Source: Phyllobacterium sp. YR531 (GTDB lineage Bacteria; Pseudomonadota; Alphaproteobacteria; Rhizobiales; Rhizobiaceae). From it: a stretch of 64,000 nucleotides of DNA. A program made the position numbers and the translations under genes. Numbering within the stretch: position 1 is the first letter of the stretch; every line of letters begins with the position of its first letter. The notes under the pieces are model-generated. The model made no database searches. It had not been told where the DNA came from and saw only the letters and a list, made by a program, of their open reading frames with translations. The DNA lies in contig NZ_AKIZ01000022.1 in NCBI RefSeq assembly GCF_000282595.1, forward strand, positions 62,001-126,000, read 5' to 3'. Below are positions 1-64,000 of the stretch, one piece after another.

Positions 1-2
1 CT

Positions 3-542
3 CGGGTATGCTTTGGATTTCCTCTAGGCGTAATCTTACATCGCGAAAAGCAGCGGCTGCCCAAGATCACGTCGCATCAAACCGGCATTGCCTTTTCGAC
101 AATATTGATTGGCTTGTTTGCCATCCCAGCGGATTTGTCAGGTCAGAATTTTCAATGGGTAGATTTGTTTCTGATCAGCATATGTCTTCCACTCATCATG
201 ATTTGCGGCATTAGAAAAACGAGCAGAACAAGTGCAGGATATTTGTTGGGCAGTTTGTCTTATCCTGTTTACGTGCTCCATTTTCCCATTCTTTTAATGA
301 TGTCGGGTCTTAGTCAGACGCTGCTTTCAGATTGGAATATCAATATTATCGCGTGCGTGAGTATCACAATGATTTTGGCATTATCTTGGGTTGCTTGGCG
401 CTTCTATGATGAGCCGTTACGAAAAGTGCTTACACTGATTATGTCTGCAGGCAACGACAGCCTTCGCAAGTACCAACTGCCATCGGATTTAATGGACGAG
501 AGGGATCAGCCAGACGGGAGGCGCACCAGTGTTCGGGTTTAA
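3..542 (+). CDS. Acyltransferase-3 family membrane protein, C-terminal part
   Basis: The reading frame is open from base 3 and the gene begins before the window, so only the C-terminal ~179 residues are visible. Hydrophobic segments alternate with short polar loops. The stretch GSLSYPVYVLHFPILL is the typical late transmembrane motif of acyltransferase-3 proteins (OafA/NodX type), which O-acylate sugars of surface glycans in the inner membrane. A last helix ending WRFYDEPLRK also fits the family. The position next to a polysaccharide locus suggests glycan acetylation, which is inference. The catalytic N-terminal His/Arg region cannot be checked here. Confidence 0.8.
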   Translation, partial: RVCFGFPLGVILHREKQRLPKITSHQTGIAFSTILIGLFAIPADLSGQNFQWVDLFLISICLPLIMICGIRKTSRTSAGYLLGSLSYPVYVLHFPILLMMSGLSQTLLSDWNINIIACVSITMILALSWVAWRFYDEPLRKVLTLIMSAGNDSLRKYQLPSDLMDERDQPDGRRTSVRV

Positions 543-861
543 CATCAGAAGCCCTGAGAGGGATCGAGAAACGGATAGGGCGCGGTTAAAGCGGATTCTT
601 ACCACACTTTTGGCGGTAAAGGATGAACTGCAGATGGAAAAGTATGGTCTCAACCAGCGTTTTACAGAGACATCTGCAGATGCCGCGCTAACCTTGGATG
701 CGATGGCTGGCGTAATCCATCCTGGATCATATGAGGATCGCTTGGAAAACTTAACAAGTGTAATCAAAGCTTACGAAAAGCGAATTACATTCCTTGATAG
801 TCAGTTAGATTTTGTAGAGGCTGTTTTGGTGCGCGTTTCGTCCTATCACAGCGATCTATAG
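529..861 (+). CDS. Small helical protein of unknown function
   Basis: This encodes 110 residues from a GTG start that overlaps the end of the acyltransferase gene by 14 bases. A strong Shine-Dalgarno GGGAGG lies about seven bases upstream, so translational coupling is likely. The protein is charged and predicted mostly helical (heptad-like Leu/Ile spacing around residues 20-45 and 75-105) with no signal peptide or membrane segment. I do not recognise a family. Confidence 0.6.
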   Translation: MFGFNIRSPERDRETDRARLKRILTTLLAVKDELQMEKYGLNQRFTETSADAALTLDAMAGVIHPGSYEDRLENLTSVIKAYEKRITFLDSQLDFVEAVLVRVSSYHSDL

Positions 862-1233
862 TAATGTACACAATTATTGGTAAGCAAAAAATACGTTCAA
901 TTCATCAAATATTTTTTTCAGCCCAATATTGATCAATTTTTCCACATTTCTTTCAAAAGAACATCATCCCTCTTGCGTAAAGTCGATATTTTTCGGATAG
1001 TCGAGACTTAAAACGAATTTATCTTATAAAAAACGAACAAGAACGGAACATTCCGTGTTGCCGTCCTCTTCGTCGAGATTTTCTTCAAAGACAGTATTAG
1101 TACAAATTTATTATAGTTTTACCTTGGTCTTTTTGTGGAGGGCAGGTTGGACTTGACGTAAGATTGTGACTGGTGAGCGTGGCAGATCGATATCGGGAAG
1201 AAAACATTTAGATAAATCCGGGGTTTATTCGGA
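862..1233. promoter_or_regulatory. AT-rich intergenic region upstream of the BTAD regulator
   Basis: No convincing gene is seen in these 372 bases. The region is AT-rich and probably carries the promoter of the regulator that starts at 1234. A perfect dyad ACGGAA-CA-TTCCGT lies at 1043-1056 and is the only clear symmetric element, so it is a candidate operator. I cannot assign -35 and -10 boxes reliably. Confidence 0.4.
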
Positions 1234-3255
1234 ATGAAGATTGCGGTTTTTGGAGAAGCAACTGTAAGTCTGGGCGGGCAACTCGTTCCCCGTGTTCCTG
1301 CGAATTTTCTTCGAATCATCGTTTATCTTCTGCTTGAGAATGCCAATCATTCAGTTTCTCGCGGCAAGCTTTCGCAAATCCTCTGGTCCGATACAGATCA
1401 ATCGCATGCCTCTATGAACTTGCGGCAGAGCTTGGCTCGCATCCGCAAGTTTCAAGACCAATATGGATTAAGCCTTATTCAGGGCGATGCAACTTATGTC
1501 TATCTTAACCTCTCTCAAGTAAAAGCGGAACTTCTTCGTATCGATCTGCTTGAATATATCGAGCTGGAACGAAAGGGCGATATCGAGTCGCTCATGCGAA
1601 TGACCGAGCTTTATACTGGTGATCTCCTCGCACAGAACGAGCCTCAAGCTTCGGATTTTGACGAATGGTTGGATGTCAAGCGCGTAAAGCTACGCGATGA
1701 TCTGACGACGATGCTGCTTCGCATGATTGATCGGCCAGTGGGTGTGAGTATTGATGAAAAGCGGCAATGCGCACGTAAATTGGTAGAAATAGACCCCTAT
1801 CAGGAAGTTGGCTATCGCGCTCTAATGCAAACGGCATCGCAACTTGGCTTGATTGCCAAAGTTGAACGGACATTCCGGGAATGTGCAAAAAAGCTCCGCG
1901 ATGACCTTGATGTTGATCCGGAAGAAGAGACTATAGAGCTTTATCAGCAGTTACTGCCGAAGCTTTCCCCGGCCACGACACGCGGTTTGATAATAACACA
2001 ACCTGCGCTCCCCATTACAACCCGTATGGAGATCCAGACACCTTATGCGATGAGGGCGGCATCTCAGATCGAACAAAACAGACAGGTTGGTCTGCCGAGG
2101 ATCATGGTGCTTTATCTTCCACATAATGCCTCTGATCCAATGGAACAGCTCGCCGCGTCGCTGGTCGATGACATAACGATCGGTCTTTGCCGATTGCGCA
2201 CTCTTTCGGTTGTCGCTCCCTATACATCACGACGCATAGTCACAGATGCTCCGGTCGATGGATTTGATGGCCTAAAGGAGCAATTCGGTGTTCATTATGC
2301 CGTAGACAGTAAAATAGTCAGGCGTGACGGTTTTTGTTTCCTCTCCGTGAAGCTCATAGACACTGAAACTCAAGAGATTGTCTGGGCTGAAAAACAAAAA
2401 TTCGACTATGTGCTGCCTGAACAGCAATATCGTCAGCTCTCTATCCGGATCATTCTTTCTGTTGTGTCTGTTATCGAGAAGTCTGAACTCGATCGCTACA
2501 ATAAGCTCGAGCAAGATCCAAATGCCTATTACTGGTATCTTATGGGCAAACGCGAAATCGACAAATTTGATTTGCCAAAGCTGCGCCAAGCACGTCAGTC
2601 GTTCAAGAATGCCTTGACTGCTTCGCCAGATTTTGTGCCGGCGCTGAGCGGTATTGCACGGACGATGCAAAAAGAATGGTTGATGCTTTCGCGCAGTGAG
2701 AAAGGCATTCTTTTAGAGGGAGAGCAAATCGCCAAGCGAGCTGCGCCTGCGGATCCCGACGATGAGCGGCCCTTACGCGAATTGGGCACCATCAGCATGT
2801 ATCTCGGTAAGTTTGAAGACAGTCTTCAGTATTTTGATCAAGGCGAATCGATCAATCCGCAACATGCGGATTTGCTGGCCGATTATTCAGACGCACTTAC
2901 GCATTATGGGTGGCTGGATCAGGCACTTGAGAAGATACAGCAAGCCATAGCCCACAATCCGCTGGCACCGGATTATTATTATTGGGTAGGAGGCGGAGCA
3001 CTCCATAATCTTGAACGTCATTCTGAGGCAGTTGACCTCCTCGAGCAAATGCAAAACCCTCGTGCTGCTGCTAGATTGCTGGCTGCTTGTTATGCGATGA
3101 AGGGTGAAAAAGAGAAGGCTTGTGAGTATAAGAAACAAGCAATGGAGGATAATCCAACTTTTCGCATAGATGATTGGATCAAAGGTCTTGGTGTACGCCT
3201 GCCGGAACAGCGGCAAAGATATGAAAATTCGCTGCGGGAAGCGGGTTTCCAGTAA
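1234..3255 (+). CDS. BTAD / TolB-like / TPR transcriptional regulator
   Basis: This encodes 673 residues. Residues ~1-95 form an OmpR-type winged-helix DNA-binding domain (N-terminus KIAVFGEATVSLGG) and ~97-245 a bacterial transcriptional activator domain (BTAD) as in SARP/DnrI regulators. Residues ~285-395 resemble the TolB-like region found in CadC and adenylate-cyclase-type regulators (GLCRLRTLSVVAPYTS and LIDTETQEIVWAEK). The remainder to ~650 is TPR-like helices. There is no receiver domain. Proteins of this architecture regulate nearby genes, and this one is followed after 30 bases by two precursor-like genes and YcaO/TfuA in the same direction. It is therefore the likely pathway-specific activator, which is inference. 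Confidence 0.85.
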   Translation: MKIAVFGEATVSLGGQLVPRVPANFLRIIVYLLLENANHSVSRGKLSQILWSDTDQSHASMNLRQSLARIRKFQDQYGLSLIQGDATYVYLNLSQVKAELLRIDLLEYIELERKGDIESLMRMTELYTGDLLAQNEPQASDFDEWLDVKRVKLRDDLTTMLLRMIDRPVGVSIDEKRQCARKLVEIDPYQEVGYRALMQTASQLGLIAKVERTFRECAKKLRDDLDVDPEEETIELYQQLLPKLSPATTRGLIITQPALPITTRMEIQTPYAMRAASQIEQNRQVGLPRIMVLYLPHNASDPMEQLAASLVDDITIGLCRLRTLSVVAPYTSRRIVTDAPVDGFDGLKEQFGVHYAVDSKIVRRDGFCFLSVKLIDTETQEIVWAEKQKFDYVLPEQQYRQLSIRIILSVVSVIEKSELDRYNKLEQDPNAYYWYLMGKREIDKFDLPKLRQARQSFKNALTASPDFVPALSGIARTMQKEWLMLSRSEKGILLEGEQIAKRAAPADPDDERPLRELGTISMYLGKFEDSLQYFDQGESINPQHADLLADYSDALTHYGWLDQALEKIQQAIAHNPLAPDYYYWVGGGALHNLERHSEAVDLLEQMQNPRAAARLLAACYAMKGEKEKACEYKKQAMEDNPTFRIDDWIKGLGVRLPEQRQRYENSLREAGFQ

Positions 3256-3285
3256 TAAGATTAATGCAAGTGGGGATAATGATTA

Positions 3286-3549
3286 ATGGCTAAGTACTTC
3301 ATCATCGGGGAAACGGATAGCAAAGAGCTGTGGTTGGTTGACTTGGATAACCGTAGCGTTGAGCCCTTAACGGAGGAAATCCTCGCTAAATCACAAGCAG
3401 CAGATGCGGGATTTGTAGAAATCCTCGAAAGAGCCCGCGCCAATGGGATTACGACATTAAAGGGCGTCAGTATCGCGATCGCGACAAACAGTCGATCTGA
3501 GGCTGTGTCCCAATCATTTATTGTTGATCCTACGTCCCATCAAAAGTAA
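3286..3549 (+). CDS. Putative RiPP precursor peptide, single degenerate core
   Basis: This encodes 87 residues. The N-terminal ~50 residues share a pattern with the next small protein: MAK(Y/F), then II, then LWLV, then D..(R/N)SVE.L, then an acidic helix. That looks like a common leader. The C-terminal end contains SRSEAVSQSFIVDP, which can be aligned with one copy of the 13-residue repeat of its neighbour (RSDxSDRAFSFxG) but is degenerate and occurs once. It has no Cys. Position before YcaO and TfuA supports a precursor role. It may instead be an immunity, decoy or accessory leader-like protein. Function is inferred from context and similarity to the next gene. Confidence 0.65.
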   Translation: MAKYFIIGETDSKELWLVDLDNRSVEPLTEEILAKSQAADAGFVEILERARANGITTLKGVSIAIATNSRSEAVSQSFIVDPTSHQK

Positions 3550-3644
3550 GCAGACATAGGCCATACAGTACTCTTCTTCTTGATCTATTAAAGAATCGTC
3601 ATACGGTTGCCACGTGAGCTCTCCTTCATAGAAAGGTTATTCGC

Positions 3645-4013
3645 ATGGCAAAGTTTTACATTATAGATCAACCAGAAGTCGATAAGTTGTGGCTTGTAAA
3701 CGCTGACACAAACAGCGTTGAATGTCTTGATCGAGACCTTCTGGAATCACTCGGAACAGCAGGATGTGAGTTTCTGTCATCCATCAGCGATTTGATGGGC
3801 GACAACAAATTCTCTGCCGAAACTCGTAGTGATCCGTCTGAACGGGCCTTTTCCTTTGACGGTCGCAGTGATGCATCCGACAGGGCATTCTCGTGCGATG
3901 GAAGAAGCAACCCGTCAGATAGAGCATTTTCTTTTAGCGGGAGGAGTGACGTATCAGATCGGGCATTCTCATTCGGCTCAGAAAAGAATGTTCCTATCCA
4001 AACATCAAACTAA
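3645..4013 (+). CDS. Putative multi-core RiPP precursor with four 13-residue repeats
   Basis: This encodes 122 residues. Residues 1-60 form a leader homologous to the preceding small protein (LWLVNADTNSVECLD). Residues 61-112 are four tandem copies of R-S-(D/N)-x-S-(D/E)-R-A-F-S-(F/C)-x-(G/S), starting at residues 61, 74, 87 and 100. The tail is EKNVPIQTSN. Only copy 2 carries Cys (RAFSCDG); all copies have three Ser, so azoline formation on Ser or backbone thioamidation are the options for the adjacent YcaO/TfuA pair. AGAAAGG lies upstream of the ATG. Repeated cores in one precursor are known in RiPPs such as thiovarsolin. No product of this sequence type is known to me. Confidence 0.75.
   Translation: MAKFYIIDQPEVDKLWLVNADTNSVECLDRDLLESLGTAGCEFLSSISDLMGDNKFSAETRSDPSERAFSFDGRSDASDRAFSCDGRSNPSDRAFSFSGRSDVSDRAFSFGSEKNVPIQTSN
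3825..3980 (+). repeat. Four tandem 39-bp coding repeats
   Basis: Units lie at 3825-3863, 3864-3902, 3903-3941 and 3942-3980, in frame with the precursor gene. Codons differ between units (for example CGT, CGC, AGA and AGG for the first or internal Arg) while the residues are kept. This suggests selection on the peptide rather than a very recent duplication. Confidence 0.85.
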
Positions 4014-4064
4014 ACAGCGGCGCTCAGTCATCAGTAGCTCGTGAGTGCTGGGCGTGGAGTACGA

Positions 4065-5321
4065 ATGAAATCACTGACTGGGATTTCGGTGTTTGAAAGG
4101 CTGGTGGCGGATGAAGAAAAACTTCGTCTAGCTGCAAGTAATACTGATCAGTCGTCTGTAAGACTGCACAATGCGGACGTAACCGTTGAACGATTACGTC
4201 CGCATTTTTCTCGTTTTGGCATTGTTCGGCTAGCTGATGTAACGGGTCTTGATTGCATAGGAATTCCGGTTTGGATGGCCGTGCGTCCAAATAGCAGGAC
4301 GTTGGCAGTCAGCCAGGGTAAGGGCGTTGCCGCAGCCCATGCGCGCGCTTCTGCTGTGATGGAGGCAGCCGAGATTGCTATCGCCGAAGATATTTCCGTT
4401 CCTTCAGTCAATGCCACCAGGGCTCAACTTTGCAACCAAGGATATGCGGTTTTAGATGGGCGTATGCTTTTAATGCGTGGTGCTGAAGAACCGGAGGATG
4501 ATGAGGCCATAGACTGGTTGGAGGGCTTCGATCTTCTCAAGCGAATACCAGTATATGTTCCTCGCGAAGTCGTAACACTTGATTTCACTACCCAACGACA
4601 GGACTGGCACTATAGCCAATCGACCGATGGCCTGGCATCCGGTAACTGCTTGTTGGAGGCCGTAATTCATGGCTTATGCGAGCGAGTGGAGCGCGATGCA
4701 ACTGAGATATGGCGTTTTCAACGCGATGCAAGTGTTCAGGCGCGTTGTGTCGATCCGAGCGTGTTCTCTGATGACAATATAGATTGGCTAGCTGAACGTA
4801 TCACCAGTGCAGGCTTTGTACTAAGGCTGTTCAATGCGAGTTCCGATATTGCGTTACCGGTGTTTATGGCGACCATCAGTCCCGCGACGCGGCATGGTAC
4901 TTACCTGCATTTTGATCTTGCAGCGGGGTATGGCTGCCATCTTTCGCCTCGTGTTGCAGCAATGCGCGCAATCACTGAGGCGGCACAAACTCGTATCACT
5001 AATATTTCGGGCGCGCGCGATGATTTCGATCCGTCTGAGTATTCGGAACGTCTTGCGCCTGATCTGGCAGTCTATATCAATGCTAAACCGGAAAGAGGCT
5101 TCATTTTTGAAGAGCCTCCAGCTTTCGCCCGCGCTAGTCTTGAGGCCTATCTCAAGCCTCTACGTCTGCGTGGCATAAGCAGCGTAATTGCGGTTCCGCT
5201 TGGCGGTGAAGAATACGGCTTCTCTGTTTGTCGTGTGCTGATCAATCAATTGGAAAGCCCGGCAGGGGTTCGCAAACACCGATTTGGTGGGAGGGCGCTC
5301 AATGCAATGCTGCATCAGTAA
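4065..5321 (+). CDS. YcaO-domain cyclodehydratase/thioamidation enzyme
   Basis: This encodes 418 residues from the ATG at 4065, which has GGAG five bases upstream; a GTG at 4041 in the same frame is less likely. YcaO proteins use ATP to activate peptide backbone amides. The ATP/Mg signature is present: SAVMEAAE (S96, E100, E103), an NCLLEAVIHGLCERVERDA stretch (E206, E209) and RAITEAAQTR (R301, E305, Q308). No E1-like or ocin-ThiF domain is fused. With TfuA directly after it, this is the YcaO-TfuA pair known from thioviridamide-type thioamidation and from trifolitoxin loci. The likely substrates are the two small proteins upstream (inference). Confidence 0.9.
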   Translation: MKSLTGISVFERLVADEEKLRLAASNTDQSSVRLHNADVTVERLRPHFSRFGIVRLADVTGLDCIGIPVWMAVRPNSRTLAVSQGKGVAAAHARASAVMEAAEIAIAEDISVPSVNATRAQLCNQGYAVLDGRMLLMRGAEEPEDDEAIDWLEGFDLLKRIPVYVPREVVTLDFTTQRQDWHYSQSTDGLASGNCLLEAVIHGLCERVERDATEIWRFQRDASVQARCVDPSVFSDDNIDWLAERITSAGFVLRLFNASSDIALPVFMATISPATRHGTYLHFDLAAGYGCHLSPRVAAMRAITEAAQTRITNISGARDDFDPSEYSERLAPDLAVYINAKPERGFIFEEPPAFARASLEAYLKPLRLRGISSVIAVPLGGEEYGFSVCRVLINQLESPAGVRKHRFGGRALNAMLHQ

Positions 5322-5330
5322 AACTCTGCT

Positions 5331-6068
5331 ATGAAGATTCTTTTTGCCGGCCCCAGCCTTTCTCGAACAGAATTTGTGCCGCTGCGCAGTGGAGAAGATG
5401 TCTTCCTGCCTGCGCACGAATTGACCTGTCGTGGCCCCGCCAAATGCGGTGATATTACCCGTGCTGTTGACGAAGGTTTTCGCGAGATTGGCCTTGTTGA
5501 CGGGCGCTTTGAGGATGTCGCCGCTGTATGGCATAAAGAAATACTGTACGCGTTATCTAAAGGTGTAACCATCTATGGTGCTGCCAGTATGGGTGCTCTG
5601 CGTGCTGCCGAATGTTATCCCTTCGGTATGATCGGCATAGGCAACGTTTTCGAACGCTACGCATTTGGCGGGCTGGAGGATGATGCGGCAGTAGCGCAGG
5701 TGCACGCACCAGCAGAATTTGGCTATATTGCTTTCAGCGAAGCAATGGTGGCCATTGACGCTACGCTGGAACGCGCCAGAACAGCTGGAGCCTTTACATC
5801 AGAAGAACAACTTTATGTTCGCGCTACGGCGAATTCTATCTTCTTTAAGGAACGAACTTGGCGACGAATATTTGATGCGTCAATTGAAATCGCGGACGCT
5901 GCCGAGCGTCTGAAGTTACATATGTATAATATAAAACGACACGATGCGACGTTACTGTTGGAGACCTTGATAGGGCAACGTCAGGCGGAAAAAGCGAACC
6001 AACACGGCGTTTATTTTTCCGACTGGACGCTTAACGAAACCAGCCAGTGGCTCAAACTTAAGATTTAG
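5331..6068 (+). CDS. TfuA-like protein, YcaO partner
   Basis: This encodes 245 residues, nine bases after the YcaO stop. The N-terminus KILFAGPSLSR and the central TIYGAASMGALRAAE followed by GMIGIGNVFERYAFG are hallmarks of the TfuA family, named after trifolitoxin TfuA. TfuA proteins are partners of YcaO; in thioamide RiPPs and in methanogens they are thought to help deliver sulfur for backbone thioamide formation. The protein is soluble with no signal peptide. It closes the five-gene co-directional unit. I see no dedicated protease, dehydrogenase or exporter next to it. Confidence 0.88.
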   Translation: MKILFAGPSLSRTEFVPLRSGEDVFLPAHELTCRGPAKCGDITRAVDEGFREIGLVDGRFEDVAAVWHKEILYALSKGVTIYGAASMGALRAAECYPFGMIGIGNVFERYAFGGLEDDAAVAQVHAPAEFGYIAFSEAMVAIDATLERARTAGAFTSEEQLYVRATANSIFFKERTWRRIFDASIEIADAAERLKLHMYNIKRHDATLLLETLIGQRQAEKANQHGVYFSDWTLNETSQWLKLKI

Positions 6069-6274
6069 TTATATGTTTTCGTACCTTATCCAAATTCCGT
6101 ACAATCTTAATAATTAGCGCTGATTTTGTAGAAAACGTTGAAAACGGCACTTGAGTCACGCTTGCGTAACGGGCAGCGATTTAGCTTCATCCATGTGGTC
6201 GCAAGTTTAAACGCATGAAAACAAGATAAAAAAATCAAGCGTGTGTGGGAGCAAGCGGACAGTCAGTGGGGGAC

Positions 6275-6320
6275 CTACGCCGGAATTCTAAAGTGAATTG
6301 AATGTAGAATTTCGGCGTAG
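6275..6320 (+). terminator. 15-bp stem hairpin downstream of tfuA-like gene
   Basis: CTACGCCGGAATTCT at 6275-6289 pairs with AGAATTTCGGCGTAG at 6306-6320 around a 16-base loop. All 15 pairs form in RNA if one G-U wobble is allowed. A short T-run (CTTTT) follows about six bases later. It could terminate the RiPP operon, although it lies some 200 bases past the last stop, or it could be a remnant of a palindromic element. Confidence 0.5.
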
Positions 6321-6377
6321 CACTGCTTTTCACCGGTCCCAAAGAATCCAAACCAAATAATCAAGACCTGAGCACGC

Positions 6378-6399
6378 CATGCGCTTTTATAAGCGCATG
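6378..6399 (+). promoter_or_regulatory. Perfect 9-bp hairpin just before a glycosyltransferase gene
   Basis: CATGCGCTT at 6378-6386 and AAGCGCATG at 6391-6399 form a perfect inverted repeat with a TTAT loop, ending 26 bases before the likely GTG start. It may be an operator or a leader hairpin affecting translation. No T-run follows, so it is not a typical terminator. Confidence 0.45.
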
Positions 6400-6425
6400 C
6401 GATGTCATGGGCGAGGGGCGTTGTT

Positions 6426-7646
6426 GTGAAAGTAGCGATAGTTCATTATTGGCTTTTATCGATGCGAGGTGGCGAGAAGGTCCTCGAAGCACTGAGCGAA
6501 CTGTACCCGGACGCGGATATTTTTACACTTGTCTATGATCCGGATGCCATCAAGGGCCGTTTAAAGAGCCACAAAATTACTACGTCCTTTCTGCAAAAAA
6601 TCCCTGGTGCAAAAAAACACTATCAGATGCTTCTTCCTTTGATGCCGATGGCTTTGGAAAGCATGGATCTAACCGCCTATGATTTAATTATCTCAAGTGA
6701 ATCCGGTCCAGCAAAAGGGATCATTCCCAAGCCTGATGCATTGCACGTTTGTTACTGTCATTCACCAATGCGATATATTTGGGATCATTACTTTTTTTAT
6801 CGTGCGAGTGCCGGTTTTATGAAACGCTTATCGATGCCGGTGATAGCATCGTGGCTCCGGCAATGGGATGTATCCACCAGTGCTCGAGTTGACTGCTTCA
6901 TCGCAAATTCGCGTCATATCGCCAATCGCATTCAAAGGTATTATCGGCGAGACGCCGCTGTTATTCATCCGCCAGTGTCGGTCGACGAGTTTGCCATCTC
7001 GGATAACGTGGATGACTTCTACCTCTGTGCAGGGCAATTGGTAGCCTACAAGCGTGTTGACCTTGCTGTTGAAGCTTTCACTCGGATGAACAAAAAGCTT
7101 GTTGTGATAGGCACAGGCGAAGAGATGGCCTTACTGAAAAGCAAGGCAGGACCAACTGTTACATTTCTGGATCATCAGCCGTTCTCGTCGTTAAAAAGTC
7201 ATATGGCGCGGTGCAAGGCTCTGATTTTTCCAGGAGAAGAAGATTTCGGTATCGTGCCTGTTGAGGTGATGGCTAGCGGTAGGCCGGTGCTCGCCTATGG
7301 AAGGGGTGGAGCGGTTGATACGGTAATTGACGGTATCTCAGGTAGGCTCTTTCCCGAACAAACAGTCGAAGCTTTAATTGATTGTGTCGAGCAGTTCGAA
7401 CAGACGGAGGGCAATTTTAATCCTTCCCAAATTCGTGCACATTCACTGCGCTTCAGCAAGGAAGTGTTCAAAGAAAAAATCAGCCAGCTTATTCACAAGG
7501 AATTTGACCGCCGGAATACCCAACTCAAGTTGGATACTATCGCACAAGTGCCGGGATTGTCTGAGGTACGAGGTAGAACAGGCGCGCTCGTGCTTGCATT
7601 GAAGCCGCCAACCCAAGCCAGTTCCAATTCCTTGCGCCCAAGTTGA
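6426..7646 (+). CDS. GT4-family glycosyltransferase
   Basis: This encodes ~406 residues. The conserved N-terminus KVAIVHYWLLSMRGGEKVLEAL is the GT-B donor-loop start, so I place the start at GTG 6426 with GAGGGG seven bases upstream rather than at ATG 6402. CHSPMRYIWDHYF, the mid-protein FYLCAGQLVAYKRVDLAVEAF and the C-terminal FPGEEDFGIVPVEVMASGRPVLAYGRGG (nucleotide-sugar site with two Glu) place it in family GT4. It is a cytoplasmic enzyme that adds a sugar to a lipid-linked glycan, with unknown donor. It is the first gene of a two-gene unit. Confidence 0.88.
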   Translation: MKVAIVHYWLLSMRGGEKVLEALSELYPDADIFTLVYDPDAIKGRLKSHKITTSFLQKIPGAKKHYQMLLPLMPMALESMDLTAYDLIISSESGPAKGIIPKPDALHVCYCHSPMRYIWDHYFFYRASAGFMKRLSMPVIASWLRQWDVSTSARVDCFIANSRHIANRIQRYYRRDAAVIHPPVSVDEFAISDNVDDFYLCAGQLVAYKRVDLAVEAFTRMNKKLVVIGTGEEMALLKSKAGPTVTFLDHQPFSSLKSHMARCKALIFPGEEDFGIVPVEVMASGRPVLAYGRGGAVDTVIDGISGRLFPEQTVEALIDCVEQFEQTEGNFNPSQIRAHSLRFSKEVFKEKISQLIHKEFDRRNTQLKLDTIAQVPGLSEVRGRTGALVLALKPPTQASSNSLRPS

Positions 7647-7659
7647 CGGCGTAGCAGCG

Positions 7660-8946
7660 ATGTTGGAGCGTGTTGTAATAATCAACGACGAAGCAGTGGC
7701 CAGTGGTGGTGCTGCTGCCTTGGCACTACTTTCAGGAAAGCTTCTTCAAGAAGCAGGCATTCCGGTCACATTTCTCGCCGGCGATTCAGGAATTGGTTTT
7801 CCTTTAAAGGGCGAGAATGTCGAGATAGCCGGACTAGGAAGCCAGCCACTACTAAAATTGCCCGTCCACAAACGCATCATAGATGGCGCTTATAACAGGG
7901 CAGCTTACGAAGCAATAAAACACTATATTACTGAAAAAGACACACCGGGAACGGTATACCATGTCCATGCTTGGGCACAGATTCTGTCGCCTTCAATATT
8001 CTCGGCACTCAGGCCAGTCCAGGATCGTCTGGTAATATCGGCTCATGATTTCACTTTGGTATGTCCCAATGGAAGCTATGCCAATTTCAATACAAATACT
8101 GTTTGTTCGTTGACGCCATTAAGCAGACAATGTCTGGCATCAAACTGTGACAAACGCCGTTATGCAGACAAATTATGGCGCTTTGCTCGTTCCTGGTTAC
8201 GTACGCGGCTTCTGGATATGGCCAATTCAAACTGCACGATCGCCTCCATTCACCCGATGATGAACAACTGGCTTGAGCGCGGCGGAATACCTTCAAGACA
8301 GATACGAACCGTTCTCAACCCGGTTAAGCCATTTGTGCGGAAGCGTATAACTGCTGAAAGTAACAGTGATATATTCTTTATTGGACGGCTGGAATTCGAA
8401 AAAGGTGCAGACATTGCGGCTGAAGCCGCACGGATAATCGGCCGGAGGCTAAGGATTATTGGTGATGGGGCATTTCGGGAAGAACTTACCCGACGCTATC
8501 CTGAGGTCATCTGCGAGGGTTGGAAAACCCATGATGAGATAAGCAAACTTTTGCAAGAAGCAAGGTTTGTTGTCATGCCAAGCAGATTACCGGAACCATT
8601 TGGTCTTGTCGCCCACGAGAGTCTTCAAAGCGGTGTTCCGATTGTTGCTTTCAAATCTGCCTTCATAGCTAATGAGGCCCAGGAATTGGGATGTGGAATT
8701 GTTGCTGAAGAGCCGACTGCAGAGAGCCTTGCAAACGCATTTGCTGCACTTGATAACAACAGTGACGTGAAAAGCATGAGCAAGGCCGCCTTCGCGCTTT
8801 CTCCCGGATTGGCAAATACACCAAATAGTTGGTGCAGTGAATTGATCGCTCTTTACACTGATTGTTTGATGAACAGAAAATTGCCTAACGCTGATCCAAA
8901 GCATTTCCTAGTTCCGGAGTCGCGGCCTATCGAGCGGGCGATCTGA
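7660..8946 (+). CDS. GT4-family glycosyltransferase
   Basis: This encodes 428 residues and follows the previous glycosyltransferase by 13 bases. It has a GT-B fold layout: N-terminal IINDEAVASGGAAALALLSGKLL, the acceptor-domain stretch VYHVHAWAQILSPSIF, then DIFFIGRLEFEKGADIAAEAA and the family signature MPSRLPEPFGLVAHESLQSGVPIVA with the EX7E-like pair. A cluster of Cys (VCSLTPLSRQCLASNC) around residues 145-165 is typical of one GT4 subgroup. Donor and acceptor cannot be read from the sequence; the probable role is elongation of the exopolysaccharide repeat unit. Confidence 0.88.
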   Translation: MLERVVIINDEAVASGGAAALALLSGKLLQEAGIPVTFLAGDSGIGFPLKGENVEIAGLGSQPLLKLPVHKRIIDGAYNRAAYEAIKHYITEKDTPGTVYHVHAWAQILSPSIFSALRPVQDRLVISAHDFTLVCPNGSYANFNTNTVCSLTPLSRQCLASNCDKRRYADKLWRFARSWLRTRLLDMANSNCTIASIHPMMNNWLERGGIPSRQIRTVLNPVKPFVRKRITAESNSDIFFIGRLEFEKGADIAAEAARIIGRRLRIIGDGAFREELTRRYPEVICEGWKTHDEISKLLQEARFVVMPSRLPEPFGLVAHESLQSGVPIVAFKSAFIANEAQELGCGIVAEEPTAESLANAFAALDNNSDVKSMSKAAFALSPGLANTPNSWCSELIALYTDCLMNRKLPNADPKHFLVPESRPIERAI

Positions 8947-9081
8947 TTTTTCAAATGCCAAAAACCGCAATTTCAGAAGCTCGCAATAGTCATTTATTCA
9001 TACTTTTTGATTAAATTTTTAATTGATCTAAAGCAGCGCTAAATCTGCCGGACTATCTTTGGTCCAAATTCAAGGTTAGGG

Positions 9082-9264
9082 TTGACCTCAGATTTGAAAA
9101 CAATCGTTAAGAGATCGATGAAAAATACTTCTCAAGATCTAGAAACCTCGAGTGAACGCCCGACAAAGTCATTTGTTGACCTAGTGGAAGAGAAGTATCT
9201 TATCCGTTGGGCAGCTCTCTTTCTTTGTGTAGTATTCTGGCTTATCATCTGGCGCATGATGTAA
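9082..9264 (+). CDS. Small C-terminally anchored membrane protein, unknown
   Basis: This encodes up to 60 residues from TTG 9082 or 48 from ATG 9118, in the same frame. A charged N-terminal half precedes a single hydrophobic helix AALFLCVVFWLIIW near the C-terminus. No family is recognised. The helix pattern and location between polysaccharide genes make it plausible, but the gene is short and could be spurious. Confidence 0.4.
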   Translation: MTSDLKTIVKRSMKNTSQDLETSSERPTKSFVDLVEEKYLIRWAALFLCVVFWLIIWRMM

Positions 9265-9278
9265 TACTGCTTGTTTCG

Positions 9279-9548
9279 TCACGACCGCTCCAACGAGCCC
9301 TCAGGCTCGTCGTCCCCCGCAGAAAGCCATTCACGCAAAATCGCAACGGACATCGGGCCAAGATTTGGAATAAGATTTAATTCCAACCTAGATGCCCAGC
9401 TTCTCTCGGGCTCCCAATCGGGGGGCATGTCCCACGGTGCTCCACCGTATTCGACCCACAACGCATTCGCGATCCTGGTGTGGACCGTCTTTGAGGGACA
9501 GAAGGATTGAAGGAGATGGGGCATGAGTAACCCAGACAAGAGTTGCAT
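9279..9548 (-). CDS. Small protein with helix-hairpin-helix-like motif
   Basis: This encodes 89 residues, 41 bases downstream of the exoY-like gene on the same strand. IPNLGPMSVAILREWL resembles the helix-hairpin-helix of the RNA polymerase alpha C-terminal domain and related short DNA-binding proteins. The Trp-rich part before it (WVEYGGAPWDMPPDW) is unfamiliar. An internal ATG at 9524 is an alternative start. Composition looks protein-like, but there is no close family I can name. Confidence 0.45.
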   Translation of the reverse strand: MQLLSGLLMPHLLQSFCPSKTVHTRIANALWVEYGGAPWDMPPDWEPERSWASRLELNLIPNLGPMSVAILREWLSAGDDEPEGSLERS

Positions 9549-9589
9549 CCGTTCACACCAATCGCAATATTGATTAAGCTATCTATTAT

Positions 9590-10267
9590 TCAGCAACTAC
9601 CTTTCGCTAACAGCACGACTGACGCTGTACGTGCCATGATTTTAAGATCCACCCACACGGAGCGAGATTTAAAGTAATCCGTATCCAGTTTCACTCTAGT
9701 GTCGTAGCCAGCATCACTTCGGCCGCTGACCTGCCAAAGACCGGTTATTCCTGGCTTCATTGCTGCGTAGTATCGATAGGAATCGCCATATCTATAGATT
9801 TCGTCCATTACTATAGGGCGAGGTCCTACAATGCTCATTTCCCCACGCAGGACATTGATGAATTGGGGGAGTTCGTCCAAACTTGAGATGCGCAAGAATC
9901 GGCCAATTCGATGGATTCTAGGATCGGTTTTCAGTTTTTGAGTTTCAGCCCACTCACGAAGTGAATCGGGACATTGCGCCAAAAGTGTAACCAGGCGCAC
10001 ATCGGCGTCCTTCGCCATTGAGCGAAATTTTAAACAAGTAAACTCTTTACCATTAAGGCCGATTCTACGTTGTTTATATATTACTGGAAAGCCGTCGGTT
10101 AAAACTAATGTGCATATAATGCAAATGAGTAACGGAAAGAGAAAAATTAGCGCGACGGTGGCGAACGTAACATCAAGAGTCCTCTTGATTACATCATAGG
10201 ACATCCGGTGTTTTGCCGGCATTTTTTCGGTCCGCTGTTCTATCAGCGGTTCTGTAATGTAGGACAT
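9590..10267 (-). CDS. exoY: ExoY-like undecaprenyl-phosphate sugar-1-phosphate transferase
   Basis: This encodes 225 residues from the ATG at 10267, which has GGGG eight bases upstream and gives a length like rhizobial ExoY. The frame stays open to a TTG at 10369. One membrane helix (TFATVALIFLFPLLICIICTLVL) is followed by the bacterial sugar transferase core: YKQRRIGLNGKEFTCLKFRSM, then DELPQFINVLRGEMSIVGPRP, then PGITGLWQVSGRSD. It initiates repeat-unit synthesis by moving a sugar phosphate (galactose or glucose type) to undecaprenyl phosphate at the inner membrane. It is transcribed alone or with the small gene downstream. Confidence 0.9.
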   Translation of the reverse strand: MSYITEPLIEQRTEKMPAKHRMSYDVIKRTLDVTFATVALIFLFPLLICIICTLVLTDGFPVIYKQRRIGLNGKEFTCLKFRSMAKDADVRLVTLLAQCPDSLREWAETQKLKTDPRIHRIGRFLRISSLDELPQFINVLRGEMSIVGPRPIVMDEIYRYGDSYRYYAAMKPGITGLWQVSGRSDAGYDTRVKLDTDYFKSRSVWVDLKIMARTASVVLLAKGSC

Positions 10268-10655
10268 AATGCTGACCCCAACCCATCCCATAGTTTCGGC
10301 TTGTCCAAACGCGTCGCGCCGGAAATCCTTTTGAATCGCAGCTAGCCTGCTACGTGCCAAAAAATGCAAACCCCAAGCAAAGCAGTGTTTTTATTCAGGA
10401 TATTCAGAATTTATACGCAATAAAGACAGCGGTTACTGTCTGCTTTCTGTTTTTTATTTACTCTCTGATTCCCTGTATACAAATAAACTATAGTATAAAT
10501 GTTTTGCGTCAATAATTAATAGTACTTAAAGGGAGATATTGTACCCTTAACAATAATTATTAAAATTAGATCTAATACTCACTTACTCATTGATATAGCG
10601 TAAGGAGGTCATGCCATTTTGGGGAAATGGAGATGGCTCCGAGCCCAAACCAAGA
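10268..10655. promoter_or_regulatory. AT-rich promoter region of the exoY-like gene
   Basis: These 388 bases hold no supported gene apart from possible in-frame upstream codons of exoY to 10369. The part from 10440 to 10600 is very AT-rich. A perfect dyad AGACAG-CGGTTA-CTGTCT lies at 10424-10441, about 160 bases before the exoY start, and is a candidate operator. Confidence 0.4.
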
Positions 10656-12221
10656 TTATTTACTCTTGCAAAGATCTATCACAAACCTGTTTCCGAGAGT
10701 ATCTATATGATGACATCCCACAATACCGACCATGAAGTCGGGCCTGATTAGCTTTATAGTTTCTTCCAAATATTCTTCTTCATCAAGTTTGGTGATTTCC
10801 TGGATGTTTAGGCCATAACCGTAAATCCCGTGGGAATTACATTGAGATGGACGCAAAATTCGATCACCTAATATATGAACCCGGCCGCCATTCCGCGCGA
10901 CATCACTTCCGATGATGACCGGGTTGCGTTTGTGAGGGATCACCGTTTTCAGAGCTGGTCCATCAACAGAAAAAGCATAAAGTTCACTGGAGTGATCCAT
11001 AAAAGTATGATGATCCGAGAGGGACGTGAGCAGCCACCATTTTCCTTTAACCTTGAACATTGTCGTGTCTGCAGGGCTTTTGCCTTCCAGTGCTGTTGAG
11101 TGGAGTTCCCATCTCAGCGGAAATTGCGTGCAGCGCCATATCTCCACCCGGTCTGTCTGGTGGGTTTCAGGAATCATGTAAATGTCCGTACCGTCGTTAA
11201 ACACGAACGGATAGGAAAGATGATAACTGGTGCGCAGGCAGGTTCCGAGAAATTCAACGTCGTTTCCGGACAGGCAGGCTACGGATATCCAAGCGTTCTT
11301 GCTATTATCCGGGAAACACTCGAAGAAAATGTAATCCTTTTCCTGCCATCGGAAGAGAAACGGATCAGCTGCCCACATACCGGCAGCAAGCTTTAATGGT
11401 ACCGCTTTGTCCGGAGCAAAACTCTCGATACTACCATCTCCCAAATATACTCCCCAACTTCTTGCATTGAGCCCCAGCTTTGCTCTTGTTCGTATTGCCA
11501 GTTTTTCGACGATGTTACGGCTGAGTTGCCCTAGGTAAGCTACAGAATCCAAAAGCCGAGGAGATGTTCGTATATTAGCGGGTGGGATAACGGTTGTTGT
11601 GGGATGCGTTCGCGTTTCCGCTAATCTGCGTAGTTCGCGCAAGAGCAGCAGTACGGACTTTTCCTTTATGAAAGCGCCATTAAGTGCGGCGCTATATTTG
11701 GTATTGTAACTGGCCGTGGCAATGATGATTGGCTCGTTCTGTGTGGATTTGCGAGCGATCAACTGAACAACCGTCAGTGCTTCACGCGCTTGTACCTCCC
11801 AAAACCCGGTCCAGTCGTAGCCCTTTGCTTTTTTATCAACAAAATCGAGCGCCCATTCTCCAAACTCGACTTGATCAAGACATTCCTTCGGCAATGCTTT
11901 GGCATTCAAACGCACAACGACGTCAACCTCCAGCCCAATCATACCATCTCGGCCAATACGTTTGGGAGTAGGAATCCTATATCGCTGGTTTCCGAAAGGT
12001 TGAGTTGGATATTGCAGCTGCTTAACGAATACGTGTTGCTCTGCTTTGTCGATCAATCTTACAAGGAATGAGGTTTTTTGGGTTTCAGCCGCCCCGGTGG
12101 AGACAACCGCCCGTAAGTCGAACTCTCGGTGATCAAGGATAGTTCTGAGAAGTTTGATTTCCCAGTTCTCGAGTTTGTCCAAGGTATCGACAACGATCCC
12201 TATGCGAAGCCTTGTTGACAT
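10656..12221 (-). CDS. Formyltransferase-like / GINT1-like beta-propeller protein
   Basis: This encodes 521 residues. The N-terminal ~210 residues (RIGIVVDTLDKLENWEIKLL; VDVVVRLNAKALPKECLD) look like the Rossmann-type half of formyltransferase-like proteins. From ~265 the chain has blade-like repeats such as AADPFLFRWQEKDYIFFE, SYPFVFNDGTDIYMIPET and GKWWLLTSLSD. These match the N-terminal domain shared with plant glucosamine inositolphosphorylceramide transferase (GINT1) and GH43-like propellers. Bacterial members occur in surface-polysaccharide loci; their reaction is not established to my knowledge. It is divergent from the flippase gene. Confidence 0.7.
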   Translation of the reverse strand: MSTRLRIGIVVDTLDKLENWEIKLLRTILDHREFDLRAVVSTGAAETQKTSFLVRLIDKAEQHVFVKQLQYPTQPFGNQRYRIPTPKRIGRDGMIGLEVDVVVRLNAKALPKECLDQVEFGEWALDFVDKKAKGYDWTGFWEVQAREALTVVQLIARKSTQNEPIIIATASYNTKYSAALNGAFIKEKSVLLLLRELRRLAETRTHPTTTVIPPANIRTSPRLLDSVAYLGQLSRNIVEKLAIRTRAKLGLNARSWGVYLGDGSIESFAPDKAVPLKLAAGMWAADPFLFRWQEKDYIFFECFPDNSKNAWISVACLSGNDVEFLGTCLRTSYHLSYPFVFNDGTDIYMIPETHQTDRVEIWRCTQFPLRWELHSTALEGKSPADTTMFKVKGKWWLLTSLSDHHTFMDHSSELYAFSVDGPALKTVIPHKRNPVIIGSDVARNGGRVHILGDRILRPSQCNSHGIYGYGLNIQEITKLDEEEYLEETIKLIRPDFMVGIVGCHHIDTLGNRFVIDLCKSK

Positions 12222-12552
12222 TATGCCCCCTTATGCCCGCCCAACACTCCCGGATTGCGTCACAGAATGCGCAAACTTCTCATGATCGAACGTGGCCTCG
12301 CATCGAATGTTCCACGTTCAAATGTATCCGTCCAGAATGCCTAATCTAATTGATTAGCAGTGTAATTCCTGAATCAAATCTGGTCATCTGATATTGGTGA
12401 GAGATCGTTTCGAAGCAATCCGGTCGAAATTTTCTGCACGGGCAAGTGCTCTTTCGGAAATGACCTGATGCACCGCATTTGCCGGGGATACTACTCTGAA
12501 ACAGGTCAGTCAGATAGCTGCCGAGAGGCTCACTGCTAAGAAAGCCGCCATT
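12222..12552. promoter_or_regulatory. Divergent promoter region between GINT1-like and flippase genes
   Basis: No gene is seen apart from an open frame directly upstream of the flippase ATG (codons from 12469 without an ATG, GTG or TTG). A perfect dyad CTAATC-TAATT-GATTAG lies at 12341-12357, midway between the divergent genes, so one regulator could control both. Confidence 0.45.
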
Positions 12553-13998
12553 ATGGGCTTTATGGCGATGGCATCACGCATCTGTGCTCAACTGGCGCAA
12601 GTGGTTGTATTTGTTTTGGCTGCAAGAATGCTTACAGCGGCAGAATTTGGTACCTATACCCTCATACTCGCAATAGCGATTCTATTGACTCGCATTGCTG
12701 AGGCAGGCTCTCGCGAGTTTATCATGAGTTGCCGTGAGGATGCCTCACTGTTTAACCAGATCGGCACAATAGCATTAGCAAGTGGTGCAGTAGCGATGGT
12801 CGTCGGTCTGATTGTCTCAGGCGCGATAAACCATTTCTTTGAGATGAAACTGGTGGCCGATATTCTTGCTATCTTTTCTGTCTGGGTGGTATTCGCAACG
12901 TTCAGCGCAGTTTATGCGGGCGTCCTGGTTCGCCAAAGTCGCTCGGAAATGCATTCCATTCTACTGATGGCAGGTGAGGGAATTGGCCTAGTAATCACCT
13001 TGGCCGGACTGTTTGCCGGTTGGGGCATTTTTGCGCTGGCGGTTGGCAAGCTCGTTATGCAGATCACGTATCTTTTTTCAGCCATGAGGGTAACACGGTG
13101 GATACCCCAGCCACGGCTGCAATTGGTTATTGTAAAAGAATTAGTGGCGTTCTCTCGCTACATACTGGCCACACGCATGGTTGCGTATTTTCATACGTAT
13201 GCAGTGACCTTCGTTATAGGGATATTCTTTGGTACAGCGAGTGTCGGTTATTACAGGGTTGCGGAGCGGTTAGGCTCGTCCTTCGCTGATATGATGGATG
13301 AGCCAAGCCGCTTGATAGCTTGGGTAAGTCTACGGCGCGCAGCTCGGGATAATCAGTCCCCCGTGGACCTCAAACGAAGCGTTGGGCATGAAGCAACTTT
13401 GCTCCTGCCATTTCTACTGGCTCTTGCGGCCCCCATTTTTATCGGGCTAGCACTCGTATCAGAGCAATTAGTCGTCCTGTTGCTTGGAGAGCAGTGGCAT
13501 CCGGCAGCTCCGCTTACCGCGCTACTAGCGCTGATGTACATGCTGTACAGCCCGGCTGTGCTCACAGAGCCTATCCTGTCTTTGACTGGCCAGGTACAGC
13601 GTTTGCCGCTAATTTCGCTTTGCAACGTCGCAGTAGCTCTCGCCTTCCTCCTCATCGCGGTGCCCTTTGATATTATGGGTGTTGCTATAGGACAGGTAAC
13701 CGCAGCTACAATCACAGTCTGCATAACCGTATGGCTGCAGAGTCATTATGGCGGGGTTGACTGGAAGCAAGTTTCGGCAAACAGCGTGATCATTCTACCG
13801 GCTCTGATCGCAATGATTGCGGGTATTGTTTGGATAGCTCGGTTTTCCCTACCACTAACATGGGGCCTCGCTCTTCAAATTTTTGTTGGTGCAGTAGTTT
13901 ATTCCAGCGTTATCGCAACACTGTATGTTTTCTTTTTCAAGACGAGCAACTTATTTGCCTGGAAAAGGGCGAGGGTGCCAAGCGAATCCAACCTCTAA
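12553..13998 (+). CDS. Oligosaccharide flippase (Wzx / MATE-like)
   Basis: This encodes 481 residues with about 12-14 hydrophobic helices over the whole length. Polysaccharide-flippase features include the N-terminal VFVLAARMLTAAEFGTYTLILAIAILLTRIAEAG. Such proteins move lipid-linked repeat units across the inner membrane. The usual ~20 polar residues before helix 1 could be supplied by the open frame upstream (RLTAKKAAI), which has no standard start codon, so the N-terminus is uncertain. It heads a three-gene unit with a methyltransferase and a GNAT-like gene. Confidence 0.88.
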   Translation: MGFMAMASRICAQLAQVVVFVLAARMLTAAEFGTYTLILAIAILLTRIAEAGSREFIMSCREDASLFNQIGTIALASGAVAMVVGLIVSGAINHFFEMKLVADILAIFSVWVVFATFSAVYAGVLVRQSRSEMHSILLMAGEGIGLVITLAGLFAGWGIFALAVGKLVMQITYLFSAMRVTRWIPQPRLQLVIVKELVAFSRYILATRMVAYFHTYAVTFVIGIFFGTASVGYYRVAERLGSSFADMMDEPSRLIAWVSLRRAARDNQSPVDLKRSVGHEATLLLPFLLALAAPIFIGLALVSEQLVVLLLGEQWHPAAPLTALLALMYMLYSPAVLTEPILSLTGQVQRLPLISLCNVAVALAFLLIAVPFDIMGVAIGQVTAATITVCITVWLQSHYGGVDWKQVSANSVIILPALIAMIAGIVWIARFSLPLTWGLALQIFVGAVVYSSVIATLYVFFFKTSNLFAWKRARVPSESNL

Positions 13999-14002
13999 AC
14001 CG

Positions 14003-14710
14003 ATGAGAGTTACCGTGCAATCGAGCGCAAAAGACATGGAAAATACGTCAACCCCGACCGTCAGAGCAGGGCGACATCGGTTTCTCGGTATAGAAATTGA
14101 AGTGGCAAATGGTGTTCTGGTGCCTCGAGAAGAGACAGAGCTTTTAGGCACAACGGCTATCGACACCTTGATAGGTAAAGACTCGGCTCTTGTGATCGAT
14201 ATGTGTTGCGGCTCTGGCAATCTTGGACTTGCAATTGCCAATGCTATTCCTTTGGTGAAAATAATGAGTGCAGATCTCACGGATGAGACCATTAGCGTTG
14301 CCCGGCATAATACGCAGAGGCTGGGATTCTCAGATCGCGTCGAAATTTTTCAGGGCGATTTGTTCTCGGCGTTCGACGGAAAAGATATAGGGAGAAAAGC
14401 TGATCTGGTCGTGTGTAACCCTCCTTATATTTCTGCCAAACGATTGGAGGAAACATTAGGGCATCTGCTAAAAGATGAACCAAGGGAAGCGTTCGATGGC
14501 GGCCCGTTTGGTATCTCCATACTTCAAAGATTGGTTCGGGATTCAGTAAAGTTTTTAAAAGCCGGAGGCATTCTGGCATTCGAGTTTGGTGAAGGGCAGC
14601 ACCAGCAGGTGGCACAACTGCTCATCCGCTCAGGTGGTTATGGCGACATTTCATTTGTGAAAAATGAATTAGGTATACCACGGGTCGCAGTTGCTCGAGC
14701 GAAATACTAA
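14003..14710 (+). CDS. PrmC/HemK-like SAM-dependent methyltransferase
   Basis: This encodes 235 residues from ATG 14003, five bases after the flippase stop; the frame is open further up into the flippase gene. The SAM-binding VIDMCCGSGNLGLAIA and the catalytic NPPY (LVVCNPPYIS) are those of N5-glutamine/amino methyltransferases of the HemK class. VPREETELL in the N-terminal part also fits. The usual PrmC N-terminal helical domain is missing, so it is a shortened paralogue. Its place among glycan genes suggests methylation of a sugar or amide group, which is inference. Confidence 0.8.
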   Translation: MRVTVQSSAKDMENTSTPTVRAGRHRFLGIEIEVANGVLVPREETELLGTTAIDTLIGKDSALVIDMCCGSGNLGLAIANAIPLVKIMSADLTDETISVARHNTQRLGFSDRVEIFQGDLFSAFDGKDIGRKADLVVCNPPYISAKRLEETLGHLLKDEPREAFDGGPFGISILQRLVRDSVKFLKAGGILAFEFGEGQHQQVAQLLIRSGGYGDISFVKNELGIPRVAVARAKY

Positions 14711-14727
14711 TCGCCGGAGGGCGTTCG

Positions 14728-15828
14728 ATGGATGGCGCGGCATTCAGTGAAGTGAGAAGCTTGGCTTTACCGGACATCCCGGAAGTTGCAGCCATGTTCT
14801 GGCGCATGTTCAAGCCTGCCAATACCGAGCTGCCTAAATCGATAATAGAATATTTTTCTGAGCTCTATCTCAATCCGCAGAACGATAGAAAAATCACTTC
14901 CCAAGTTCATATTCGCGGGGATGGTGTGCTGACGGGTTTTATTGGGGCGCTTCCATTGAAGATGACTCTCGGAGATATTCCGTTACAAGCAGCGATTTGC
15001 GGTCCGCTAATGGTGGAAGATCATCTCGGCGACCCGCTTGCCGGCGCGCGCTTGCTTCGCGCGTTTCTTGCCGGCCCTCAAGATCTTTCTTTGAGCGAAA
15101 CAGCCAATGAAACATCACGGGTCATGTGGAGCAAACTACGGGGCAAAGTATTGCCGGCTTACAGTCTCGAGTGGGTGCGCGTCCTTCGCCCTGCTGCATT
15201 CGCTGCAGATATGGCATCCCAGCGTTTCGGATTTCTACGGTACGGTAAAATGTTGTCAGGGCCTTTTGATATGTTCGCTCACCGCTTGATGAAAACGGGC
15301 ACACCGGAGTTGCCTCAACGGATAACTGATTCCAGCGTCGATCAAGAAGGGATGGCATCTCTCATTACGTCCTGTTTGAAGCAATACGCATTGCGTCCGG
15401 ATTGGGAGACGTCAACTCTGAAAAGCATCCTGCAGGTTGCTAACAGCAAATCAGCTTACGGTACGGTTCATTGCAGGATGGTACAAAACAGGGCTGGTGT
15501 CCCGTTGGGCGCTTATATATTTCATGGGAATCTTGGTGAGACCGTTCGTGTTCTGCAAATTATTGCGTTGAAGGGACATGAGGGGGTGATCATTGATAGC
15601 CTTCTCAGCTACGCCTATTCTATAGGAGCAATTGCTGTTCGTGCTCGTTCGCAACCACGATTGATGGAGGCAATGATGATACGCCGAGGAATTTTTTTCC
15701 AGCGCTCGTCAACTGTGGTGCATGCGCGCGACCCGAGTATTTTAGAGGCGTTCTCAAGAGGAGAGGCATTTTTCAATGGTTTGGCGGGTGAAGGTTGGAA
15801 TCGCTTGAATGGCGACGAGTTTTTGTAA
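14728..15828 (+). CDS. GNAT-like acyltransferase, unknown substrate
   Basis: This encodes 366 residues with GGAGGG six bases before the ATG. The layout suggests two tandem GNAT-like halves. The N-terminal half has VHIRGDGVLTGFIGALPL and the C-terminal half has VPLGAYIFHGNLGETVRVLQI followed by a conserved-looking helix (HEGVIIDSLLSYAYSIGA). Such proteins often acylate amino sugars or aminoacylate glycans. It lies 17 bases after the methyltransferase and is probably co-transcribed. The family call is moderate because no classical acetyl-CoA loop (R/Q-x-x-G-x-G/A) is obvious. Confidence 0.6.
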   Translation: MDGAAFSEVRSLALPDIPEVAAMFWRMFKPANTELPKSIIEYFSELYLNPQNDRKITSQVHIRGDGVLTGFIGALPLKMTLGDIPLQAAICGPLMVEDHLGDPLAGARLLRAFLAGPQDLSLSETANETSRVMWSKLRGKVLPAYSLEWVRVLRPAAFAADMASQRFGFLRYGKMLSGPFDMFAHRLMKTGTPELPQRITDSSVDQEGMASLITSCLKQYALRPDWETSTLKSILQVANSKSAYGTVHCRMVQNRAGVPLGAYIFHGNLGETVRVLQIIALKGHEGVIIDSLLSYAYSIGAIAVRARSQPRLMEAMMIRRGIFFQRSSTVVHARDPSILEAFSRGEAFFNGLAGEGWNRLNGDEFL

Positions 15829-15843
15829 TAACAATTCTAGCAA

Positions 15844-16326
15844 TTAGACGCTTATATTGTTTGCCTTCATAAAACCCCAGATGGATTTATTGACGTCAAC
15901 AATGGAGTCAATTGTTGTCTGAATACGCAACATTTCTTCATCATCCAGAGCTTCGACTTTCCCATATTTTAAGTTTTCATCCATATCGACAATCCGCATC
16001 AACTGAGTTGATGCGGTTCGCCCTGATTCATCAAAAGAATATATACAATGATTGTACTTGTTCCGCAGACGTTGCTCGCGGGTCATTCTGGCAGTGATTT
16101 TAAGGACTGCAGCTTTCGTGTCCGGCGTCGTCGAGTGTATTTTTGCCAGACGCTCGATTAGGTCAATACGTGCTCGTGTCGTATTGAGTGTCAAAAAAAT
16201 GACAGTTGCTGCTTCTTTATTAGTATCCAGCAGGTGGGCAATTAAGTAGATGAACAAACTCTCCGTGTTTGTCCAAGTATAATTTAATTTACCCACCAGC
16301 ATGAGAACGTCGTCAAGCCGCGACAT
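15844..16326 (-). CDS. Helical cytoplasmic protein of unknown function
   Basis: This encodes 160 residues, five bases downstream of the LuxR-type regulator and on the same strand, so probably one operon. It is predicted almost all helical (ESLFIYLIAHLLDTNKEAATVIFLTLNTTRARIDLIERLAKI and the later REQRLRNKYNHCIYSF), without signal peptide. The RNKYNHCIYSF segment recalls helical proteins with an R-N-x-x-x-H motif as in HEPN-like folds, but I cannot assign it firmly. It ends convergent to the GNAT-like gene with a 15-base gap. Confidence 0.65.
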   Translation of the reverse strand: MSRLDDVLMLVGKLNYTWTNTESLFIYLIAHLLDTNKEAATVIFLTLNTTRARIDLIERLAKIHSTTPDTKAAVLKITARMTREQRLRNKYNHCIYSFDESGRTASTQLMRIVDMDENLKYGKVEALDDEEMLRIQTTIDSIVDVNKSIWGFMKANNISV

Positions 16327-16331
16327 CGATA

Positions 16332-17156
16332 CTACATAACCCGAGTCATTTCTGGCGAATTTGCATATTGGCTCATCGGCGCCTTATAACCCCTAAAAGG
16401 GGGCTGAAAGGTCTCCTGATCTCTCGTATTCCGGTATACTGCTGCAGCCTGCGTGCGATTATGCACGCGGAGTTTACGGATGAGGTTATGTACATGTACC
16501 TTAACCGTATGCTCCGACAATGTCAGGCGGTCGGCAATAATCTTGTTCTGAAGACCCTCAGACAGCAATTCCAGGATTTGCTGCTCCCGGATCGTTAATG
16601 TCTTTATCGGTCTGATTATCCCATCATTATGTTGATGAGAATAGTTTTGTAACCGCTCATTCACGTCATCGCGCGTGCGTTCCGTCGAACGACTAATGGT
16701 GGATGGATAATATTCGCCACCGTTCAGAAGCAGCCAGATTACCGCAAGCCATATCTCCAGTTTTAAATTGAAAGGTAGTAAGCCCTGTATTGCCTTGCTG
16801 TCGAAGAGGCTATCGAGTTCGTCGAGTCTCGTTACATTGTCATCGATCATCATTGTGATGGAAGCGTTGGGAAAGCGCGTCCTGCACCGTGTTGCGCACT
16901 CACTGAAATTAGCGACAAAGCTCGCATGAATGAGGACGAGCTGAATGTTGTCGTCATAAGATTCGGATTCTGTGAACTTGCTGCAAAGATGAATGTCGAT
17001 ATCTGTGAATGTCCGCTCCAGTGATTGTACCAAGCCCTGAAAGACTACTCCGGCTTCCGCATAGATAAATATCGAACTCTTGAAGGCCTGCTCATTTTCT
17101 GTTCTTGGATCAGATTTGATGTGATCCGAAAGTTTACGTGGTATTGTTCCACTCAT
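16332..17156 (-). CDS. LuxR/NarL-family transcriptional regulator
   Basis: This encodes 274 residues. The N-terminal ~150 residues resemble a degenerate receiver domain (SSIFIYAEAGVVFQGLVQSLERTF; IQLVLIHASFV) without a clear phospho-acceptor Asp. Residues ~185-245 are a LuxR-type helix-turn-helix (LTIREQQILELLSEGLQNKIIADRL then SEHTVKVHVHNLIRKLRV). A similar layout occurs in CsgD/VpsT-like biofilm regulators. It is divergent from the type I secretion cassette at 17813, so control of that cassette is likely but inferred. Confidence 0.85.
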   Translation of the reverse strand: MSGTIPRKLSDHIKSDPRTENEQAFKSSIFIYAEAGVVFQGLVQSLERTFTDIDIHLCSKFTESESYDDNIQLVLIHASFVANFSECATRCRTRFPNASITMMIDDNVTRLDELDSLFDSKAIQGLLPFNLKLEIWLAVIWLLLNGGEYYPSTISRSTERTRDDVNERLQNYSHQHNDGIIRPIKTLTIREQQILELLSEGLQNKIIADRLTLSEHTVKVHVHNLIRKLRVHNRTQAAAVYRNTRDQETFQPPFRGYKAPMSQYANSPEMTRVM

Positions 17157-17812
17157 GATAGTCCCCTGCGCCCTTTAATCGGAAAAGTAATTCTTCCGAG
17201 GTTTCTTTTGTGTTGTTTGACTTCATCTGAATAGTTTTGCTTACAACCTTTAATCAGCGCCTTTGTAACCCCCGCTACTGGCTCTGATTAATTTAGGATT
17301 AATAAACGCCGCGTGACGCGGTCGTGACACAACAAGAAAGACTGATTCGCCTGTGCATCGCTAATTATGCACTAAATATAAGTGGCATTTGGTGACCGCT
17401 AGGAGCGCTTGCAGTCCACAATATTGCTTACGGCAATAAGAAGCTCCGAATTAATGCTTTCGACTGTGAACAGCAAAAGTGTGGCAAATCATGGCCGTAA
17501 CCCTACAGCTCTAGCCGAGAGCCACCCGCAGCGAGTAGCCTATAGTTCAAAGAGAGCTAAATATAAGTGCTAGCTTCCGGTCGCATCGTTTGCGTCATAA
17601 CTTGCATTATCTTGGATTTCGCAGGGGTAATGTAAGCGAAACCGAGAAATAAAACCCGAGTATTTGTATTCTGAAATGGATGGCCTGCGATTATCTATCG
17701 TAAGCTTTAGAATACTTTGCTTTCAAACGTAACATCTAGCGGATCGACATCATAACCTCGTTAAAAAGCATAGAGGTTTTGTCTTTCTCCGCAGATATCT
17801 GGAGGACACGAT
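17157..17812. promoter_or_regulatory. 656-bp divergent intergenic region with a 13-bp direct repeat
   Basis: No supported gene. The identical 13-mer CTAAATATAAGTG occurs at 17372-17384 and at 17557-17569 in the same orientation, 185 bases apart. These may be binding sites for the adjacent LuxR regulator or another factor. A Shine-Dalgarno GGAGG precedes the gene at 17813. Confidence 0.5.
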
Positions 17813-18718
17813 ATGACTAATCGCAACAATCATCACCAGAATCCTGGTGTAGACCCATCAGCTTCAGCCAGTGCCGACGCTTCAGCATTTGCTGCTGCTT
17901 TGGCTTTGCAGCTGCAGGGACAGGGACAGGGCCAGGATCAGGGACAAGGCCAGGATCAGGGGCAAGGTCAGGGCCAAGGACAAGGGCAGGGCCAAGGACA
18001 AGGTCAGGAGCAATCATCAGTTTCAGAAAATCTCAATCTGAACGGTAATGGAAACTTCAACGGCAATCTTAATGAAAGCTATAGCGAGAACTCCAATTCC
18101 AATAACAACTCCAATAACAACTCATCACACACCGAGGTGAAGGTAGACGTTGGTGTTGGTTTGGACGGCTATCTACCCACTGATGACGATTTTGCTGATC
18201 TGGATCTACACGGCAACACCTTCGACAATATCTTCATCACTGAATCGGGAAGTATCAATTTTGATCCGGGCAATGATGTCAATTTTGATAGTGTCCTTAA
18301 CGGTGCTTTTAGTGGCGGAGGCGACAATACCGGGTTTGCGCTCAATCAGGTTGTTGATCTCGTAGACAACGATTCGCTCTCAAGCGTAAGCCAGACCAAT
18401 AGTGGCAGCGTTACGCTGAGCGCTACAGGTGGTGGTGCTACGGCAGGTGACGGCATCGGTACTGACGATGGTGGTTGGGGTGGTCTTGATCACAGCTTCT
18501 TCGGCGGTCACGGTGGTTCGTCTGGTGGTTCCGGCGATATCGGCGCAGGTGATGACGTATCTGGTTCGAGTGCAGCAAGTGCCGCTGCCAACCTAACATC
18601 AACAGCCTTCACTCAGGAAATCGTACTTGGTGCAAACCTGCAGCAAAACGCTTTCGATGCCACTGTTATCAACGGCACGTACACTCATACTTCAACCGGC
18701 GATACAGACGCAGTTTAA
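17813..18718 (+). CDS. Low-complexity Gly-Gln/Asn-rich putative type I secreted protein
   Basis: This encodes 301 residues. After a short Ala/Ser-rich N-terminus, residues ~33-67 are almost purely alternating Gln-Gly with a few Asp, and ~70-106 are rich in Asn, Gly and Ser. The rest is Gly/Ser/Asp-rich with imperfect beta-type stretches ending in TSTAFTQEIVLGANLQQNAFDATVINGTY. There is no N-terminal signal peptide and no RTX nonapeptide. Location at the head of a cassette with an ABC exporter and HlyD adaptor makes type I export likely. The composition is like matrix or amyloid-forming surface proteins (inference). No named family recognised. Confidence 0.75.
   Translation: MTNRNNHHQNPGVDPSASASADASAFAAALALQLQGQGQGQDQGQGQDQGQGQGQGQGQGQGQGQEQSSVSENLNLNGNGNFNGNLNESYSENSNSNNNSNNNSSHTEVKVDVGVGLDGYLPTDDDFADLDLHGNTFDNIFITESGSINFDPGNDVNFDSVLNGAFSGGGDNTGFALNQVVDLVDNDSLSSVSQTNSGSVTLSATGGGATAGDGIGTDDGGWGGLDHSFFGGHGGSSGGSGDIGAGDDVSGSSAASAAANLTSTAFTQEIVLGANLQQNAFDATVINGTYTHTSTGDTDAV
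17909..18013 (+). repeat. Hexanucleotide-period Gln-Gly coding repeat
   Basis: A six-base period (CAG/CAA followed by GGN, sometimes GAT) encodes about 16 Gln-Gly/Asp pairs. Codons vary along the tract, so protein-level selection seems more important than recent slippage, although length change between strains is possible. Confidence 0.8.
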
Positions 18719-18751
18719 CTACTTTAGCGGGCCAGTTGCCCGTTTCGAAAA

Positions 18752-18778
18752 TGATCTGCGCGCAAAGCGCGCAGATCA
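18752..18778 (+). terminator. Perfect 12-bp GC-rich hairpin between the two substrate genes
   Basis: TGATCTGCGCGC at 18752-18763 and its exact complement GCGCGCAGATCA at 18767-18778 flank an AAA loop. No T-run follows. A smaller CGGGC-N5-GCCCG hairpin followed by TTT lies just before it at 18728-18742. Together they could act as a partial terminator or an mRNA-stabilising end, giving more transcript of the first gene than of those downstream. Confidence 0.6.
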
Positions 18779-18830
18779 ACTCTACCGAACAAAGATATAG
18801 AAAGCATAATTGGCGGGAGCCATCAAAAAA

Positions 18831-20825
18831 ATGCTCGGATTTGGTGATCAAGTTTCAGAATCCATTACGCACTTTATAGGGTACTTCAGCACATCCATTG
18901 AAGCTGTAAAGATGCGACTGGAGTATCGGGAGTTCAAGGCTGCACCCGATACTCCACCTTCGCACGGCGAAATATTGGCTATTCAGACTGATCCGCACAT
19001 GCAACTTGCACCTGCCTTATTCAATCCTGATGTGGATTACATTCCCATTCCTTGGGCACCAGTCGGCAATGCTGCGTTGGAGTGGGCTGATGTGGAGCCA
19101 ATTGAGGTGCAACTACATGGCCATGGTGTGCATCATAAATTCCAACCTCTGCATACTTCAGGTCACGGAGGCCATAATCAAACTTTAGGACAGGAGCCAT
19201 TCGTGGGCCCACAGGCTCCTGAAACATCATTGGTATTACAACAAACGAGCCATATGCTCGATAATGATGTGATCATAATGGGCGATCACTCTACCGCTGG
19301 CGTGCACTGGGGCGATAATTCCGGTCTGGCCGACCTGTCCGTAGAAGCCCTGCTTGTTTCAGATTCATTCGCTCACGAACTGCCGGAAACAACATCTGCC
19401 ATGCCGCAGTTTTTCAGCGATCAAGGCGAAAGCATAAGTCATGCAGAAGAACTGCTGACCGGCACACCTGGTGTGACAATTATTTCTTCGCCATCCGAAG
19501 GCGTCTATATAAACGGCGTTAAAGCAGCCGCCGCTCCGGTTCTTGATGACTATAAACCTGCGCAGTTGAGCACTTCAAATTCTCCAACACCTATAACCGG
19601 TCGCGAAACAACGGTTGTTAGTGGCAAAGACATTGCAGGTTCAATATCTGTAGAGGCTGGTTCAAATATTCTAGTAAACGAGGTTGTTCTCACCAATACG
19701 GGAACTTCCGGCGCGCATTTTGCAGTTGCAGGCAATTACTACAACATCAATGCCGTCGTTCAAACCAATGCCTATAGCGACGTAGACAGCTTCAACAACG
19801 GCTTTGCGGGCCAGCAAAAGTTATGTTCGCCGTCGACCAACGCGATGAATATTGCAAATTTTATTTCGCATACTGGGCAAGTTCAGGTTCCTGCAGCTAC
19901 CGGCGAGTCCCCGGTCTTTCCACAAAACTGGCAGGTCACCGTGATGAACGGAGATCTCATGCAGATGAACTGGATTTCACAGTACAACTTTCTGTCAGAC
20001 AATGACGCACACGTGCTGACATCGGGAGGCTCGTATACCACAATAACAACTGGCTCGAATGGTATGATGAATACCGCTTCCTTCGCCAATCTTTGCAGTT
20101 CTTATGATCTGGTGATTATCGGCGGTCACCTTTACAGCGGCAATCTCATCTTCCAGACGAATGTGCTTTTTGACGATGATACACTGACAACCGCCGGCGG
20201 CGCTGGTGCGTATAACGGCAAATTATCAACGAGTGACAATCTTCTTTGGAACTCGGCAAACATACAGACCTCAGGTACAACAAACTGGGTCGCAGGACTT
20301 CCGGATCACTACAAGCAAGCCATAGACGGACTGGCAAACGGCAATCACAAGATGCCGGATGGCTTTCACTCGGATCAGGCACTGCAAGGGATAGCAGCTC
20401 TGAAGATGTTGTATATTTCAGGCAATGTCTACGATCTCAACTATATAAGTCAGACCAATATTCTAGGTGATTCAGATTATGTCGCTCATTATGAGGATGC
20501 GCTACGTGCCGCATCTCACGATACTGTTTGGGACGTAAGCACCGGTTCGAACGCACTCATCAATATCGCCACGATCGTTGACAGTGGTCATGGCAACGGA
20601 ACGTCTTATGTGGGCGGAGGAGTATACTCAGACTCCATTCTCATTCAGGCAGAAATCATCGTGCAGCAACCGGGGCACATGACAGGTCAGATGCAGCCTC
20701 TGGCCAATGAAGTCGTTGCGTTTCTCGGCGATGATGCCTTGCAGCCGCAAACCACCGACCATGCACCAATTCATCTTTCAGATACGACACATTCTGTGGA
20801 TGTGATGCAAACAGCTCTCGCCTAG
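18831..20825 (+). CDS. Large repeat protein, putative type I secreted surface/matrix protein
   Basis: This encodes 664 residues from ATG 18831 (GGGAG 11 bases upstream; a TTG at 18810 is in frame). The first ~280 residues are His/Pro/Thr-rich and irregular. From ~300 to 612 there are five spaced copies of a motif like G-x-x-Y-x-x-N-x-I-x-Q-T-N-x-L-x-D-x-D (for example SGNVYDLNYISQTNILGDSDY). Each is followed by a second motif with SxNxLxNxAxI. This suggests a repetitive beta structure. No signal peptide, no RTX repeats and only two Cys in the repeat part. It is co-directional with the exporter genes that start right after it. Confidence 0.75.
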   Translation: MLGFGDQVSESITHFIGYFSTSIEAVKMRLEYREFKAAPDTPPSHGEILAIQTDPHMQLAPALFNPDVDYIPIPWAPVGNAALEWADVEPIEVQLHGHGVHHKFQPLHTSGHGGHNQTLGQEPFVGPQAPETSLVLQQTSHMLDNDVIIMGDHSTAGVHWGDNSGLADLSVEALLVSDSFAHELPETTSAMPQFFSDQGESISHAEELLTGTPGVTIISSPSEGVYINGVKAAAAPVLDDYKPAQLSTSNSPTPITGRETTVVSGKDIAGSISVEAGSNILVNEVVLTNTGTSGAHFAVAGNYYNINAVVQTNAYSDVDSFNNGFAGQQKLCSPSTNAMNIANFISHTGQVQVPAATGESPVFPQNWQVTVMNGDLMQMNWISQYNFLSDNDAHVLTSGGSYTTITTGSNGMMNTASFANLCSSYDLVIIGGHLYSGNLIFQTNVLFDDDTLTTAGGAGAYNGKLSTSDNLLWNSANIQTSGTTNWVAGLPDHYKQAIDGLANGNHKMPDGFHSDQALQGIAALKMLYISGNVYDLNYISQTNILGDSDYVAHYEDALRAASHDTVWDVSTGSNALINIATIVDSGHGNGTSYVGGGVYSDSILIQAEIIVQQPGHMTGQMQPLANEVVAFLGDDALQPQTTDHAPIHLSDTTHSVDVMQTALA

Positions 20826-20859
20826 AAAATAAGAAGAATGCGTGGGGGACGCGAGATCA

Positions 20860-23001
20860 ATGAAGTATGATGAACAGGCTGATTTGCGGGTGATTTCGCA
20901 ACGGTCGCGGCAAGCGATGAATGCTCGGGAACAGGATAGAATTGAGTTTGATGCATTGCTCGCAGAGATGGAAAAATCGATATTACAAGTCGCTGCTGAA
21001 AGGATTGTTCTCAATACGGTTCCGCCAGAAAAGTCAGCTTTCGAGAAGGCTGGTTTGGGCGAAATAGCGGCACCTGAAGTTGAACCGGTAAAGCTAACTG
21101 AACCATCCAATCGCAGCGATACTGGTGCTCCATCATTCATTATTGGGGAAGGTCTTGGCAAGGTTATTGATGCGGATCGCAACGTACTCCCACCCAAAGA
21201 AATCGGTTCTAATGGCAATGGTTCCGGCAACAACAATATCGCGAGCAATGGCGGCAATGGAGGGAGCTTCCACAAGCGGGTAGCAGCTGCAAACTTTGTA
21301 GATAGCTTCAAGAATGGTGTTAACGCCGTTCGAAGAAACCTGATTATAGCGATGGGCTTCACGATTTTCTTGAACATCCTCGTTCTGGCAATCCCGATTT
21401 ATCTATTCCAGATATCGGACCGCGTCCTCACGAGCCGTTCAACGGATACGCTCGTCATGCTGACCGTGGTTATCGTAGGTGCTGTATTCGTGCAGGTTAT
21501 CCTTGATGCGATCCGTCGATTTATTCTCATGCGTACGGCGGTCGAGGTCGCTGTGCAACTCGGTGCTCCAATCTTGAGCGCTGCTGCCCGGGCTTCCTTG
21601 CATGGCAATGGCAAGGACTATCAAGTACTTGGTGATCTTCAGCAATTACGTTCATTTCTCACATCAGGCACTTTGCTTTCTTTTTTTGATGCGCCAATTG
21701 CACCGATATTCCTCCTTGCCGTTTTCTTGATCCACCCTCATCTGGGATACATTGTTGTCATCTCGTCTTTGCTATTAATCATCATTGCATTTATTAATCA
21801 GCGGGCCACCGCAGCTTCCTTTGCTGAGGCGACTAACTATCAAAGCCGCGCGATGCTTCATCTCGACTCCATGTCGCGTAACTCGCAAATTATCAATGCT
21901 CTCGCCATGATCCCGGAAGCCGTTCGTATATGGGGGCGTGATATGGCTGGCTCACTGAAATCGCAAGTTCGAGCTCAGGATCGAAATATCATTTTTGCAA
22001 CCGTTTCCAAATGTTCGCGATTGTTGACGCAGGTCGCAATGTTGGGGTGGGGTGCACATCTTGCCATTGACGGACAACTGACTGGCGGCATGGCTATTGC
22101 TGCCTCGATTATTGCAGGACGCGCGTTGGCACCCATTGAAGGTGCTATCGAAGGCTGGAACAGTTTTATCCAGTTTCGGTCTGCTTTCAGCAGGATACGA
22201 AGCCTTCTTCAAAACTCCCCATTAAATCTCGAACGTTTGCGGTTACCCGATCCGCAAGGCCGACTTGATGTAGAGCGCATATTGTACGTTCCACCACCAA
22301 ATAAGAAGGTCATTTTGAATGGTATTTCTTTTACATTGATGCCTGGGGAATCGATGGCCGTTATTGGCAACTCAGGGGCTGGAAAGACTACGCTCGGCAA
22401 GATGCTGGTTGGATCCATTCTGCCTACTTCGGGAAGCGTACGTTTGGACCTGATGGATCTGCGTAACTGGGATCAACGCCAGTTCGGTGAAAATATCGGC
22501 TATCTCCCTCAGGACGTACAGTTGTTCCCGGGTACTATCAAAGCCAATATCGCTAGAATGCGTGAGGACGTTAGTGATCAAGCGATTTTTGATGCAGCCG
22601 TCTTGGCAGACGTGCACGAACTTATTGCGACATTTCCGCAAGGATATGAGACAGTTGTTGCAGCGGACGGTGCTCCGCTTTCTGGTGGACAGAAGCAACG
22701 TATCGCCTTGGCGCGCGCATTCTTTGGCAATCCCACTCTTGTTGTGCTTGACGAACCGAACTCGAACTTGGATCAGCAGGGCGATGTGGCGCTTACGAAA
22801 GCCCTGTTTCACGCAAAGAAACACAAAATAACGGTTGTAACCATAACGCAGCGCCCTGCGCTTCTGAGCTGCGTCGATAAGATCATGGTGCTAAACAATG
22901 GCACCGTGACCATGTTTGGGACACGCGAGACTGTGATGGAAGCACTCTCCAGAAAAAACAAGCCAAAAGAACCGGTTCAATCAATCCGGGCGGCTGAATA
23001 A
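20860..23001 (+). CDS. Type I secretion ABC transporter (permease/ATPase)
   Basis: This encodes 713 residues from ATG 20860 with GGGGGA nine bases upstream. Residues ~1-150 are an unusual polar, Gly/Asn-rich cytoplasmic extension; no C39 peptidase motif is seen. The six-helix ABC transmembrane domain follows, starting near LIIAMGFTIFLNILVLAIPIYLFQ. The ATPase domain has Walker A GNSGAGKTT, signature LSGGQKQRIALARA and Walker B VVLDEPNSNLD. It is of the PrtD/AprD class that exports unfolded proteins lacking N-terminal signals. The likely cargo is the two repeat proteins upstream. No TolC-type outer-membrane gene is in the window. Confidence 0.92.
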   Translation: MKYDEQADLRVISQRSRQAMNAREQDRIEFDALLAEMEKSILQVAAERIVLNTVPPEKSAFEKAGLGEIAAPEVEPVKLTEPSNRSDTGAPSFIIGEGLGKVIDADRNVLPPKEIGSNGNGSGNNNIASNGGNGGSFHKRVAAANFVDSFKNGVNAVRRNLIIAMGFTIFLNILVLAIPIYLFQISDRVLTSRSTDTLVMLTVVIVGAVFVQVILDAIRRFILMRTAVEVAVQLGAPILSAAARASLHGNGKDYQVLGDLQQLRSFLTSGTLLSFFDAPIAPIFLLAVFLIHPHLGYIVVISSLLLIIIAFINQRATAASFAEATNYQSRAMLHLDSMSRNSQIINALAMIPEAVRIWGRDMAGSLKSQVRAQDRNIIFATVSKCSRLLTQVAMLGWGAHLAIDGQLTGGMAIAASIIAGRALAPIEGAIEGWNSFIQFRSAFSRIRSLLQNSPLNLERLRLPDPQGRLDVERILYVPPPNKKVILNGISFTLMPGESMAVIGNSGAGKTTLGKMLVGSILPTSGSVRLDLMDLRNWDQRQFGENIGYLPQDVQLFPGTIKANIARMREDVSDQAIFDAAVLADVHELIATFPQGYETVVAADGAPLSGGQKQRIALARAFFGNPTLVVLDEPNSNLDQQGDVALTKALFHAKKHKITVVTITQRPALLSCVDKIMVLNNGTVTMFGTRETVMEALSRKNKPKEPVQSIRAAE

Positions 23002-23019
23002 GAAAATGGGAGCAATGCA

Positions 23020-24357
23020 ATGACTGCCGCCAGCGTAATGAACAATCTCGAATGGTATGATGGTGTTCCGCGATCAATCAAGCCATATAGTAAGTTCGGC
23101 ATCGCTCTGGTCTTCGTTTGCTTTGGTGGCTTTGGAACATGGGCTGCGACAGCCCCTTTAGCCGCCGCCGTAATTGCACCGGGAAGTTTCGTGGCTACAG
23201 GCAAGAATAAGGTTGTGCAGCATCTTGAGGGCGGCATAATCAAAGATTTGCTGGTCCGTGAAGGCGACAAGGTTCACGAAAATGATGATCTCGTGCGTCT
23301 TGATGAAACCGCTGCAAAAGCAAACTCCCAGCAGCTATTTTTAAGGCAAGCTCGCCTTGAGGCTATTCTGGCACGATTGCATGCTGTTGTTCGCGGTGAA
23401 GAAAGGTATCAGGCTCCCAAGATCATTCTGGAAAACATAGGCAATCCGGAAATACGTGCCGTGAGTGACAGTCAAAGCGATAATTTTGATGCTGCCCACG
23501 CAAAATATGCAAATGAATTACAAATGATGGAGCGCAATATTTCTGCGCTTGAATTCCGACGTATCGGTCGAACAGCTCAAATCGAATCTACCAGAACGCA
23601 AGTCAAGTTGCTGAAAACAGAGTACTTGTCGAAATATTCTCTCTTCAAAAAAGGATTGATGGCAAGATCTGAAGTGAGCGTTCTTGAACGTGCAGTCGCC
23701 GATGGAGAAGGCAACATTGCACGTCTGGAAGCAGAAATCATGGAAGTGAACGCGCAGATCGAGAAATTTCAGAAAGAAATTATTCAGACGAAAGACACTG
23801 AAAAACAAGCAGCTCTCGATGAGATTCAAAGTGCAGAGGCGGAGCTTGACACGGTACGTGAACAGACACGTCAGGCTGAAAGCATCCTCAATCGTACCCT
23901 GATCAAAGCGCCTGTTTCAGGAACAGTTATCCGGTTATATTACCATACATCCGGTGGCGTTATTGAAAGTGGAAAGCCTATAGTTGAAATACTACCTACG
24001 GGTGTTCCGCTCATTATTGAAGCGCAGATACCGCGCATGCAGATTGATGAGGTCAAGGAAGGGCAGGAGGCTCATATTCGCTTGAGTGGCCTAAATCAAC
24101 GCACCACGCCAATTATCAATGGCCGAGTTGATTATGTGTCTGCTGACTCCATGGCCGATACAACAGCAGGACAAAAGCAGGACATTTATATAGCACGCGT
24201 CAGTATACCTGCCGACGAACTTGCGCGTATCCATGGCTTTACACCAACGCCGGGAATGCCGGCCGACATTCTTATTCAAACGCATGAACGCACATTCTTT
24301 GAGTATTTGGCCAAGCCGGTGATCGACAGTATGTCCCGTGCATTCAGAGAGTCCTGA
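23020..24357 (+). CDS. HlyD-family type I secretion periplasmic adaptor
   Basis: This encodes 445 residues, 18 bases after the exporter gene. A single membrane helix (FGIALVFVCFGGFGTWAATAPLAAAV) is followed by a lipoyl-like half (KVVQHLEGGIIKDLLVREGDKV), a long coiled coil (~100-270) and the returning lipoyl and beta-barrel part (RTLIKAPVSGTVIRLYYHTSGGVI; ILPTGVPLIIEAQI). It links the ABC exporter to an outer-membrane TolC channel. Its TGA stop is immediately followed by the stop of the convergent wzy-like gene. Confidence 0.93.
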   Translation: MTAASVMNNLEWYDGVPRSIKPYSKFGIALVFVCFGGFGTWAATAPLAAAVIAPGSFVATGKNKVVQHLEGGIIKDLLVREGDKVHENDDLVRLDETAAKANSQQLFLRQARLEAILARLHAVVRGEERYQAPKIILENIGNPEIRAVSDSQSDNFDAAHAKYANELQMMERNISALEFRRIGRTAQIESTRTQVKLLKTEYLSKYSLFKKGLMARSEVSVLERAVADGEGNIARLEAEIMEVNAQIEKFQKEIIQTKDTEKQAALDEIQSAEAELDTVREQTRQAESILNRTLIKAPVSGTVIRLYYHTSGGVIESGKPIVEILPTGVPLIIEAQIPRMQIDEVKEGQEAHIRLSGLNQRTTPIINGRVDYVSADSMADTTAGQKQDIYIARVSIPADELARIHGFTPTPGMPADILIQTHERTFFEYLAKPVIDSMSRAFRES

Positions 24358-25791
24358 TCATTGTTTTTGGACTACTTGTCTGAACTGGGCGACATCTTGC
24401 TCGGGCACGTTTGTTCGTGCGATGGCCGGATAAACACCAACGGCTGCGGCACCCGCGAGCACGTAAAAAAGCATGCCCAGATCATAAACAGTGCTGACAA
24501 GGAATGCAGCGATAAGGCTCGCTCCAAGACCGGAGCGTATTGCACGCACAATATTGCGTTGAACGGAGCCGATGCGGAATACGGGCTGACCGAACAACGT
24601 CGACAGAATGAATATCGTAAAACATAAAAAGCCCGGTAAACCGACATTGGAAAGCAGTACAAAGAGATAACTTGAGGCTCGGGCCCCACCGATCCCAACA
24701 CCTAGCCCATAGCTATCAAGGAAATTTGACCAAGCTACTTGGTTCCAGTGACCCCGCTCCCTTCCGGAGTCACTATTGAGCTTACCAAACAGGCTTTCAT
24801 TAAGGAATGACCCTATCGCTTCGACAAGGGTGGGGGACAGAACTGCGACTAGCAGCATGATAGCAATGATGATCAATCCTCCCGCACATAGTAGCAGAGG
24901 TTTGCGCATCTTTCCGCCGTGCAAAACCGGGAGAACGGATTGGATTGTCAACATCAACAAGACGAAAATCAATCCGACATAGGCGGTACCCGATGTTGAA
25001 AGCGCAAGCAAAAACAAAAAAGCTAAAGCAAATACACCTGAAAATAATGGTCGTATACGATCGAGATACAAACTCGCTGAAATGGCAAATAGGATGAGCG
25101 TGAAACTGGCAAAGCTGGAAGATTCCGGAAAAGTTGCCGAAATGCGCTTCAGACCGGCCATTTCAACGTTGGTCATCAAGGAATAATTAGCTGTATGGAT
25201 GAAATCCAGAAAGTCGATTGGACCAGTAGCAAACGTGATAAGATCTGCCATTGCGAACAATACATTCAAGCTGCACAAAACAAAGAATGCAGTAAGGAAA
25301 TGCTGATAGGCATTGCGTGTCCGGAAATAAGCAAATGATGCGGCGAAACATGCGATGCCTCCAAGTGCATAAACCGTCTGGGTGATATGTGTGCTGGAAA
25401 AACTCAGTGGGTTGAGTGCAATTCGGCTAAGACCTGCCGGCAACCGTTGCACAACCATCGTTTCTGTTATCCCGGCCATCAACCTCGGAAAGAATGCGGT
25501 TGCAATCACTCCATAGACAATCAGTAGTAATAGCCAAAAGCCAGTGCTGGGATAGAGCAAGCTGCTGATTGCTGGCTTTAGGCCCGTAATGCGTAGAATA
25601 CGGAGAGCGAAGAATACCATAAATGCGTTAGCAACAAGGATAGAAGCACCTCCCAGAGCGGGCATCGTAACCGCGGCGGCAGCTCCGAACAGTGTAAAGA
25701 TTATCATGCCATACAATGCATAACGGTGATGCATGAACTGGGCTAGAATACCGAATAGTATGACGCATACACCGAAAAAATTGGTTGCCAT
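24358..25791 (-). CDS. Polysaccharide polymerase / O-antigen ligase-like membrane protein (Wzy)
   Basis: This encodes 477 residues with about 11-12 hydrophobic helices. The large periplasmic loop between the later helices holds NSDSGRERGHWNQVAWSNF and then GLGVGIGGARASSYLF, the loop pattern of the Wzy/WaaL family. It probably polymerises the repeat units made by the surrounding genes. It is the last gene of the minus-strand operon that begins with the asparagine-synthetase gene, 23 bases after the glycoside hydrolase gene. Confidence 0.85.
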   Translation of the reverse strand: MATNFFGVCVILFGILAQFMHHRYALYGMIIFTLFGAAAAVTMPALGGASILVANAFMVFFALRILRITGLKPAISSLLYPSTGFWLLLLIVYGVIATAFFPRLMAGITETMVVQRLPAGLSRIALNPLSFSSTHITQTVYALGGIACFAASFAYFRTRNAYQHFLTAFFVLCSLNVLFAMADLITFATGPIDFLDFIHTANYSLMTNVEMAGLKRISATFPESSSFASFTLILFAISASLYLDRIRPLFSGVFALAFLFLLALSTSGTAYVGLIFVLLMLTIQSVLPVLHGGKMRKPLLLCAGGLIIIAIMLLVAVLSPTLVEAIGSFLNESLFGKLNSDSGRERGHWNQVAWSNFLDSYGLGVGIGGARASSYLFVLLSNVGLPGFLCFTIFILSTLFGQPVFRIGSVQRNIVRAIRSGLGASLIAAFLVSTVYDLGMLFYVLAGAAAVGVYPAIARTNVPEQDVAQFRQVVQKQ

Positions 25792-25814
25792 GATTTAACG
25801 GATGCCTATCGGTT

Positions 25815-26846
25815 TCATTGGCTTTGACTTCCGGTCAAATTATCTTGTCGTATGAAGTCCTGGACTATTTTGAATGCTGCTTTTGGCCTGCCGGAACGCC
25901 AACTATTCTTGCCATCGCTATCGAGTTGAATAAGGCCCATGTAAGCTTCAAAATCTGGTGCCCAGTAGGTCTCATCCATTAGCTCGTAAATGTGAGCTGC
26001 CTCTATTGGATAGCGTTTTCGTAAACGTTGCAGCATCTCCATCATTGTTTTTAGACCAGCCGCTTGGGCAGCTTCACTTTCAGTGCTGCCTTTCGGATGG
26101 TTGAATTCAGTTATCCAGATAGGCTTTCCATATTCCGCCAATACCTTAAACGCCCACTCCGGATCCTCGCCATAAAGATGCCAAACAGAGATATCCCATG
26201 CCAGACCACTCTGCTTCATCCTTTGAAAAGCGCCAATATGACCCCAACCGGCAGTACCCATGGCTGTAAGGTAATTACCACCTGCCTGTTTCATACCATC
26301 ATCGAGGCCTCGCATTATTGCTGCCACTTTCTCCCAACGTGGCCCATAATAATCCAGTGGGTACAGCCCTCCCGCTGGGCCCCAGTCACAGGGATATTGC
26401 GTTCCGTCATCTCTCATTTCGCAAGGTTGGATGATCGCAAAATTCTCAAGTTCATTGCCGAGTTCCCAAACTTTTATCTTGCCGCGCAACAACACTGCAG
26501 TTTCGTAAGCCAAGTTTTTTGAGAATGCATAAATGTCGTCGACTGTTGCTGTGCTCAGGTCGATTTTTGGAGTTAAGACAGGTAGTATTTCAACGCCATC
26601 AATAGCAGCAAGGTCTACCAATTCCATCAGCTTGGGCAATTGCCCAGCTGATTGCACATCCACACGATAAGATTTTGCACCAAGGGATTTCGCGTAGGCT
26701 ATTTGCTCCTCAAGAGTTACCCCATGATAGGACGCCAGAGGGTGGCCATTTAGCCCCCAAATGAAACTTGGGTCAGCCGCTCTCGCACTTGGTATCAGCA
26801 GAGCCACTGACATGACAGCCGCTGCGAGAAAGCTTTTCTGTGCCAT
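25815..26846 (-). CDS. Secreted glycoside hydrolase, clan GH-A type (TIM barrel)
   Basis: This encodes 343 residues with a Sec signal peptide ending at SARAADP (cleavage near residue 23). The rest is a single TIM-barrel-like domain. IKVWELGNELENF carries the probable acid/base Glu and PIWITEFNHP the probable nucleophile Glu, as in GH39/GH5-like clan GH-A enzymes. HLYGEDPEWAF fits a substrate loop. Enzymes such as PslG play a comparable role, trimming exopolysaccharide in the periplasm. The operon position supports the same role here (inference). Confidence 0.82.
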   Translation of the reverse strand: MAQKSFLAAAVMSVALLIPSARAADPSFIWGLNGHPLASYHGVTLEEQIAYAKSLGAKSYRVDVQSAGQLPKLMELVDLAAIDGVEILPVLTPKIDLSTATVDDIYAFSKNLAYETAVLLRGKIKVWELGNELENFAIIQPCEMRDDGTQYPCDWGPAGGLYPLDYYGPRWEKVAAIMRGLDDGMKQAGGNYLTAMGTAGWGHIGAFQRMKQSGLAWDISVWHLYGEDPEWAFKVLAEYGKPIWITEFNHPKGSTESEAAQAAGLKTMMEMLQRLRKRYPIEAAHIYELMDETYWAPDFEAYMGLIQLDSDGKNSWRSGRPKAAFKIVQDFIRQDNLTGSQSQ

Positions 26847-26861
26847 TAAAATACTCTTCGA

Positions 26862-27875
26862 CTAAGCATCGTGGAAATCGGCTATTGCAGTTACAAACTG
26901 TGGTCCAAGATGCAGGTAGCGTGTTGCCTTCCGTTTCGCGCGAATATCGCTCCAAACACGGAGTACTTGTTCCTCGGTGAGGTGGGCAGATTTTGCTGTA
27001 ACGGCGGCCGGCATTGAGGTGTTCAATCCATACAGGCACTGATCCATCTGGCCATACGGGAGAGCAAAATAGAATTCTTCCTGGGTCTGTGCCAATTGAT
27101 AAGTGTCTGTAGTCGGCGGCCGCGACGTGATTTCCGTTGGCACGCCGAGATATGTGGCAAGCTGATAAACTTGCGACTTGTAGAGATGCGCAATGGGCTT
27201 CAGATCGGCGGCTCCATCGCCGTTCTTGACGAAGAATCCTTGGTCGTATTCAAGCAAATTGGGTGTGCCTATGACTGCATAATTCATACGGTCGGCATGG
27301 TAATACTCAATTTGTTTGCGGGTGCGCTGCTTCATATTGGTTGCAGCAACGATGCCAAGATAAACCGAACTCGGCATGCGCAGTTTCTTGATGGTACCGT
27401 CGGGACGCTGCAAAACAAGAGAGGATATATTGTAACCTTCGTTTGTAAGTGCATTGGCAATGACTATTTTTGAGGCCCACCCCGGGCCAAACTCCGGCTC
27501 AATTTGCTTGATGAAGTCGTCGCGCCGTGCATAACAGCCCATTGCCTCGAGCGAAGTACCAATATCCTCCACAAGGCTTTCCAGACCAAATGTGTCTGCA
27601 ACCAATCTACCCAATCGAAGGCTGTCAGGGTCAGAGTCATTCTCAGGCATAAAAAGACAGAGAACATTTTTTGCGCCGACTGCCCTTGCGGCTAGTGCGG
27701 CACAAACACTGGAATCAACCCCGCCTGACAGGCCAAGAATTAGGCCGCGCCGCCGCAGGGTTTGGCGGACTTGTTCCCGCATTGCGGTAGCAATCCGGTT
27801 GGTTTCCGCTTCAGGGTCTATCGTCAACGATATTTTAGATACATCTGCGGTTGCCGGACTTGCATGATTGTTCAT
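26862..27875 (-). CDS. NAD synthetase-like PP-loop amide-forming enzyme
   Basis: This encodes 337 residues. The ATP-pyrophosphatase loop LSGGVDSSVCAAL is at ~48-60, and KNGDGAADLKPIAHLYKSQVYQLATYLGVP is the conserved NadE segment. No glutaminase domain is attached, so ammonia would come from elsewhere or from a partner. The gene sits one base after the AMP-ligase gene in an operon with ACP and asparagine synthetase. That is odd for a housekeeping NadE and suggests an amidation role in glycan or side-chain synthesis, though real NAD synthesis cannot be excluded. Confidence 0.8.
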   Translation of the reverse strand: MNNHASPATADVSKISLTIDPEAETNRIATAMREQVRQTLRRRGLILGLSGGVDSSVCAALAARAVGAKNVLCLFMPENDSDPDSLRLGRLVADTFGLESLVEDIGTSLEAMGCYARRDDFIKQIEPEFGPGWASKIVIANALTNEGYNISSLVLQRPDGTIKKLRMPSSVYLGIVAATNMKQRTRKQIEYYHADRMNYAVIGTPNLLEYDQGFFVKNGDGAADLKPIAHLYKSQVYQLATYLGVPTEITSRPPTTDTYQLAQTQEEFYFALPYGQMDQCLYGLNTSMPAAVTAKSAHLTEEQVLRVWSDIRAKRKATRYLHLGPQFVTAIADFHDA

Positions 27876-27876
27876 G

Positions 27877-29412
27877 TCAGTTCTCCTGCGGCTCGGCGGC
27901 CAGTCTGCGACTGACCTTACCGGTATCTGTCTTGGGGAGGCTCACACGAAATTCGACGGATTTCGGAACCATGAAATCTTCAAGATTCCTTGCGCAATGA
28001 CGAATTATTTCGCGGTCAGTCAGATTGAGGTCGCTTAGTACGACAATTGCCCGAATGGATTGACCGAGCACCGGATCGTCAACACCAATCACGACTGCTT
28101 CTGCAATGCCAGGGCAAGAATGCAAAACAGCTTCGACTTCTTTCGGCGCGACTTTCTCTCCGCGCGTTTTTATGATGTCGTCTTTGCGTCCGACAAAATA
28201 GAGATAACCGTCTCGGTCCATAGAAAAGAGGTCGCCGGTATACAAGACTCGTTCCCAAGGATTCGGGCCCGACCGCAGCATTTGTGCCGTAGCCTCATCA
28301 TTTTCCCAATACCCTTGCATGACATGAGGTCCACGGATGACCAGTTCACCAACATTGCCGGGCTCGACCGTCCTGCCTTCATCATCAACGACAAATGCTT
28401 CTGTGTTTGGAATGGCGATGCCAACGGAGCCTGGACGAAAATCAAGCTGCTCGGGCGGCAAGTAGGTACAGCGCTTGCATTCGGTGAGACCATACATCGA
28501 GTAAAGGCGCACCTCGGGGAAAAGTTCGCGTAAACGGGCAATGTGCGCAGGTGGTAAGGCTGCTGCAGTATTGGTGATGTAACGAAGATTTGGAAGGAAG
28601 CCCGGCTCAATGTCTCGCATCTGCAATATCAGAGCAGCCATAGTCGGAACCAAAGGAAATCCAGTAACATGTTCGCGGCGCATGACATCGAAAATTGCCT
28701 GCGGAAAACCAAACGACGCTTCAAGCACAAGGGTAGCGCCGCTGCGCACCGTCATGAAGAGTTGATAGAGTCCGTAGTCGAACGCGAGTGGCAGTACATT
28801 AAGAATTATGTCGTCCTCGAGGTTCTGGACATAGGTGGTTATTGACGTGGCTGCAGCCTCTATATTGCGATGGTTCATCATCACACCCTTGGGCCGACCG
28901 GTTGACCCAGACGTGTAGATCAACATCGCCAAATCAACATCAATGCCTCCGTGGGGTACAGGATGCGTTTCAACTTGCAGCATGTGAGTAAAGGAGTGCG
29001 TTCCTGGTTGCGCGGGTTCATTATCGCGCTTAGCCACTATGAGTTCGCAGGTGGTACTTGACCCGATCGCCTCAACAGCGATTAAAGTTAGTTTGTCCTG
29101 CGTTATGATTGCGCGCGCTCGACAATTTTCGATGATGTAAGCGAGTTTATCCGGTTTTGTTGAAGCATTGATCGGGCTGAAAACAGCGCCAGTTTTCAAG
29201 ATGGCATAGATGGCAACCGTTGCTTCCCAGCAATTGTTCATGAATACCAGGACGCGGTCACCGCGCATTATTCCTTGTGACCACAAGGAAGCTGCCAACC
29301 GATCAGATAAACTATCGAGTTCGGCATAACTCAATCGTTTATCTCCGGCGATCAGCACGGTCTTGCTACCTAACCGTTTCGCCGTTTGACGAAGTACGTC
29401 CTCGATCCGCAT
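27877..29412 (-). CDS. AMP-dependent acyl-CoA/ACP ligase
   Basis: This encodes 511 residues. The adenylation signature MLIYTSGSTGRPKGVMMNHRN, the YGLTECKR motif, the YTGDL motif and a C-terminal PKTDTGKVSRRL with the catalytic Lys are all present, so the enzyme should be active. It activates a carboxylate as an AMP ester and passes it to CoA or a phosphopantetheine carrier. The ACP gene 23 bases upstream is the probable acceptor. The set resembles exosortase-A-associated ligase/ACP genes in other EPS loci, but no exosortase is seen here. Confidence 0.88.
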   Translation of the reverse strand: MRIEDVLRQTAKRLGSKTVLIAGDKRLSYAELDSLSDRLAASLWSQGIMRGDRVLVFMNNCWEATVAIYAILKTGAVFSPINASTKPDKLAYIIENCRARAIITQDKLTLIAVEAIGSSTTCELIVAKRDNEPAQPGTHSFTHMLQVETHPVPHGGIDVDLAMLIYTSGSTGRPKGVMMNHRNIEAAATSITTYVQNLEDDIILNVLPLAFDYGLYQLFMTVRSGATLVLEASFGFPQAIFDVMRREHVTGFPLVPTMAALILQMRDIEPGFLPNLRYITNTAAALPPAHIARLRELFPEVRLYSMYGLTECKRCTYLPPEQLDFRPGSVGIAIPNTEAFVVDDEGRTVEPGNVGELVIRGPHVMQGYWENDEATAQMLRSGPNPWERVLYTGDLFSMDRDGYLYFVGRKDDIIKTRGEKVAPKEVEAVLHSCPGIAEAVVIGVDDPVLGQSIRAIVVLSDLNLTDREIIRHCARNLEDFMVPKSVEFRVSLPKTDTGKVSRRLAAEPQEN

Positions 29413-29435
29413 GATTGCTCCACTCTTTCCCAGAT

Positions 29436-29705
29436 TTAGGCAACGGATCGCTGGAGGACGGTTTTACTCGCCACATAGCTCGCGATACTGGCGATCGAAT
29501 CGAGATTTGCTGGAACGATTTCAGAGTCTTGAACGCTGATTTCAAAGGTGTCTTCCAGATAAGTTACAAGCTCGAGTACGCCGGTGGAATCTATTATGTC
29601 GGTTTCAATAAGCGATGTTTTGTCATCAAGTGGATGGCTTGCGTCGCCGAATAGGTAGTTTTCTACGATGAATGTCCTGATCTGAGTTTTAAGGTCGGAT
29701 GTCAT
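29436..29705 (-). CDS. Acyl carrier protein
   Basis: This encodes 89 residues from ATG 29705 with AAGGAAAG upstream; a longer frame reaches 29771 but overlaps the upstream gene. The chain is acidic and helical. The phosphopantetheine attachment Ser is in DIIDSTGVLELVTYLED, where D-S is followed by T instead of the common L/M. It lies between the asparagine-synthetase and AMP-ligase genes, so it likely carries the acyl or aminoacyl group activated by that ligase. Confidence 0.88.
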   Translation of the reverse strand: MTSDLKTQIRTFIVENYLFGDASHPLDDKTSLIETDIIDSTGVLELVTYLEDTFEISVQDSEIVPANLDSIASIASYVASKTVLQRSVA

Positions 29706-29716
29706 TTTTCTTTCCT

Positions 29717-31666
29717 TCATTCTGCAGCAACGGCGTGCTGCTGTGATTGTGTTGTGAAAGTTTGATGCCAAATTTGCGTTGAGAGAATTCCGACAAAGGC
29801 CGAGTCATCACGATAGCCAGCATGGATACCGTGTGCGCATTTCTCAAAAAGCTTGCTGACGGCAACAGGATTGAACAGGCCAATATCCGACACGGCCGCT
29901 ACACTCATCGATTCCCGAACATAGTCAGGTATTGCACCCCTTACAAAAGAACGGCTATCCGGTGCACGGTAAGGCTGTTTCGGCCTTGCTGTTATATTTT
30001 GAGGGACCAGATTGCGAACGGCACGCTTGAGAATGTGCTTTTCAGCGAGGCCTTTCAGTTTCATCCCAACAGGAATGCGTGACGCAAACTCAACAAGACG
30101 ATGATCGAGAAAAGGAAAGCGCCCCTCAACACCATGAGCCATTGCCATCCGGTCGCTCTGACAATTCAAAATGTATCCTGGCAACAACAAAGAGGTTTCC
30201 AGATATTGTGCTTGGTGCAATGGATGCCAGCGCGCGAAATCTATTGGAAGTCCGGAGGCCAGATCTTCGGTTGCATCGTAACCCTTCAGCGCAGTTTGCA
30301 GCTCCTGTGAGAAGAACATCTTTGTTGCAGCGGTTCCCCGAAATCTTGGTCGATGCGAGTGCAAAGGATCACCAAGATCATCAGCAGCCGTACCGAAAAA
30401 CGCAGCCAGGTATTCTGGAGACTGCTGCTTGAGACTATTGAGATAAGGGTAGAGCTTTTTGAATAGATTTGGACGTACTCGCGAATTCGGTTGTGAGGCG
30501 CAGAAGCGGCGAACTTTGGCTTCGCGAAATATGTCATAACCAGCAAAAACTTCGTCAGCACCTTCGCCAGTTAAAACGACCTTATATCCTTCGCTTTTTG
30601 CTAGGTTAGACAGCAGATAAAGTGGTGCCGGTGCCGTACGTAAGATAGGCCTTTCCGCATGAGTAATAACTGCGGGAAAGATATTGGCGATATCGTTTCC
30701 GGAACAGATAAGTGTCGAATGATTGGTGCCTAATGATTCCACCATTTCCATCTGGAAAGAGGTCTCATCATGTTCAGCTGAGTCAAACCCGATGGAAAAT
30801 GTTCGCAAACGATTTGGTGCAATTTTTGCCGCGATGGCCGATACCGCAGAGGAGTCCAGTCCTCCTGACAGGTATGATCCTACGGGAACGTCTGCCCGCA
30901 AGCGAATGCGTGTGGCGTCTGTCAAAAGGTGGAGTAGTTCTTCAGCGACATCATCTTCAGATCGTGCGGGACTAGCACTATCCCGGTCAGGGTATTGAAG
31001 ATTCCAGTATGGCACTGTTTTGCATACTTCACCCTCTACTAACATTGAGTGTGCTGGCTGTAGTTCGAAAATGTTCTTGAAGATTGTGCGAGGAGTGATA
31101 GGTGCCCAAAGCGTGAATATCTGGTCCAGAGCATAAGTATCAATATCACCTTCGATTCCAGGAACGGTCAGTAGTGATTTGGCTTCCGATGCGAAGAAGA
31201 TAGTGCCATTATACCAAGTATAAAATAACGGACGCACACCCATCCGGTCTCGTGCCAACATCATTCGGCGACGTTTTTTATCCCATAGGGCAAACGCAAA
31301 ATCCCCATTTATTTTTTTGACGCAATCGGGGCCCATTTCTTCGTAGAGATGCAGTATTACCTCAGTATCGCTTGTCGTGCGGAAGACGTGACCTTGTGCA
31401 ATCAGATCATCGCGCAGCTCGACATAATTAAAGGCTTCGCCATTATAGCTGATGACAAGGTTGCCAGCAGCATTTGTCATGGGTTGCTGCCCATCGCCCA
31501 GCCCGACAATTGAAAGCCGCCTGTGTCCGAGTCCAGCATGTTGGTCTACATAAATACCATTCTCGTCAGGTCCGCGGTGCGCTATCTCACCGACCATGGA
31601 CCCCAACAATGAATGTCCATTTTGGTAGACGCCGTCTGAGGCGAAATAGCCTGCGATTCCGCACAT
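29717..31666 (-). CDS. asnB: Asparagine synthetase-like glutamine amidotransferase
   Basis: This encodes 649 residues from the ATG at 31666, chosen because Cys2 (MCGIAGYF) must be N-terminal for class II glutaminase activity; GGGGG lies just upstream. The glutaminase domain is ~1-215 (SYNGEAFNYVELRDDL). The synthetase domain has SYLSGGLDSSAVSAIAA (PP-loop) and VVLTGEGADEVFAGY. In polysaccharide loci such homologues (for example WbpS type) amidate uronic acids or acyl groups rather than free Asp. It is the first gene of the minus-strand operon. Confidence 0.88.
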   Translation of the reverse strand: MCGIAGYFASDGVYQNGHSLLGSMVGEIAHRGPDENGIYVDQHAGLGHRRLSIVGLGDGQQPMTNAAGNLVISYNGEAFNYVELRDDLIAQGHVFRTTSDTEVILHLYEEMGPDCVKKINGDFAFALWDKKRRRMMLARDRMGVRPLFYTWYNGTIFFASEAKSLLTVPGIEGDIDTYALDQIFTLWAPITPRTIFKNIFELQPAHSMLVEGEVCKTVPYWNLQYPDRDSASPARSEDDVAEELLHLLTDATRIRLRADVPVGSYLSGGLDSSAVSAIAAKIAPNRLRTFSIGFDSAEHDETSFQMEMVESLGTNHSTLICSGNDIANIFPAVITHAERPILRTAPAPLYLLSNLAKSEGYKVVLTGEGADEVFAGYDIFREAKVRRFCASQPNSRVRPNLFKKLYPYLNSLKQQSPEYLAAFFGTAADDLGDPLHSHRPRFRGTAATKMFFSQELQTALKGYDATEDLASGLPIDFARWHPLHQAQYLETSLLLPGYILNCQSDRMAMAHGVEGRFPFLDHRLVEFASRIPVGMKLKGLAEKHILKRAVRNLVPQNITARPKQPYRAPDSRSFVRGAIPDYVRESMSVAAVSDIGLFNPVAVSKLFEKCAHGIHAGYRDDSAFVGILSTQIWHQTFTTQSQQHAVAAE

Positions 31667-32013
31667 TGATGCCCCCAATGACTGTAGCTGCGAGGTATAT
31701 TCCCCGCTTTGGCCCAGTCGTTGAAGGGTATAATATGAGCCTCAAGGGTCAATAAACAATTGGATTTAAAGGGCAGGGCAATACTAGCTATATTCCGATA
31801 TGATACTATACATTATAATGTCTCGTGATATCGAATAAATACCACAGTATAATATATGCTTTCGAATTCAATTATTAAAATTTTTATTGTTATATTATAG
31901 AATAGCGCATGTTATAAACCGAATTTATTAGTGTAAATCCATGATTGATTAATTGCCATCCCCCTATTGTTCTAAGATAATAGCGTAAAATAATAAACTA
32001 TGGGGCAAAAGTA
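31667..32013. promoter_or_regulatory. AT-rich divergent promoter region of the exopolysaccharide operons
   Basis: These 347 bases separate the asnB-like (minus) and exoF-like (plus) genes and contain no gene. From 31770 to 32000 the sequence is strongly AT-rich with many TpA steps. A TATAAT hexamer lies at 31814-31819. AT-rich regions of this kind are typical targets of the MucR/Ros regulators of rhizobial exopolysaccharide genes, but no specific site can be called. Confidence 0.45.
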
Positions 32014-33387
32014 ATGAACGCGGATTCTATGTGGACGATCAACGGGATCGTACGCAAACTCGTTGCAGCGGCAATGGTCTCTTTACTTACCGCGCTGCCT
32101 TTTCCGGCTTATGCCAATGGCGATTATAAACTTGCTCCATACACCAGATTGAGATTGACGGTTCTCGAGTGGATTGCTGCGCGCGGCGAATATCGCGAGT
32201 GGACGGCGCTTAATGGAGAATATGTTGTATCTGATAGCGGGACAGTTCTTCTGCCTCTCATTGGCACCATCGATATCTCTACTTTGGATGCGGCATCGGC
32301 AGCCAATGAAATATCAAAACGAATACAGAAGACGACCGGTTTGGTTGCCATGCCGAATGTGGCTGTACAGGTGGTTGATTATCCTGCGATTTTTCTCGTG
32401 GGAAACGTAGAGAGGCCGGGCGAATACAGGTTTAGGCCGGGGCTGACAGTTTTGCAATCCGTTGCCTTGGCAGGTGGCAGATATAGGCCGCGGGAAGAAG
32501 CCCGAACAGTTGAACAGATTCAGTACCTTGGAGAGCTCCAATCTGTTCATGGCGAGATGGTACGAACACTTGCTCGTGCTGCGCGCCTGAGAGCAGAAGT
32601 GGCTGGGGCTGCAGACATCCAATTTCCGGAGAACCTTTCCGAGTTAGCCGATCCTACCAGCGTGGACACCATTATTGCAGAGGAGCGCGCGATATTTGAA
32701 ACTCAATCGAATGGCTTGAAACGGCAACTGACGAATCTTGATGAACTACGAGGGCTTTTTACATCGGAGATTGCCGTTCTTGAGGAAAAAGTTGCGGGTC
32801 ATGAAAAACAGATCAAATTGATGGATGCGGAGCTTGCGACAGTCAAACCGCTTGTTGAACGTGGTATCGCGACGACGTCGCGTCAGTCAGACCTGCAGCG
32901 AATAATTACAACATTACAGGCCGACAGGCTCGATCAGGTCACAGCTATAATGCGCGCGCGGCAAAGTATCAGCCAAGCAAGTCGCGATGCCCAGAATCTC
33001 ATAAATCTCCGCCAGACGACTGCCACTACAGAACTCCAGTCGACGCAGGCGGCATTGGATCAACTCAAGATAAGACAAGATACAGCAGAACGGCTGCTTG
33101 TGGCAGCGGGATCAATACTATCCGGCAAAACAAAACCGGGCGAAAAACAAGAGCCAGATCTGGTCTTCACCATCACCAGAACTACAGGCAGCCAACCAAT
33201 AGAAATAGCCGCAAACGAGGACACCGTATTGGTGCCAGGAGATGTTGTGCGAGCTGCGCTCAACGTTCGCTTCTCGCAAAAGACCGCAGGCAGCGATCAA
33301 AATGATACTTCGGCAGAAAAAGCCAGTTTTGCACCTTTGTCAGGTGATGCCGGTGCTGCGGAAACACACTTTAAAGCTATCCAGTAG
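32014..33387 (+). CDS. exoF: ExoF-like polysaccharide export protein (Wza family)
   Basis: This encodes 457 residues with a signal sequence (LVAAAMVSLLTALPFPAYANG). A polysaccharide-export domain starts at YKLAPYTRLRLTVLEW and includes SDSGTVLLPLIGTIDI. An SLBB-like segment follows (IFLVGNVERPGEYRFRPGLTVLQSVALAGG). A long coiled coil occupies ~180-360 (TNLDELRGLFTSEIAVLEEKV and following). This matches rhizobial ExoF more than enterobacterial Wza. It is thought to form the periplasmic/outer part of the EPS export path with the copolymerase encoded next. Confidence 0.88.
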   Translation: MNADSMWTINGIVRKLVAAAMVSLLTALPFPAYANGDYKLAPYTRLRLTVLEWIAARGEYREWTALNGEYVVSDSGTVLLPLIGTIDISTLDAASAANEISKRIQKTTGLVAMPNVAVQVVDYPAIFLVGNVERPGEYRFRPGLTVLQSVALAGGRYRPREEARTVEQIQYLGELQSVHGEMVRTLARAARLRAEVAGAADIQFPENLSELADPTSVDTIIAEERAIFETQSNGLKRQLTNLDELRGLFTSEIAVLEEKVAGHEKQIKLMDAELATVKPLVERGIATTSRQSDLQRIITTLQADRLDQVTAIMRARQSISQASRDAQNLINLRQTTATTELQSTQAALDQLKIRQDTAERLLVAAGSILSGKTKPGEKQEPDLVFTITRTTGSQPIEIAANEDTVLVPGDVVRAALNVRFSQKTAGSDQNDTSAEKASFAPLSGDAGAAETHFKAIQ

Positions 33388-33405
33388 GCAGATTGTGGGA
33401 AAAAC

Positions 33406-35757
33406 ATGGTCAGACAAAAACAGTATTCCACAATAAACGATGAGTTCCAGGACGATGCCAACTTGATTGGTGTTCGTGACATTGTCGGATTTCTCCAGCG
33501 AAACTGGCGGTTTATTGGCGCATCCATCATGGGATCAGTGCTAATCGCCATTATTTATCTCTTGACAGCGGAGCCGGTTTTTACAGCTACAGCGCGTATT
33601 GTTATTGATCCGGAGCAGGCAAGAATAGCTTCACAAGATGCGGTCTCGGGCACTATTGTTATCGAAACAGGTGAAGTTGAAAGCCAAGTCGAGATAATAC
33701 GGTCGGAGGCTATAGCCAAAAGCGTTATCGAGCAGCTCGCACTTACCGAAGATCCCGAACTGCAGGATAGTGGTGGTCTTATTTCCCACCTTGCATTTTG
33801 GCGATCAAATAAAGAGGAGCCGGTTGAGCCTGAATTTACTATGCGCAAAACCGTAGCAGGTTTTTTGGAGCGCTTGCGTGTCTGGCGGGTGGGACAATCC
33901 TACGTGCTAGATGTAGCGTATAACTCGACCGACCCCGTCAAAGCTGCAGCAGTCGCTAATGCCACCGCTCATGCCTATATCAAGGCGGGTCTTGATGCAA
34001 AATCATTCGCCGCAAAAAGTGGTGCTGTTTGGCTGGAAAGCAGGCTTACGGAGATTAGCGGCCAAGCCAATGCATCCGCTCGTGCCGTAGAAGATTTTCG
34101 TAATCAAAATCAAATCTCTCAAGCCGGTGCCACCTCACTTGATGAACAACAACTTTCAGAAGCCAATGTCCAACTTTCCAGAGCGAAAGCCGACACCGCC
34201 GCAGAGAGAGCGAAGCTTTCAATGATCAATAAGTTTCTGCGGTCGGAGACTTATGTCGATGGATATGTGGACGAAGCCCTCCGCAATCCCCAGATAACGG
34301 CCCTGCGCGAGAGGTTGAATACTGCTTCTACTCAACTTGATGAACTGAAAGGGCGTTATGGCGACAGCGGAGTGGCGGTACAGACCGCCCAGCAGGAGAT
34401 CGCTCGTTTGAATAGAGAAGTGCGCGAGGAACTCGTCAGAATTGGGCAGGTTTACAAGTCGAATGTTGAGGCGGCGGAACGACGCGAGCAGTATGTCAAC
34501 GATCAATTGCAGGCTACGATACAATCGGGATTGAGTAAGGGTATGGCGCGTGTCCAGTTAGGCGAGCTTGAAAGTCGTGCAAATACCTATCGGCAAATGT
34601 ACCAAAGCCTGATGCAGCAATTAATCAGTGCTCTGCAGCAGGAGTCATTTCCTGTAGGTGATTCCCGGATGGTGTCGGCAGCTGCAACTCCACTTGGCAA
34701 AACATGGCCAAAGGGCTCGCTGGTTATTGCTCTTGCGAGCGTGCTTGGTGGCTTGGCGGGGCTTACTTATTCAGCAGTCCGCGAAGTGAATGATCGGCGC
34801 ATCAAGACTGAGGGCCGTCTGCGTCGGGAGCTCGGATTGAATAGTCTAGGAATCTTGCCATTTGTTTCAGCAAAGGTGATCTCCAAAACCACGTCGTCGC
34901 AAGATCATTACCAATTGCTGAATTTTGTTCTCGATCACCCTAATCATCTATTTTCAGATGCCGTACGAAGCACGAAAGCTTCGCTTGATCTGATAATGCG
35001 TAAGCAGGGTGCAAAAGTAGTAGGCATCACATCTGCACTGCCAGGAGAAGGGAAAACAACCGTCGCCAGTAACTTGGCACAACTCTATGCAGCAACAGGT
35101 TCCCGAACGATGCTGATAGATACGTGTGCTGTCAATCCGACACTGACACGGCTGTACAGTACGGTGACCAATACTCACCAAGCAATAGCTTCTGATCTCG
35201 TTGTCGAAGAAAAGCACCAAACTGATATGCAGAAAAGCGTGAGCCGACCTAATGTGCGGACTGTTAGAAAGCTGATTGATGTCAGGACCGAAGAGCCGTA
35301 TCCTTCCGTGTCGGTGATTACGCCGCCAGCTTTGATCGGTGTAGATGAGATAACTCACAATTCCAGCCAAGAATATCGCTATCTCAATCTTCAAGCTTTA
35401 GAAAATCATCTCGACAGGTTGCGGGATCAAAACGATATCATCATTCTTGATCTCCCCGATTTGACAACAACTGCAGACGCACGAATAGTTAGTGTTATAG
35501 TTGATTGCGTTATTCTTACAGTGGGTGACCGGCAGAACGTCACCCTTGATGTTCTGGGATCAGCAATAACAAGTTGCAGCGGCATCAATACAGATGCGAT
35601 TGGGGTGGTTTTTAATACGCCCCGGCATCCACGCACGACCGCACCGCGTTCCTTATTCTCATTTGCCGGAAGCGCAGAGTTCTTCCGTCTTTCTCCGGGA
35701 AAGTATTTTGGCAAATTTGCAAACTTAAGGGCCGCTCTCAAATGGCGCAAAGTATAA
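33406..35757 (+). CDS. exoP: ExoP-like polysaccharide copolymerase (Wzc family)
   Basis: This encodes 783 residues. A cytoplasmic start and first helix (FIGASIMGSVLIAIIYLLTA) precede a large periplasmic coiled-coil part with the Wzz domain (~30-440). A second helix lies near LVIALASVLGGLAGLTYSAV, and a C-terminal ATPase-like domain follows. Walker A is ALPGEGKTTVASNL and Walker B is DIIILDLPDL. The Walker A' motif reads LIDTCAVNP instead of the usual D-x-D-x-R, and the C-terminus lacks a Tyr cluster, so tyrosine-kinase activity may be lost. It controls chain length and export. It overlaps the next gene by 16 bases. Confidence 0.88.
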   Translation: MVRQKQYSTINDEFQDDANLIGVRDIVGFLQRNWRFIGASIMGSVLIAIIYLLTAEPVFTATARIVIDPEQARIASQDAVSGTIVIETGEVESQVEIIRSEAIAKSVIEQLALTEDPELQDSGGLISHLAFWRSNKEEPVEPEFTMRKTVAGFLERLRVWRVGQSYVLDVAYNSTDPVKAAAVANATAHAYIKAGLDAKSFAAKSGAVWLESRLTEISGQANASARAVEDFRNQNQISQAGATSLDEQQLSEANVQLSRAKADTAAERAKLSMINKFLRSETYVDGYVDEALRNPQITALRERLNTASTQLDELKGRYGDSGVAVQTAQQEIARLNREVREELVRIGQVYKSNVEAAERREQYVNDQLQATIQSGLSKGMARVQLGELESRANTYRQMYQSLMQQLISALQQESFPVGDSRMVSAAATPLGKTWPKGSLVIALASVLGGLAGLTYSAVREVNDRRIKTEGRLRRELGLNSLGILPFVSAKVISKTTSSQDHYQLLNFVLDHPNHLFSDAVRSTKASLDLIMRKQGAKVVGITSALPGEGKTTVASNLAQLYAATGSRTMLIDTCAVNPTLTRLYSTVTNTHQAIASDLVVEEKHQTDMQKSVSRPNVRTVRKLIDVRTEEPYPSVSVITPPALIGVDEITHNSSQEYRYLNLQALENHLDRLRDQNDIIILDLPDLTTTADARIVSVIVDCVILTVGDRQNVTLDVLGSAITSCSGINTDAIGVVFNTPRHPRTTAPRSLFSFAGSAEFFRLSPGKYFGKFANLRAALKWRKV

Positions 35758-36674
35758 TGTCTGCACCAAGACAACGCCTCAGAATCGCGGTCGGCATACC
35801 TTCCACAGGTCGAGCAGACATACTTGCCGCGACAGTGCCAATGATTGAACAGCAGACGCGCTTACCCGATCAAATTATTGTTTGTACGCTCCGGTCGAGT
35901 GACATCCCGGAAGATTTCGGGAACGGAATGTTGACGTCCTTGCTGTTATTGCAGTCATCCTCTGGTTTAGCCAAGCAGCGTAATGACATAATCCGATCAT
36001 CAGAAACCTTCGACATATTGTTATTTCTGGACGACGATTTCCTTATGGCGCCTAACTACATAGCTGAAGTGGAGCAATTATTCCTTCGGCACGACGATGT
36101 TGTGGTGTCGACCGGAAACGTTCTTGTAGATGGTATCGGAACTCCCGGAATTTCGGTGAAAGAGGGAGCAGTTTTATTACAAGCCTTGGTGGTTGATCCA
36201 GGTTGGCGCCCTGATTTGTTAAGCGATATCTATAATGGATATGGCTGCAATATGTCGCTACGCCTTGATGTTCTGAGACGCAATCAAATCTGGTTCGATG
36301 AAAATCTGCCCCTCTATTGCTGGCTTGAGGATGTGGATCTCAGCCGGCTGCTCGCCAAGCATGGTCGTATCGTTAAATCAAACAAACAACGAGGTATACA
36401 TCTTGGTGTCAAGAGCGGGCGGACATCTGGGATAAAGTTTGGCTACTCACAAATCGCGAACCCTTACTATTTGGCGAGGAAAGGTACCATGGTATTCTCC
36501 AAGGCCATCGCAATGGCATCCAAGAACCTGATTGCCAACCTTGTCGGCAGTATTTCGCCGGAAGCGTGGATTGACAGGAAAGGACGGCTAAAGGGTAATG
36601 GATTGGCTCTCTTCGATCTTCTCCGCGGAAGGATTTCGCCGTCGGGCGTACTGGACGTGGAAAAGGCTGATTGA
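35742..36674 (+). CDS. GT2-family glycosyltransferase
   Basis: This encodes 310 residues, translationally coupled to exoP (16-base overlap). The GT-A nucleotide-binding start RIAVGIPSTGRADILAATVPMIEQQ and the metal-binding LLFLDDDF (DDD) identify family GT2. The late YCWLEDVDLSRLLAKHG has the ED-type catalytic base seen in this family. It is a cytoplasmic or membrane-associated enzyme adding one sugar to the repeat unit. Donor unknown. Confidence 0.88.
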   Translation: MAQSIMSAPRQRLRIAVGIPSTGRADILAATVPMIEQQTRLPDQIIVCTLRSSDIPEDFGNGMLTSLLLLQSSSGLAKQRNDIIRSSETFDILLFLDDDFLMAPNYIAEVEQLFLRHDDVVVSTGNVLVDGIGTPGISVKEGAVLLQALVVDPGWRPDLLSDIYNGYGCNMSLRLDVLRRNQIWFDENLPLYCWLEDVDLSRLLAKHGRIVKSNKQRGIHLGVKSGRTSGIKFGYSQIANPYYLARKGTMVFSKAIAMASKNLIANLVGSISPEAWIDRKGRLKGNGLALFDLLRGRISPSGVLDVEKAD

Positions 36675-36996
36675 TTTTCCAGAAGCACACCATGCCACCG
36701 CCTGGGTACTGCTCGCAATAATTATGTTAATGACAGTTGGGCCGATCAATTTGCGACCAGCGACATGGTTGGGCCCAAACGTTGAGCGATTTTCTGCTTT
36801 TTTGCTAGTTGGTGTCACTTTTAGTTTGACCTACCCGAAGCGCCTGATTTTTGTCGGGGCAGTTATAGTATTGGCATGCGGCCTCTTTGAGTATGCGCAA
36901 CATATTATGCCTTACCGTCATGCCAATATGGGGAATTTCCTGGTGAAGATTGCTGGTGCCGCAACAGGTATAGCTGGAGTCAGGATACTTCGCTAA
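36598..36996 (+). CDS. VanZ-like small membrane protein
   Basis: This encodes 132 residues with four hydrophobic segments. The pattern NVERFSAFLLVGVTFSLTYP, GLFEYAQHIMPYRHANMGNFLVKIAGAATGI is that of VanZ-like proteins with the conserved polar D/N-x-x-x-N-x-x-G helix. The start at 36598 overlaps the glycosyltransferase gene by 77 bases, and no later standard start is seen. VanZ-like genes are frequent at the end of rhizobial EPS operons; their role is not known. Confidence 0.75.
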   Translation: MDWLSSIFSAEGFRRRAYWTWKRLIDFPEAHHATAWVLLAIIMLMTVGPINLRPATWLGPNVERFSAFLLVGVTFSLTYPKRLIFVGAVIVLACGLFEYAQHIMPYRHANMGNFLVKIAGAATGIAGVRILR

Positions 36997-37195
36997 GCGC
37001 TAGCAGAGCCTGAACTCATGGCATTAGCAATTGAAGACATTTGCGACAGATTTTTACAATTGAATGCCATTCCGGCATATCTCTGGGACATTCATTTTAT
37101 AGGATGCGGTGCAGATAAAGGACCTGCCCGACTATTTTGCTTGTGTATGCAAGCCAAGAACATAGGTCCGCTAATTCATTGAGCAGGAGAAACCT

Positions 37196-37489
37196 ATGAC
37201 AACCGGCAACAATGACTTTGATCCCGAATATGTAAGCAGGTGCACCGATGCCGTTGAAAATATCGGCCGTAGATACATGGTAGGCATCATTTTCATCAGT
37301 ATGGTTATCACATCGCTTACCATGTCCGAACTGCAGGGAAACCAGTCCTCGTCATATTTAAATACAGCGGATCCGATTACGGAAGTACAGTTACCAATGC
37401 CTGCAAAAGCAGTTATGAACCCGCTGTTACATCCAGCCACGGCAGTCATCTGTAAAACCCAAACGCCAGTCGAGTACCGGAATAGCTGA
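37196..37489 (+). CDS. Small single-pass membrane protein, unknown
   Basis: This encodes 97 residues with AGGAG seven bases before the ATG, which argues for a real gene. One hydrophobic helix (MVGIIFISMVITSLTM) at ~28-43 is followed by a polar, probably periplasmic, tail with one Cys. No family recognised. A rho-independent terminator follows at 37525. Confidence 0.6.
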   Translation: MTTGNNDFDPEYVSRCTDAVENIGRRYMVGIIFISMVITSLTMSELQGNQSSSYLNTADPITEVQLPMPAKAVMNPLLHPATAVICKTQTPVEYRNS

Positions 37490-37524
37490 GCTTTCGGATT
37501 ACCCGTATTGCTTACGACCATAAG

Positions 37525-37566
37525 AATACCGGCAACATTGCAGATTGCATGGCGCCGGTATTTTTA
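37525..37566 (+). terminator. Rho-independent terminator
   Basis: AATACCGGC at 37525-37533 pairs with GCCGGTATT at 37554-37562 and is followed by TTTAT. The arms are perfect over nine pairs with a 20-base loop that can fold further. It ends the small gene at 37196 and separates it from the convergent histidine-kinase gene. Confidence 0.75.
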
Positions 37567-37580
37567 TCACTATTTCCCAA

Positions 37581-39014
37581 TTATGCTTTTGGCAGAACGA
37601 CTGCTGCACGCAATCCTGGATTATTCTGGGTAAGTTCAATATCCCCGCCATGGTGACGTACAATGGCACGGGCTATGGACAGGCCCAGACCAACACCTCC
37701 CGTCTCCCGATTTCGCGAGCGCTCTAATCTATAAAATGGAGCGAACACCTGTTCGATTTCTTCTTCGGGAATGCCTGGGCCTGAATCATTGACAATGATA
37801 TCGATTGTCGTGGGCGTAGGCTGAAGACGGACGAACGCCTCACCACCATAGCGCGCAGCGTTTTCGATCAAGTTTCTCACTGCCCTCCGCAAGCCGTCTG
37901 GGCGGCAACGATAGATAATTTTCTCACCATCTATAAATTTAACGTTATGTCCCAACTCTTTAAGATCAGAGCACAAGCTTTCAACCAATGCATTCAAATC
38001 TACAGGTCGCGTTTGTTCGACGGTGGCCTCTCCTTTGGCAAATACTAAAGAAGCTTCAGTCATTGTTTGAATTTCATCGATGGTATTAAGCATTTTTTGC
38101 TGTAATTCCTCATCGGCTACGAATTCTGTACGAAGTCTCAATGTTGTAAGAGGTGTCCGCAGATCGTGGCTGATGGCTGCCAACATACGTGTACGGTCAT
38201 CAACGAAACGGCGAAGTCGCAACTGCATGCGATTGAAAGCAGCGCACATGTTGCGGATGTCATCGGGGCCTGTCTCCGGCAATATGGAAATGCTTTCACC
38301 GCGTCCGAGCGCCTCTGCTGATTGAGACAATGCCCGCAGTGGCTTGGCAATACGATTGGCAATGAAGATGCCGATAAGTGCAATAATAGTGACAGTCAGT
38401 ACAATGGAGAGCAGGGTTTGAGTCCTCCAGAAATCCGGCACTATAGCTTTATACGAAGCTGCGTTGAGCCAAGTACCATCTTTCAACTGAACGGCCATCC
38501 CAATGCCGTCATTGTTTGAAAAACGCAGATATCTGGCTGGTGTAGAGAGCGGCCATGATCCAACTGGAAGCGCTGCCCAGTTACTGACACTATCTGCTGT
38601 GCGGGCCAGTTCTTTGCCACGCCATTCTCGTTCAAGCGAATGGCCCTCCGCATCCCTATCTCCATCACGTTTTGAAAACAGGCTTATGAGGTTGGGCAAT
38701 GGTTCTTGTAGTTGCGCTGTCGCTTGCCTGAACCAAACCTGTGTGTCTACGGGTTCGCTAGCTGAAATCCAGAAGCGGGCGTAGCCAGTTGCGCTAGCCA
38801 AAAGAACATCACGGCGGAGATCGGTTGGCTGCGCATCCACAACCTGTGCAAGGGTTGCTGCACGGCTAAGGAATTCACTTTGGATAGATTCCCTCAGGGC
38901 GCGCTGCTTGTCGCTCCAGAAAATGGCGAAACCTATTGCTTGCGCCGTGAATAGTGCAATGAGCATGAACGTAATGAACTGGCTCGCCAAGCTCGTTTTC
39001 CACCAGTTCATCAT
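37581..39014 (-). CDS. Sensor histidine kinase
   Basis: This encodes 477 residues from an ATG that overlaps the response-regulator stop by four bases (ATGA); a longer frame runs up to 39056. A helix near the N-terminus (FITFMLIALFTAQAIGFAIF), a periplasmic sensor of ~140 residues and a second helix (LLSIVLTVTIIALIGIFIANRIAKPL) lead into HAMP. The DHp box AAISHDLRTPLTTL has the phospho-His, and the ATPase domain has LIENAARYGG and DSGPGIPEEEIEQVFAPF with GGVGLGLSIA. It is EnvZ/OmpR class. The partner regulator gene is directly upstream. Confidence 0.92.
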   Translation of the reverse strand: MMNWWKTSLASQFITFMLIALFTAQAIGFAIFWSDKQRALRESIQSEFLSRAATLAQVVDAQPTDLRRDVLLASATGYARFWISASEPVDTQVWFRQATAQLQEPLPNLISLFSKRDGDRDAEGHSLEREWRGKELARTADSVSNWAALPVGSWPLSTPARYLRFSNNDGIGMAVQLKDGTWLNAASYKAIVPDFWRTQTLLSIVLTVTIIALIGIFIANRIAKPLRALSQSAEALGRGESISILPETGPDDIRNMCAAFNRMQLRLRRFVDDRTRMLAAISHDLRTPLTTLRLRTEFVADEELQQKMLNTIDEIQTMTEASLVFAKGEATVEQTRPVDLNALVESLCSDLKELGHNVKFIDGEKIIYRCRPDGLRRAVRNLIENAARYGGEAFVRLQPTPTTIDIIVNDSGPGIPEEEIEQVFAPFYRLERSRNRETGGVGLGLSIARAIVRHHGGDIELTQNNPGLRAAVVLPKA

Positions 39015-39736
39015 AGAAATTCTACCTCTGACGATAGGCTGTAGCCACCGCCCCAATGTGTTTTTATCATTGTCGGGTTTTTTGGGTCCGGTTCAATTTT
39101 CTTTCGCAGCCGGCTAACCTGATTATCGATACTGCGGTCAAAAGGATCGGCAGCGCGGCCCACTGTGAGATCAAGAAGCTGGTCGCGGCTGAGGACAAGG
39201 CCAGGATGAGAAAGGAACGCTTTGAGTAGGCGAAACTCTGCTGTACTGAGCGCGATACCGACACTGTCGGCACCCAATAGTTCGCGGCGACCCATATCGA
39301 GCTGCCAGGCTCCGAATCTGATTATTTTGGCGGCGAGTTCTCCGCGCTGGGGTGGAAGGCTGGATACCCTGCGAAGCACAGCGCGCACGCGTGCCAAAAG
39401 TTCCCGCGGGTTAAAAGGCTTTGTCAGATAATCATCAGCACCCAATTCGAGCCCGATGATCCTATCTGTATCGTCAGCCATAGCTGTCAGGAAAATCACG
39501 GGTACTTGACTTGTTGTTCGCAGTTGACGGCATACGGAAAGACCATCCTCTCCAGGCATCATTATATCGAGTATGATGAGATCAGGGGCACCGTGTTCAA
39601 GTATCCGTCGGAGAGCATTGCCGCTTTCCGCTACACTTATTCTATATCCGTGTTGCGCAAGATACTTGCCAACGAGATCGCGAATATCGCGATGATCATC
39701 TACAACAGCAATGTGCGGCATTGATTGCATAGTCAA
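39011..39736 (-). CDS. OmpR-family response regulator
   Basis: This encodes up to 241 residues. The frame starts at a TTG (39736); ATGs at codons 3 and 6 are possible starts. The receiver domain has DDH near the N-terminus and phospho-acceptor Asp in DLIILDIMMPGEDG; the winged-helix domain (~135-235) ends NPTMIKTHWGGGYSL. It is divergent from the RND efflux operon, the arrangement seen for AdeRS and similar pump regulators, so it probably controls that pump. Confidence 0.92.
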   Translation of the reverse strand: MTMQSMPHIAVVDDHRDIRDLVGKYLAQHGYRISVAESGNALRRILEHGAPDLIILDIMMPGEDGLSVCRQLRTTSQVPVIFLTAMADDTDRIIGLELGADDYLTKPFNPRELLARVRAVLRRVSSLPPQRGELAAKIIRFGAWQLDMGRRELLGADSVGIALSTAEFRLLKAFLSHPGLVLSRDQLLDLTVGRAADPFDRSIDNQVSRLRKKIEPDPKNPTMIKTHWGGGYSLSSEVEFL

Positions 39737-40015
39737 ACCTGACAGAGTTCAAAACTTACCCAAGTATATAAGGTATCTCTGCAAGACGGCACTCGAAAAA
39801 GTGTATCAAAGTTTACCAACGTGTCATCTACCGCAAGCACGAGACCGAACTTGCGACAACTCGTTACAATTTCATCCTCGTCTGGCACATCTGTGCGACA
39901 AGTTTCTCATAGCTTGGCAGCCGTGCAGATATTTCGGCAGCGCATTTTGGTGCGTTTCTCGGGGTGGGGGAGATCGTTCGCACGCTGTGTCTTGAATTTA
40001 ACAAGGGTGCCGATC
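39737..40015. promoter_or_regulatory. Divergent promoter region, two-component system / RND efflux
   Basis: These 279 bases lie between the response-regulator gene (minus) and the adaptor gene (plus). The adaptor frame is open back to 39821, but the part before 40007 does not look like adaptor protein. I could not find a clear repeated operator. Confidence 0.4.
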
Positions 40016-41257
40016 TTGAGCCTAATCAAATTCCCGCTGTCCAATCTTGTCGCCGTCCCACTTTTGGTGTTGCTCGCTGCCTGCAATCAGGAAAGTAAGA
40101 GCACGCCTCCGCCAACTGTAACGCCAGAAGTCAGCGCTGTTACGCTTGAACCTCAACCAGTTGCCATCACAGCGGAGCTGCCCGGCAGAACTTCTGCAAG
40201 TGTGATTGCTGAGGTTAGACCGCAAGTTGGCGGGATTATACGCAGCCGCAATTTTCGGGAAGGCAGTGACGTAAAACAGGGAGACGTGCTGTACGAGATT
40301 GATCCCTCTTTCTATCAGGCCGCCTATGACAATGCGAAGGCCGCAGTCGAAAGGGCTCAAGGCGCTCTTCCTACAGCAAAGGCAAGGTTTGATCGTTATG
40401 CCAATCTCAATAAAACCAATGTCATCAGCCAGCAGGATCTGGACGATTCACAATCAACTTATGCGCAGGCACAGGCAGACGTAGCGGCGGCAAATGCTGC
40501 ACTGGAAACTGCGCGGATCAATCTCGATTACACGAAGATCAGAGCGCCTATTGATGGTCGTGTGGATGCTTCAACGGTAACGGTAGGGGCACTTGTAACT
40601 GCAGGCCAGACGACCGCTCTGGCGACTATACGCAAGCTTGATCCAATCAATGTCGACGTTACTCAGTCAAGTGTCAATTTTCTGAAACTCCGCCATGCTC
40701 TCGATGAAGGTCGCCTCAAAAGAGATGGCAGCAATGTTTCGGTCAGCTTAGCTTTGGAAGATGGCTCGACCTACAAACAAACTGGTACGCTTGAGTTTTC
40801 AGAGGCGACGGTTGCCGAGTCGGTCGGCACGATCAATGTCCGGGCAACCTTTCCCAATCCGGATAGAATGCTGCTACCCGGTATGTATGTCCGCGCAACC
40901 GTTGAGGAAGGGGTTGCCGAAAACAGCTACCTCGTTCCCCAACGCGCAGTCAGCCGAAATACCAAAGGGGAAGCAACAGCAAAATTTGTGACTGCCGAAG
41001 GCAAAGTTGAAGACAGAGTGTTGCCGGTGCAGCGGGCGATCGGCAATAACTGGCTGGTCAGCGAAGGCGTCAAGCAAGGTGATCGTGTAATCGTCGAGGG
41101 CAGTCAACGCATCTCTACTGGTCAGGAAGTGAATGTCAGCGTGGTGACAATTGATGATGCCACGGGTGTGTTGCGCCAAGCATCACTGCCAAGCGATGGG
41201 CAATCGGCAGAACTAGCCCAAGCCGAGAAGACCGTTGCCACCGGCGCTGTGGAGTGA
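40016..41257 (+). CDS. RND efflux periplasmic adaptor lipoprotein (AcrA/MexA type)
   Basis: This encodes ~413 residues from TTG 40016 (AAGGG upstream; GTG 40007 is an alternative). A signal peptide ends in the lipobox LLAAC, so the Cys would be lipidated. The lipoyl half VIAEVRPQVGGIIRSRNFREGSDVKQGDVLYEID, the helical hairpin (~100-170), the returning lipoyl strand NLDYTKIRAPIDGRVD and the barrel domain follow in family order. It bridges the pump to a TolC-like channel not encoded here. Confidence 0.92.
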   Translation: MSLIKFPLSNLVAVPLLVLLAACNQESKSTPPPTVTPEVSAVTLEPQPVAITAELPGRTSASVIAEVRPQVGGIIRSRNFREGSDVKQGDVLYEIDPSFYQAAYDNAKAAVERAQGALPTAKARFDRYANLNKTNVISQQDLDDSQSTYAQAQADVAAANAALETARINLDYTKIRAPIDGRVDASTVTVGALVTAGQTTALATIRKLDPINVDVTQSSVNFLKLRHALDEGRLKRDGSNVSVSLALEDGSTYKQTGTLEFSEATVAESVGTINVRATFPNPDRMLLPGMYVRATVEEGVAENSYLVPQRAVSRNTKGEATAKFVTAEGKVEDRVLPVQRAIGNNWLVSEGVKQGDRVIVEGSQRISTGQEVNVSVVTIDDATGVLRQASLPSDGQSAELAQAEKTVATGAVE

Positions 41258-41265
41258 TCTGAAAA

Positions 41266-44200
41266 ATGTCACGCTTTTTTATTGATCGGCCAATTTTCGC
41301 TTGGGTTATCGCCATTGTCATCATGCTGGGTGGTCTGCTCTCGATTACAACACTGTCCGTCTCGCAATATCCGCAAATCGCGCCAACAACAGTACGTATC
41401 ACCGCAAATTATTCCGGTGCGGATGCACAAACCGTTGAGAATTCCGTCACCAAAGTAATCGAACAGGGGATGACCGGGATAGACAATCTCGACTACATGA
41501 CGTCGACTTCGACCTCAACAGGTCAAGCTTCAACTACCCTGACTTTCACAAGTGCCGCCGATCCCGATGTTGCGCAAATGCAGGTGCAGAACAAACTGCA
41601 GTTAATCACGGCTCAATTACCACAGATTGTACAAAGCACGGGGATAACAGTCACCAAGTCGACCTCAAGTTTTTTCATGATCATCGGATTTGTCTCTAAA
41701 GACAACAAGATGACCACAACGGATTTGGCTGATTACATTGATACGACCTTAAACGACACTTTGAAACGTGTCCCTGGCGTTGGTGACACACAGATTTTTG
41801 GTGCTGGCTATGCCATGCGCATATGGGTTAATCCCGACAAGCTGGCTCAATACCAGCTCAATATCAGCGATGTAACGGCAGCAATCCAGTCACAGAATTC
41901 TCAAGTGTCTGCGGGTGAACTTGGTGGATTACCCCAGCAACGCGGTCAGCAGCTAAATGCCACGGTTACAGCCAAAGGTCGTTTGCAAACGCCGGAGCAG
42001 TTCAACAACATTATTTTAAAGAGCCAGCAAGGTGGGGCTCTCGTGCGCCTTAGCGACGTAGCGGAGGTTGAACTCGGTGCAGAAAGCTACACGCGAACTG
42101 CAGTTTATAACGGCAATAATGCAGCGGGCCTCGGTATAAATCTCGCGACCGGTGCCAATGCGATTGATACTGCGGAAGCAGTGCAATCAACCATTGCCGG
42201 ACTACAGCAAACTCTTCCGGCAAATGTCGAGGTTGTCTATCCATATGACACCACGCCGTTCGTGAAGCTTTCCATTGAGGACGTTGTAAGAACGTTGGTC
42301 GAAGCCATCATACTCGTCTTTGTCGTTATGTTCATTTTCCTGCAGAATTTCCGTGCAACGCTTATCCCGACGCTTGCTGTACCTGTCGTGCTTCTTGGTA
42401 CTTTCGGTGTCCTTTCAATATTCGGCTATTCCATAAACACATTGACCATGTTCGGCATGGTGCTCGCCATTGGTCTGCTCGTCGACGATGCCATCGTCGT
42501 GGTCGAAAATGTAGAACGTGTCATGGAAGAAGAAGGGCTTTCCCCTCGGGAAGCTACAATCAAATCAATGAATGAAATTACCGGCGCCTTGATAGGTATC
42601 GCTACAGTACTATCGGCGGTCTTTGTTCCGATGGCATTCTTTTCCGGATCGGTCGGCGTTATTTATCGTCAGTTTTCGGTGACTATTGTTTCGGCGATGG
42701 TTCTTTCGGTTGTGGTTGCATTGATCCTTACACCGGCGCTCTGCGCTACTATTTTGCGCAAACCGCAGCACGGTGTAGTCAAGAAGGGTTTTTTCGGCTG
42801 GTTTAATCGTAATTTCGACCGTAGCGTCAATGGATATGGCTCAAGCGTTGGGGCCATACTCCGTCGACCTCTAGCATTCCTCACTGTCTTCCTGTTGATC
42901 GGTTTGACGGCAGGCTGGCTTTTTAACCGACTGCCCGGGTCGTTTCTTCCTGAAGAAGATCAGGGGCGCCTGCTTACGTCAATCCAGCTGCCACCCGGTG
43001 CAACTGCTGACCGTACGCAGGCTGTGCTGGATCGGGTGACAAACTATTATCTCACCAACGAAAAAGACTATGTCGAAGGCGTATTTGGTACGGTGGGGTT
43101 CAATTTCAGTGGACAGGGACAGAATGTCGGTATGCTCTTCATCAATCTCAAAGACTTTAGTCTTCGCGAGGATGATAATGCATCCGCACAAGCCATTGCG
43201 CGTCGTGCGATGGGTGCATTTTCTAAGATCAAGGATGGTAGGGTTATCGCGCTTGCCCCTCCCGCTATTCAAGGATTTGGCAATTCCGCAGGCTTTGACC
43301 TATATGTGAAGGATGAGCAGGGTGCAGGCCACGAAGCCCTTATGCAGGCACGCAACCAGCTCTTGGGGCTGGCTGGAAAAAGCCCCCTACTTTCGGGCGC
43401 TCGCCCGAATGGTCAGGAAGATACACCGCAATATTCAGTCTCGATAGATCAGGAGAAAGCACGCGCATTCAATCTCAATTTGTCTGACGTTGATACGACT
43501 TTGTCTACGGCGTGGGGCGGAACCTATGTGAACGACTTCATTGACCGCGGGCGTATCAAACCGGTCTATGTGCAGGGCGATGAAAACTTCCGCATGCAAC
43601 CTGACGATTTTGATCGCTGGTTTGTGCGCAATTCCGATGGTGAAATGCTTCCGTTCTCGGCGTTTGCCAGTGGCTCATGGGTTTATGGATCGCCTCGACT
43701 TGAGCGTTATAACGGCGCGGCGGCGGTCCAGATTCAGGGGGCAGCGGCTGCAGGCATTAGCTCGGGTGATGCAATGAATGAGATTGACGCGCTGATGACC
43801 CAGTTGCCCGGCGGATTCACACATGAATGGACCTCGATCTCAGCGCAGGAAAAGCTTTCAGGCAGTCAGGCTATGGCGCTTTATGCCATCTCGGTACTCG
43901 TTGTTTTCCTTGCATTGGCAGCACTTTATGAAAGCTGGTCCATACCGCTAGCCGTCATGCTTTCTGTTCCCATTGGCATCTTTGGCGCATTGGTTGGTGC
44001 AACGGCTTTCGGCCAATCCAACGATGTATTTTTCAAAGTCGGATTGTTGACCACAATCGGGCTGTCTGCAAAAAATGCCATCCTGATTGTGGAGTTTGCT
44101 ATTGAACGACAAAGAGCGGGTCTGGATTTGATAACTGCAACATTAGAGGCTGCCCGGCAGCGTTTGCGGCCAATTCTGATGACATCACTCGCATTTATAC

Positions 44201-44391
44201 TGGGCGTACTGCCACTTGCTATCGCCAGCGGGGCAGGCTCAAAAAGTCAAAACTCTATCGGTATCGCGGTTATGGGCGGAATGATTTCTGCAACCATACT
44301 CGGTGTGCTATTTATTCCATTGCTTTTCGTGGCTACCAGAAAAATATTCAAGGGAGGCCAAGTTGTTGATTTGTCACCAGTCAAAGTGTGA
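41266..44391 (+). CDS. RND multidrug efflux pump (AcrB/MexB, HAE1 type)
   Basis: This encodes 1041 residues, eight bases after the adaptor gene. The start [21 protein letters not shown] and motif [21 protein letters not shown], with the paired Asp of the proton relay in helix 4, are typical of HAE1 pumps. Twelve membrane helices and two large periplasmic loops are present, with [17 protein letters not shown] in helix 10 holding the relay Lys. Length equals the usual ~1040. The substrate range (drugs, bile salts, dyes) cannot be told from sequence alone. Confidence 0.95.
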
Positions 44392-44396
44392 TGGTT

Positions 44397-44792
44397 CTAG
44401 TGGTTTCGGATGACGTTCAAAAATATACTGGCGATGTTCGCTAAGTGACTGTCGCCACCTTCATGGTAGGCCTGGCGGCCTGCCGCGGCTATTACATCGA
44501 ACAGGCGGTTTTCCTGATCTGCGAGTTTTGCAATTTCCGCGACTTGGTGTTCGTTATTCTCGGATGCTCCGTACTGGTTATTCAAATGAGCCAAAAGCAG
44601 GTTTTTTCGCCCCTCTATGTCGCTTGTCATAGCGCTGTAGAAGCCCCATAGAAACCATGTTTCGCCAGTCTGCATGTCTCTATCGCTGATTTGAGCACGC
44701 TGCCAGTCGTGAAGCTTTGCGCGTTGCGCATTGGCTGTCCGAGTAGCCAATTCGTAAGCCTCATTGTCTGTCTTACTCGTTCCCAATGTCAT
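44397..44792 (-). CDS. Helical cytoplasmic protein, unknown function
   Basis: This encodes 131 residues from ATG 44792, chosen because a strong GGAGGT lies four to six bases upstream; a longer frame reaches 44846. It has no membrane segment. The sequence is helical with several Trp/Gln/Asn residues (KLHDWQRAQISDRDMQTGETWFLWGFY). No family recognised. It ends five bases from the RND pump gene, convergent. Confidence 0.65.
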   Translation of the reverse strand: MTLGTSKTDNEAYELATRTANAQRAKLHDWQRAQISDRDMQTGETWFLWGFYSAMTSDIEGRKNLLLAHLNNQYGASENNEHQVAEIAKLADQENRLFDVIAAAGRQAYHEGGDSHLANIASIFLNVIRNH

Positions 44793-44913
44793 ATCAACCT
44801 CCAACGTCGCCTTACATGCATAGTACTGGAGCATAACAATACGCATGGGTTTACGACAACCCTGTGAATCCGACTAGCCTTTCGAGATCGAGAGATCTTT
44901 ATAAAATGAGGCC

Positions 44914-46863
44914 TTACTTAGCTCTACCAGTTCGAAACATAGGGCCTCCGCACCATGCGGGATAGCCATAGCCATTGATCAGTACAAGATCGATATCTGA
45001 GGGACGAAGGGAAATGCCTTCCGACAGTATCTTGTCGGCCTCAGTCACGATCCCGGCAATAATCCGTGCAATAATCTCGTCTGGTTCGAACGGGCGGCGG
45101 ATTATACCTTTCTCGCTCGAGATGGCCTCGATTAATGCGGTTACAATAGGATCAACCAATTTCCTGCCACCATCGTAAATATAGTAACCGCTGCCAGATT
45201 TCTGGCCGAAACGTCCCGCTTCGCACAAACGATCAGCAATCGGGACATAGCGCAAAGCCGGATCGCGCTTGTCGGCATCTCGCTTACGCCTGGCCCAGGA
45301 TATATCAAGCCCCGCCAGATCAGTAACTGCATAAGGTCCCATGGGGAAACCATAAGCCTCGACCGCATTGTCGATCTCATGTGGTAAAGCACCGTCTTCC
45401 AGCATGAAATCACATTGCTCGCGGTAAGCTGTAAACAGGCGGTTACCTATGAAGCCCTCACACACACCACTGACAATCCCGAGTTTGCCAAGGCGCTTGG
45501 CAACGGCCAATCCTGTTGCAAGCACGTCCGGCGCAATCTCTTTGGTTTTGACTACCTCAACAAGCCGCATCATATTTGCAGGCGAGAAGAAATGCAGACC
45601 AATAAAGCGGCTGGGGTCAGGGACAACGGAAGCGATCGCGTCAGGGTCAAGGTAACTGGTGTTGGTCGCAAGAATCGTGTCGGGGCGAACAATCGAAGCA
45701 AGGCAGGTAAATAACTCCCGCTTCACACCCAGGTCATCAAATACCGCCTCAATAACAAGATCGCACTTGGTAAAGGCGTTGAGATCAGAATGAAAGCTAA
45801 TACGCGTGAGACGCTCTTCTTTTATGGCGTTGCTTATCCGCCCGGACTTCACCGCTCGCTCATAGATCGCGTCAACACGCTTTTGGCCCTCGTCAATCGA
45901 CAGCGTATCGCGCTCCACTACGGTAACATCATAATCGGCGTCAGCGAAAGTCACAGCGATACCCGCGCCCATGAGTCCTGCACCTGCAATACCGACAGAC
46001 TGAATGGGACGAGGCAAAATATCAGCAAGTTCATCAAACTTGGCGGCAAGACGCTCTGCAACAAAGACATGGCGAAGGGCGACGGCTTGCTCGGATCCGA
46101 CGAGCTCGAGAAACTTGTCCCGTTCCAACTTTAACCCTTGCTCAATAGGAACATTCGCACCACGTAGGACCATACGTGCTGCTTCGCCCGGCGAGATCTG
46201 TCCGCGAGCTTTCTGTTCCACCGCTAGGATTTGTAACTCAGCAGTTTGCTCGTCGAACTTAGCTATTGGCAACTGTCCAGTCCGGCGTGGCTCGCTATGG
46301 ATGAGCGTTCTCGCAAATGCCAGTGCATCCGCAATCAGTTCGTTTTGCGATACGATATCAATAAGTCCAAGGTTGCGTGCGTGTGGTGCAGAGATACTCT
46401 TACCTGTTGCAATCATGTCTATTGCTGCAGCCACACCTATAAGTCTGGGTAGCCTTTGTGTGCCGCCAGCTCCTGGTATTATACCGAGCTTCACCTCTGG
46501 TAGGCCAAATTGTGCGTCGGGGGCAGCAATACGACCGTGGGCTGCAAGTGCGATCTCAAACCCTCCGCCCAATGCTTTTCCATGAATTGCTGCTATCACT
46601 GGCTTTGCAGAATCTTCGATCAACTGAACGAGATCATTGAGAAATGGCGCAAGCGGAGGTTTGCCAAATTCTTTGACATCTGCACCGGCCACAAAGGTCT
46701 TGCCCCTGCACGCAATTATCGAGGCCTCAATACCTGTGTCCGCATTTACTTCGTTCAATGCTAATGACAATCTTTCACGCACGCTATGGGACATTGCGTT
46801 TACTGGCGGATTATCGATCCATATGATGGCGATGTTGTCTTCGCGATTCCAGTTGACAGCCAT
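44914..46863 (-). CDS. FadB/FadJ-like enoyl-CoA hydratase / 3-hydroxyacyl-CoA dehydrogenase
   Basis: This encodes 649 residues. The N-terminal ~190 residues are a crotonase domain (GKTFVAGADVKEFG; GKALGGGFEIALAAHGRIA with the oxyanion and catalytic Glu region LPEVKLGIIPGAGGTQRLPR). From ~285 the NAD-binding dehydrogenase domain starts with GIAGAGLMGAGIAVTFADADYDVTVVERD, and the C-terminal helical repeats follow (GFIGNRLFTAYREQ). It would hydrate and oxidise the CoA-bound ring-derived intermediate. Last gene of the six-gene operon beginning at 52500. Confidence 0.92.
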   Translation of the reverse strand: MAVNWNREDNIAIIWIDNPPVNAMSHSVRERLSLALNEVNADTGIEASIIACRGKTFVAGADVKEFGKPPLAPFLNDLVQLIEDSAKPVIAAIHGKALGGGFEIALAAHGRIAAPDAQFGLPEVKLGIIPGAGGTQRLPRLIGVAAAIDMIATGKSISAPHARNLGLIDIVSQNELIADALAFARTLIHSEPRRTGQLPIAKFDEQTAELQILAVEQKARGQISPGEAARMVLRGANVPIEQGLKLERDKFLELVGSEQAVALRHVFVAERLAAKFDELADILPRPIQSVGIAGAGLMGAGIAVTFADADYDVTVVERDTLSIDEGQKRVDAIYERAVKSGRISNAIKEERLTRISFHSDLNAFTKCDLVIEAVFDDLGVKRELFTCLASIVRPDTILATNTSYLDPDAIASVVPDPSRFIGLHFFSPANMMRLVEVVKTKEIAPDVLATGLAVAKRLGKLGIVSGVCEGFIGNRLFTAYREQCDFMLEDGALPHEIDNAVEAYGFPMGPYAVTDLAGLDISWARRKRDADKRDPALRYVPIADRLCEAGRFGQKSGSGYYIYDGGRKLVDPIVTALIEAISSEKGIIRRPFEPDEIIARIIAGIVTEADKILSEGISLRPSDIDLVLINGYGYPAWCGGPMFRTGRAK

Positions 46864-46865
46864 GG

Positions 46866-47339
46866 CTAATCCGGCACGACTGCAGTCGCTTGAATTTCAA
46901 CCAGGGCCTCATCTTCGATAAGGCCTGAGACCTGCACGACCGCCATGGCGGGAAAATGCCGCCCCATGGTAGCTTTATAAGCTGCGCCAATTTCTTTAAG
47001 AGCCGACGAATATTCCTTTCTGTCGAGCACATACCAAGTCATGGTCGTAACGTGCTCAGGCCGAGCACCACCCTCGCGCAATATGGCGATAATATTCTCC
47101 AAAGTTTGCCGTACTTGTGCAGGCAAGTCTTTAGCTTCGAACTTGCATTGTCCATTCCAGCCGATCTGTCCGCCCACGAAAATCGTCTTTCCACGCGCTT
47201 CCATTCCATTGGCATAGCCGATTGGGCGTGCCCATCCTTCCGGTTGGAGCACCTTGTGCGGGCTCGACACATTAGTTGTTTCGGCAGATTTCATCATGCT
47301 GTATTGCTTCCGCTCAATTGGAGAATGCCACGATGCCAT
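46866..47339 (-). CDS. RidA-family enamine/imine deaminase
   Basis: This encodes 157 residues at most; ATGs at 47297 and 47294 are alternative starts. The RidA/YjgF signature is visible: VGGQIGWNGQ, VRQTLENIIAILREGGARPEHVTTMTWYVLD, then HFPAMAVVQVSGLIEDEALVEIQATAVV with the substrate-binding Glu. RidA proteins release ammonia from enamines or imines. In this operon it would deaminate the amino-cyclohexene carboxyl-CoA left after monooxygenase attack on 2-aminobenzoyl-CoA. This supports an amino-substituted substrate rather than salicylate (inference). Confidence 0.88.
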   Translation of the reverse strand: MASWHSPIERKQYSMMKSAETTNVSSPHKVLQPEGWARPIGYANGMEARGKTIFVGGQIGWNGQCKFEAKDLPAQVRQTLENIIAILREGGARPEHVTTMTWYVLDRKEYSSALKEIGAAYKATMGRHFPAMAVVQVSGLIEDEALVEIQATAVVPD

Positions 47340-47357
47340 GCATGCGACTATCCTGCT

Positions 47358-48548
47358 TTATTTCCCAGCACTCTTCATCAGCTCGCGGCCGATAATGAGC
47401 TTTTGTACTTCCGTTGCGCCTTCATAGATGCGTAGGGCACGTATCTCGCGGTAGAGCCGTTCGGTGATTTCACCAACCCGTACACCGCGCCCGCCAAAGA
47501 GCTGCAGCGCTTGGTCAATGACCCACTGGGCATTTTCCGTTGCAGTCAACTTTGCCATTGCTGCCTCGCTTGTCGTAGGCAGTTTTTGCACGTCCCGGCG
47601 CCATGCTGTTCGAAAAGTCAGTAGTGCAGCAGAGTCTATTGCTGTTGCCATTTCGCCCAGAGTGCTTTGGACCGTTGGTAAATCTGAAAGAGTGGCACCA
47701 AACATCTTGCGGCTTCTGGCATGAACAACCGCCTCATCAAGTGCACGCCGGGCAAAACCGATAGCTGCTGCCGCAACTGAAGGACGGAAAATATCAAGTG
47801 TACGCATGGCGATCTTGAAGCCTTCGCCGGGTGTCCCCAAGAGTTGCGATGCAGGAATACGGCAGTTGTCGAACCGAATACGTGCTAGTGGATGAGGCGC
47901 AATTGTTTCAATGCGCTCGACAACGGAAAATCCCGCAGTATCTGCAAAGACGACAAAGGCGGAAATCCCGCGTGTGCCCGGTGCTTCGCCGGTGCGGGCA
48001 AAAACCGTATAGACGTCGGCAATTCCGCCATTAGAAATCCATATTTTCTCACCGTCCAAAACATAGTCATCGCCATCTCGGTGCGCAGCACAACTGAGGG
48101 CGGCAACGTCAGAGCCAGCATCCGGTTCTGATAAAGCAAATGCCGATATCAGTTCACCTCGTGCAATCTTGGGCAGCATCTGCTGTTTCAATTCCTGCGA
48201 TCCGGTGAGACTTATCGCGCCTGTGCCAAGCCCTTGCATTGCGAACGCAAAATCCGCAAGACCGTCGGTATAAGCCAAAGTTTCACGAATGACGCATAGA
48301 GAACGGCTGTCTATATCTTCCGACACGCCGCCAAAACTCTTTGGCACGCAATGGCGCAAAATTCCCGCAGCACCTAGCTGAGTGACCAGCTTTTTGCACG
48401 CGGCGTCCGCATCCGCATGATCGATTTCACCCAGTCCACCGTTTGAGATAAAGTCGTCCAGCTCTGTCGCCAACGTGCGAGTTTCATCGCCAAAAAAGGG
48501 CCATTGAAGATGCTCGCGCGTCAATCCTTCGGCGGGTTGAGCAGTCAT
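47358..48548 (-). CDS. Acyl-CoA dehydrogenase
   Basis: This encodes 396 residues of standard length. FAD/acyl-CoA dehydrogenase motifs are [15 protein letters not shown] and [20 protein letters not shown] in the middle domain and [42 protein letters not shown] at the end, where the Glu of YEGATE is the usual catalytic base. It probably dehydrogenates a cyclic or opened CoA ester in the aminobenzoyl-CoA pathway. It sits three bases from the enoyl-CoA hydratase stop. Confidence 0.93.
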
Positions 48549-48551
48549 CGA

Positions 48552-49394
48552 CTAATTCCCCTCGAATTGCGGCTTTGACTTGGCGGCAAAAGCTTCAAAG
48601 GCCCGCCGAAAATCACCTGTTGCCATACATATGGCCTGCGCTTGCGCTTCGGATTCTATTAGCTGGTCAATTCCCATTGCCCATTCCTGATCCAACATTT
48701 TCTTGGTCATTGCATGGGCAAACCACGGACCATCTGCGACCGTGCGGGCAAAGCGCTGCGCTTCATCGAGAAGAGTTGTTCGCTCATGCAAGGCATTGTA
48801 GAAGCCCCACACATGCCCCTCGCTTGCAGTCATCGCGCGGCCAGTGAAAAGCAGTTCACTGGCGCGGCCTTGCCCGATAATCCGCGGGAGAATTCCGCAA
48901 GCACCCATATCCGCCCCGGCAAGGCCAACGCGAGTAAAAAGGAAAGCGGTTTTAGTTTCCGGTGTGGCAATTCGGAAATCAGCGGCCATTGCGAGGATCG
49001 CACCCGCTCCAGCACAGATACCGTCCACTGCTGCTATGATCGGCTGCGGGCAGGCTCTGATCTGGCGCACCAGATCACCTGTCATGCGCGTAAAGTCGAG
49101 TAGGTTTGGCATGGACATGTGGGTCAGCGGTTCAATAATGTCGAAGACATCGCCGCCTGAGGAAAAGTTGTTGTCGGCACCTGTAAGCACGACCGAGCGC
49201 ACATCGCTGGCACGCACAAGCGAGCGAAACAGTTCGGTAAGTTCTTCATAGCTTTCAAAGGTGAGGGGGTTCTTCTTTTCAGGACGATTGAGGGTAATAG
49301 TGGCTACACGACCGTCGCCGTCGGTTTCGAACAGGAAATGCTTTGCCTTATGATCTTTGAAGCGACGCTTCTTGTCCTGCATCGGATTACTCAT
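48552..49394 (-). CDS. Enoyl-CoA hydratase/isomerase family protein
   Basis: This encodes 280 residues of the crotonase fold. [11 protein letters not shown] gives the first oxyanion-hole loop and [22 protein letters not shown] the second, with [24 protein letters not shown] after it. The two usual hydratase Glu positions are only partly kept, so hydrolysis (ring opening) or isomerisation is possible. The N-terminus [17 protein letters not shown] is longer than average. It is located between the SDR and acyl-CoA dehydrogenase genes of the same operon. Confidence 0.9.
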
Positions 49395-49399
49395 ATGTC

Positions 49400-50182
49400 T
49401 TACCTTCCCATAACTTCACCGCCGGCAACAGGAATCGCCTGACCCGTAATCGCGCTAGCTTTTTCGGACGCCAGCCAGAGCACCGTATCTGCAACTTCCT
49501 GCGGCGTAACCAATCGGCCTTGTGGATTGGCCCGCGTAATGTTAGCACGCGCATCCTCAGCAGATCGTCCGGTCTTGTCGCTGATGGCGCCCACCGCATT
49601 GTCGAGCAGAGGCGTATCAGTAAATCCGGGGCAAACGGCATTCACTGTTACATCCGTGCGGGCCAACTCAAGGGCAAGCGAACGCGTCAGTCCGACTACT
49701 CCATGTTTTGCTGCACAATAGGCTGATACATAAGAATAACCTGTCAGCCCAGCAGTGCTTGCAATGTTGATGATGCGGCCGTTTCCAGAATGCCGAACGG
49801 ACGAAAGTGCAGCTTGCGTGACCAGAAATGTGCCTGTGAGATTGACGCGGAGTATCCTGTTCCAAAGCTCTAAGTCGGTTTTGTCAAAAGGCGCTGATGG
49901 CGCTTCTCCAGCACAATTAACGAGTACCGAAATATTCCCGGCGGCGTGTGTGGCGTTAGCTATGCCGTGACTGACTTGGGATTCATCAGTGACATCAAAA
50001 CCATCCAGAATAAAACTCTCACCGCCCGCATCGGTGATGAGTTTATCGACCTCCGCGAGAGGCGCATATCGTCTCCCAGCAAGAGTCACCCGCATACCAT
50101 CCGCTGCCAGAGCCAAGGCGATGGCTTTGCCGATACCTGTACCTGCGCCAGTAATGAATGCGTGTCTCCGGTTAGCACTCAT
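49400..50182 (-). CDS. Short-chain dehydrogenase/reductase
   Basis: This encodes 260 residues of a classical [18 protein letters not shown] (cofactor loop), [19 protein letters not shown] with the Ser, and [16 protein letters not shown] with the YxxxK pair. Its ATG overlaps the monooxygenase stop by four bases (ATGA), so coupling is tight. A role in oxidising or reducing an alicyclic CoA ester of the pathway is likely. Confidence 0.92.
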
Positions 50183-52500
50183 GATTTACTTGACCCCGCG
50201 ACCGCTCGAGCCAAATTGTTCACGTATTGCGCTTTTGCAGAATAGTATTGTTTGGGCCAGACATGATCGGCATAGCCGATCCTGGTTGCTTCATGCATGA
50301 CAAAAGAAGGGTCGGCCAGATGTGGACGAGCGACCGCACATAGATCGGCGCGCCCAGCGGCAATGATCGAATTAGCGTGATCAGCTTCCGAAATGGCACC
50401 TACGGCTATTGTCGGTATCTGGATTTCATTGCGTATCTTATCGGAGAAAGGAGTCTGGAAAAGACGGCCATAAACCGGTTGTTCTTCCTTGACCACCTGA
50501 CCGGACGAGCAGTCAATCAAATCGGCCCCAGCCTGCTTGAATATTTGGGCAAACACCGCAGCGTCTTCTGGTGTGTTGCCCCCCTCCAACCAATCATTTG
50601 TAGAAAGGCGCACGGAGATGGGCTTATCCTCAGGCCAGACTTGCCGTATAGAGAGGAATACCTCCAATGGAAAACGTGCGCGCCCTTCGTGATCGCCACC
50701 ATACTCGTCGTTGCGATGATTGGTCAGTGGTGAAAGGAAGCTTGATAACAAATAACCGTGAGCAGCGTGCAATTCGAGGATATCGAAGCCCAGGTTTTGT
50801 GCCCTTTCGGTCGCGTGAACAAAATCAACTATGACGCGATCCATGTCCTCCCTTGTCATTGCTCGGGGTGTGGCGGATTTTCGCATGTAAGGCAGTGCAG
50901 AAGCTGACACCAGCGGCCATCCTCCTTCTGCAACAGGCTGGTCAATTCCTTCCCATGCGACCTTGGTTGAACCCTTTCGGCCAGCATGGCCCAGCTGGAT
51001 GCCGATCTTTGCAGGCGTTTCTCGGTGCACGAAGTCAACGATACGTTTCCACGCCAACTCCTGTTCGTCATTCCAGAGACCGAGACAACCGGGTGTAATA
51101 CGAGCATCGGCCGAAACGCAGGTCATTTCCGGGAAGATTAGCGCGGCGCCACCCATGGCTCGAGCACCCAGATGTACGAGGTGGAAATCATTGGGCAAGC
51201 CATCAGTTGCCGAATACATGGCCATAGGGGAAACCATGATGCGATTATGTAATGTCAGACCACGGACTTTGAATGGTGTAAACATCGGCGGTGGGACGGA
51301 GCCGCTAGGTGAAGGATCGACACCGGCGCGTGCAGCAAACCAGTGCTCGAAACCCTCCAACCAGTCCTTGTCACGCAGCCGCAGATTTTCATGGCTGATA
51401 CGCTGTGAGCGGGTCAGCATTGAATACATGAATTGTTCAGGCTCAAGTGTATCGGCATAGCGCGTGCCAACGACCTCGAACCATTCCATTGCATTTCGCG
51501 CAGCATTTTGAATACGCGCGACATCAACACGACGCACTTCCTCATACGCAGCCAAGACTACCGGAATATTAGCTTTGTCATGACCAACAATGTCGAACTG
51601 GCGGGTAAGTTCAATTGCATCGTCAATGGCCAGTTTGGTGCCTGAACCGATCGCGAAATGCGCCGTATGTGCGCTATCACCCATCAGAACTACATGGTTT
51701 ATGCCATTGAAATAACTCCATTTTTCGCAAATTAGGCGGCCAAAATTCAACCATGCCGAACCGCGCATATGGCGCGCATTGGTCATCAGCTTATGGCCGT
51801 CGAGTGTTTCGGCAAAGAGGTTTTCACAGAAGGCTATGGACTCACCCTGGTCCATTTTGTCGAGACCATGAGCTTTAAACACCTCGTCTGTTGTCTCGAC
51901 AATGAAAGTGGATGTGTTCTCATCGAAGCGATAAATATGCGCCTGAAACCAACCATGCTTGGTTTTCTGAAAATCGAAGGTGAAGGCGTCAAAACGTTTG
52001 TTGGTCCCGAGCCAGACAAAGCGATTAGGTCGCACCACCATGTCTGGCTGAAAAATATGAGTGTACTTGGTGCGGATTCTGGAATTGACGCCATCAGAGG
52101 CAATAATCAGGTCTGCATCCGGGAATTCCTCATCGCCCCTCACATCTGTTTCAAAAACCAGTTCGACGCCAAGCTCAAGACAGCGGTCCTGCAGGATGTT
52201 GAGCATTTTTTTGCGCCCGATTCCAACAAAGCCATGACCGCTTGTACGGATTTTGCGCCCCTTGAACACAAGTTCGATATCATCCCAATGATTGAACGCC
52301 ACTTCAATTGTTTCGGCAGTTTGTGGATCCCATTGGCGCATCGATTGCATGGTAGCATCGGAAAAAACCACGCCCCAGCCGAACGTATCGAACGGACGAT
52401 TCCTCTCCACCACAGTTATGTGATGTTCGGGATGCTGACGCTTCATAAGAAGCGCAAAATAGAGGCCAGCCGGGCCGCCGCCAATACAGACAATCCGCAT
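50179..52500 (-). CDS. 2-aminobenzoyl-CoA (or salicylyl-CoA) monooxygenase/reductase fusion
   Basis: This encodes 773 residues from ATG 52500 (GGAGGA seven bases upstream). Residues ~1-375 are a flavin monooxygenase ([43 protein letters not shown]). Residues ~390-760 are an old-yellow-enzyme barrel ([29 protein letters not shown]). This fusion is characteristic of 2-aminobenzoyl-CoA monooxygenase/reductase of Azoarcus and of bifunctional salicylyl-CoA 5-hydroxylases. It dearomatises the CoA-bound ring. The ligase and RidA genes nearby favour the aminobenzoyl substrate. Confidence 0.9.
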
Positions 52501-52578
52501 ACTTGTTCCTCCACCAAGTTGGGCAACTCCGCTAGGTATTAGCCCAACCACTGAAATCCACGATGAACCGAATAACAA

Positions 52579-52604
52579 GAAATTTCAAGCTTAAAATATA
52601 TTTG
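52579..52604 (-). promoter_or_regulatory. Candidate MarR operator upstream of monooxygenase operon
   Basis: GAAATTTCAAG-C-TTAAAA-TAT-ATTTG lies 79-104 bases before the monooxygenase start. It matches the element at 59579-59604 upstream of the MarR gene at 23 of 26 positions, in the same written orientation. A shared binding site for the MarR protein is the simplest explanation (inference). Confidence 0.65.
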
Positions 52605-52642
52605 CATTGCCTTGGGTTTTAAGGTTGTTTCTACCTGTCTTT

Positions 52643-53329
52643 TCAAACGCCTAGATAGCGGTCCTGCAATGCTGTAGTGAGTTGCTCTGGCTTGCCAGAG
52701 AAAACCGTGAACCCTTTTTCCAGGATAAAACAACGGTCTGCCGCAGGCAGAAGTTCGGACAGTGTTTTGTCCACCACAAGGATGGATTGCCCGTTAGCCT
52801 TCAGTTTTCTTATAGCTGCCCATATATCCTGCCGGATGACCGGAGCAAGGCCTTCGGTAGCCTCATCCAGCACAAGCAAACAAGGATTGGTCATGAGCGC
52901 TCGTCCTATTGCAAGCATCTGCTGCTCGCCACCCGATAGTGTATTGGCAAACTGGTCGCGCCGTTCATTCAGACGCGGAAAAAGCTCTCCGACTTTTTGC
53001 GCGGTCCACTCGTTGCCGCGAGCCGCAGCAAGCAGATTTTCAAGAACCGTCAGATTGGGGAAACAGCGCCTGCCTTCTGGGACGAGTCCCAACCCGAGAC
53101 GGGCAATCCTATGCGGTTGCATACCAGTTACTTGTTTTCCAGCAAAACTGATTGAACCCGAGCGAGCACGGATAAGTCCGAAGATGGAATTGATCGTCGT
53201 GGTCTTGCCCATTCCATTTCGCCCCATAAGTGCGACGACCTCTCCTTTTTTTACATCCAGATCGACACCGTACAATGCTTGCGAAGCACCATAGAAAGTC
53301 TCAAGTCCTGCTATGCGGAGGAGAGTCAT
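52643..53329 (-). CDS. livF: Branched-chain-type ABC importer ATPase (LivF)
   Basis: This encodes 228 residues. Walker A GRNGMGKTTTINSIFG, signature LSGGEQQMLAIGRAL and Walker B CLLVLDEATEGLAP, with the conserved N-terminus FYGASQALYGVDLDVKKGEVVAL of LivF. It overlaps the livG-like gene by four bases. It would energise uptake of an aromatic acid (anthranilate) or amino acid. Confidence 0.93.
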   Translation of the reverse strand: MTLLRIAGLETFYGASQALYGVDLDVKKGEVVALMGRNGMGKTTTINSIFGLIRARSGSISFAGKQVTGMQPHRIARLGLGLVPEGRRCFPNLTVLENLLAAARGNEWTAQKVGELFPRLNERRDQFANTLSGGEQQMLAIGRALMTNPCLLVLDEATEGLAPVIRQDIWAAIRKLKANGQSILVVDKTLSELLPAADRCFILEKGFTVFSGKPEQLTTALQDRYLGV

Positions 53330-54075
53330 ACCGGCTCTCCAAGATAAGCCCGTCGCACCTCGGCATCGTTGCGGATGTCTGCAACTTTGCCAGAAGCGAT
53401 GATGCGCCCATAAACCAGCACCGATATGCGATCCGCAAGAGCAAACACTGCATCCATGTCATGTTCGACAAGCAGGATCGGAGCTTCGTTACGCAAGCCA
53501 TCAAGAAAGGCTGTTAAAGCCTTTGAACCTTCTGGACCCATACCGGCCATAGGCTCGTCGAAAAGAAATGCCTTCGACCCCAACGCTAATACAATGGCAA
53601 TTTCAAGCTGCCGTCTTTCTCCATGAGAAAGTTCAGCCGCAAGAAAGTTCGCGCGCTTTGCCAACCCGACCCTTTCCAGCGCCGACATGGCTGGTTCCGT
53701 CAGACTTTTGTCATTAAGAACGGGGCGAAAGAAGCGAAAACTCGAACCCTGCCGCGCTTGTATCGCCAGCATGACATTCCGTAGAACCGAAAATTCCGGT
53801 ACCAGTGATGAAATCTGGAAACTGCGTCCTAAACCTAGACGCACTCGCTCCGGCATACCCAAGGCCGTTATATCCTCGCCAAGAAAGCGGATGGTTCCAC
53901 TATCCTGTCGTATGGATCCTGATATCTGGTGCATCAGCGTGCTCTTGCCAGCACCGTTTGGCCCGATGAGCGCGTGGATTTCGCTTGGTCGCAAATCAAG
54001 ACTTACACCGTCGGTCGCCTTTAAGGCACCGAAGCTTTTGCACATTTCTCGAATTTCAAGAACAAGCTCAACCAT
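53326..54075 (-). CDS. livG: Branched-chain-type ABC importer ATPase (LivG)
   Basis: This encodes 249 residues from ATG 54075, which overlaps the livM-like stop by eight bases; a longer frame reaches 54111. Walker A GPNGAGKSTLMHQISG, the signature LSHGERRQLEIAIVLAL and Walker B AFLFDEPMAGMGPE are present. The family-typical VRLGLGRSFQISSLVPEFSVLRN follows Walker A. It pairs with LivF. Confidence 0.93.
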   Translation of the reverse strand: MVELVLEIREMCKSFGALKATDGVSLDLRPSEIHALIGPNGAGKSTLMHQISGSIRQDSGTIRFLGEDITALGMPERVRLGLGRSFQISSLVPEFSVLRNVMLAIQARQGSSFRFFRPVLNDKSLTEPAMSALERVGLAKRANFLAAELSHGERRQLEIAIVLALGSKAFLFDEPMAGMGPEGSKALTAFLDGLRNEAPILLVEHDMDAVFALADRISVLVYGRIIASGKVADIRNDAEVRRAYLGEPV

Positions 54076-55042
54076 AACGTGCCTTTCCTGCCAGAAGACC
54101 GAGCAGTCCACCCCTTATGAAGAGAACCACGCCGAGAAGGATGAGGCCAAGGAAGAATTGCCATCTCTCTGTGATGCCACCGAGCGTGTACTCGAACATT
54201 ACATAGAGCATGGCTCCGGCAAGCGGGCCAAAGAGCCTTCCTTTGCCACCCAAAATGACCAGAACAATGAGTTCACCGGACATATGCCATGATAGCATTG
54301 AAGGACTGGCAAACCGGTTGAGATCGGCAAAGAGCGCACCTGCCAAGCCAGTCACGATCGCTGAAATTACAAAGGCTGCGAGTTTGATGTTCAATGGCAC
54401 AATGCCCACTGCCGCAAGTCGTGTTTCATTCTGTCTGGCCGTTTGTAGTGCTGCTCCAAAACGCGAGCCGCGTATAAGCGAAAACAAAACCATTGCCGCA
54501 AGCAGCATCGTGTAACAAACAACAAAGAAGGGCAGGGGCTTTGCTGTACTCAATAAAGGAAACGTATTGCGGACGGAAAGCGATAAACCATCCTCACCAC
54601 CATAGGCAGGCCACGAAATGGCGAAATAGTAAATCATCTGCGCAAAGGCGAGCGTAATCATTATAAAATACACACCGGATGTACGCAGGCTGATTAGTCC
54701 GATAAACAGTGCCATAAGCCCGCATATGACCATGGCTACAAGCCATATCCATGGCATGGATGTAGTACCTTCCAATCCAAAGAATAGCGGTTCTGCATTG
54801 AAGGCATGAGTTGCCAGAATTGCCGCAGTATAACCGCCTATTCCGAAAAAAGCAGCATGCCCGAATGACACCAATCCCCCCAACCCAAGCGCAATATTCA
54901 GCCCGACGGCAGCGAGTGCCAATATCGCGATACGTGTTGATAAAGTTACATAGAATGGTTCGTCGATGGCTACAGCGACCAGTGGGATCGCAAGCAATAA
55001 TAGGGCGAGAACTGTATTCACAAGGGTTTCGCGTGGCATCAT
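54068..55042 (-). CDS. livM: Branched-chain-type ABC importer permease (LivM)
   Basis: This encodes ~324 residues from ATG 55042 (AGGA upstream); an in-frame TTG at 55066 is possible. About nine hydrophobic helices; VGLNIALGLGGLVSFGHAAFFGIGGYTAAIL and LIVLVILGGKGRLFGPLAGAMLY are LivM hallmarks. It forms the inner-membrane channel with LivH. Gene order livH-livM-livG-livF is the common one. Confidence 0.92.
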   Translation of the reverse strand: MMPRETLVNTVLALLLLAIPLVAVAIDEPFYVTLSTRIAILALAAVGLNIALGLGGLVSFGHAAFFGIGGYTAAILATHAFNAEPLFFGLEGTTSMPWIWLVAMVICGLMALFIGLISLRTSGVYFIMITLAFAQMIYYFAISWPAYGGEDGLSLSVRNTFPLLSTAKPLPFFVVCYTMLLAAMVLFSLIRGSRFGAALQTARQNETRLAAVGIVPLNIKLAAFVISAIVTGLAGALFADLNRFASPSMLSWHMSGELIVLVILGGKGRLFGPLAGAMLYVMFEYTLGGITERWQFFLGLILLGVVLFIRGGLLGLLAGKARYG

Positions 55043-55055
55043 GGGCTTGCGATCC

Positions 55056-55970
55056 TCATGCGGCAAAAAGGCCGCGCGGCCTGAATGCGAGAATGAGCGC
55101 CATGGCGATATAGATCAACATGGAAGCAAGTGCGCCACCGATCATCCCAGCCTGCGAGGCAGGAAGTATCAGTGCAAGAGTTTTTGGAAGAAGAAATCGT
55201 CCCATTGTATCAAGAAGACCAACGAGAATTGCTCCGACGAGAGCACCTTTGATCGAGCCAATTCCGCCAATGACGACAACTACGAAGGCAAGAATGAGGA
55301 CGGGCTCTCCCATCCCAACCTGTACGGATTGCAATGCACCGATCAATGCGCCAGCTAGTCCAGCCAAAGCTGCTCCGAGTGCAAATACGATTGTGTAAAG
55401 CGCTTGGATATCAACGCCAAGTGCTGCAATCATTTCCCGATCAGACTCCCCAGCGCGTATGCGCATACCGAGTCGTGTATGGGAGATGAGCATATACAAA
55501 CCAGATGCGACAGCGATACCTACGCCAATAATAGCGAGGCGATAAAGCTGATACAGCCCACCGCCGGGCAACGGCACCGCGCCTTGCAACACTGGCGGAA
55601 TGTCAAGATAAAGCGGAAATGATCCGAATATCCATCGCGAGCCCTCTGAAAAGATCAGGATGAGAGCAAAGGTTGCCAGTACCTGATCGAGGTGATCACG
55701 CTCATAAAGCCTCCGGATGACCACCACTTCAATAATGGCTCCTGCTGCTGCTGCTGCAACGAGACTTGCGATAAGTCCAAGCCAGAATGAGCCCGTTGCA
55801 GATGCTACAATGGCGCAGGCGAATGCTCCGATCATATATAGCGAACCATGGGCAAGATTAATGACGCCCATCACACCGAAGACAAGTGTCAGACCTGCCG
55901 CCATAAGAAACAGCATCACGCCGAGCTGGAGCCCATTGAGAAGTTGTTCGAGAAGGAGTGCAGTAGACAA
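55056..55970 (-). CDS. livH: Branched-chain-type ABC importer permease (LivH)
   Basis: This encodes 304 residues with eight or so helices. LQLGVMLFLMAAGLTLVFGVMGVINLAHGSLYMIGAF and the later LAFVVVVIGGIGSIKGALVGAILVG (EAA-like loop region) are typical for LivH. It follows the substrate-binding-protein gene with an 82-base gap. Confidence 0.92.
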   Translation of the reverse strand: MSTALLLEQLLNGLQLGVMLFLMAAGLTLVFGVMGVINLAHGSLYMIGAFACAIVASATGSFWLGLIASLVAAAAAGAIIEVVVIRRLYERDHLDQVLATFALILIFSEGSRWIFGSFPLYLDIPPVLQGAVPLPGGGLYQLYRLAIIGVGIAVASGLYMLISHTRLGMRIRAGESDREMIAALGVDIQALYTIVFALGAALAGLAGALIGALQSVQVGMGEPVLILAFVVVVIGGIGSIKGALVGAILVGLLDTMGRFLLPKTLALILPASQAGMIGGALASMLIYIAMALILAFRPRGLFAA

Positions 55971-56052
55971 AGGAGGCTATTCCGGTTTCAACAAAGCACG
56001 AGTGACGCTGCTGCCCGTCGCGATGCGGCAGGCAGCATCTATAAGGTGCGGA

Positions 56053-57183
56053 TCACATCTTGCACTTGTCAGCGTATGCATCCTTGTGGTCTTCGAAGGC
56101 GGTTGCGATGATCTTGTTGGTCAACACGCCATCTTCTTTCACCACTTCACGTACGTAGACGTTTTGGATTGGATGATTGTTGTTATTGAAGACGAATTTG
56201 CCGCGTACTGATTTGAAATCCGCAGACTTCAACGCTGTCTTGAATGCATCCTTGTCTTTGACGCTTGCCTTGGAAAGTGCTGCCAGAATGAGGTTAGCAG
56301 CATCCCAGCTTTGCGCCGCATAAATTGAGGGCAAGCGTTTATACTCTGTCTTGAATGCCTCTACGAATTTCTTATTGGCATCATTGTCCAAATCCTTCGA
56401 CCATGTAGCGGAGTTTTTCACACCCAAAGCCGCGTCACCAATAGCACCTAACACGTCTTGATCGAATGAGAATCCTGGCCCCATGACAGGTGTGCTGACA
56501 CCTGACTGGGCGTATTGCTTCATAAAGGAAATGCCCATGCCTCCAGGCAGAAAGAAGAATACCGAGTCCGCGCCCGAGTCGCGGATTTGCGCAATTTCTG
56601 CTGCATAGTCGGTTTGGCCTACTTGTGTGTAAACCTCACCAGCAAGCTCACCCTTGTAGAAGCGCTTAAACCCGGTTAGCGCATCTTTGCCCGCGGGATA
56701 GTTGGGTGCTAGAATAAAAGTCTTCTTGTAATCCTTGTTGGCATATTGCCCCATTGCCTCGTGGAAATTGTCGTTCTGATAGGCAACGTTGAAATAATTT
56801 GCGTTGCAGTTTGCGCCCGCGAGAGCAGATGGTCCGGCGTTTGGCGAAAGATAGACAATATCTTGCGCCACAGTGTTTGGAACGACGGCCATAGCGAGGT
56901 TTGACCAAATGATACCCGTCAAGAGATCCACTTTATCGCTCTGGATCATCTTTTCTGCCAGTTGCACAGCAATTTCCGGCTTTTGGGCGTCGTCCTCAAT
57001 GACGAGCTCTATATCCTTGTTTCCGGATTGTTTTATAGCCAAAGTAAATGCGTCGCGCATATCAATGCCTAACCCTGCACCGCCACCAGAAAGAGTGGTT
57101 ATAACGCCGATCTTCACGGGTTCTGCATACGCGGCAGTTGCCAGTGCAAGGCTTAATATACTGGTAGCCAGAATTCTTTTCAT
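56053..57183 (-). CDS. ABC importer periplasmic binding protein (LivK-like, aromatic-acid type)
   Basis: This encodes 376 residues with a Sec signal peptide cleaved after ATAAYA. KIGVITTLSGGGAGLGIDMRDAFTLAIKQSGNKDIELVIEDDAQKPEIA is the ligand-binding type I periplasmic fold. The protein is of the class often linked to aromatic-acid uptake in catabolic loci. Its substrate is probably anthranilate or a related acid (inference from neighbours). Confidence 0.9.
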   Translation of the reverse strand: MKRILATSILSLALATAAYAEPVKIGVITTLSGGGAGLGIDMRDAFTLAIKQSGNKDIELVIEDDAQKPEIAVQLAEKMIQSDKVDLLTGIIWSNLAMAVVPNTVAQDIVYLSPNAGPSALAGANCNANYFNVAYQNDNFHEAMGQYANKDYKKTFILAPNYPAGKDALTGFKRFYKGELAGEVYTQVGQTDYAAEIAQIRDSGADSVFFFLPGGMGISFMKQYAQSGVSTPVMGPGFSFDQDVLGAIGDAALGVKNSATWSKDLDNDANKKFVEAFKTEYKRLPSIYAAQSWDAANLILAALSKASVKDKDAFKTALKSADFKSVRGKFVFNNNNHPIQNVYVREVVKEDGVLTNKIIATAFEDHKDAYADKCKM

Positions 57184-57298
57184 ATCGTTCCCCTTTGTGG
57201 GTGTTCCCGTTATTTGTTGTTATTTGGTTCCGGAGCAGGATGCGAACTTTTCAGGATTCACGATATAGTTCAACATCTATCACCAGCCCATTTTCTAT

Positions 57299-58924
57299 TT
57301 ATAGTGTTTCTCCCGTCCGCAGCCTGAATCGTTGTACTTTGCCGGTTTGGGTCTTCGGTAGACTGTCGATAAATTTCACCGAGCGCGGGTATTTGTAGGG
57401 TGCTATCAACGACTTCACGTAGTCCTGCAAACGGTTGATCGTGGCTTCGTTCCGTTCCGTTCCATCAATCAAAACCACGTAGGCTTCCACGATTTGCCCA
57501 CGCTCGGAATCCGGTTTGCCGACCACTGCGCATTCCACGATATCCGGATGTGAAAGCAACGCTGCTTCCACCTCTGGGCCAGCCACATTGTAGCCAGCAG
57601 TCACTATAATATCGTCCGATCGTGCTGCGAAGTGAAAGAAGCCGTCTTCATCCCGATAAAATGCGTCGCCAGTGAGGTTCCAGCCATCCCGCACATACTC
57701 GGTTTGTCGGTCATCGGCCATGTAACGGCAACCTGTTGGGCCACGCACCGCAAGGCTGCCAACTGTGCCGTGTGGCACTTCGTGCATTTCGTCGTCAACG
57801 ACCCGGGCGGTGTAGCCACGAACAGGTTTTCCAGTTGAAGAGGGCATCAGATCGTCAAACCGGTTGGAAATGAAAATGTGCAACATTTCCGTAGCGCCTA
57901 TTCCATCCAGAATTGGCGTGCCAGTCTTGGTTATCCATTCTTCAAAGACCGGGCCGGGAAGGGTTTCTCCCGCAGAAACGGCGACGCGCAAGGAAGAAAG
58001 GTCAGCTCCCTCATCCATAGCCTTCAACATGGCGCGATAGGCGGTTGGTGCAGTGAAACTGATTGTTGCCTTATAGGTTTCTATAATTTCGATCATATTG
58101 GGCGGTGTAGCGCTTTCCAGCAAAGTCGCAGCAGCTCCAAAACGCAAAGGGAAGATTGCAAGACCGCCTAGGCCAAATGTGAAGGCAAGCGGGGGAGAGC
58201 CGACAAATACATCGTCAGGCGTGACTCCAAGCACCTCCTTGGCATAAGTATCTGCGATAAGTAGAAGATCACGATGAAAATGCATTGTCGCTTTGGGAAC
58301 ACCAGTTGTACCTGACGTAAATCCCAATAACGCAACGTCATCACGTCCCGTCGCTACTGCTCTAAAGTGATGGGGTTTGTCTAACGCAGCACGATCAAGT
58401 TCCGCATCGTGGCTGGCAGTTCCATCAAAGCCAATTACCTGTTTCAGAAATTTGCTGTCCTTGGCACATGCGATCATATCGTTCATCAGACGTGTGTCGC
58501 AAAGCGCTAGCGATATCTCAGCTTTGTCGATGATCTTGGTGAGTTCTCCGGGACGGAGCATCGGCATCGTATTGACAACGACAGCTCCTGCTTTGGTCGC
58601 TGCGAGCCAGCAGGCAACCATGGCGGGATTATTGGCAGAGCGTATCAGGATACGATTTCCAGGCTTAATGCCATAATTGGACACAAGCGCGTGGGCAAGT
58701 TGGCTTGTCCATTCAGAGAGTTCCCGATAGCTGCGACGACGTCCATTCCCGATCAAGGCAGTACGAACGCCAAAGCCTTTTTCCACCATTCTGTCGGTAA
58801 GCTCGACTGCGGCGTTCAGATAATCAGGATAATCAAAGCCATCCAGATCAAACTCCGGCCACTGATTAAAGGGCGGAAGATTATCTCGCGTAAATGTATC
58901 AATATGTGCCGTCGGTCCTAGCAT
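57299..58924 (-). CDS. 2-aminobenzoate-CoA ligase (benzoate-CoA-ligase family)
   Basis: This encodes 541 residues. The adenylation motif LLGFTSGTTGVPKATMHFHRD, then NLTGDAFYRDEDG and the C-terminal PKTQTGKVQRFRLR with the catalytic Lys are intact. The N-terminal DTFTRDNLPPFNQWPEFDLDGF and SANNPAMVACWLAATKAGAVVVNTMPMLR are as I remember for 2-aminobenzoate-CoA ligases, giving the specific name. It activates anthranilate to its CoA ester with ATP, the first pathway step. It lies 64 bases after the MarR gene. Confidence 0.88.
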   Translation of the reverse strand: MLGPTAHIDTFTRDNLPPFNQWPEFDLDGFDYPDYLNAAVELTDRMVEKGFGVRTALIGNGRRRSYRELSEWTSQLAHALVSNYGIKPGNRILIRSANNPAMVACWLAATKAGAVVVNTMPMLRPGELTKIIDKAEISLALCDTRLMNDMIACAKDSKFLKQVIGFDGTASHDAELDRAALDKPHHFRAVATGRDDVALLGFTSGTTGVPKATMHFHRDLLLIADTYAKEVLGVTPDDVFVGSPPLAFTFGLGGLAIFPLRFGAAATLLESATPPNMIEIIETYKATISFTAPTAYRAMLKAMDEGADLSSLRVAVSAGETLPGPVFEEWITKTGTPILDGIGATEMLHIFISNRFDDLMPSSTGKPVRGYTARVVDDEMHEVPHGTVGSLAVRGPTGCRYMADDRQTEYVRDGWNLTGDAFYRDEDGFFHFAARSDDIIVTAGYNVAGPEVEAALLSHPDIVECAVVGKPDSERGQIVEAYVVLIDGTERNEATINRLQDYVKSLIAPYKYPRSVKFIDSLPKTQTGKVQRFRLRTGETL

Positions 58925-58988
58925 TCTGTGGCTTCCCCTGCCTGCTATTCGTCATGCCCTGGCTTCTTTGTTCCAAACACTTTTGTGG

Positions 58989-59459
58989 TTATGTTTCCCA
59001 GTTGCTGTGAAAGGATTTAAGCATAGCAGCAAGCTGGCGTGCATCATCTTCGCCAATACCACTGAGCAGTTCACCCACCCATTTTTCATGTTCTGTCGCG
59101 ATTTGCTTGAAGAGAAGCAATCCCGCATCAGTCAACTTGACAATTGATGTTCGGCGATCACCCTCGCGGCTTGATCTCACGACAAGACCATCTGTCACTA
59201 GCCTGTCTACAATCACTGTGACATTGCCATTTGACACCAAGAGAAAGCGAGAGAGGTCGCTCATTAGCAGCCCTTCTGACTTGCGATTAAGCGCTGCCAT
59301 CACGTCAAAGCGCGGTAACGTCATGTCAAATTGGGATTTGAGCCGCAACCGCAGTTCGCTCTCTATGGTTCTTGAAACACGCAAGAGCCGAATCCAAAGC
59401 CGCAGCCGCTCTTTGCTACCAGAGTTTGGTTCATGCTGGCTCAGAGCCATATCTGTCAT
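58989..59459 (-). CDS. MarR-family transcriptional regulator
   Basis: This encodes 156 residues. The winged helix-turn-helix region LPRFDVMAALNRKSEGLLMSDLSRFLLVSNGNVTVIVDRLVTDGLVVRSSREGDRRTSIVKLTDAGL is clear. MarR proteins in aromatic-CoA loci usually repress and respond to the CoA ester. It heads the catabolic block, and a likely operator is found 120 bases upstream and again before the monooxygenase operon. Confidence 0.92.
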   Translation of the reverse strand: MTDMALSQHEPNSGSKERLRLWIRLLRVSRTIESELRLRLKSQFDMTLPRFDVMAALNRKSEGLLMSDLSRFLLVSNGNVTVIVDRLVTDGLVVRSSREGDRRTSIVKLTDAGLLLFKQIATEHEKWVGELLSGIGEDDARQLAAMLKSFHSNWET

Positions 59460-59578
59460 TGGTCAACTCTCCAAATGGCAAATTTGGCTCCGAATACACC
59501 ATATCCCTCGTTAGCCACTGGAACCTCTCCAAGTTAAACCAGTTGCAGAATGGCATAGCGTCGAATTATTTCAAGCAT

Positions 59579-59604
59579 GAAATTTCAAGATTAAAACAAA
59601 TTTG
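59579..59604 (-). promoter_or_regulatory. Candidate MarR operator upstream of the MarR gene
   Basis: GAAATTTCAAG-A-TTAAAA-CAA-ATTTG is nearly the same as the element at 52579-52604 (23 of 26 positions). Here the right part extends to a perfect palindrome AACAAATTTGTT at 59595-59606. It lies about 120 bases before the MarR start, which is compatible with autoregulation. Confidence 0.65.
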
Positions 59605-59680
59605 TTGCGTTGAATCCGAGAATAGCGTGATCGTGCCAAACCACAAATCCCACTCAGTTAGGAGCTATAGTAAGTATAAT

Positions 59681-59697
59681 ATGACTTGATTAGTCAT
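59681..59697 (+). promoter_or_regulatory. Iron-box-like palindrome (TGA-N9-TCA) before the reductase gene
   Basis: ATGACT-TGATT-AGTCAT forms perfect six-base arms and contains TGA-N9-TCA at 59682-59696, the IRO-box consensus described for RirA in Rhizobium. It lies 60 bases before the siderophore-interacting-protein start, where iron repression would be expected. Confidence 0.6.
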
Positions 59698-59756
59698 GTT
59701 ACGATGGTTTAGTTAGTGCAACCCGTGATTAGCCTCAGGGTGAGCAGGAGCATATA

Positions 59757-60824
59757 ATGCAAGACATCCGGTTGAGTGCGACGGCGCGAGTCAACCTTTC
59801 GACTCCGATGCATTACTTCAACAAGTTAGCGGATCATTTTGCCGAACACGGCGAGGTTGTGCGGACAGAGCGTAAAGGTCAGATCGTATTGAGTTACGGT
59901 ACGGCAACAATTGAAGCTGACGAAGAATGTCTTTTGTTGCAGGCTGAAAGCGATGATGAGACGGGCTTGGCGTATATGAAGTACGCCATTGCTGACCACG
60001 TGATTGAGTTTGCCCGCACAGAAGAACCGATAATCGTGTGGGCTGGCCACGGGGCTGCGGGAAGTCTGTTGCCCTATTTTCGGGAGATGCGTGTCCTATC
60101 AGCAAAAAACATCTCCCCAAATATGAGGCGGGTGTCTTTGCATGGAAAGAATATGCAAAGATTTGCCTATGGTGGTATGCATGTGCGCATTCTAATTCCG
60201 CCAGTACATGTTGATACACCACAATGGCCAGTAACCGGTGATGATGGCCGTCCCGTTTGGCCAGATGGTGACCGGAAGTTGCTCTCCCGCGTCTATACTA
60301 TTCGCAGTATTGATCCTGAGAGCGGGAATGTCGAGATTGATGTGGTAACACACGACGGTACACCGGGATCAGAATGGGCTTTGGGTGCCGTTGAAGGTGA
60401 CATTGTGGGTATGACGGGTCCAGGTGGCGGTGATGCCGGAGATGCGGATTGGTATTTGCTCGCGGGTGACGAGACTGCATTGCCCGCAATTGGACGCATA
60501 ATCGAACGTTTGCCACCAAATGTGACGGTTGTTGCGCGTATTGAGGTTGATAATCCCGCAGAGGAGCAGAGTTTTAACTCCCGGTGCAATCTCGACGTTC
60601 AATGGTTGCATCGTAATGGCGTTGATGCCGGGACGACTACTTTGCTTCAGGATGCCGTAAAGCTGGTTCGGCTTCCTTCAAATGGAGAACAAATATTTGT
60701 TTGGTCAGGGTGTGAGTTCAGCGCCTTCAAAGCCATCCGAAGTTATGTTCGTAAGCACTTGAAGCTTGAACGTAACCAACACTTGGTCGTCTCATACTGG
60801 CGACGAGGCGTAGCAGAGGAGTAA
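59757..60824 (+). CDS. Siderophore-interacting flavin reductase (SIP family)
   Basis: This encodes 355 residues with AGGAG seven bases before the ATG. Residues ~1-95 are a DUF2218-like domain. The remainder is an FAD-binding barrel with LLSRVYTIRSID (flavin motif R-x-Y-T-x-R) and a NAD(P)-binding part with WYLLAGDETALPAIGRIIE, ending YWRRGVAEE. Such enzymes (ViuB/FhuF-like role) reduce ferric siderophores in the cytoplasm to release iron. It is followed after 12 bases by an AraC gene. Confidence 0.92.
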   Translation: MQDIRLSATARVNLSTPMHYFNKLADHFAEHGEVVRTERKGQIVLSYGTATIEADEECLLLQAESDDETGLAYMKYAIADHVIEFARTEEPIIVWAGHGAAGSLLPYFREMRVLSAKNISPNMRRVSLHGKNMQRFAYGGMHVRILIPPVHVDTPQWPVTGDDGRPVWPDGDRKLLSRVYTIRSIDPESGNVEIDVVTHDGTPGSEWALGAVEGDIVGMTGPGGGDAGDADWYLLAGDETALPAIGRIIERLPPNVTVVARIEVDNPAEEQSFNSRCNLDVQWLHRNGVDAGTTTLLQDAVKLVRLPSNGEQIFVWSGCEFSAFKAIRSYVRKHLKLERNQHLVVSYWRRGVAEE

Positions 60825-60836
60825 GGGAAGTAGCGC

Positions 60837-61721
60837 ATGACATTCCATCCACGCATGACGAGCAAGATTGAAGGCGTATCACCTATTGAAGAGCTGAAAT
60901 GGCGCTCCTGGAATGGAGTGATTGCTGATGTCTGGTCCGTTAAATGTGCTCCCCACGCAAATGGTCAATATGTCTCAGAAGATCCGCGTCTTTTTGTTAT
61001 TCTAGAAAAGTCAGGATCTGGAAATTTTAATGTGTCGCTTGATCCGGCAGTGCGCTGGACGAGCCATGCCTGCACATCACATTCAATGAGTTATATTCCG
61101 GCTGGACTACCGATTTGGGGCCACTTGGATAACGTGCAATATTTGCGACACCTCGATCTGCATTTCGATGTGGCTACTTTGCGTCGGAGCTTCGCAGATG
61201 AAAAAATCACCGACCGACTGTCGATCCCTCGGGTTATGTTTTCTAATGAGAAAATTGCCGCTATGGCTCGCCTGATAGCAGACGAATGTATTAGCGAGCG
61301 ACCGCTCCATGCGCTTTATGGCGATGGTTTGACAATGGCCCTTTTTGTCGAATTGTTTGAGATAGGTGAGGTCAAGAAGCGCCATAGAAGCCAGTTGTCG
61401 CCAAGGCAGTTGCGCACAGTTACAGGCTACATTGAAGAGAATTGCCTTCGAAACATACGTTTGCAAGAATTAGCAGATCTTCTAGGTCTTTCACAATCGT
61501 ACTTCAGTCACGCATTCAAAGCATCTACCGGCACGGCACCGCATCAATGGCAGATGAGTGCACGCATCAGGAAAGTACAATTGTTACTAAGCAGATCGGG
61601 CTCTTCATTGACCAGAATCGCATCGACAACCGGCTTTTCGGATCAGGCCCATCTGACGCGTGTGTTCAAGCGGGTGGTCGGCGTCACTCCTGCTGTGTGG
61701 CAACGCGAGCGCGCCAACTGA
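60837..61721 (+). CDS. AraC-family transcriptional regulator
   Basis: This encodes 294 residues. The C-terminal ~100 residues have two helix-turn-helix units: IRLQELADLLGLSQSYFSHAFKASTGTAPHQW and LTRIASTTGFSDQAHLTRVFKRVVGVTPAVWQR. The N-terminal ~185 residues form a ligand-sensing cupin-like region. Placement between a siderophore reductase and a receptor suggests it activates receptor expression when the siderophore is present (inference). Confidence 0.92.
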   Translation: MTFHPRMTSKIEGVSPIEELKWRSWNGVIADVWSVKCAPHANGQYVSEDPRLFVILEKSGSGNFNVSLDPAVRWTSHACTSHSMSYIPAGLPIWGHLDNVQYLRHLDLHFDVATLRRSFADEKITDRLSIPRVMFSNEKIAAMARLIADECISERPLHALYGDGLTMALFVELFEIGEVKKRHRSQLSPRQLRTVTGYIEENCLRNIRLQELADLLGLSQSYFSHAFKASTGTAPHQWQMSARIRKVQLLLSRSGSSLTRIASTTGFSDQAHLTRVFKRVVGVTPAVWQRERAN

Positions 61722-61775
61722 ATAACAGACCAAAAACGTTCAAAAAACAGCCGAAATCGCCAATCCAATATCGAT

Positions 61776-61798
61776 AAGTTGATATATGAACTCAACTT
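61776..61798 (+). promoter_or_regulatory. Iron-box-like palindrome before the TonB-dependent receptor
   Basis: AAGTTGA at 61776-61782 and TCAACTT at 61792-61798 form a perfect seven-base dyad around nine bases, containing TGA-N9-TCA. It lies 77 bases before the receptor start and fits a RirA-type operator, though an AraC site is also possible. Confidence 0.6.
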
Positions 61799-61874
61799 AT
61801 AATTGCGCGACAAAAAGCTTGGTCCTCCCACCTGGCAGTGTCGTGCTCAGCGGGGCATTGCAAGGGGTAATTAC

Positions 61875-64000
61875 ATGCGCGGGACGTACAAATCTACACT
61901 ATTATTCCTATTAGGTAGCTCAGCCATTTTGGTATCGTTATCTTCGGCCAGCGCTCAAACTGCGGATTCTACTATCCGCTTGAACGAGATTGTTATCGAG
62001 GGAAATGGAGCTGTTGGAACGGCGACAGGGCCGGTCAATGGGTTTGTGCCGAAGCGTACTGCGACGGGATCAAAAACGAATACACCAATCGAAGATTTAC
62101 CACAGTCTGTATCGGTGGTTGGGCGTGACCAGATTGATGCGCAGGGCGCACAGAAGATTGATGAAGCTTTGCGCTACACAGCTGGGGTATTCGCCCAGCC
62201 ATTCGGTGTCGATAATGATACGAACTGGATTTATATCCGTGGCTTCGATGCTACCGCAAAAGGGACCTATCTCGATGGCTTGCAGAATTTCAGTTATGGA
62301 TTTGGTGGGTTTCTTATTGATTCATTTGGGATTGAACGGATTGAAGTGCTGAAAGGCCCTGCCTCCGTTCTGTACGGTGGGAGTAATCCTGGCGGTATTG
62401 TCAATTACATTAGCAAGCGGCCCAATGGCGAACGTATCCGTTATGTTGAATCCGGTATCAATAGTTACGGCAATGCATATCTGGGGTTCGATATTGGTGA
62501 CAAAGCGTCGGACGCTGTAGATTATCGCATAAACGGCAAAATTGGGGGCGGAGATAACTATACAGATTTCTCAGAAGAGTTTCGCGGCGTAATAAACCCT
62601 AGCATTACGTGGAAGCCAGACGATGCAACTAAGTTGACACTAACCGCCAATTATACCCATCTAGATGCAACGCATGATGGAGGCGGTTTCTTACCTTATT
62701 ATGGCACTGTGGTGCCTACGAAATTTGGCAAAATTGACCCAAAATCAAACTTTACTGAGCCTTCTGTAGATAATTATGATCGTGAACAGGTTTCGGTGGG
62801 TTACGAGTTTGAACATACATTCGATAATGATTGGTCTTTCCGTCAAAATGCCCGCTACGGTCGTGCCAATGTGAAAGAGCAATCATTATATGCGTTTGGT
62901 TATGCCAGTGGGCCGTTTGGTTTTGCAGAGCAGCCAGATCTAACAGATAATCTCACGCGTATTAACTTCAAGCACGATACAACGGTTAACAACTTTCTGG
63001 TTGATAACCAGCTGGAAGGTATCGTTAATACTGGTGCAATTGAACATACATTGCTTTTCGGCGCAGAGTACAAATACTTCAACATTGACCACGTGCAGGC
63101 AAGTGGTGACGGAACGCCAATCAGTGGAGGTAATCCGGTTCACGGTGCGCCACAACCACCGTTGCGTCCACCATATATCGATCAGGTTGTAAAGCAGCAT
63201 CAAATCGGAGTTTACGCTCAAGATCAGCTACGGTTCGGTGATGGCTGGCTTGTCACCTTGAATGGGCGTTATGATTATGTCGACACAGAAGCAACGGGAC
63301 TTCCTTCCTACAAAGGTAATGACGGTAGGGCCAGCGGGCGAGTTGGAATTGCATATGATTTTGACAATGGACTAACGCCATATGCAAGTGTCGCAACTTT
63401 CTTCAGCCCGGAAATCGGGGTAACTGGCAACCTTGAGTTCTTTAAGCCTGAGACCGGTGAACAGTACGAAGTTGGTGTAAAGTATCGTCCAGAATGGTTT
63501 GACGGGTTGATTACTGCCTCGCTTTTCGACCTTACAAAGAAAAATGTTGTAACTGGTGGATTCCGCCAAGAAACGCAGATTGGCGAAGTTAATTCGCGTG
63601 GATTCGAGGTAGAGGCTCAAGCCAATATCGATGATGCTTGGAAGGTGACCGCTGCTTTTACAGCCTACGACCTGAAGGTAAAAGACGATGCAGACGAAAG
63701 TATCATCGGCAAGCGTCCATTTCTCCTCCCCGAAACCCAAGCCTCATTGTTTGCCCAATACACTGTGCAAACTGGAAAGCTTGAAGGGTTGGCACTTGGC
63801 GCAGGCGTTCGTTACGTGGGGTCGAGTTATGCCGATAAAGCAAATACCCTCAAAGTTCCTGACGTGGCGTTACTGGATTTGAAGGTTGGTTATAAGAAGG
63901 ACAACTGGGGTGTCGATTTGAATGTCACCAATGTCTTCGACAAAGAGTTTGTTTCTGGCTGCCAAGGTGTGAATGTCTGTTCCTATGGCGAAGGTCGCAA
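61875..64000 (+). CDS. TonB-dependent siderophore receptor, cut by window end
   Basis: This encodes 708 residues in view with no stop before the window end. A signal peptide (TLLFLLGSSAILVSLSSASAQT) follows the ATG, which has AAGGGG upstream. The plug domain has IEDLPQSVSVVGRDQI, IRGFDATAKGTYLDGL and IERIEVLKGPASVLYGGSNPGGIVNYISKRP. The 22-strand barrel follows, and DLNVTNVFDKEFVSGCQGVNVCSYGEGR shows the C-terminus is near, probably ~20-30 residues away. The TonB box region is near RLNEIVIEG. It resembles ferrichrome/ferrioxamine receptors (FhuA/FoxA class). The exact ligand is unknown. Confidence 0.93.
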   Translation, partial: MRGTYKSTLLFLLGSSAILVSLSSASAQTADSTIRLNEIVIEGNGAVGTATGPVNGFVPKRTATGSKTNTPIEDLPQSVSVVGRDQIDAQGAQKIDEALRYTAGVFAQPFGVDNDTNWIYIRGFDATAKGTYLDGLQNFSYGFGGFLIDSFGIERIEVLKGPASVLYGGSNPGGIVNYISKRPNGERIRYVESGINSYGNAYLGFDIGDKASDAVDYRINGKIGGGDNYTDFSEEFRGVINPSITWKPDDATKLTLTANYTHLDATHDGGGFLPYYGTVVPTKFGKIDPKSNFTEPSVDNYDREQVSVGYEFEHTFDNDWSFRQNARYGRANVKEQSLYAFGYASGPFGFAEQPDLTDNLTRINFKHDTTVNNFLVDNQLEGIVNTGAIEHTLLFGAEYKYFNIDHVQASGDGTPISGGNPVHGAPQPPLRPPYIDQVVKQHQIGVYAQDQLRFGDGWLVTLNGRYDYVDTEATGLPSYKGNDGRASGRVGIAYDFDNGLTPYASVATFFSPEIGVTGNLEFFKPETGEQYEVGVKYRPEWFDGLITASLFDLTKKNVVTGGFRQETQIGEVNSRGFEVEAQANIDDAWKVTAAFTAYDLKVKDDADESIIGKRPFLLPETQASLFAQYTVQTGKLEGLALGAGVRYVGSSYADKANTLKVPDVALLDLKVGYKKDNWGVDLNVTNVFDKEFVSGCQGVNVCSYGEGR

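Follow-up and report, generated by a model that had tools for sequence, protein, structure and literature searches.

A putative multi-core peptide precursor encoded in a YcaO-TfuA operon of Phyllobacterium

What is known about repeat-bearing precursors encoded beside YcaO and TfuA? In the sections of the thiovarsolin report covered here, varA, varY and varT are described as enough to give thioamidated tripeptides from a repeated core, and the precursor family is said to carry from none to five imperfect repeats in a cluster that holds no specific protease (PMC6511847). A survey of TfuA-YcaO clusters, also covered in part, assigns more than 500 of them to Rhizobium and lists Rhizobium and Agrobacterium with the dominant groups of proteobacteria; the word "repeat" is absent from its main text, and the precursor family described below may stand unnamed in its supplements (Malit et al. 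2021, PMC8120280). The name tfuA comes from trifolitoxin, a peptide antibiotic of Rhizobium, according to the passages covered of PMC4603692, and a Ser-Lys catalytic pair in TfuA is described, in the part covered of PMC13185837, as freeing sulfide from the ThiS thiocarboxylate. In the literature searched, which took in titles, the starts of abstracts and passages and left most subscription papers and all supplements outside, we found no description of the precursor family reported here.

We analyzed a 64,000-nucleotide stretch of DNA (the window) from Phyllobacterium sp. YR531, a soil bacterium. Five genes lie there on the forward strand in the order BTAD-TPR regulator, A1, A2, YcaO and TfuA. 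The regulator (1234..3255, +, 673 residues) is a BTAD/SARP-type protein with C-terminal TPR helices (Pfam BTAD 1.8e-11, and TPR), and AfsR and EmbR are among the PDB sequences that its family profile matches. Its AlphaFold model has a mean pLDDT of 86 and a pTM of 0.46, and the structure search returned generic TPR proteins, which is uninformative on a ligand. YcaO (4065..5321, +; Pfam YcaO 3.6e-59) begins with ATG, a GTG start at 4041 being possible too, and its best PDB sequence match is MJ1094 (1.7e-30), which we take to be a TfuA-linked archaeal YcaO type. TfuA (5331..6068, +; Pfam TfuA 3.4e-40) is nearest by sequence to PDB entry 6xp8 (3.3e-23) and contains S86 in the motif SMGALR and K202 in KRHDA. 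In a genus set of 20 genomes, the window's included, YcaO was called at E≤1e-40 in 18, and the five genes stand in this order in 18 of 18 operons. The SMGALR motif is present in all 18 of these TfuA proteins and the Lys of KR[x]DA was matched by pattern in 16; we infer that this Ser and this Lys are the published catalytic pair. Two ThiS-family proteins, both over the cut-off, are encoded in the window genome. The best NCBIfam models for YcaO and TfuA are those for McrA-glycine thioamidation (TIGR03266, NF033432), with scores below the model cut-offs. In the two genomes without a YcaO match at that threshold (96% and 94% complete), A2 gave no hit at E≤1, and the regulator match reaches 24% at best.

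How far does the operon extend? Eleven-kilobase stretches around the 18 operons were compared using open reading frames of at least 100 residues, plus A1 and A2, with antisense frames set aside, and the only same-strand genes common to all 18 are A1, A2, the regulator, YcaO and TfuA. Thus, neither a dedicated protease nor an exporter is visible among the frames of that size shared by the 18 stretches, and the same frames include no cyclodehydratase partner (E1/ocin-ThiF-like) and no flavin dehydrogenase. Scans for promoters and terminators gave results at chance level. A role in anti-phage defence was considered and set aside, as none of the five operon proteins has a PADLOC match at E≤1e-5. 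Downstream of the operon, at window positions 6402-13998, lie genes for glycosyltransferases and a sugar transferase together with one of polysaccharide-export type; among eight window neighbours, five have matches to glycan families, one to a methyltransferase, one weakly to an acyltransferase and one to nothing. Since the two nearest downstream glycosyltransferases are common to only 6 of the 18 operons, these genes are probably an independent glycan cluster. Farther along, a 301-residue frame (17813-18718, +) is rich in Gly-Gln/Asp-Gln and Asn-Ser low-complexity repeats and contains an 18-bp tandem array at 17921-18009.

A2 (3645..4013, +) is a 122-residue frame with an ATG start. Its four core copies, RSDPSERAFSFDG (3825..3863), RSDASDRAFSCDG (3864..3902), RSNPSDRAFSFSG (3903..3941) and RSDVSDRAFSFGS (3942..3980), all on the forward strand, are 13 residues each, so that the four perfect-length tandem 13-mers described by a sequence-only reading of this DNA are indeed present, at window positions 3825-3980. 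That reading assigned them to the C-terminal half of the protein, which is correct for the presence of the repeats and too generous for their extent: the array covers 52 of the 122 residues, slightly under half, with a 10-residue tail behind it. Its further description holds as well, with Ser at positions 2, 5 and 10 of every copy, a terminal Gly in copies 1-3 of the four, and Cys in place of Phe in copy 2. At lag 13 the array matches itself at 28 of 39 residues, and none of 100,000 segment shuffles scored as high (maximum 15). The DNA copies, in contrast, are only 21-26 of 39 nucleotides identical in pairwise comparison, a divergence that explains why Tandem Repeats Finder, working at the DNA level, did not report the array. 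The six pairs taken together give a pS of 1.04 (saturated) versus a pN of 0.18, a rough estimate given about nine synonymous sites per pair; the saturated synonymous sites and retained residues argue that the copies are old and maintained for the peptide, in agreement with the earlier suggestion of diverged codons under peptide-level selection. No cleavage site is obvious between the abutting repeats of the window protein, no core residue obviously marks a thioamide site, and neither Pfam nor NCBIfam assigns the protein to a family at E≤1.

Which features of the array persist among relatives? Counted by pattern, A2 has four copies in the window genome, 3, 8, 5, 6, 6, 4, 7, 8, 4, 7, 7, 6 and 8 copies in thirteen others, and a single copy in four; two of the four-copy proteins carry an additional degenerate copy. 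Outside these 18 genomes, the locus of P. myrsinacearum DSM 5892 also has one core copy, which brings the single-core loci to 5 of 19 in Phyllobacterium. The comparison of repeat number proposed in the sequence-only reading therefore yields a range of 1-8 copies. The repeat unit is 13 residues long in seven genomes, 19 in six (with one step of 26) and 24 in one, and the motif running through these differently spaced arrays is R-S-[DN]-P-S-[DE]-R-x-x-S. When the count is anchored on positions 5-9 and positions 1-4, 10 and 11 are left free, the 18 genomes yield 89 copies, and a pattern that demands R at position 1 finds 87. Among the 89, position 1 is R in 87, position 2 is S in 67, position 3 is D or N in 77, position 4 is P in 65 and position 10 is S in 81; the anchor itself partly dictates positions 5 (S in 82) and 7 (R in 86). 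Position 11, the Phe/Cys position of the window, is A in 39 copies, F in 34, S in 12, C in 2, V in 1 and T in 1, so that the Cys to which the earlier reading drew attention is incidental and no feature of the family. That reading had set conservation of the repeats in length and in residues as its check on homologues, and the outcome is divided: the length is not conserved, and the residues of the motif are. Because the spacers change and R-S-x-P-S-x-R-x-x-S stays, the motif stretch would be what matters, and the likelier product is a peptide of about 10 residues. Thus, the results support the idea that a presumptive precursor in a YcaO/TfuA operon carries repeated cores, while a 13-mer product is not supported in that wording, given that homologues have units of 13, 19 or 24 residues or a single core.

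Neighboring A2 copies across the genomes are identical at between 20 of 39 and 39 of 39 bases, near-identical copies being found in P. sophorae and others; the upper end of this range means that copy number is still changing, and the range as a whole that amplification is old as well as recent. A YcaO+TfuA tree of the 18 genomes, in which support for some deep branches is weak, requires at least five changes between unit-length states. The 13-residue units fall in two separate clades, and a 13-mer ancestor that was later replaced is as possible as repeated gain. One operon is in decay: in P. zundukense A18/3m (L224, plasmid NZ_CP104972.1) the regulator is split over two frames, YcaO survives as short pieces, and neither a TfuA match nor a separate A1 was found in the operon. 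A2 is still open there, with four copies, the last of which deviates from the motif at two Ser positions. This single case points the way one would expect if the motif is kept in place by the enzyme.

The repeats of A2 follow a leader domain (residues 1-53; 3645..3803, +) predicted by AlphaFold to consist of three strands and two helices. In a model built from 77 rows, block means are 87-93 for residues 1-50 and 42-55 beyond, and the leader is thus predicted to be folded and the tail that holds the repeats to be disordered. A1 (3286..3549, +), a small protein of 87 residues, aligns with the A2 family from the leader into the first core (hhalign of the two families, 98.4%, E 4.4e-15), and by this measure A1 and A2 are homologous. 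The alignment with the first A2 core places one core-like copy in A1, RSEAVSQSF, which starts at R70 (3493-3519, +). An hhalign alignment of the A2 leader with PqqD gave a probability of 0.1, which is no match. Foldseek gave weak rows to the RRE-containing entries 5why (E 0.9) and 5v1u (E 1.6); a second structural search with the leader returned no RRE rows, and no clear match emerged among solved structures. We also sought a known family for the leader-type precursors. Compared with Pfam and NCBIfam, 77 members gave weak and scattered matches with no consistent model, the best of which (4e-4), seen in 4 of the 77, was to a viral domain, and a known family was accordingly rejected.

Is this operon type confined to Phyllobacterium? 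We assembled 166 YcaO loci, a convenience sample made up of the window, 17 genus operons, L080, 25 family loci (L015-L039), 42 named loci (L085-L126) and 80 loci fetched through YcaO or TfuA matches. A TfuA frame lies on the YcaO strand within the stretch at 162 of the 166, and within 500 bases of the end of the YcaO frame at 142. The leader profile matches at 83 of the 166 loci, and a BTAD regulator was detected in 83 of these 83. In the 53 loci where no regulator was detected, some of which may have one concealed by a short flank, the leader family was not seen. The 83 are an undercount: at L018, L019 and L029, all three with a regulator, leader-type frames are visible by eye and were missed by the profile because the YcaO frame had been called too long. 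These three are among 30 loci with a regulator and no leader-profile match, a group which shows that other precursors exist too. The SMG motif is missing from 18 of 142 surveyed TfuA frames, some of which, e.g., L202 and L184, stand beside leader-type precursors.

The leader commonly ends in K-G-[VI]-[DN]-x-A-V-A, and the core comes next. R-type cores include RSEAVSQSF of A1, RADGSGAWFY in Devosia and RSDAASHHYFP in arrays of Afifellaceae, the leader-type precursors of the latter two having been found by reading of frames together with the profile; SG-type cores, such as SGGFMDG and FSGLFD, occur at family loci. After removal of L117, L189 and L193, second copies of sampled genomes, tandem cores are significant (1000 shuffles per locus) at 27 of 80 leader loci, 14 of 19 in Phyllobacterium and 13 of 61 elsewhere. 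Their units include RSDAASHIFYGVDRAVAADT (20 residues), RSEPAAHILYGADT (14), ESLSAASSHNWGEPVRGGDMAVAS (24) and GLFERSEGVTEAAG (14), as well as the short 7-residue units GGFFEAS, FSGKLEA and GGYMDAG. Many of these are unrelated in sequence, some again being of the form RS[DE]xxxH, and core multiplication has thus occurred several times in this operon type.

Other arrangements were seen in the same survey. At L185 and L199, imperfect AGVQSQ-type repeats (6 residues, about ten copies) follow a different, longer leader upstream of YcaO, and at L192 a different longer leader is followed by longer Gln-rich repeats; a BTAD regulator is present at all three, a tandem type outside the leader family. 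Upstream of YcaO at L101 and L111, yet other leaders precede tandem units that contain TMRSEPTE and TMRAQTTA, and the RSEP in the former resembles the Phyllobacterium core. Two YcaO genes whose starts are about 3.4 kb apart are found at L226 (Rhizobium rhizogenes pC5.7c), each preceded by a small A1-like frame (E 2.8e-6 and 1.6e-4).

A profile made from A2 only found the window genome alone among 385 in a class-level search. The broader leader profile matched 23 of 297 genomes of the order, a figure that is partly circular in that some of these genomes supplied profile rows, and 7 of 369 in a phylum sample, of which six belong to the same family as the window and one is a marginal match outside the order (E 1.4e-4, inside an 813-residue frame). 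The SG-type precursor occurs in 32 plasmid records of Rhizobium, Ensifer, Sinorhizobium and relatives. At the Ensifer plasmid matches listed no feature is annotated (the gene table is incomplete, one record having three features), and in R. rhizogenes the precursor, which adjoins YcaO, is annotated "hypothetical protein".

We propose, at a probability of roughly two in three, that A2 is the multi-core precursor of a thioamidated peptide made by YcaO and TfuA, i.e., a RiPP. YcaO would recognize the small folded leader (residues 1-53) and, with sulfide supplied by TfuA, would turn a backbone amide in each core of the disordered tail into a thioamide, the tandem R-S-[DN]-P-S-[DE]-R-x-x-S cores lying between freely changing spacers. 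Cellular peptidases would then trim leader and spacers, so that one precursor would give several short modified peptides. A1 would be a paralogue with one core-like copy, and the BTAD-TPR protein would regulate the operon. Support comes from the five-gene operon in 18 of 20 genomes, with A2 and a close regulator, like YcaO, not found in the other two; from a motif kept over 89 copies despite spacings of 13, 19 and 24 and a copy number still in flux; from a leader family seen only at regulator loci (83/83 versus 0/53) with tandem cores at 27 of 80; and from SMGALR in 18 of 18 TfuA proteins, the two ThiS-family proteins and a leader predicted to be folded ahead of repeats that are not. The varA/varY/varT system, as described in the passages covered, provides a precedent (PMC6511847). 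Against the proposal stand the scores of YcaO and TfuA below the NCBIfam cut-offs, the single core at 5 of 19 loci, the lack of a visible dedicated protease or exporter and of an obvious thioamide residue, and the 18 of 142 TfuA frames without SMG.

The lack of a visible dedicated protease in the common operon and the abutting repeats of the window, with no obvious cleavage site, would also fit an uncleaved array, in which YcaO-TfuA modifies every repeat of A2, which then functions as a single multivalent modified protein. We consider this unlikely: a protein of fixed geometry would hardly tolerate a spacing that varies by clade (13, 19, 24 or single) around a constant motif, and the whole operon is kept in single-copy relatives. 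Azoline-forming YcaO proteins act on Ser, Thr or Cys, and the Ser conserved at core positions 5 and 10, and mostly at 2, raises the question of whether YcaO forms oxazolines there, or makes another amide modification, instead of a thioamide. TfuA, however, adjoins YcaO in 18 of 18 operons, the partner proteins of an azoline pathway (cyclodehydratase partner and dehydrogenase) are not among the frames of at least 100 residues common to the 18, and the closest solved YcaO by sequence, archaeal MJ1094, is not azoline-forming; we regard this chemistry as quite improbable here. Slippage of DNA could in principle produce functionless repeats in a disordered tail, and the near-identical copies in P. 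sophorae and others do point to recent duplication. As a full account this is very improbable indeed, since residues stay in the window while synonymous sites are saturated, the motif is kept in 89 copies, and elsewhere this operon type shows unrelated cores multiplied in the equivalent place.

What might the peptides of a multi-core precursor do? Peptide signaling through TPR receptors is known as the RRNPP type. The tandem cores could be putative peptide signals and the BTAD-TPR protein their putative receptor, giving a Gram-negative, backbone-thioamidated counterpart of TPR-receptor signaling in which copy number tunes dosage and lineage-specific peptides are used across the Hyphomicrobiales. 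The leader found only with the regulator (83/83), the TPR helices, the joint absence in two genomes and the lack of a visible dedicated exporter in the common operon fit this picture, which we offer as speculation with the odds well against it.

More broadly, relatives with 1-8 motif copies point to a family of modified peptides, made in many copies, that has not been described before. Rhizobia are reported to be rich in TfuA clusters, and apart from trifolitoxin no product is named in the passages covered. The locus and its relatives constitute a defined precursor family with a recognizable leader and a marked core. The natural series, from one to eight copies and with unrelated cores within one operon type, opens both the discovery of products by mass and the logic of core multiplication to direct test.

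Finally, how does the locus compare with known systems? Both enzymes find their best NCBIfam models in the McrA-glycine thioamidation of methanogens (TIGR03266, NF033432), but in this operon they presumably act on a small multi-core protein, and the scores fall below cut-offs. Like the microviridin precursors described in the passages covered of PMC5934393, A2 has several cores per precursor, although the enzymes differ from the peptide cyclase of that system. The regulator resembles AfsR/SARP regulators in the N-terminal region of its family profile, where AfsR and EmbR match, and differs from them in its middle domain and C-terminal TPR helices. As with trifolitoxin, tfuA would take part in ribosomal peptide production in a rhizobium, a likeness drawn from the description in PMC4603692, as far as covered. 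The thiovarsolins of Streptomyces varsoviensis (VarA, VarY, VarT) share with this locus a YcaO, a TfuA and imperfect tandem cores, a repeat number that varies among relatives and a cluster without a specific protease, as far as the sections covered describe them (PMC6511847). Their APR/GPR core differs: neither tripeptide occurs in the 122 residues of A2, where the core is RSDPSERxxS, and for this reason we do not claim membership of the thiovarsolin family for A2 (PMC6511847, same sections). The Phyllobacterium operon further differs in its BTAD-TPR regulator, its paralogous single-core gene and its phylum. On the best reading of this comparison, and judging by the description of VarA, A2 would work like a thiovarsolin precursor, set apart by its core and its regulator.
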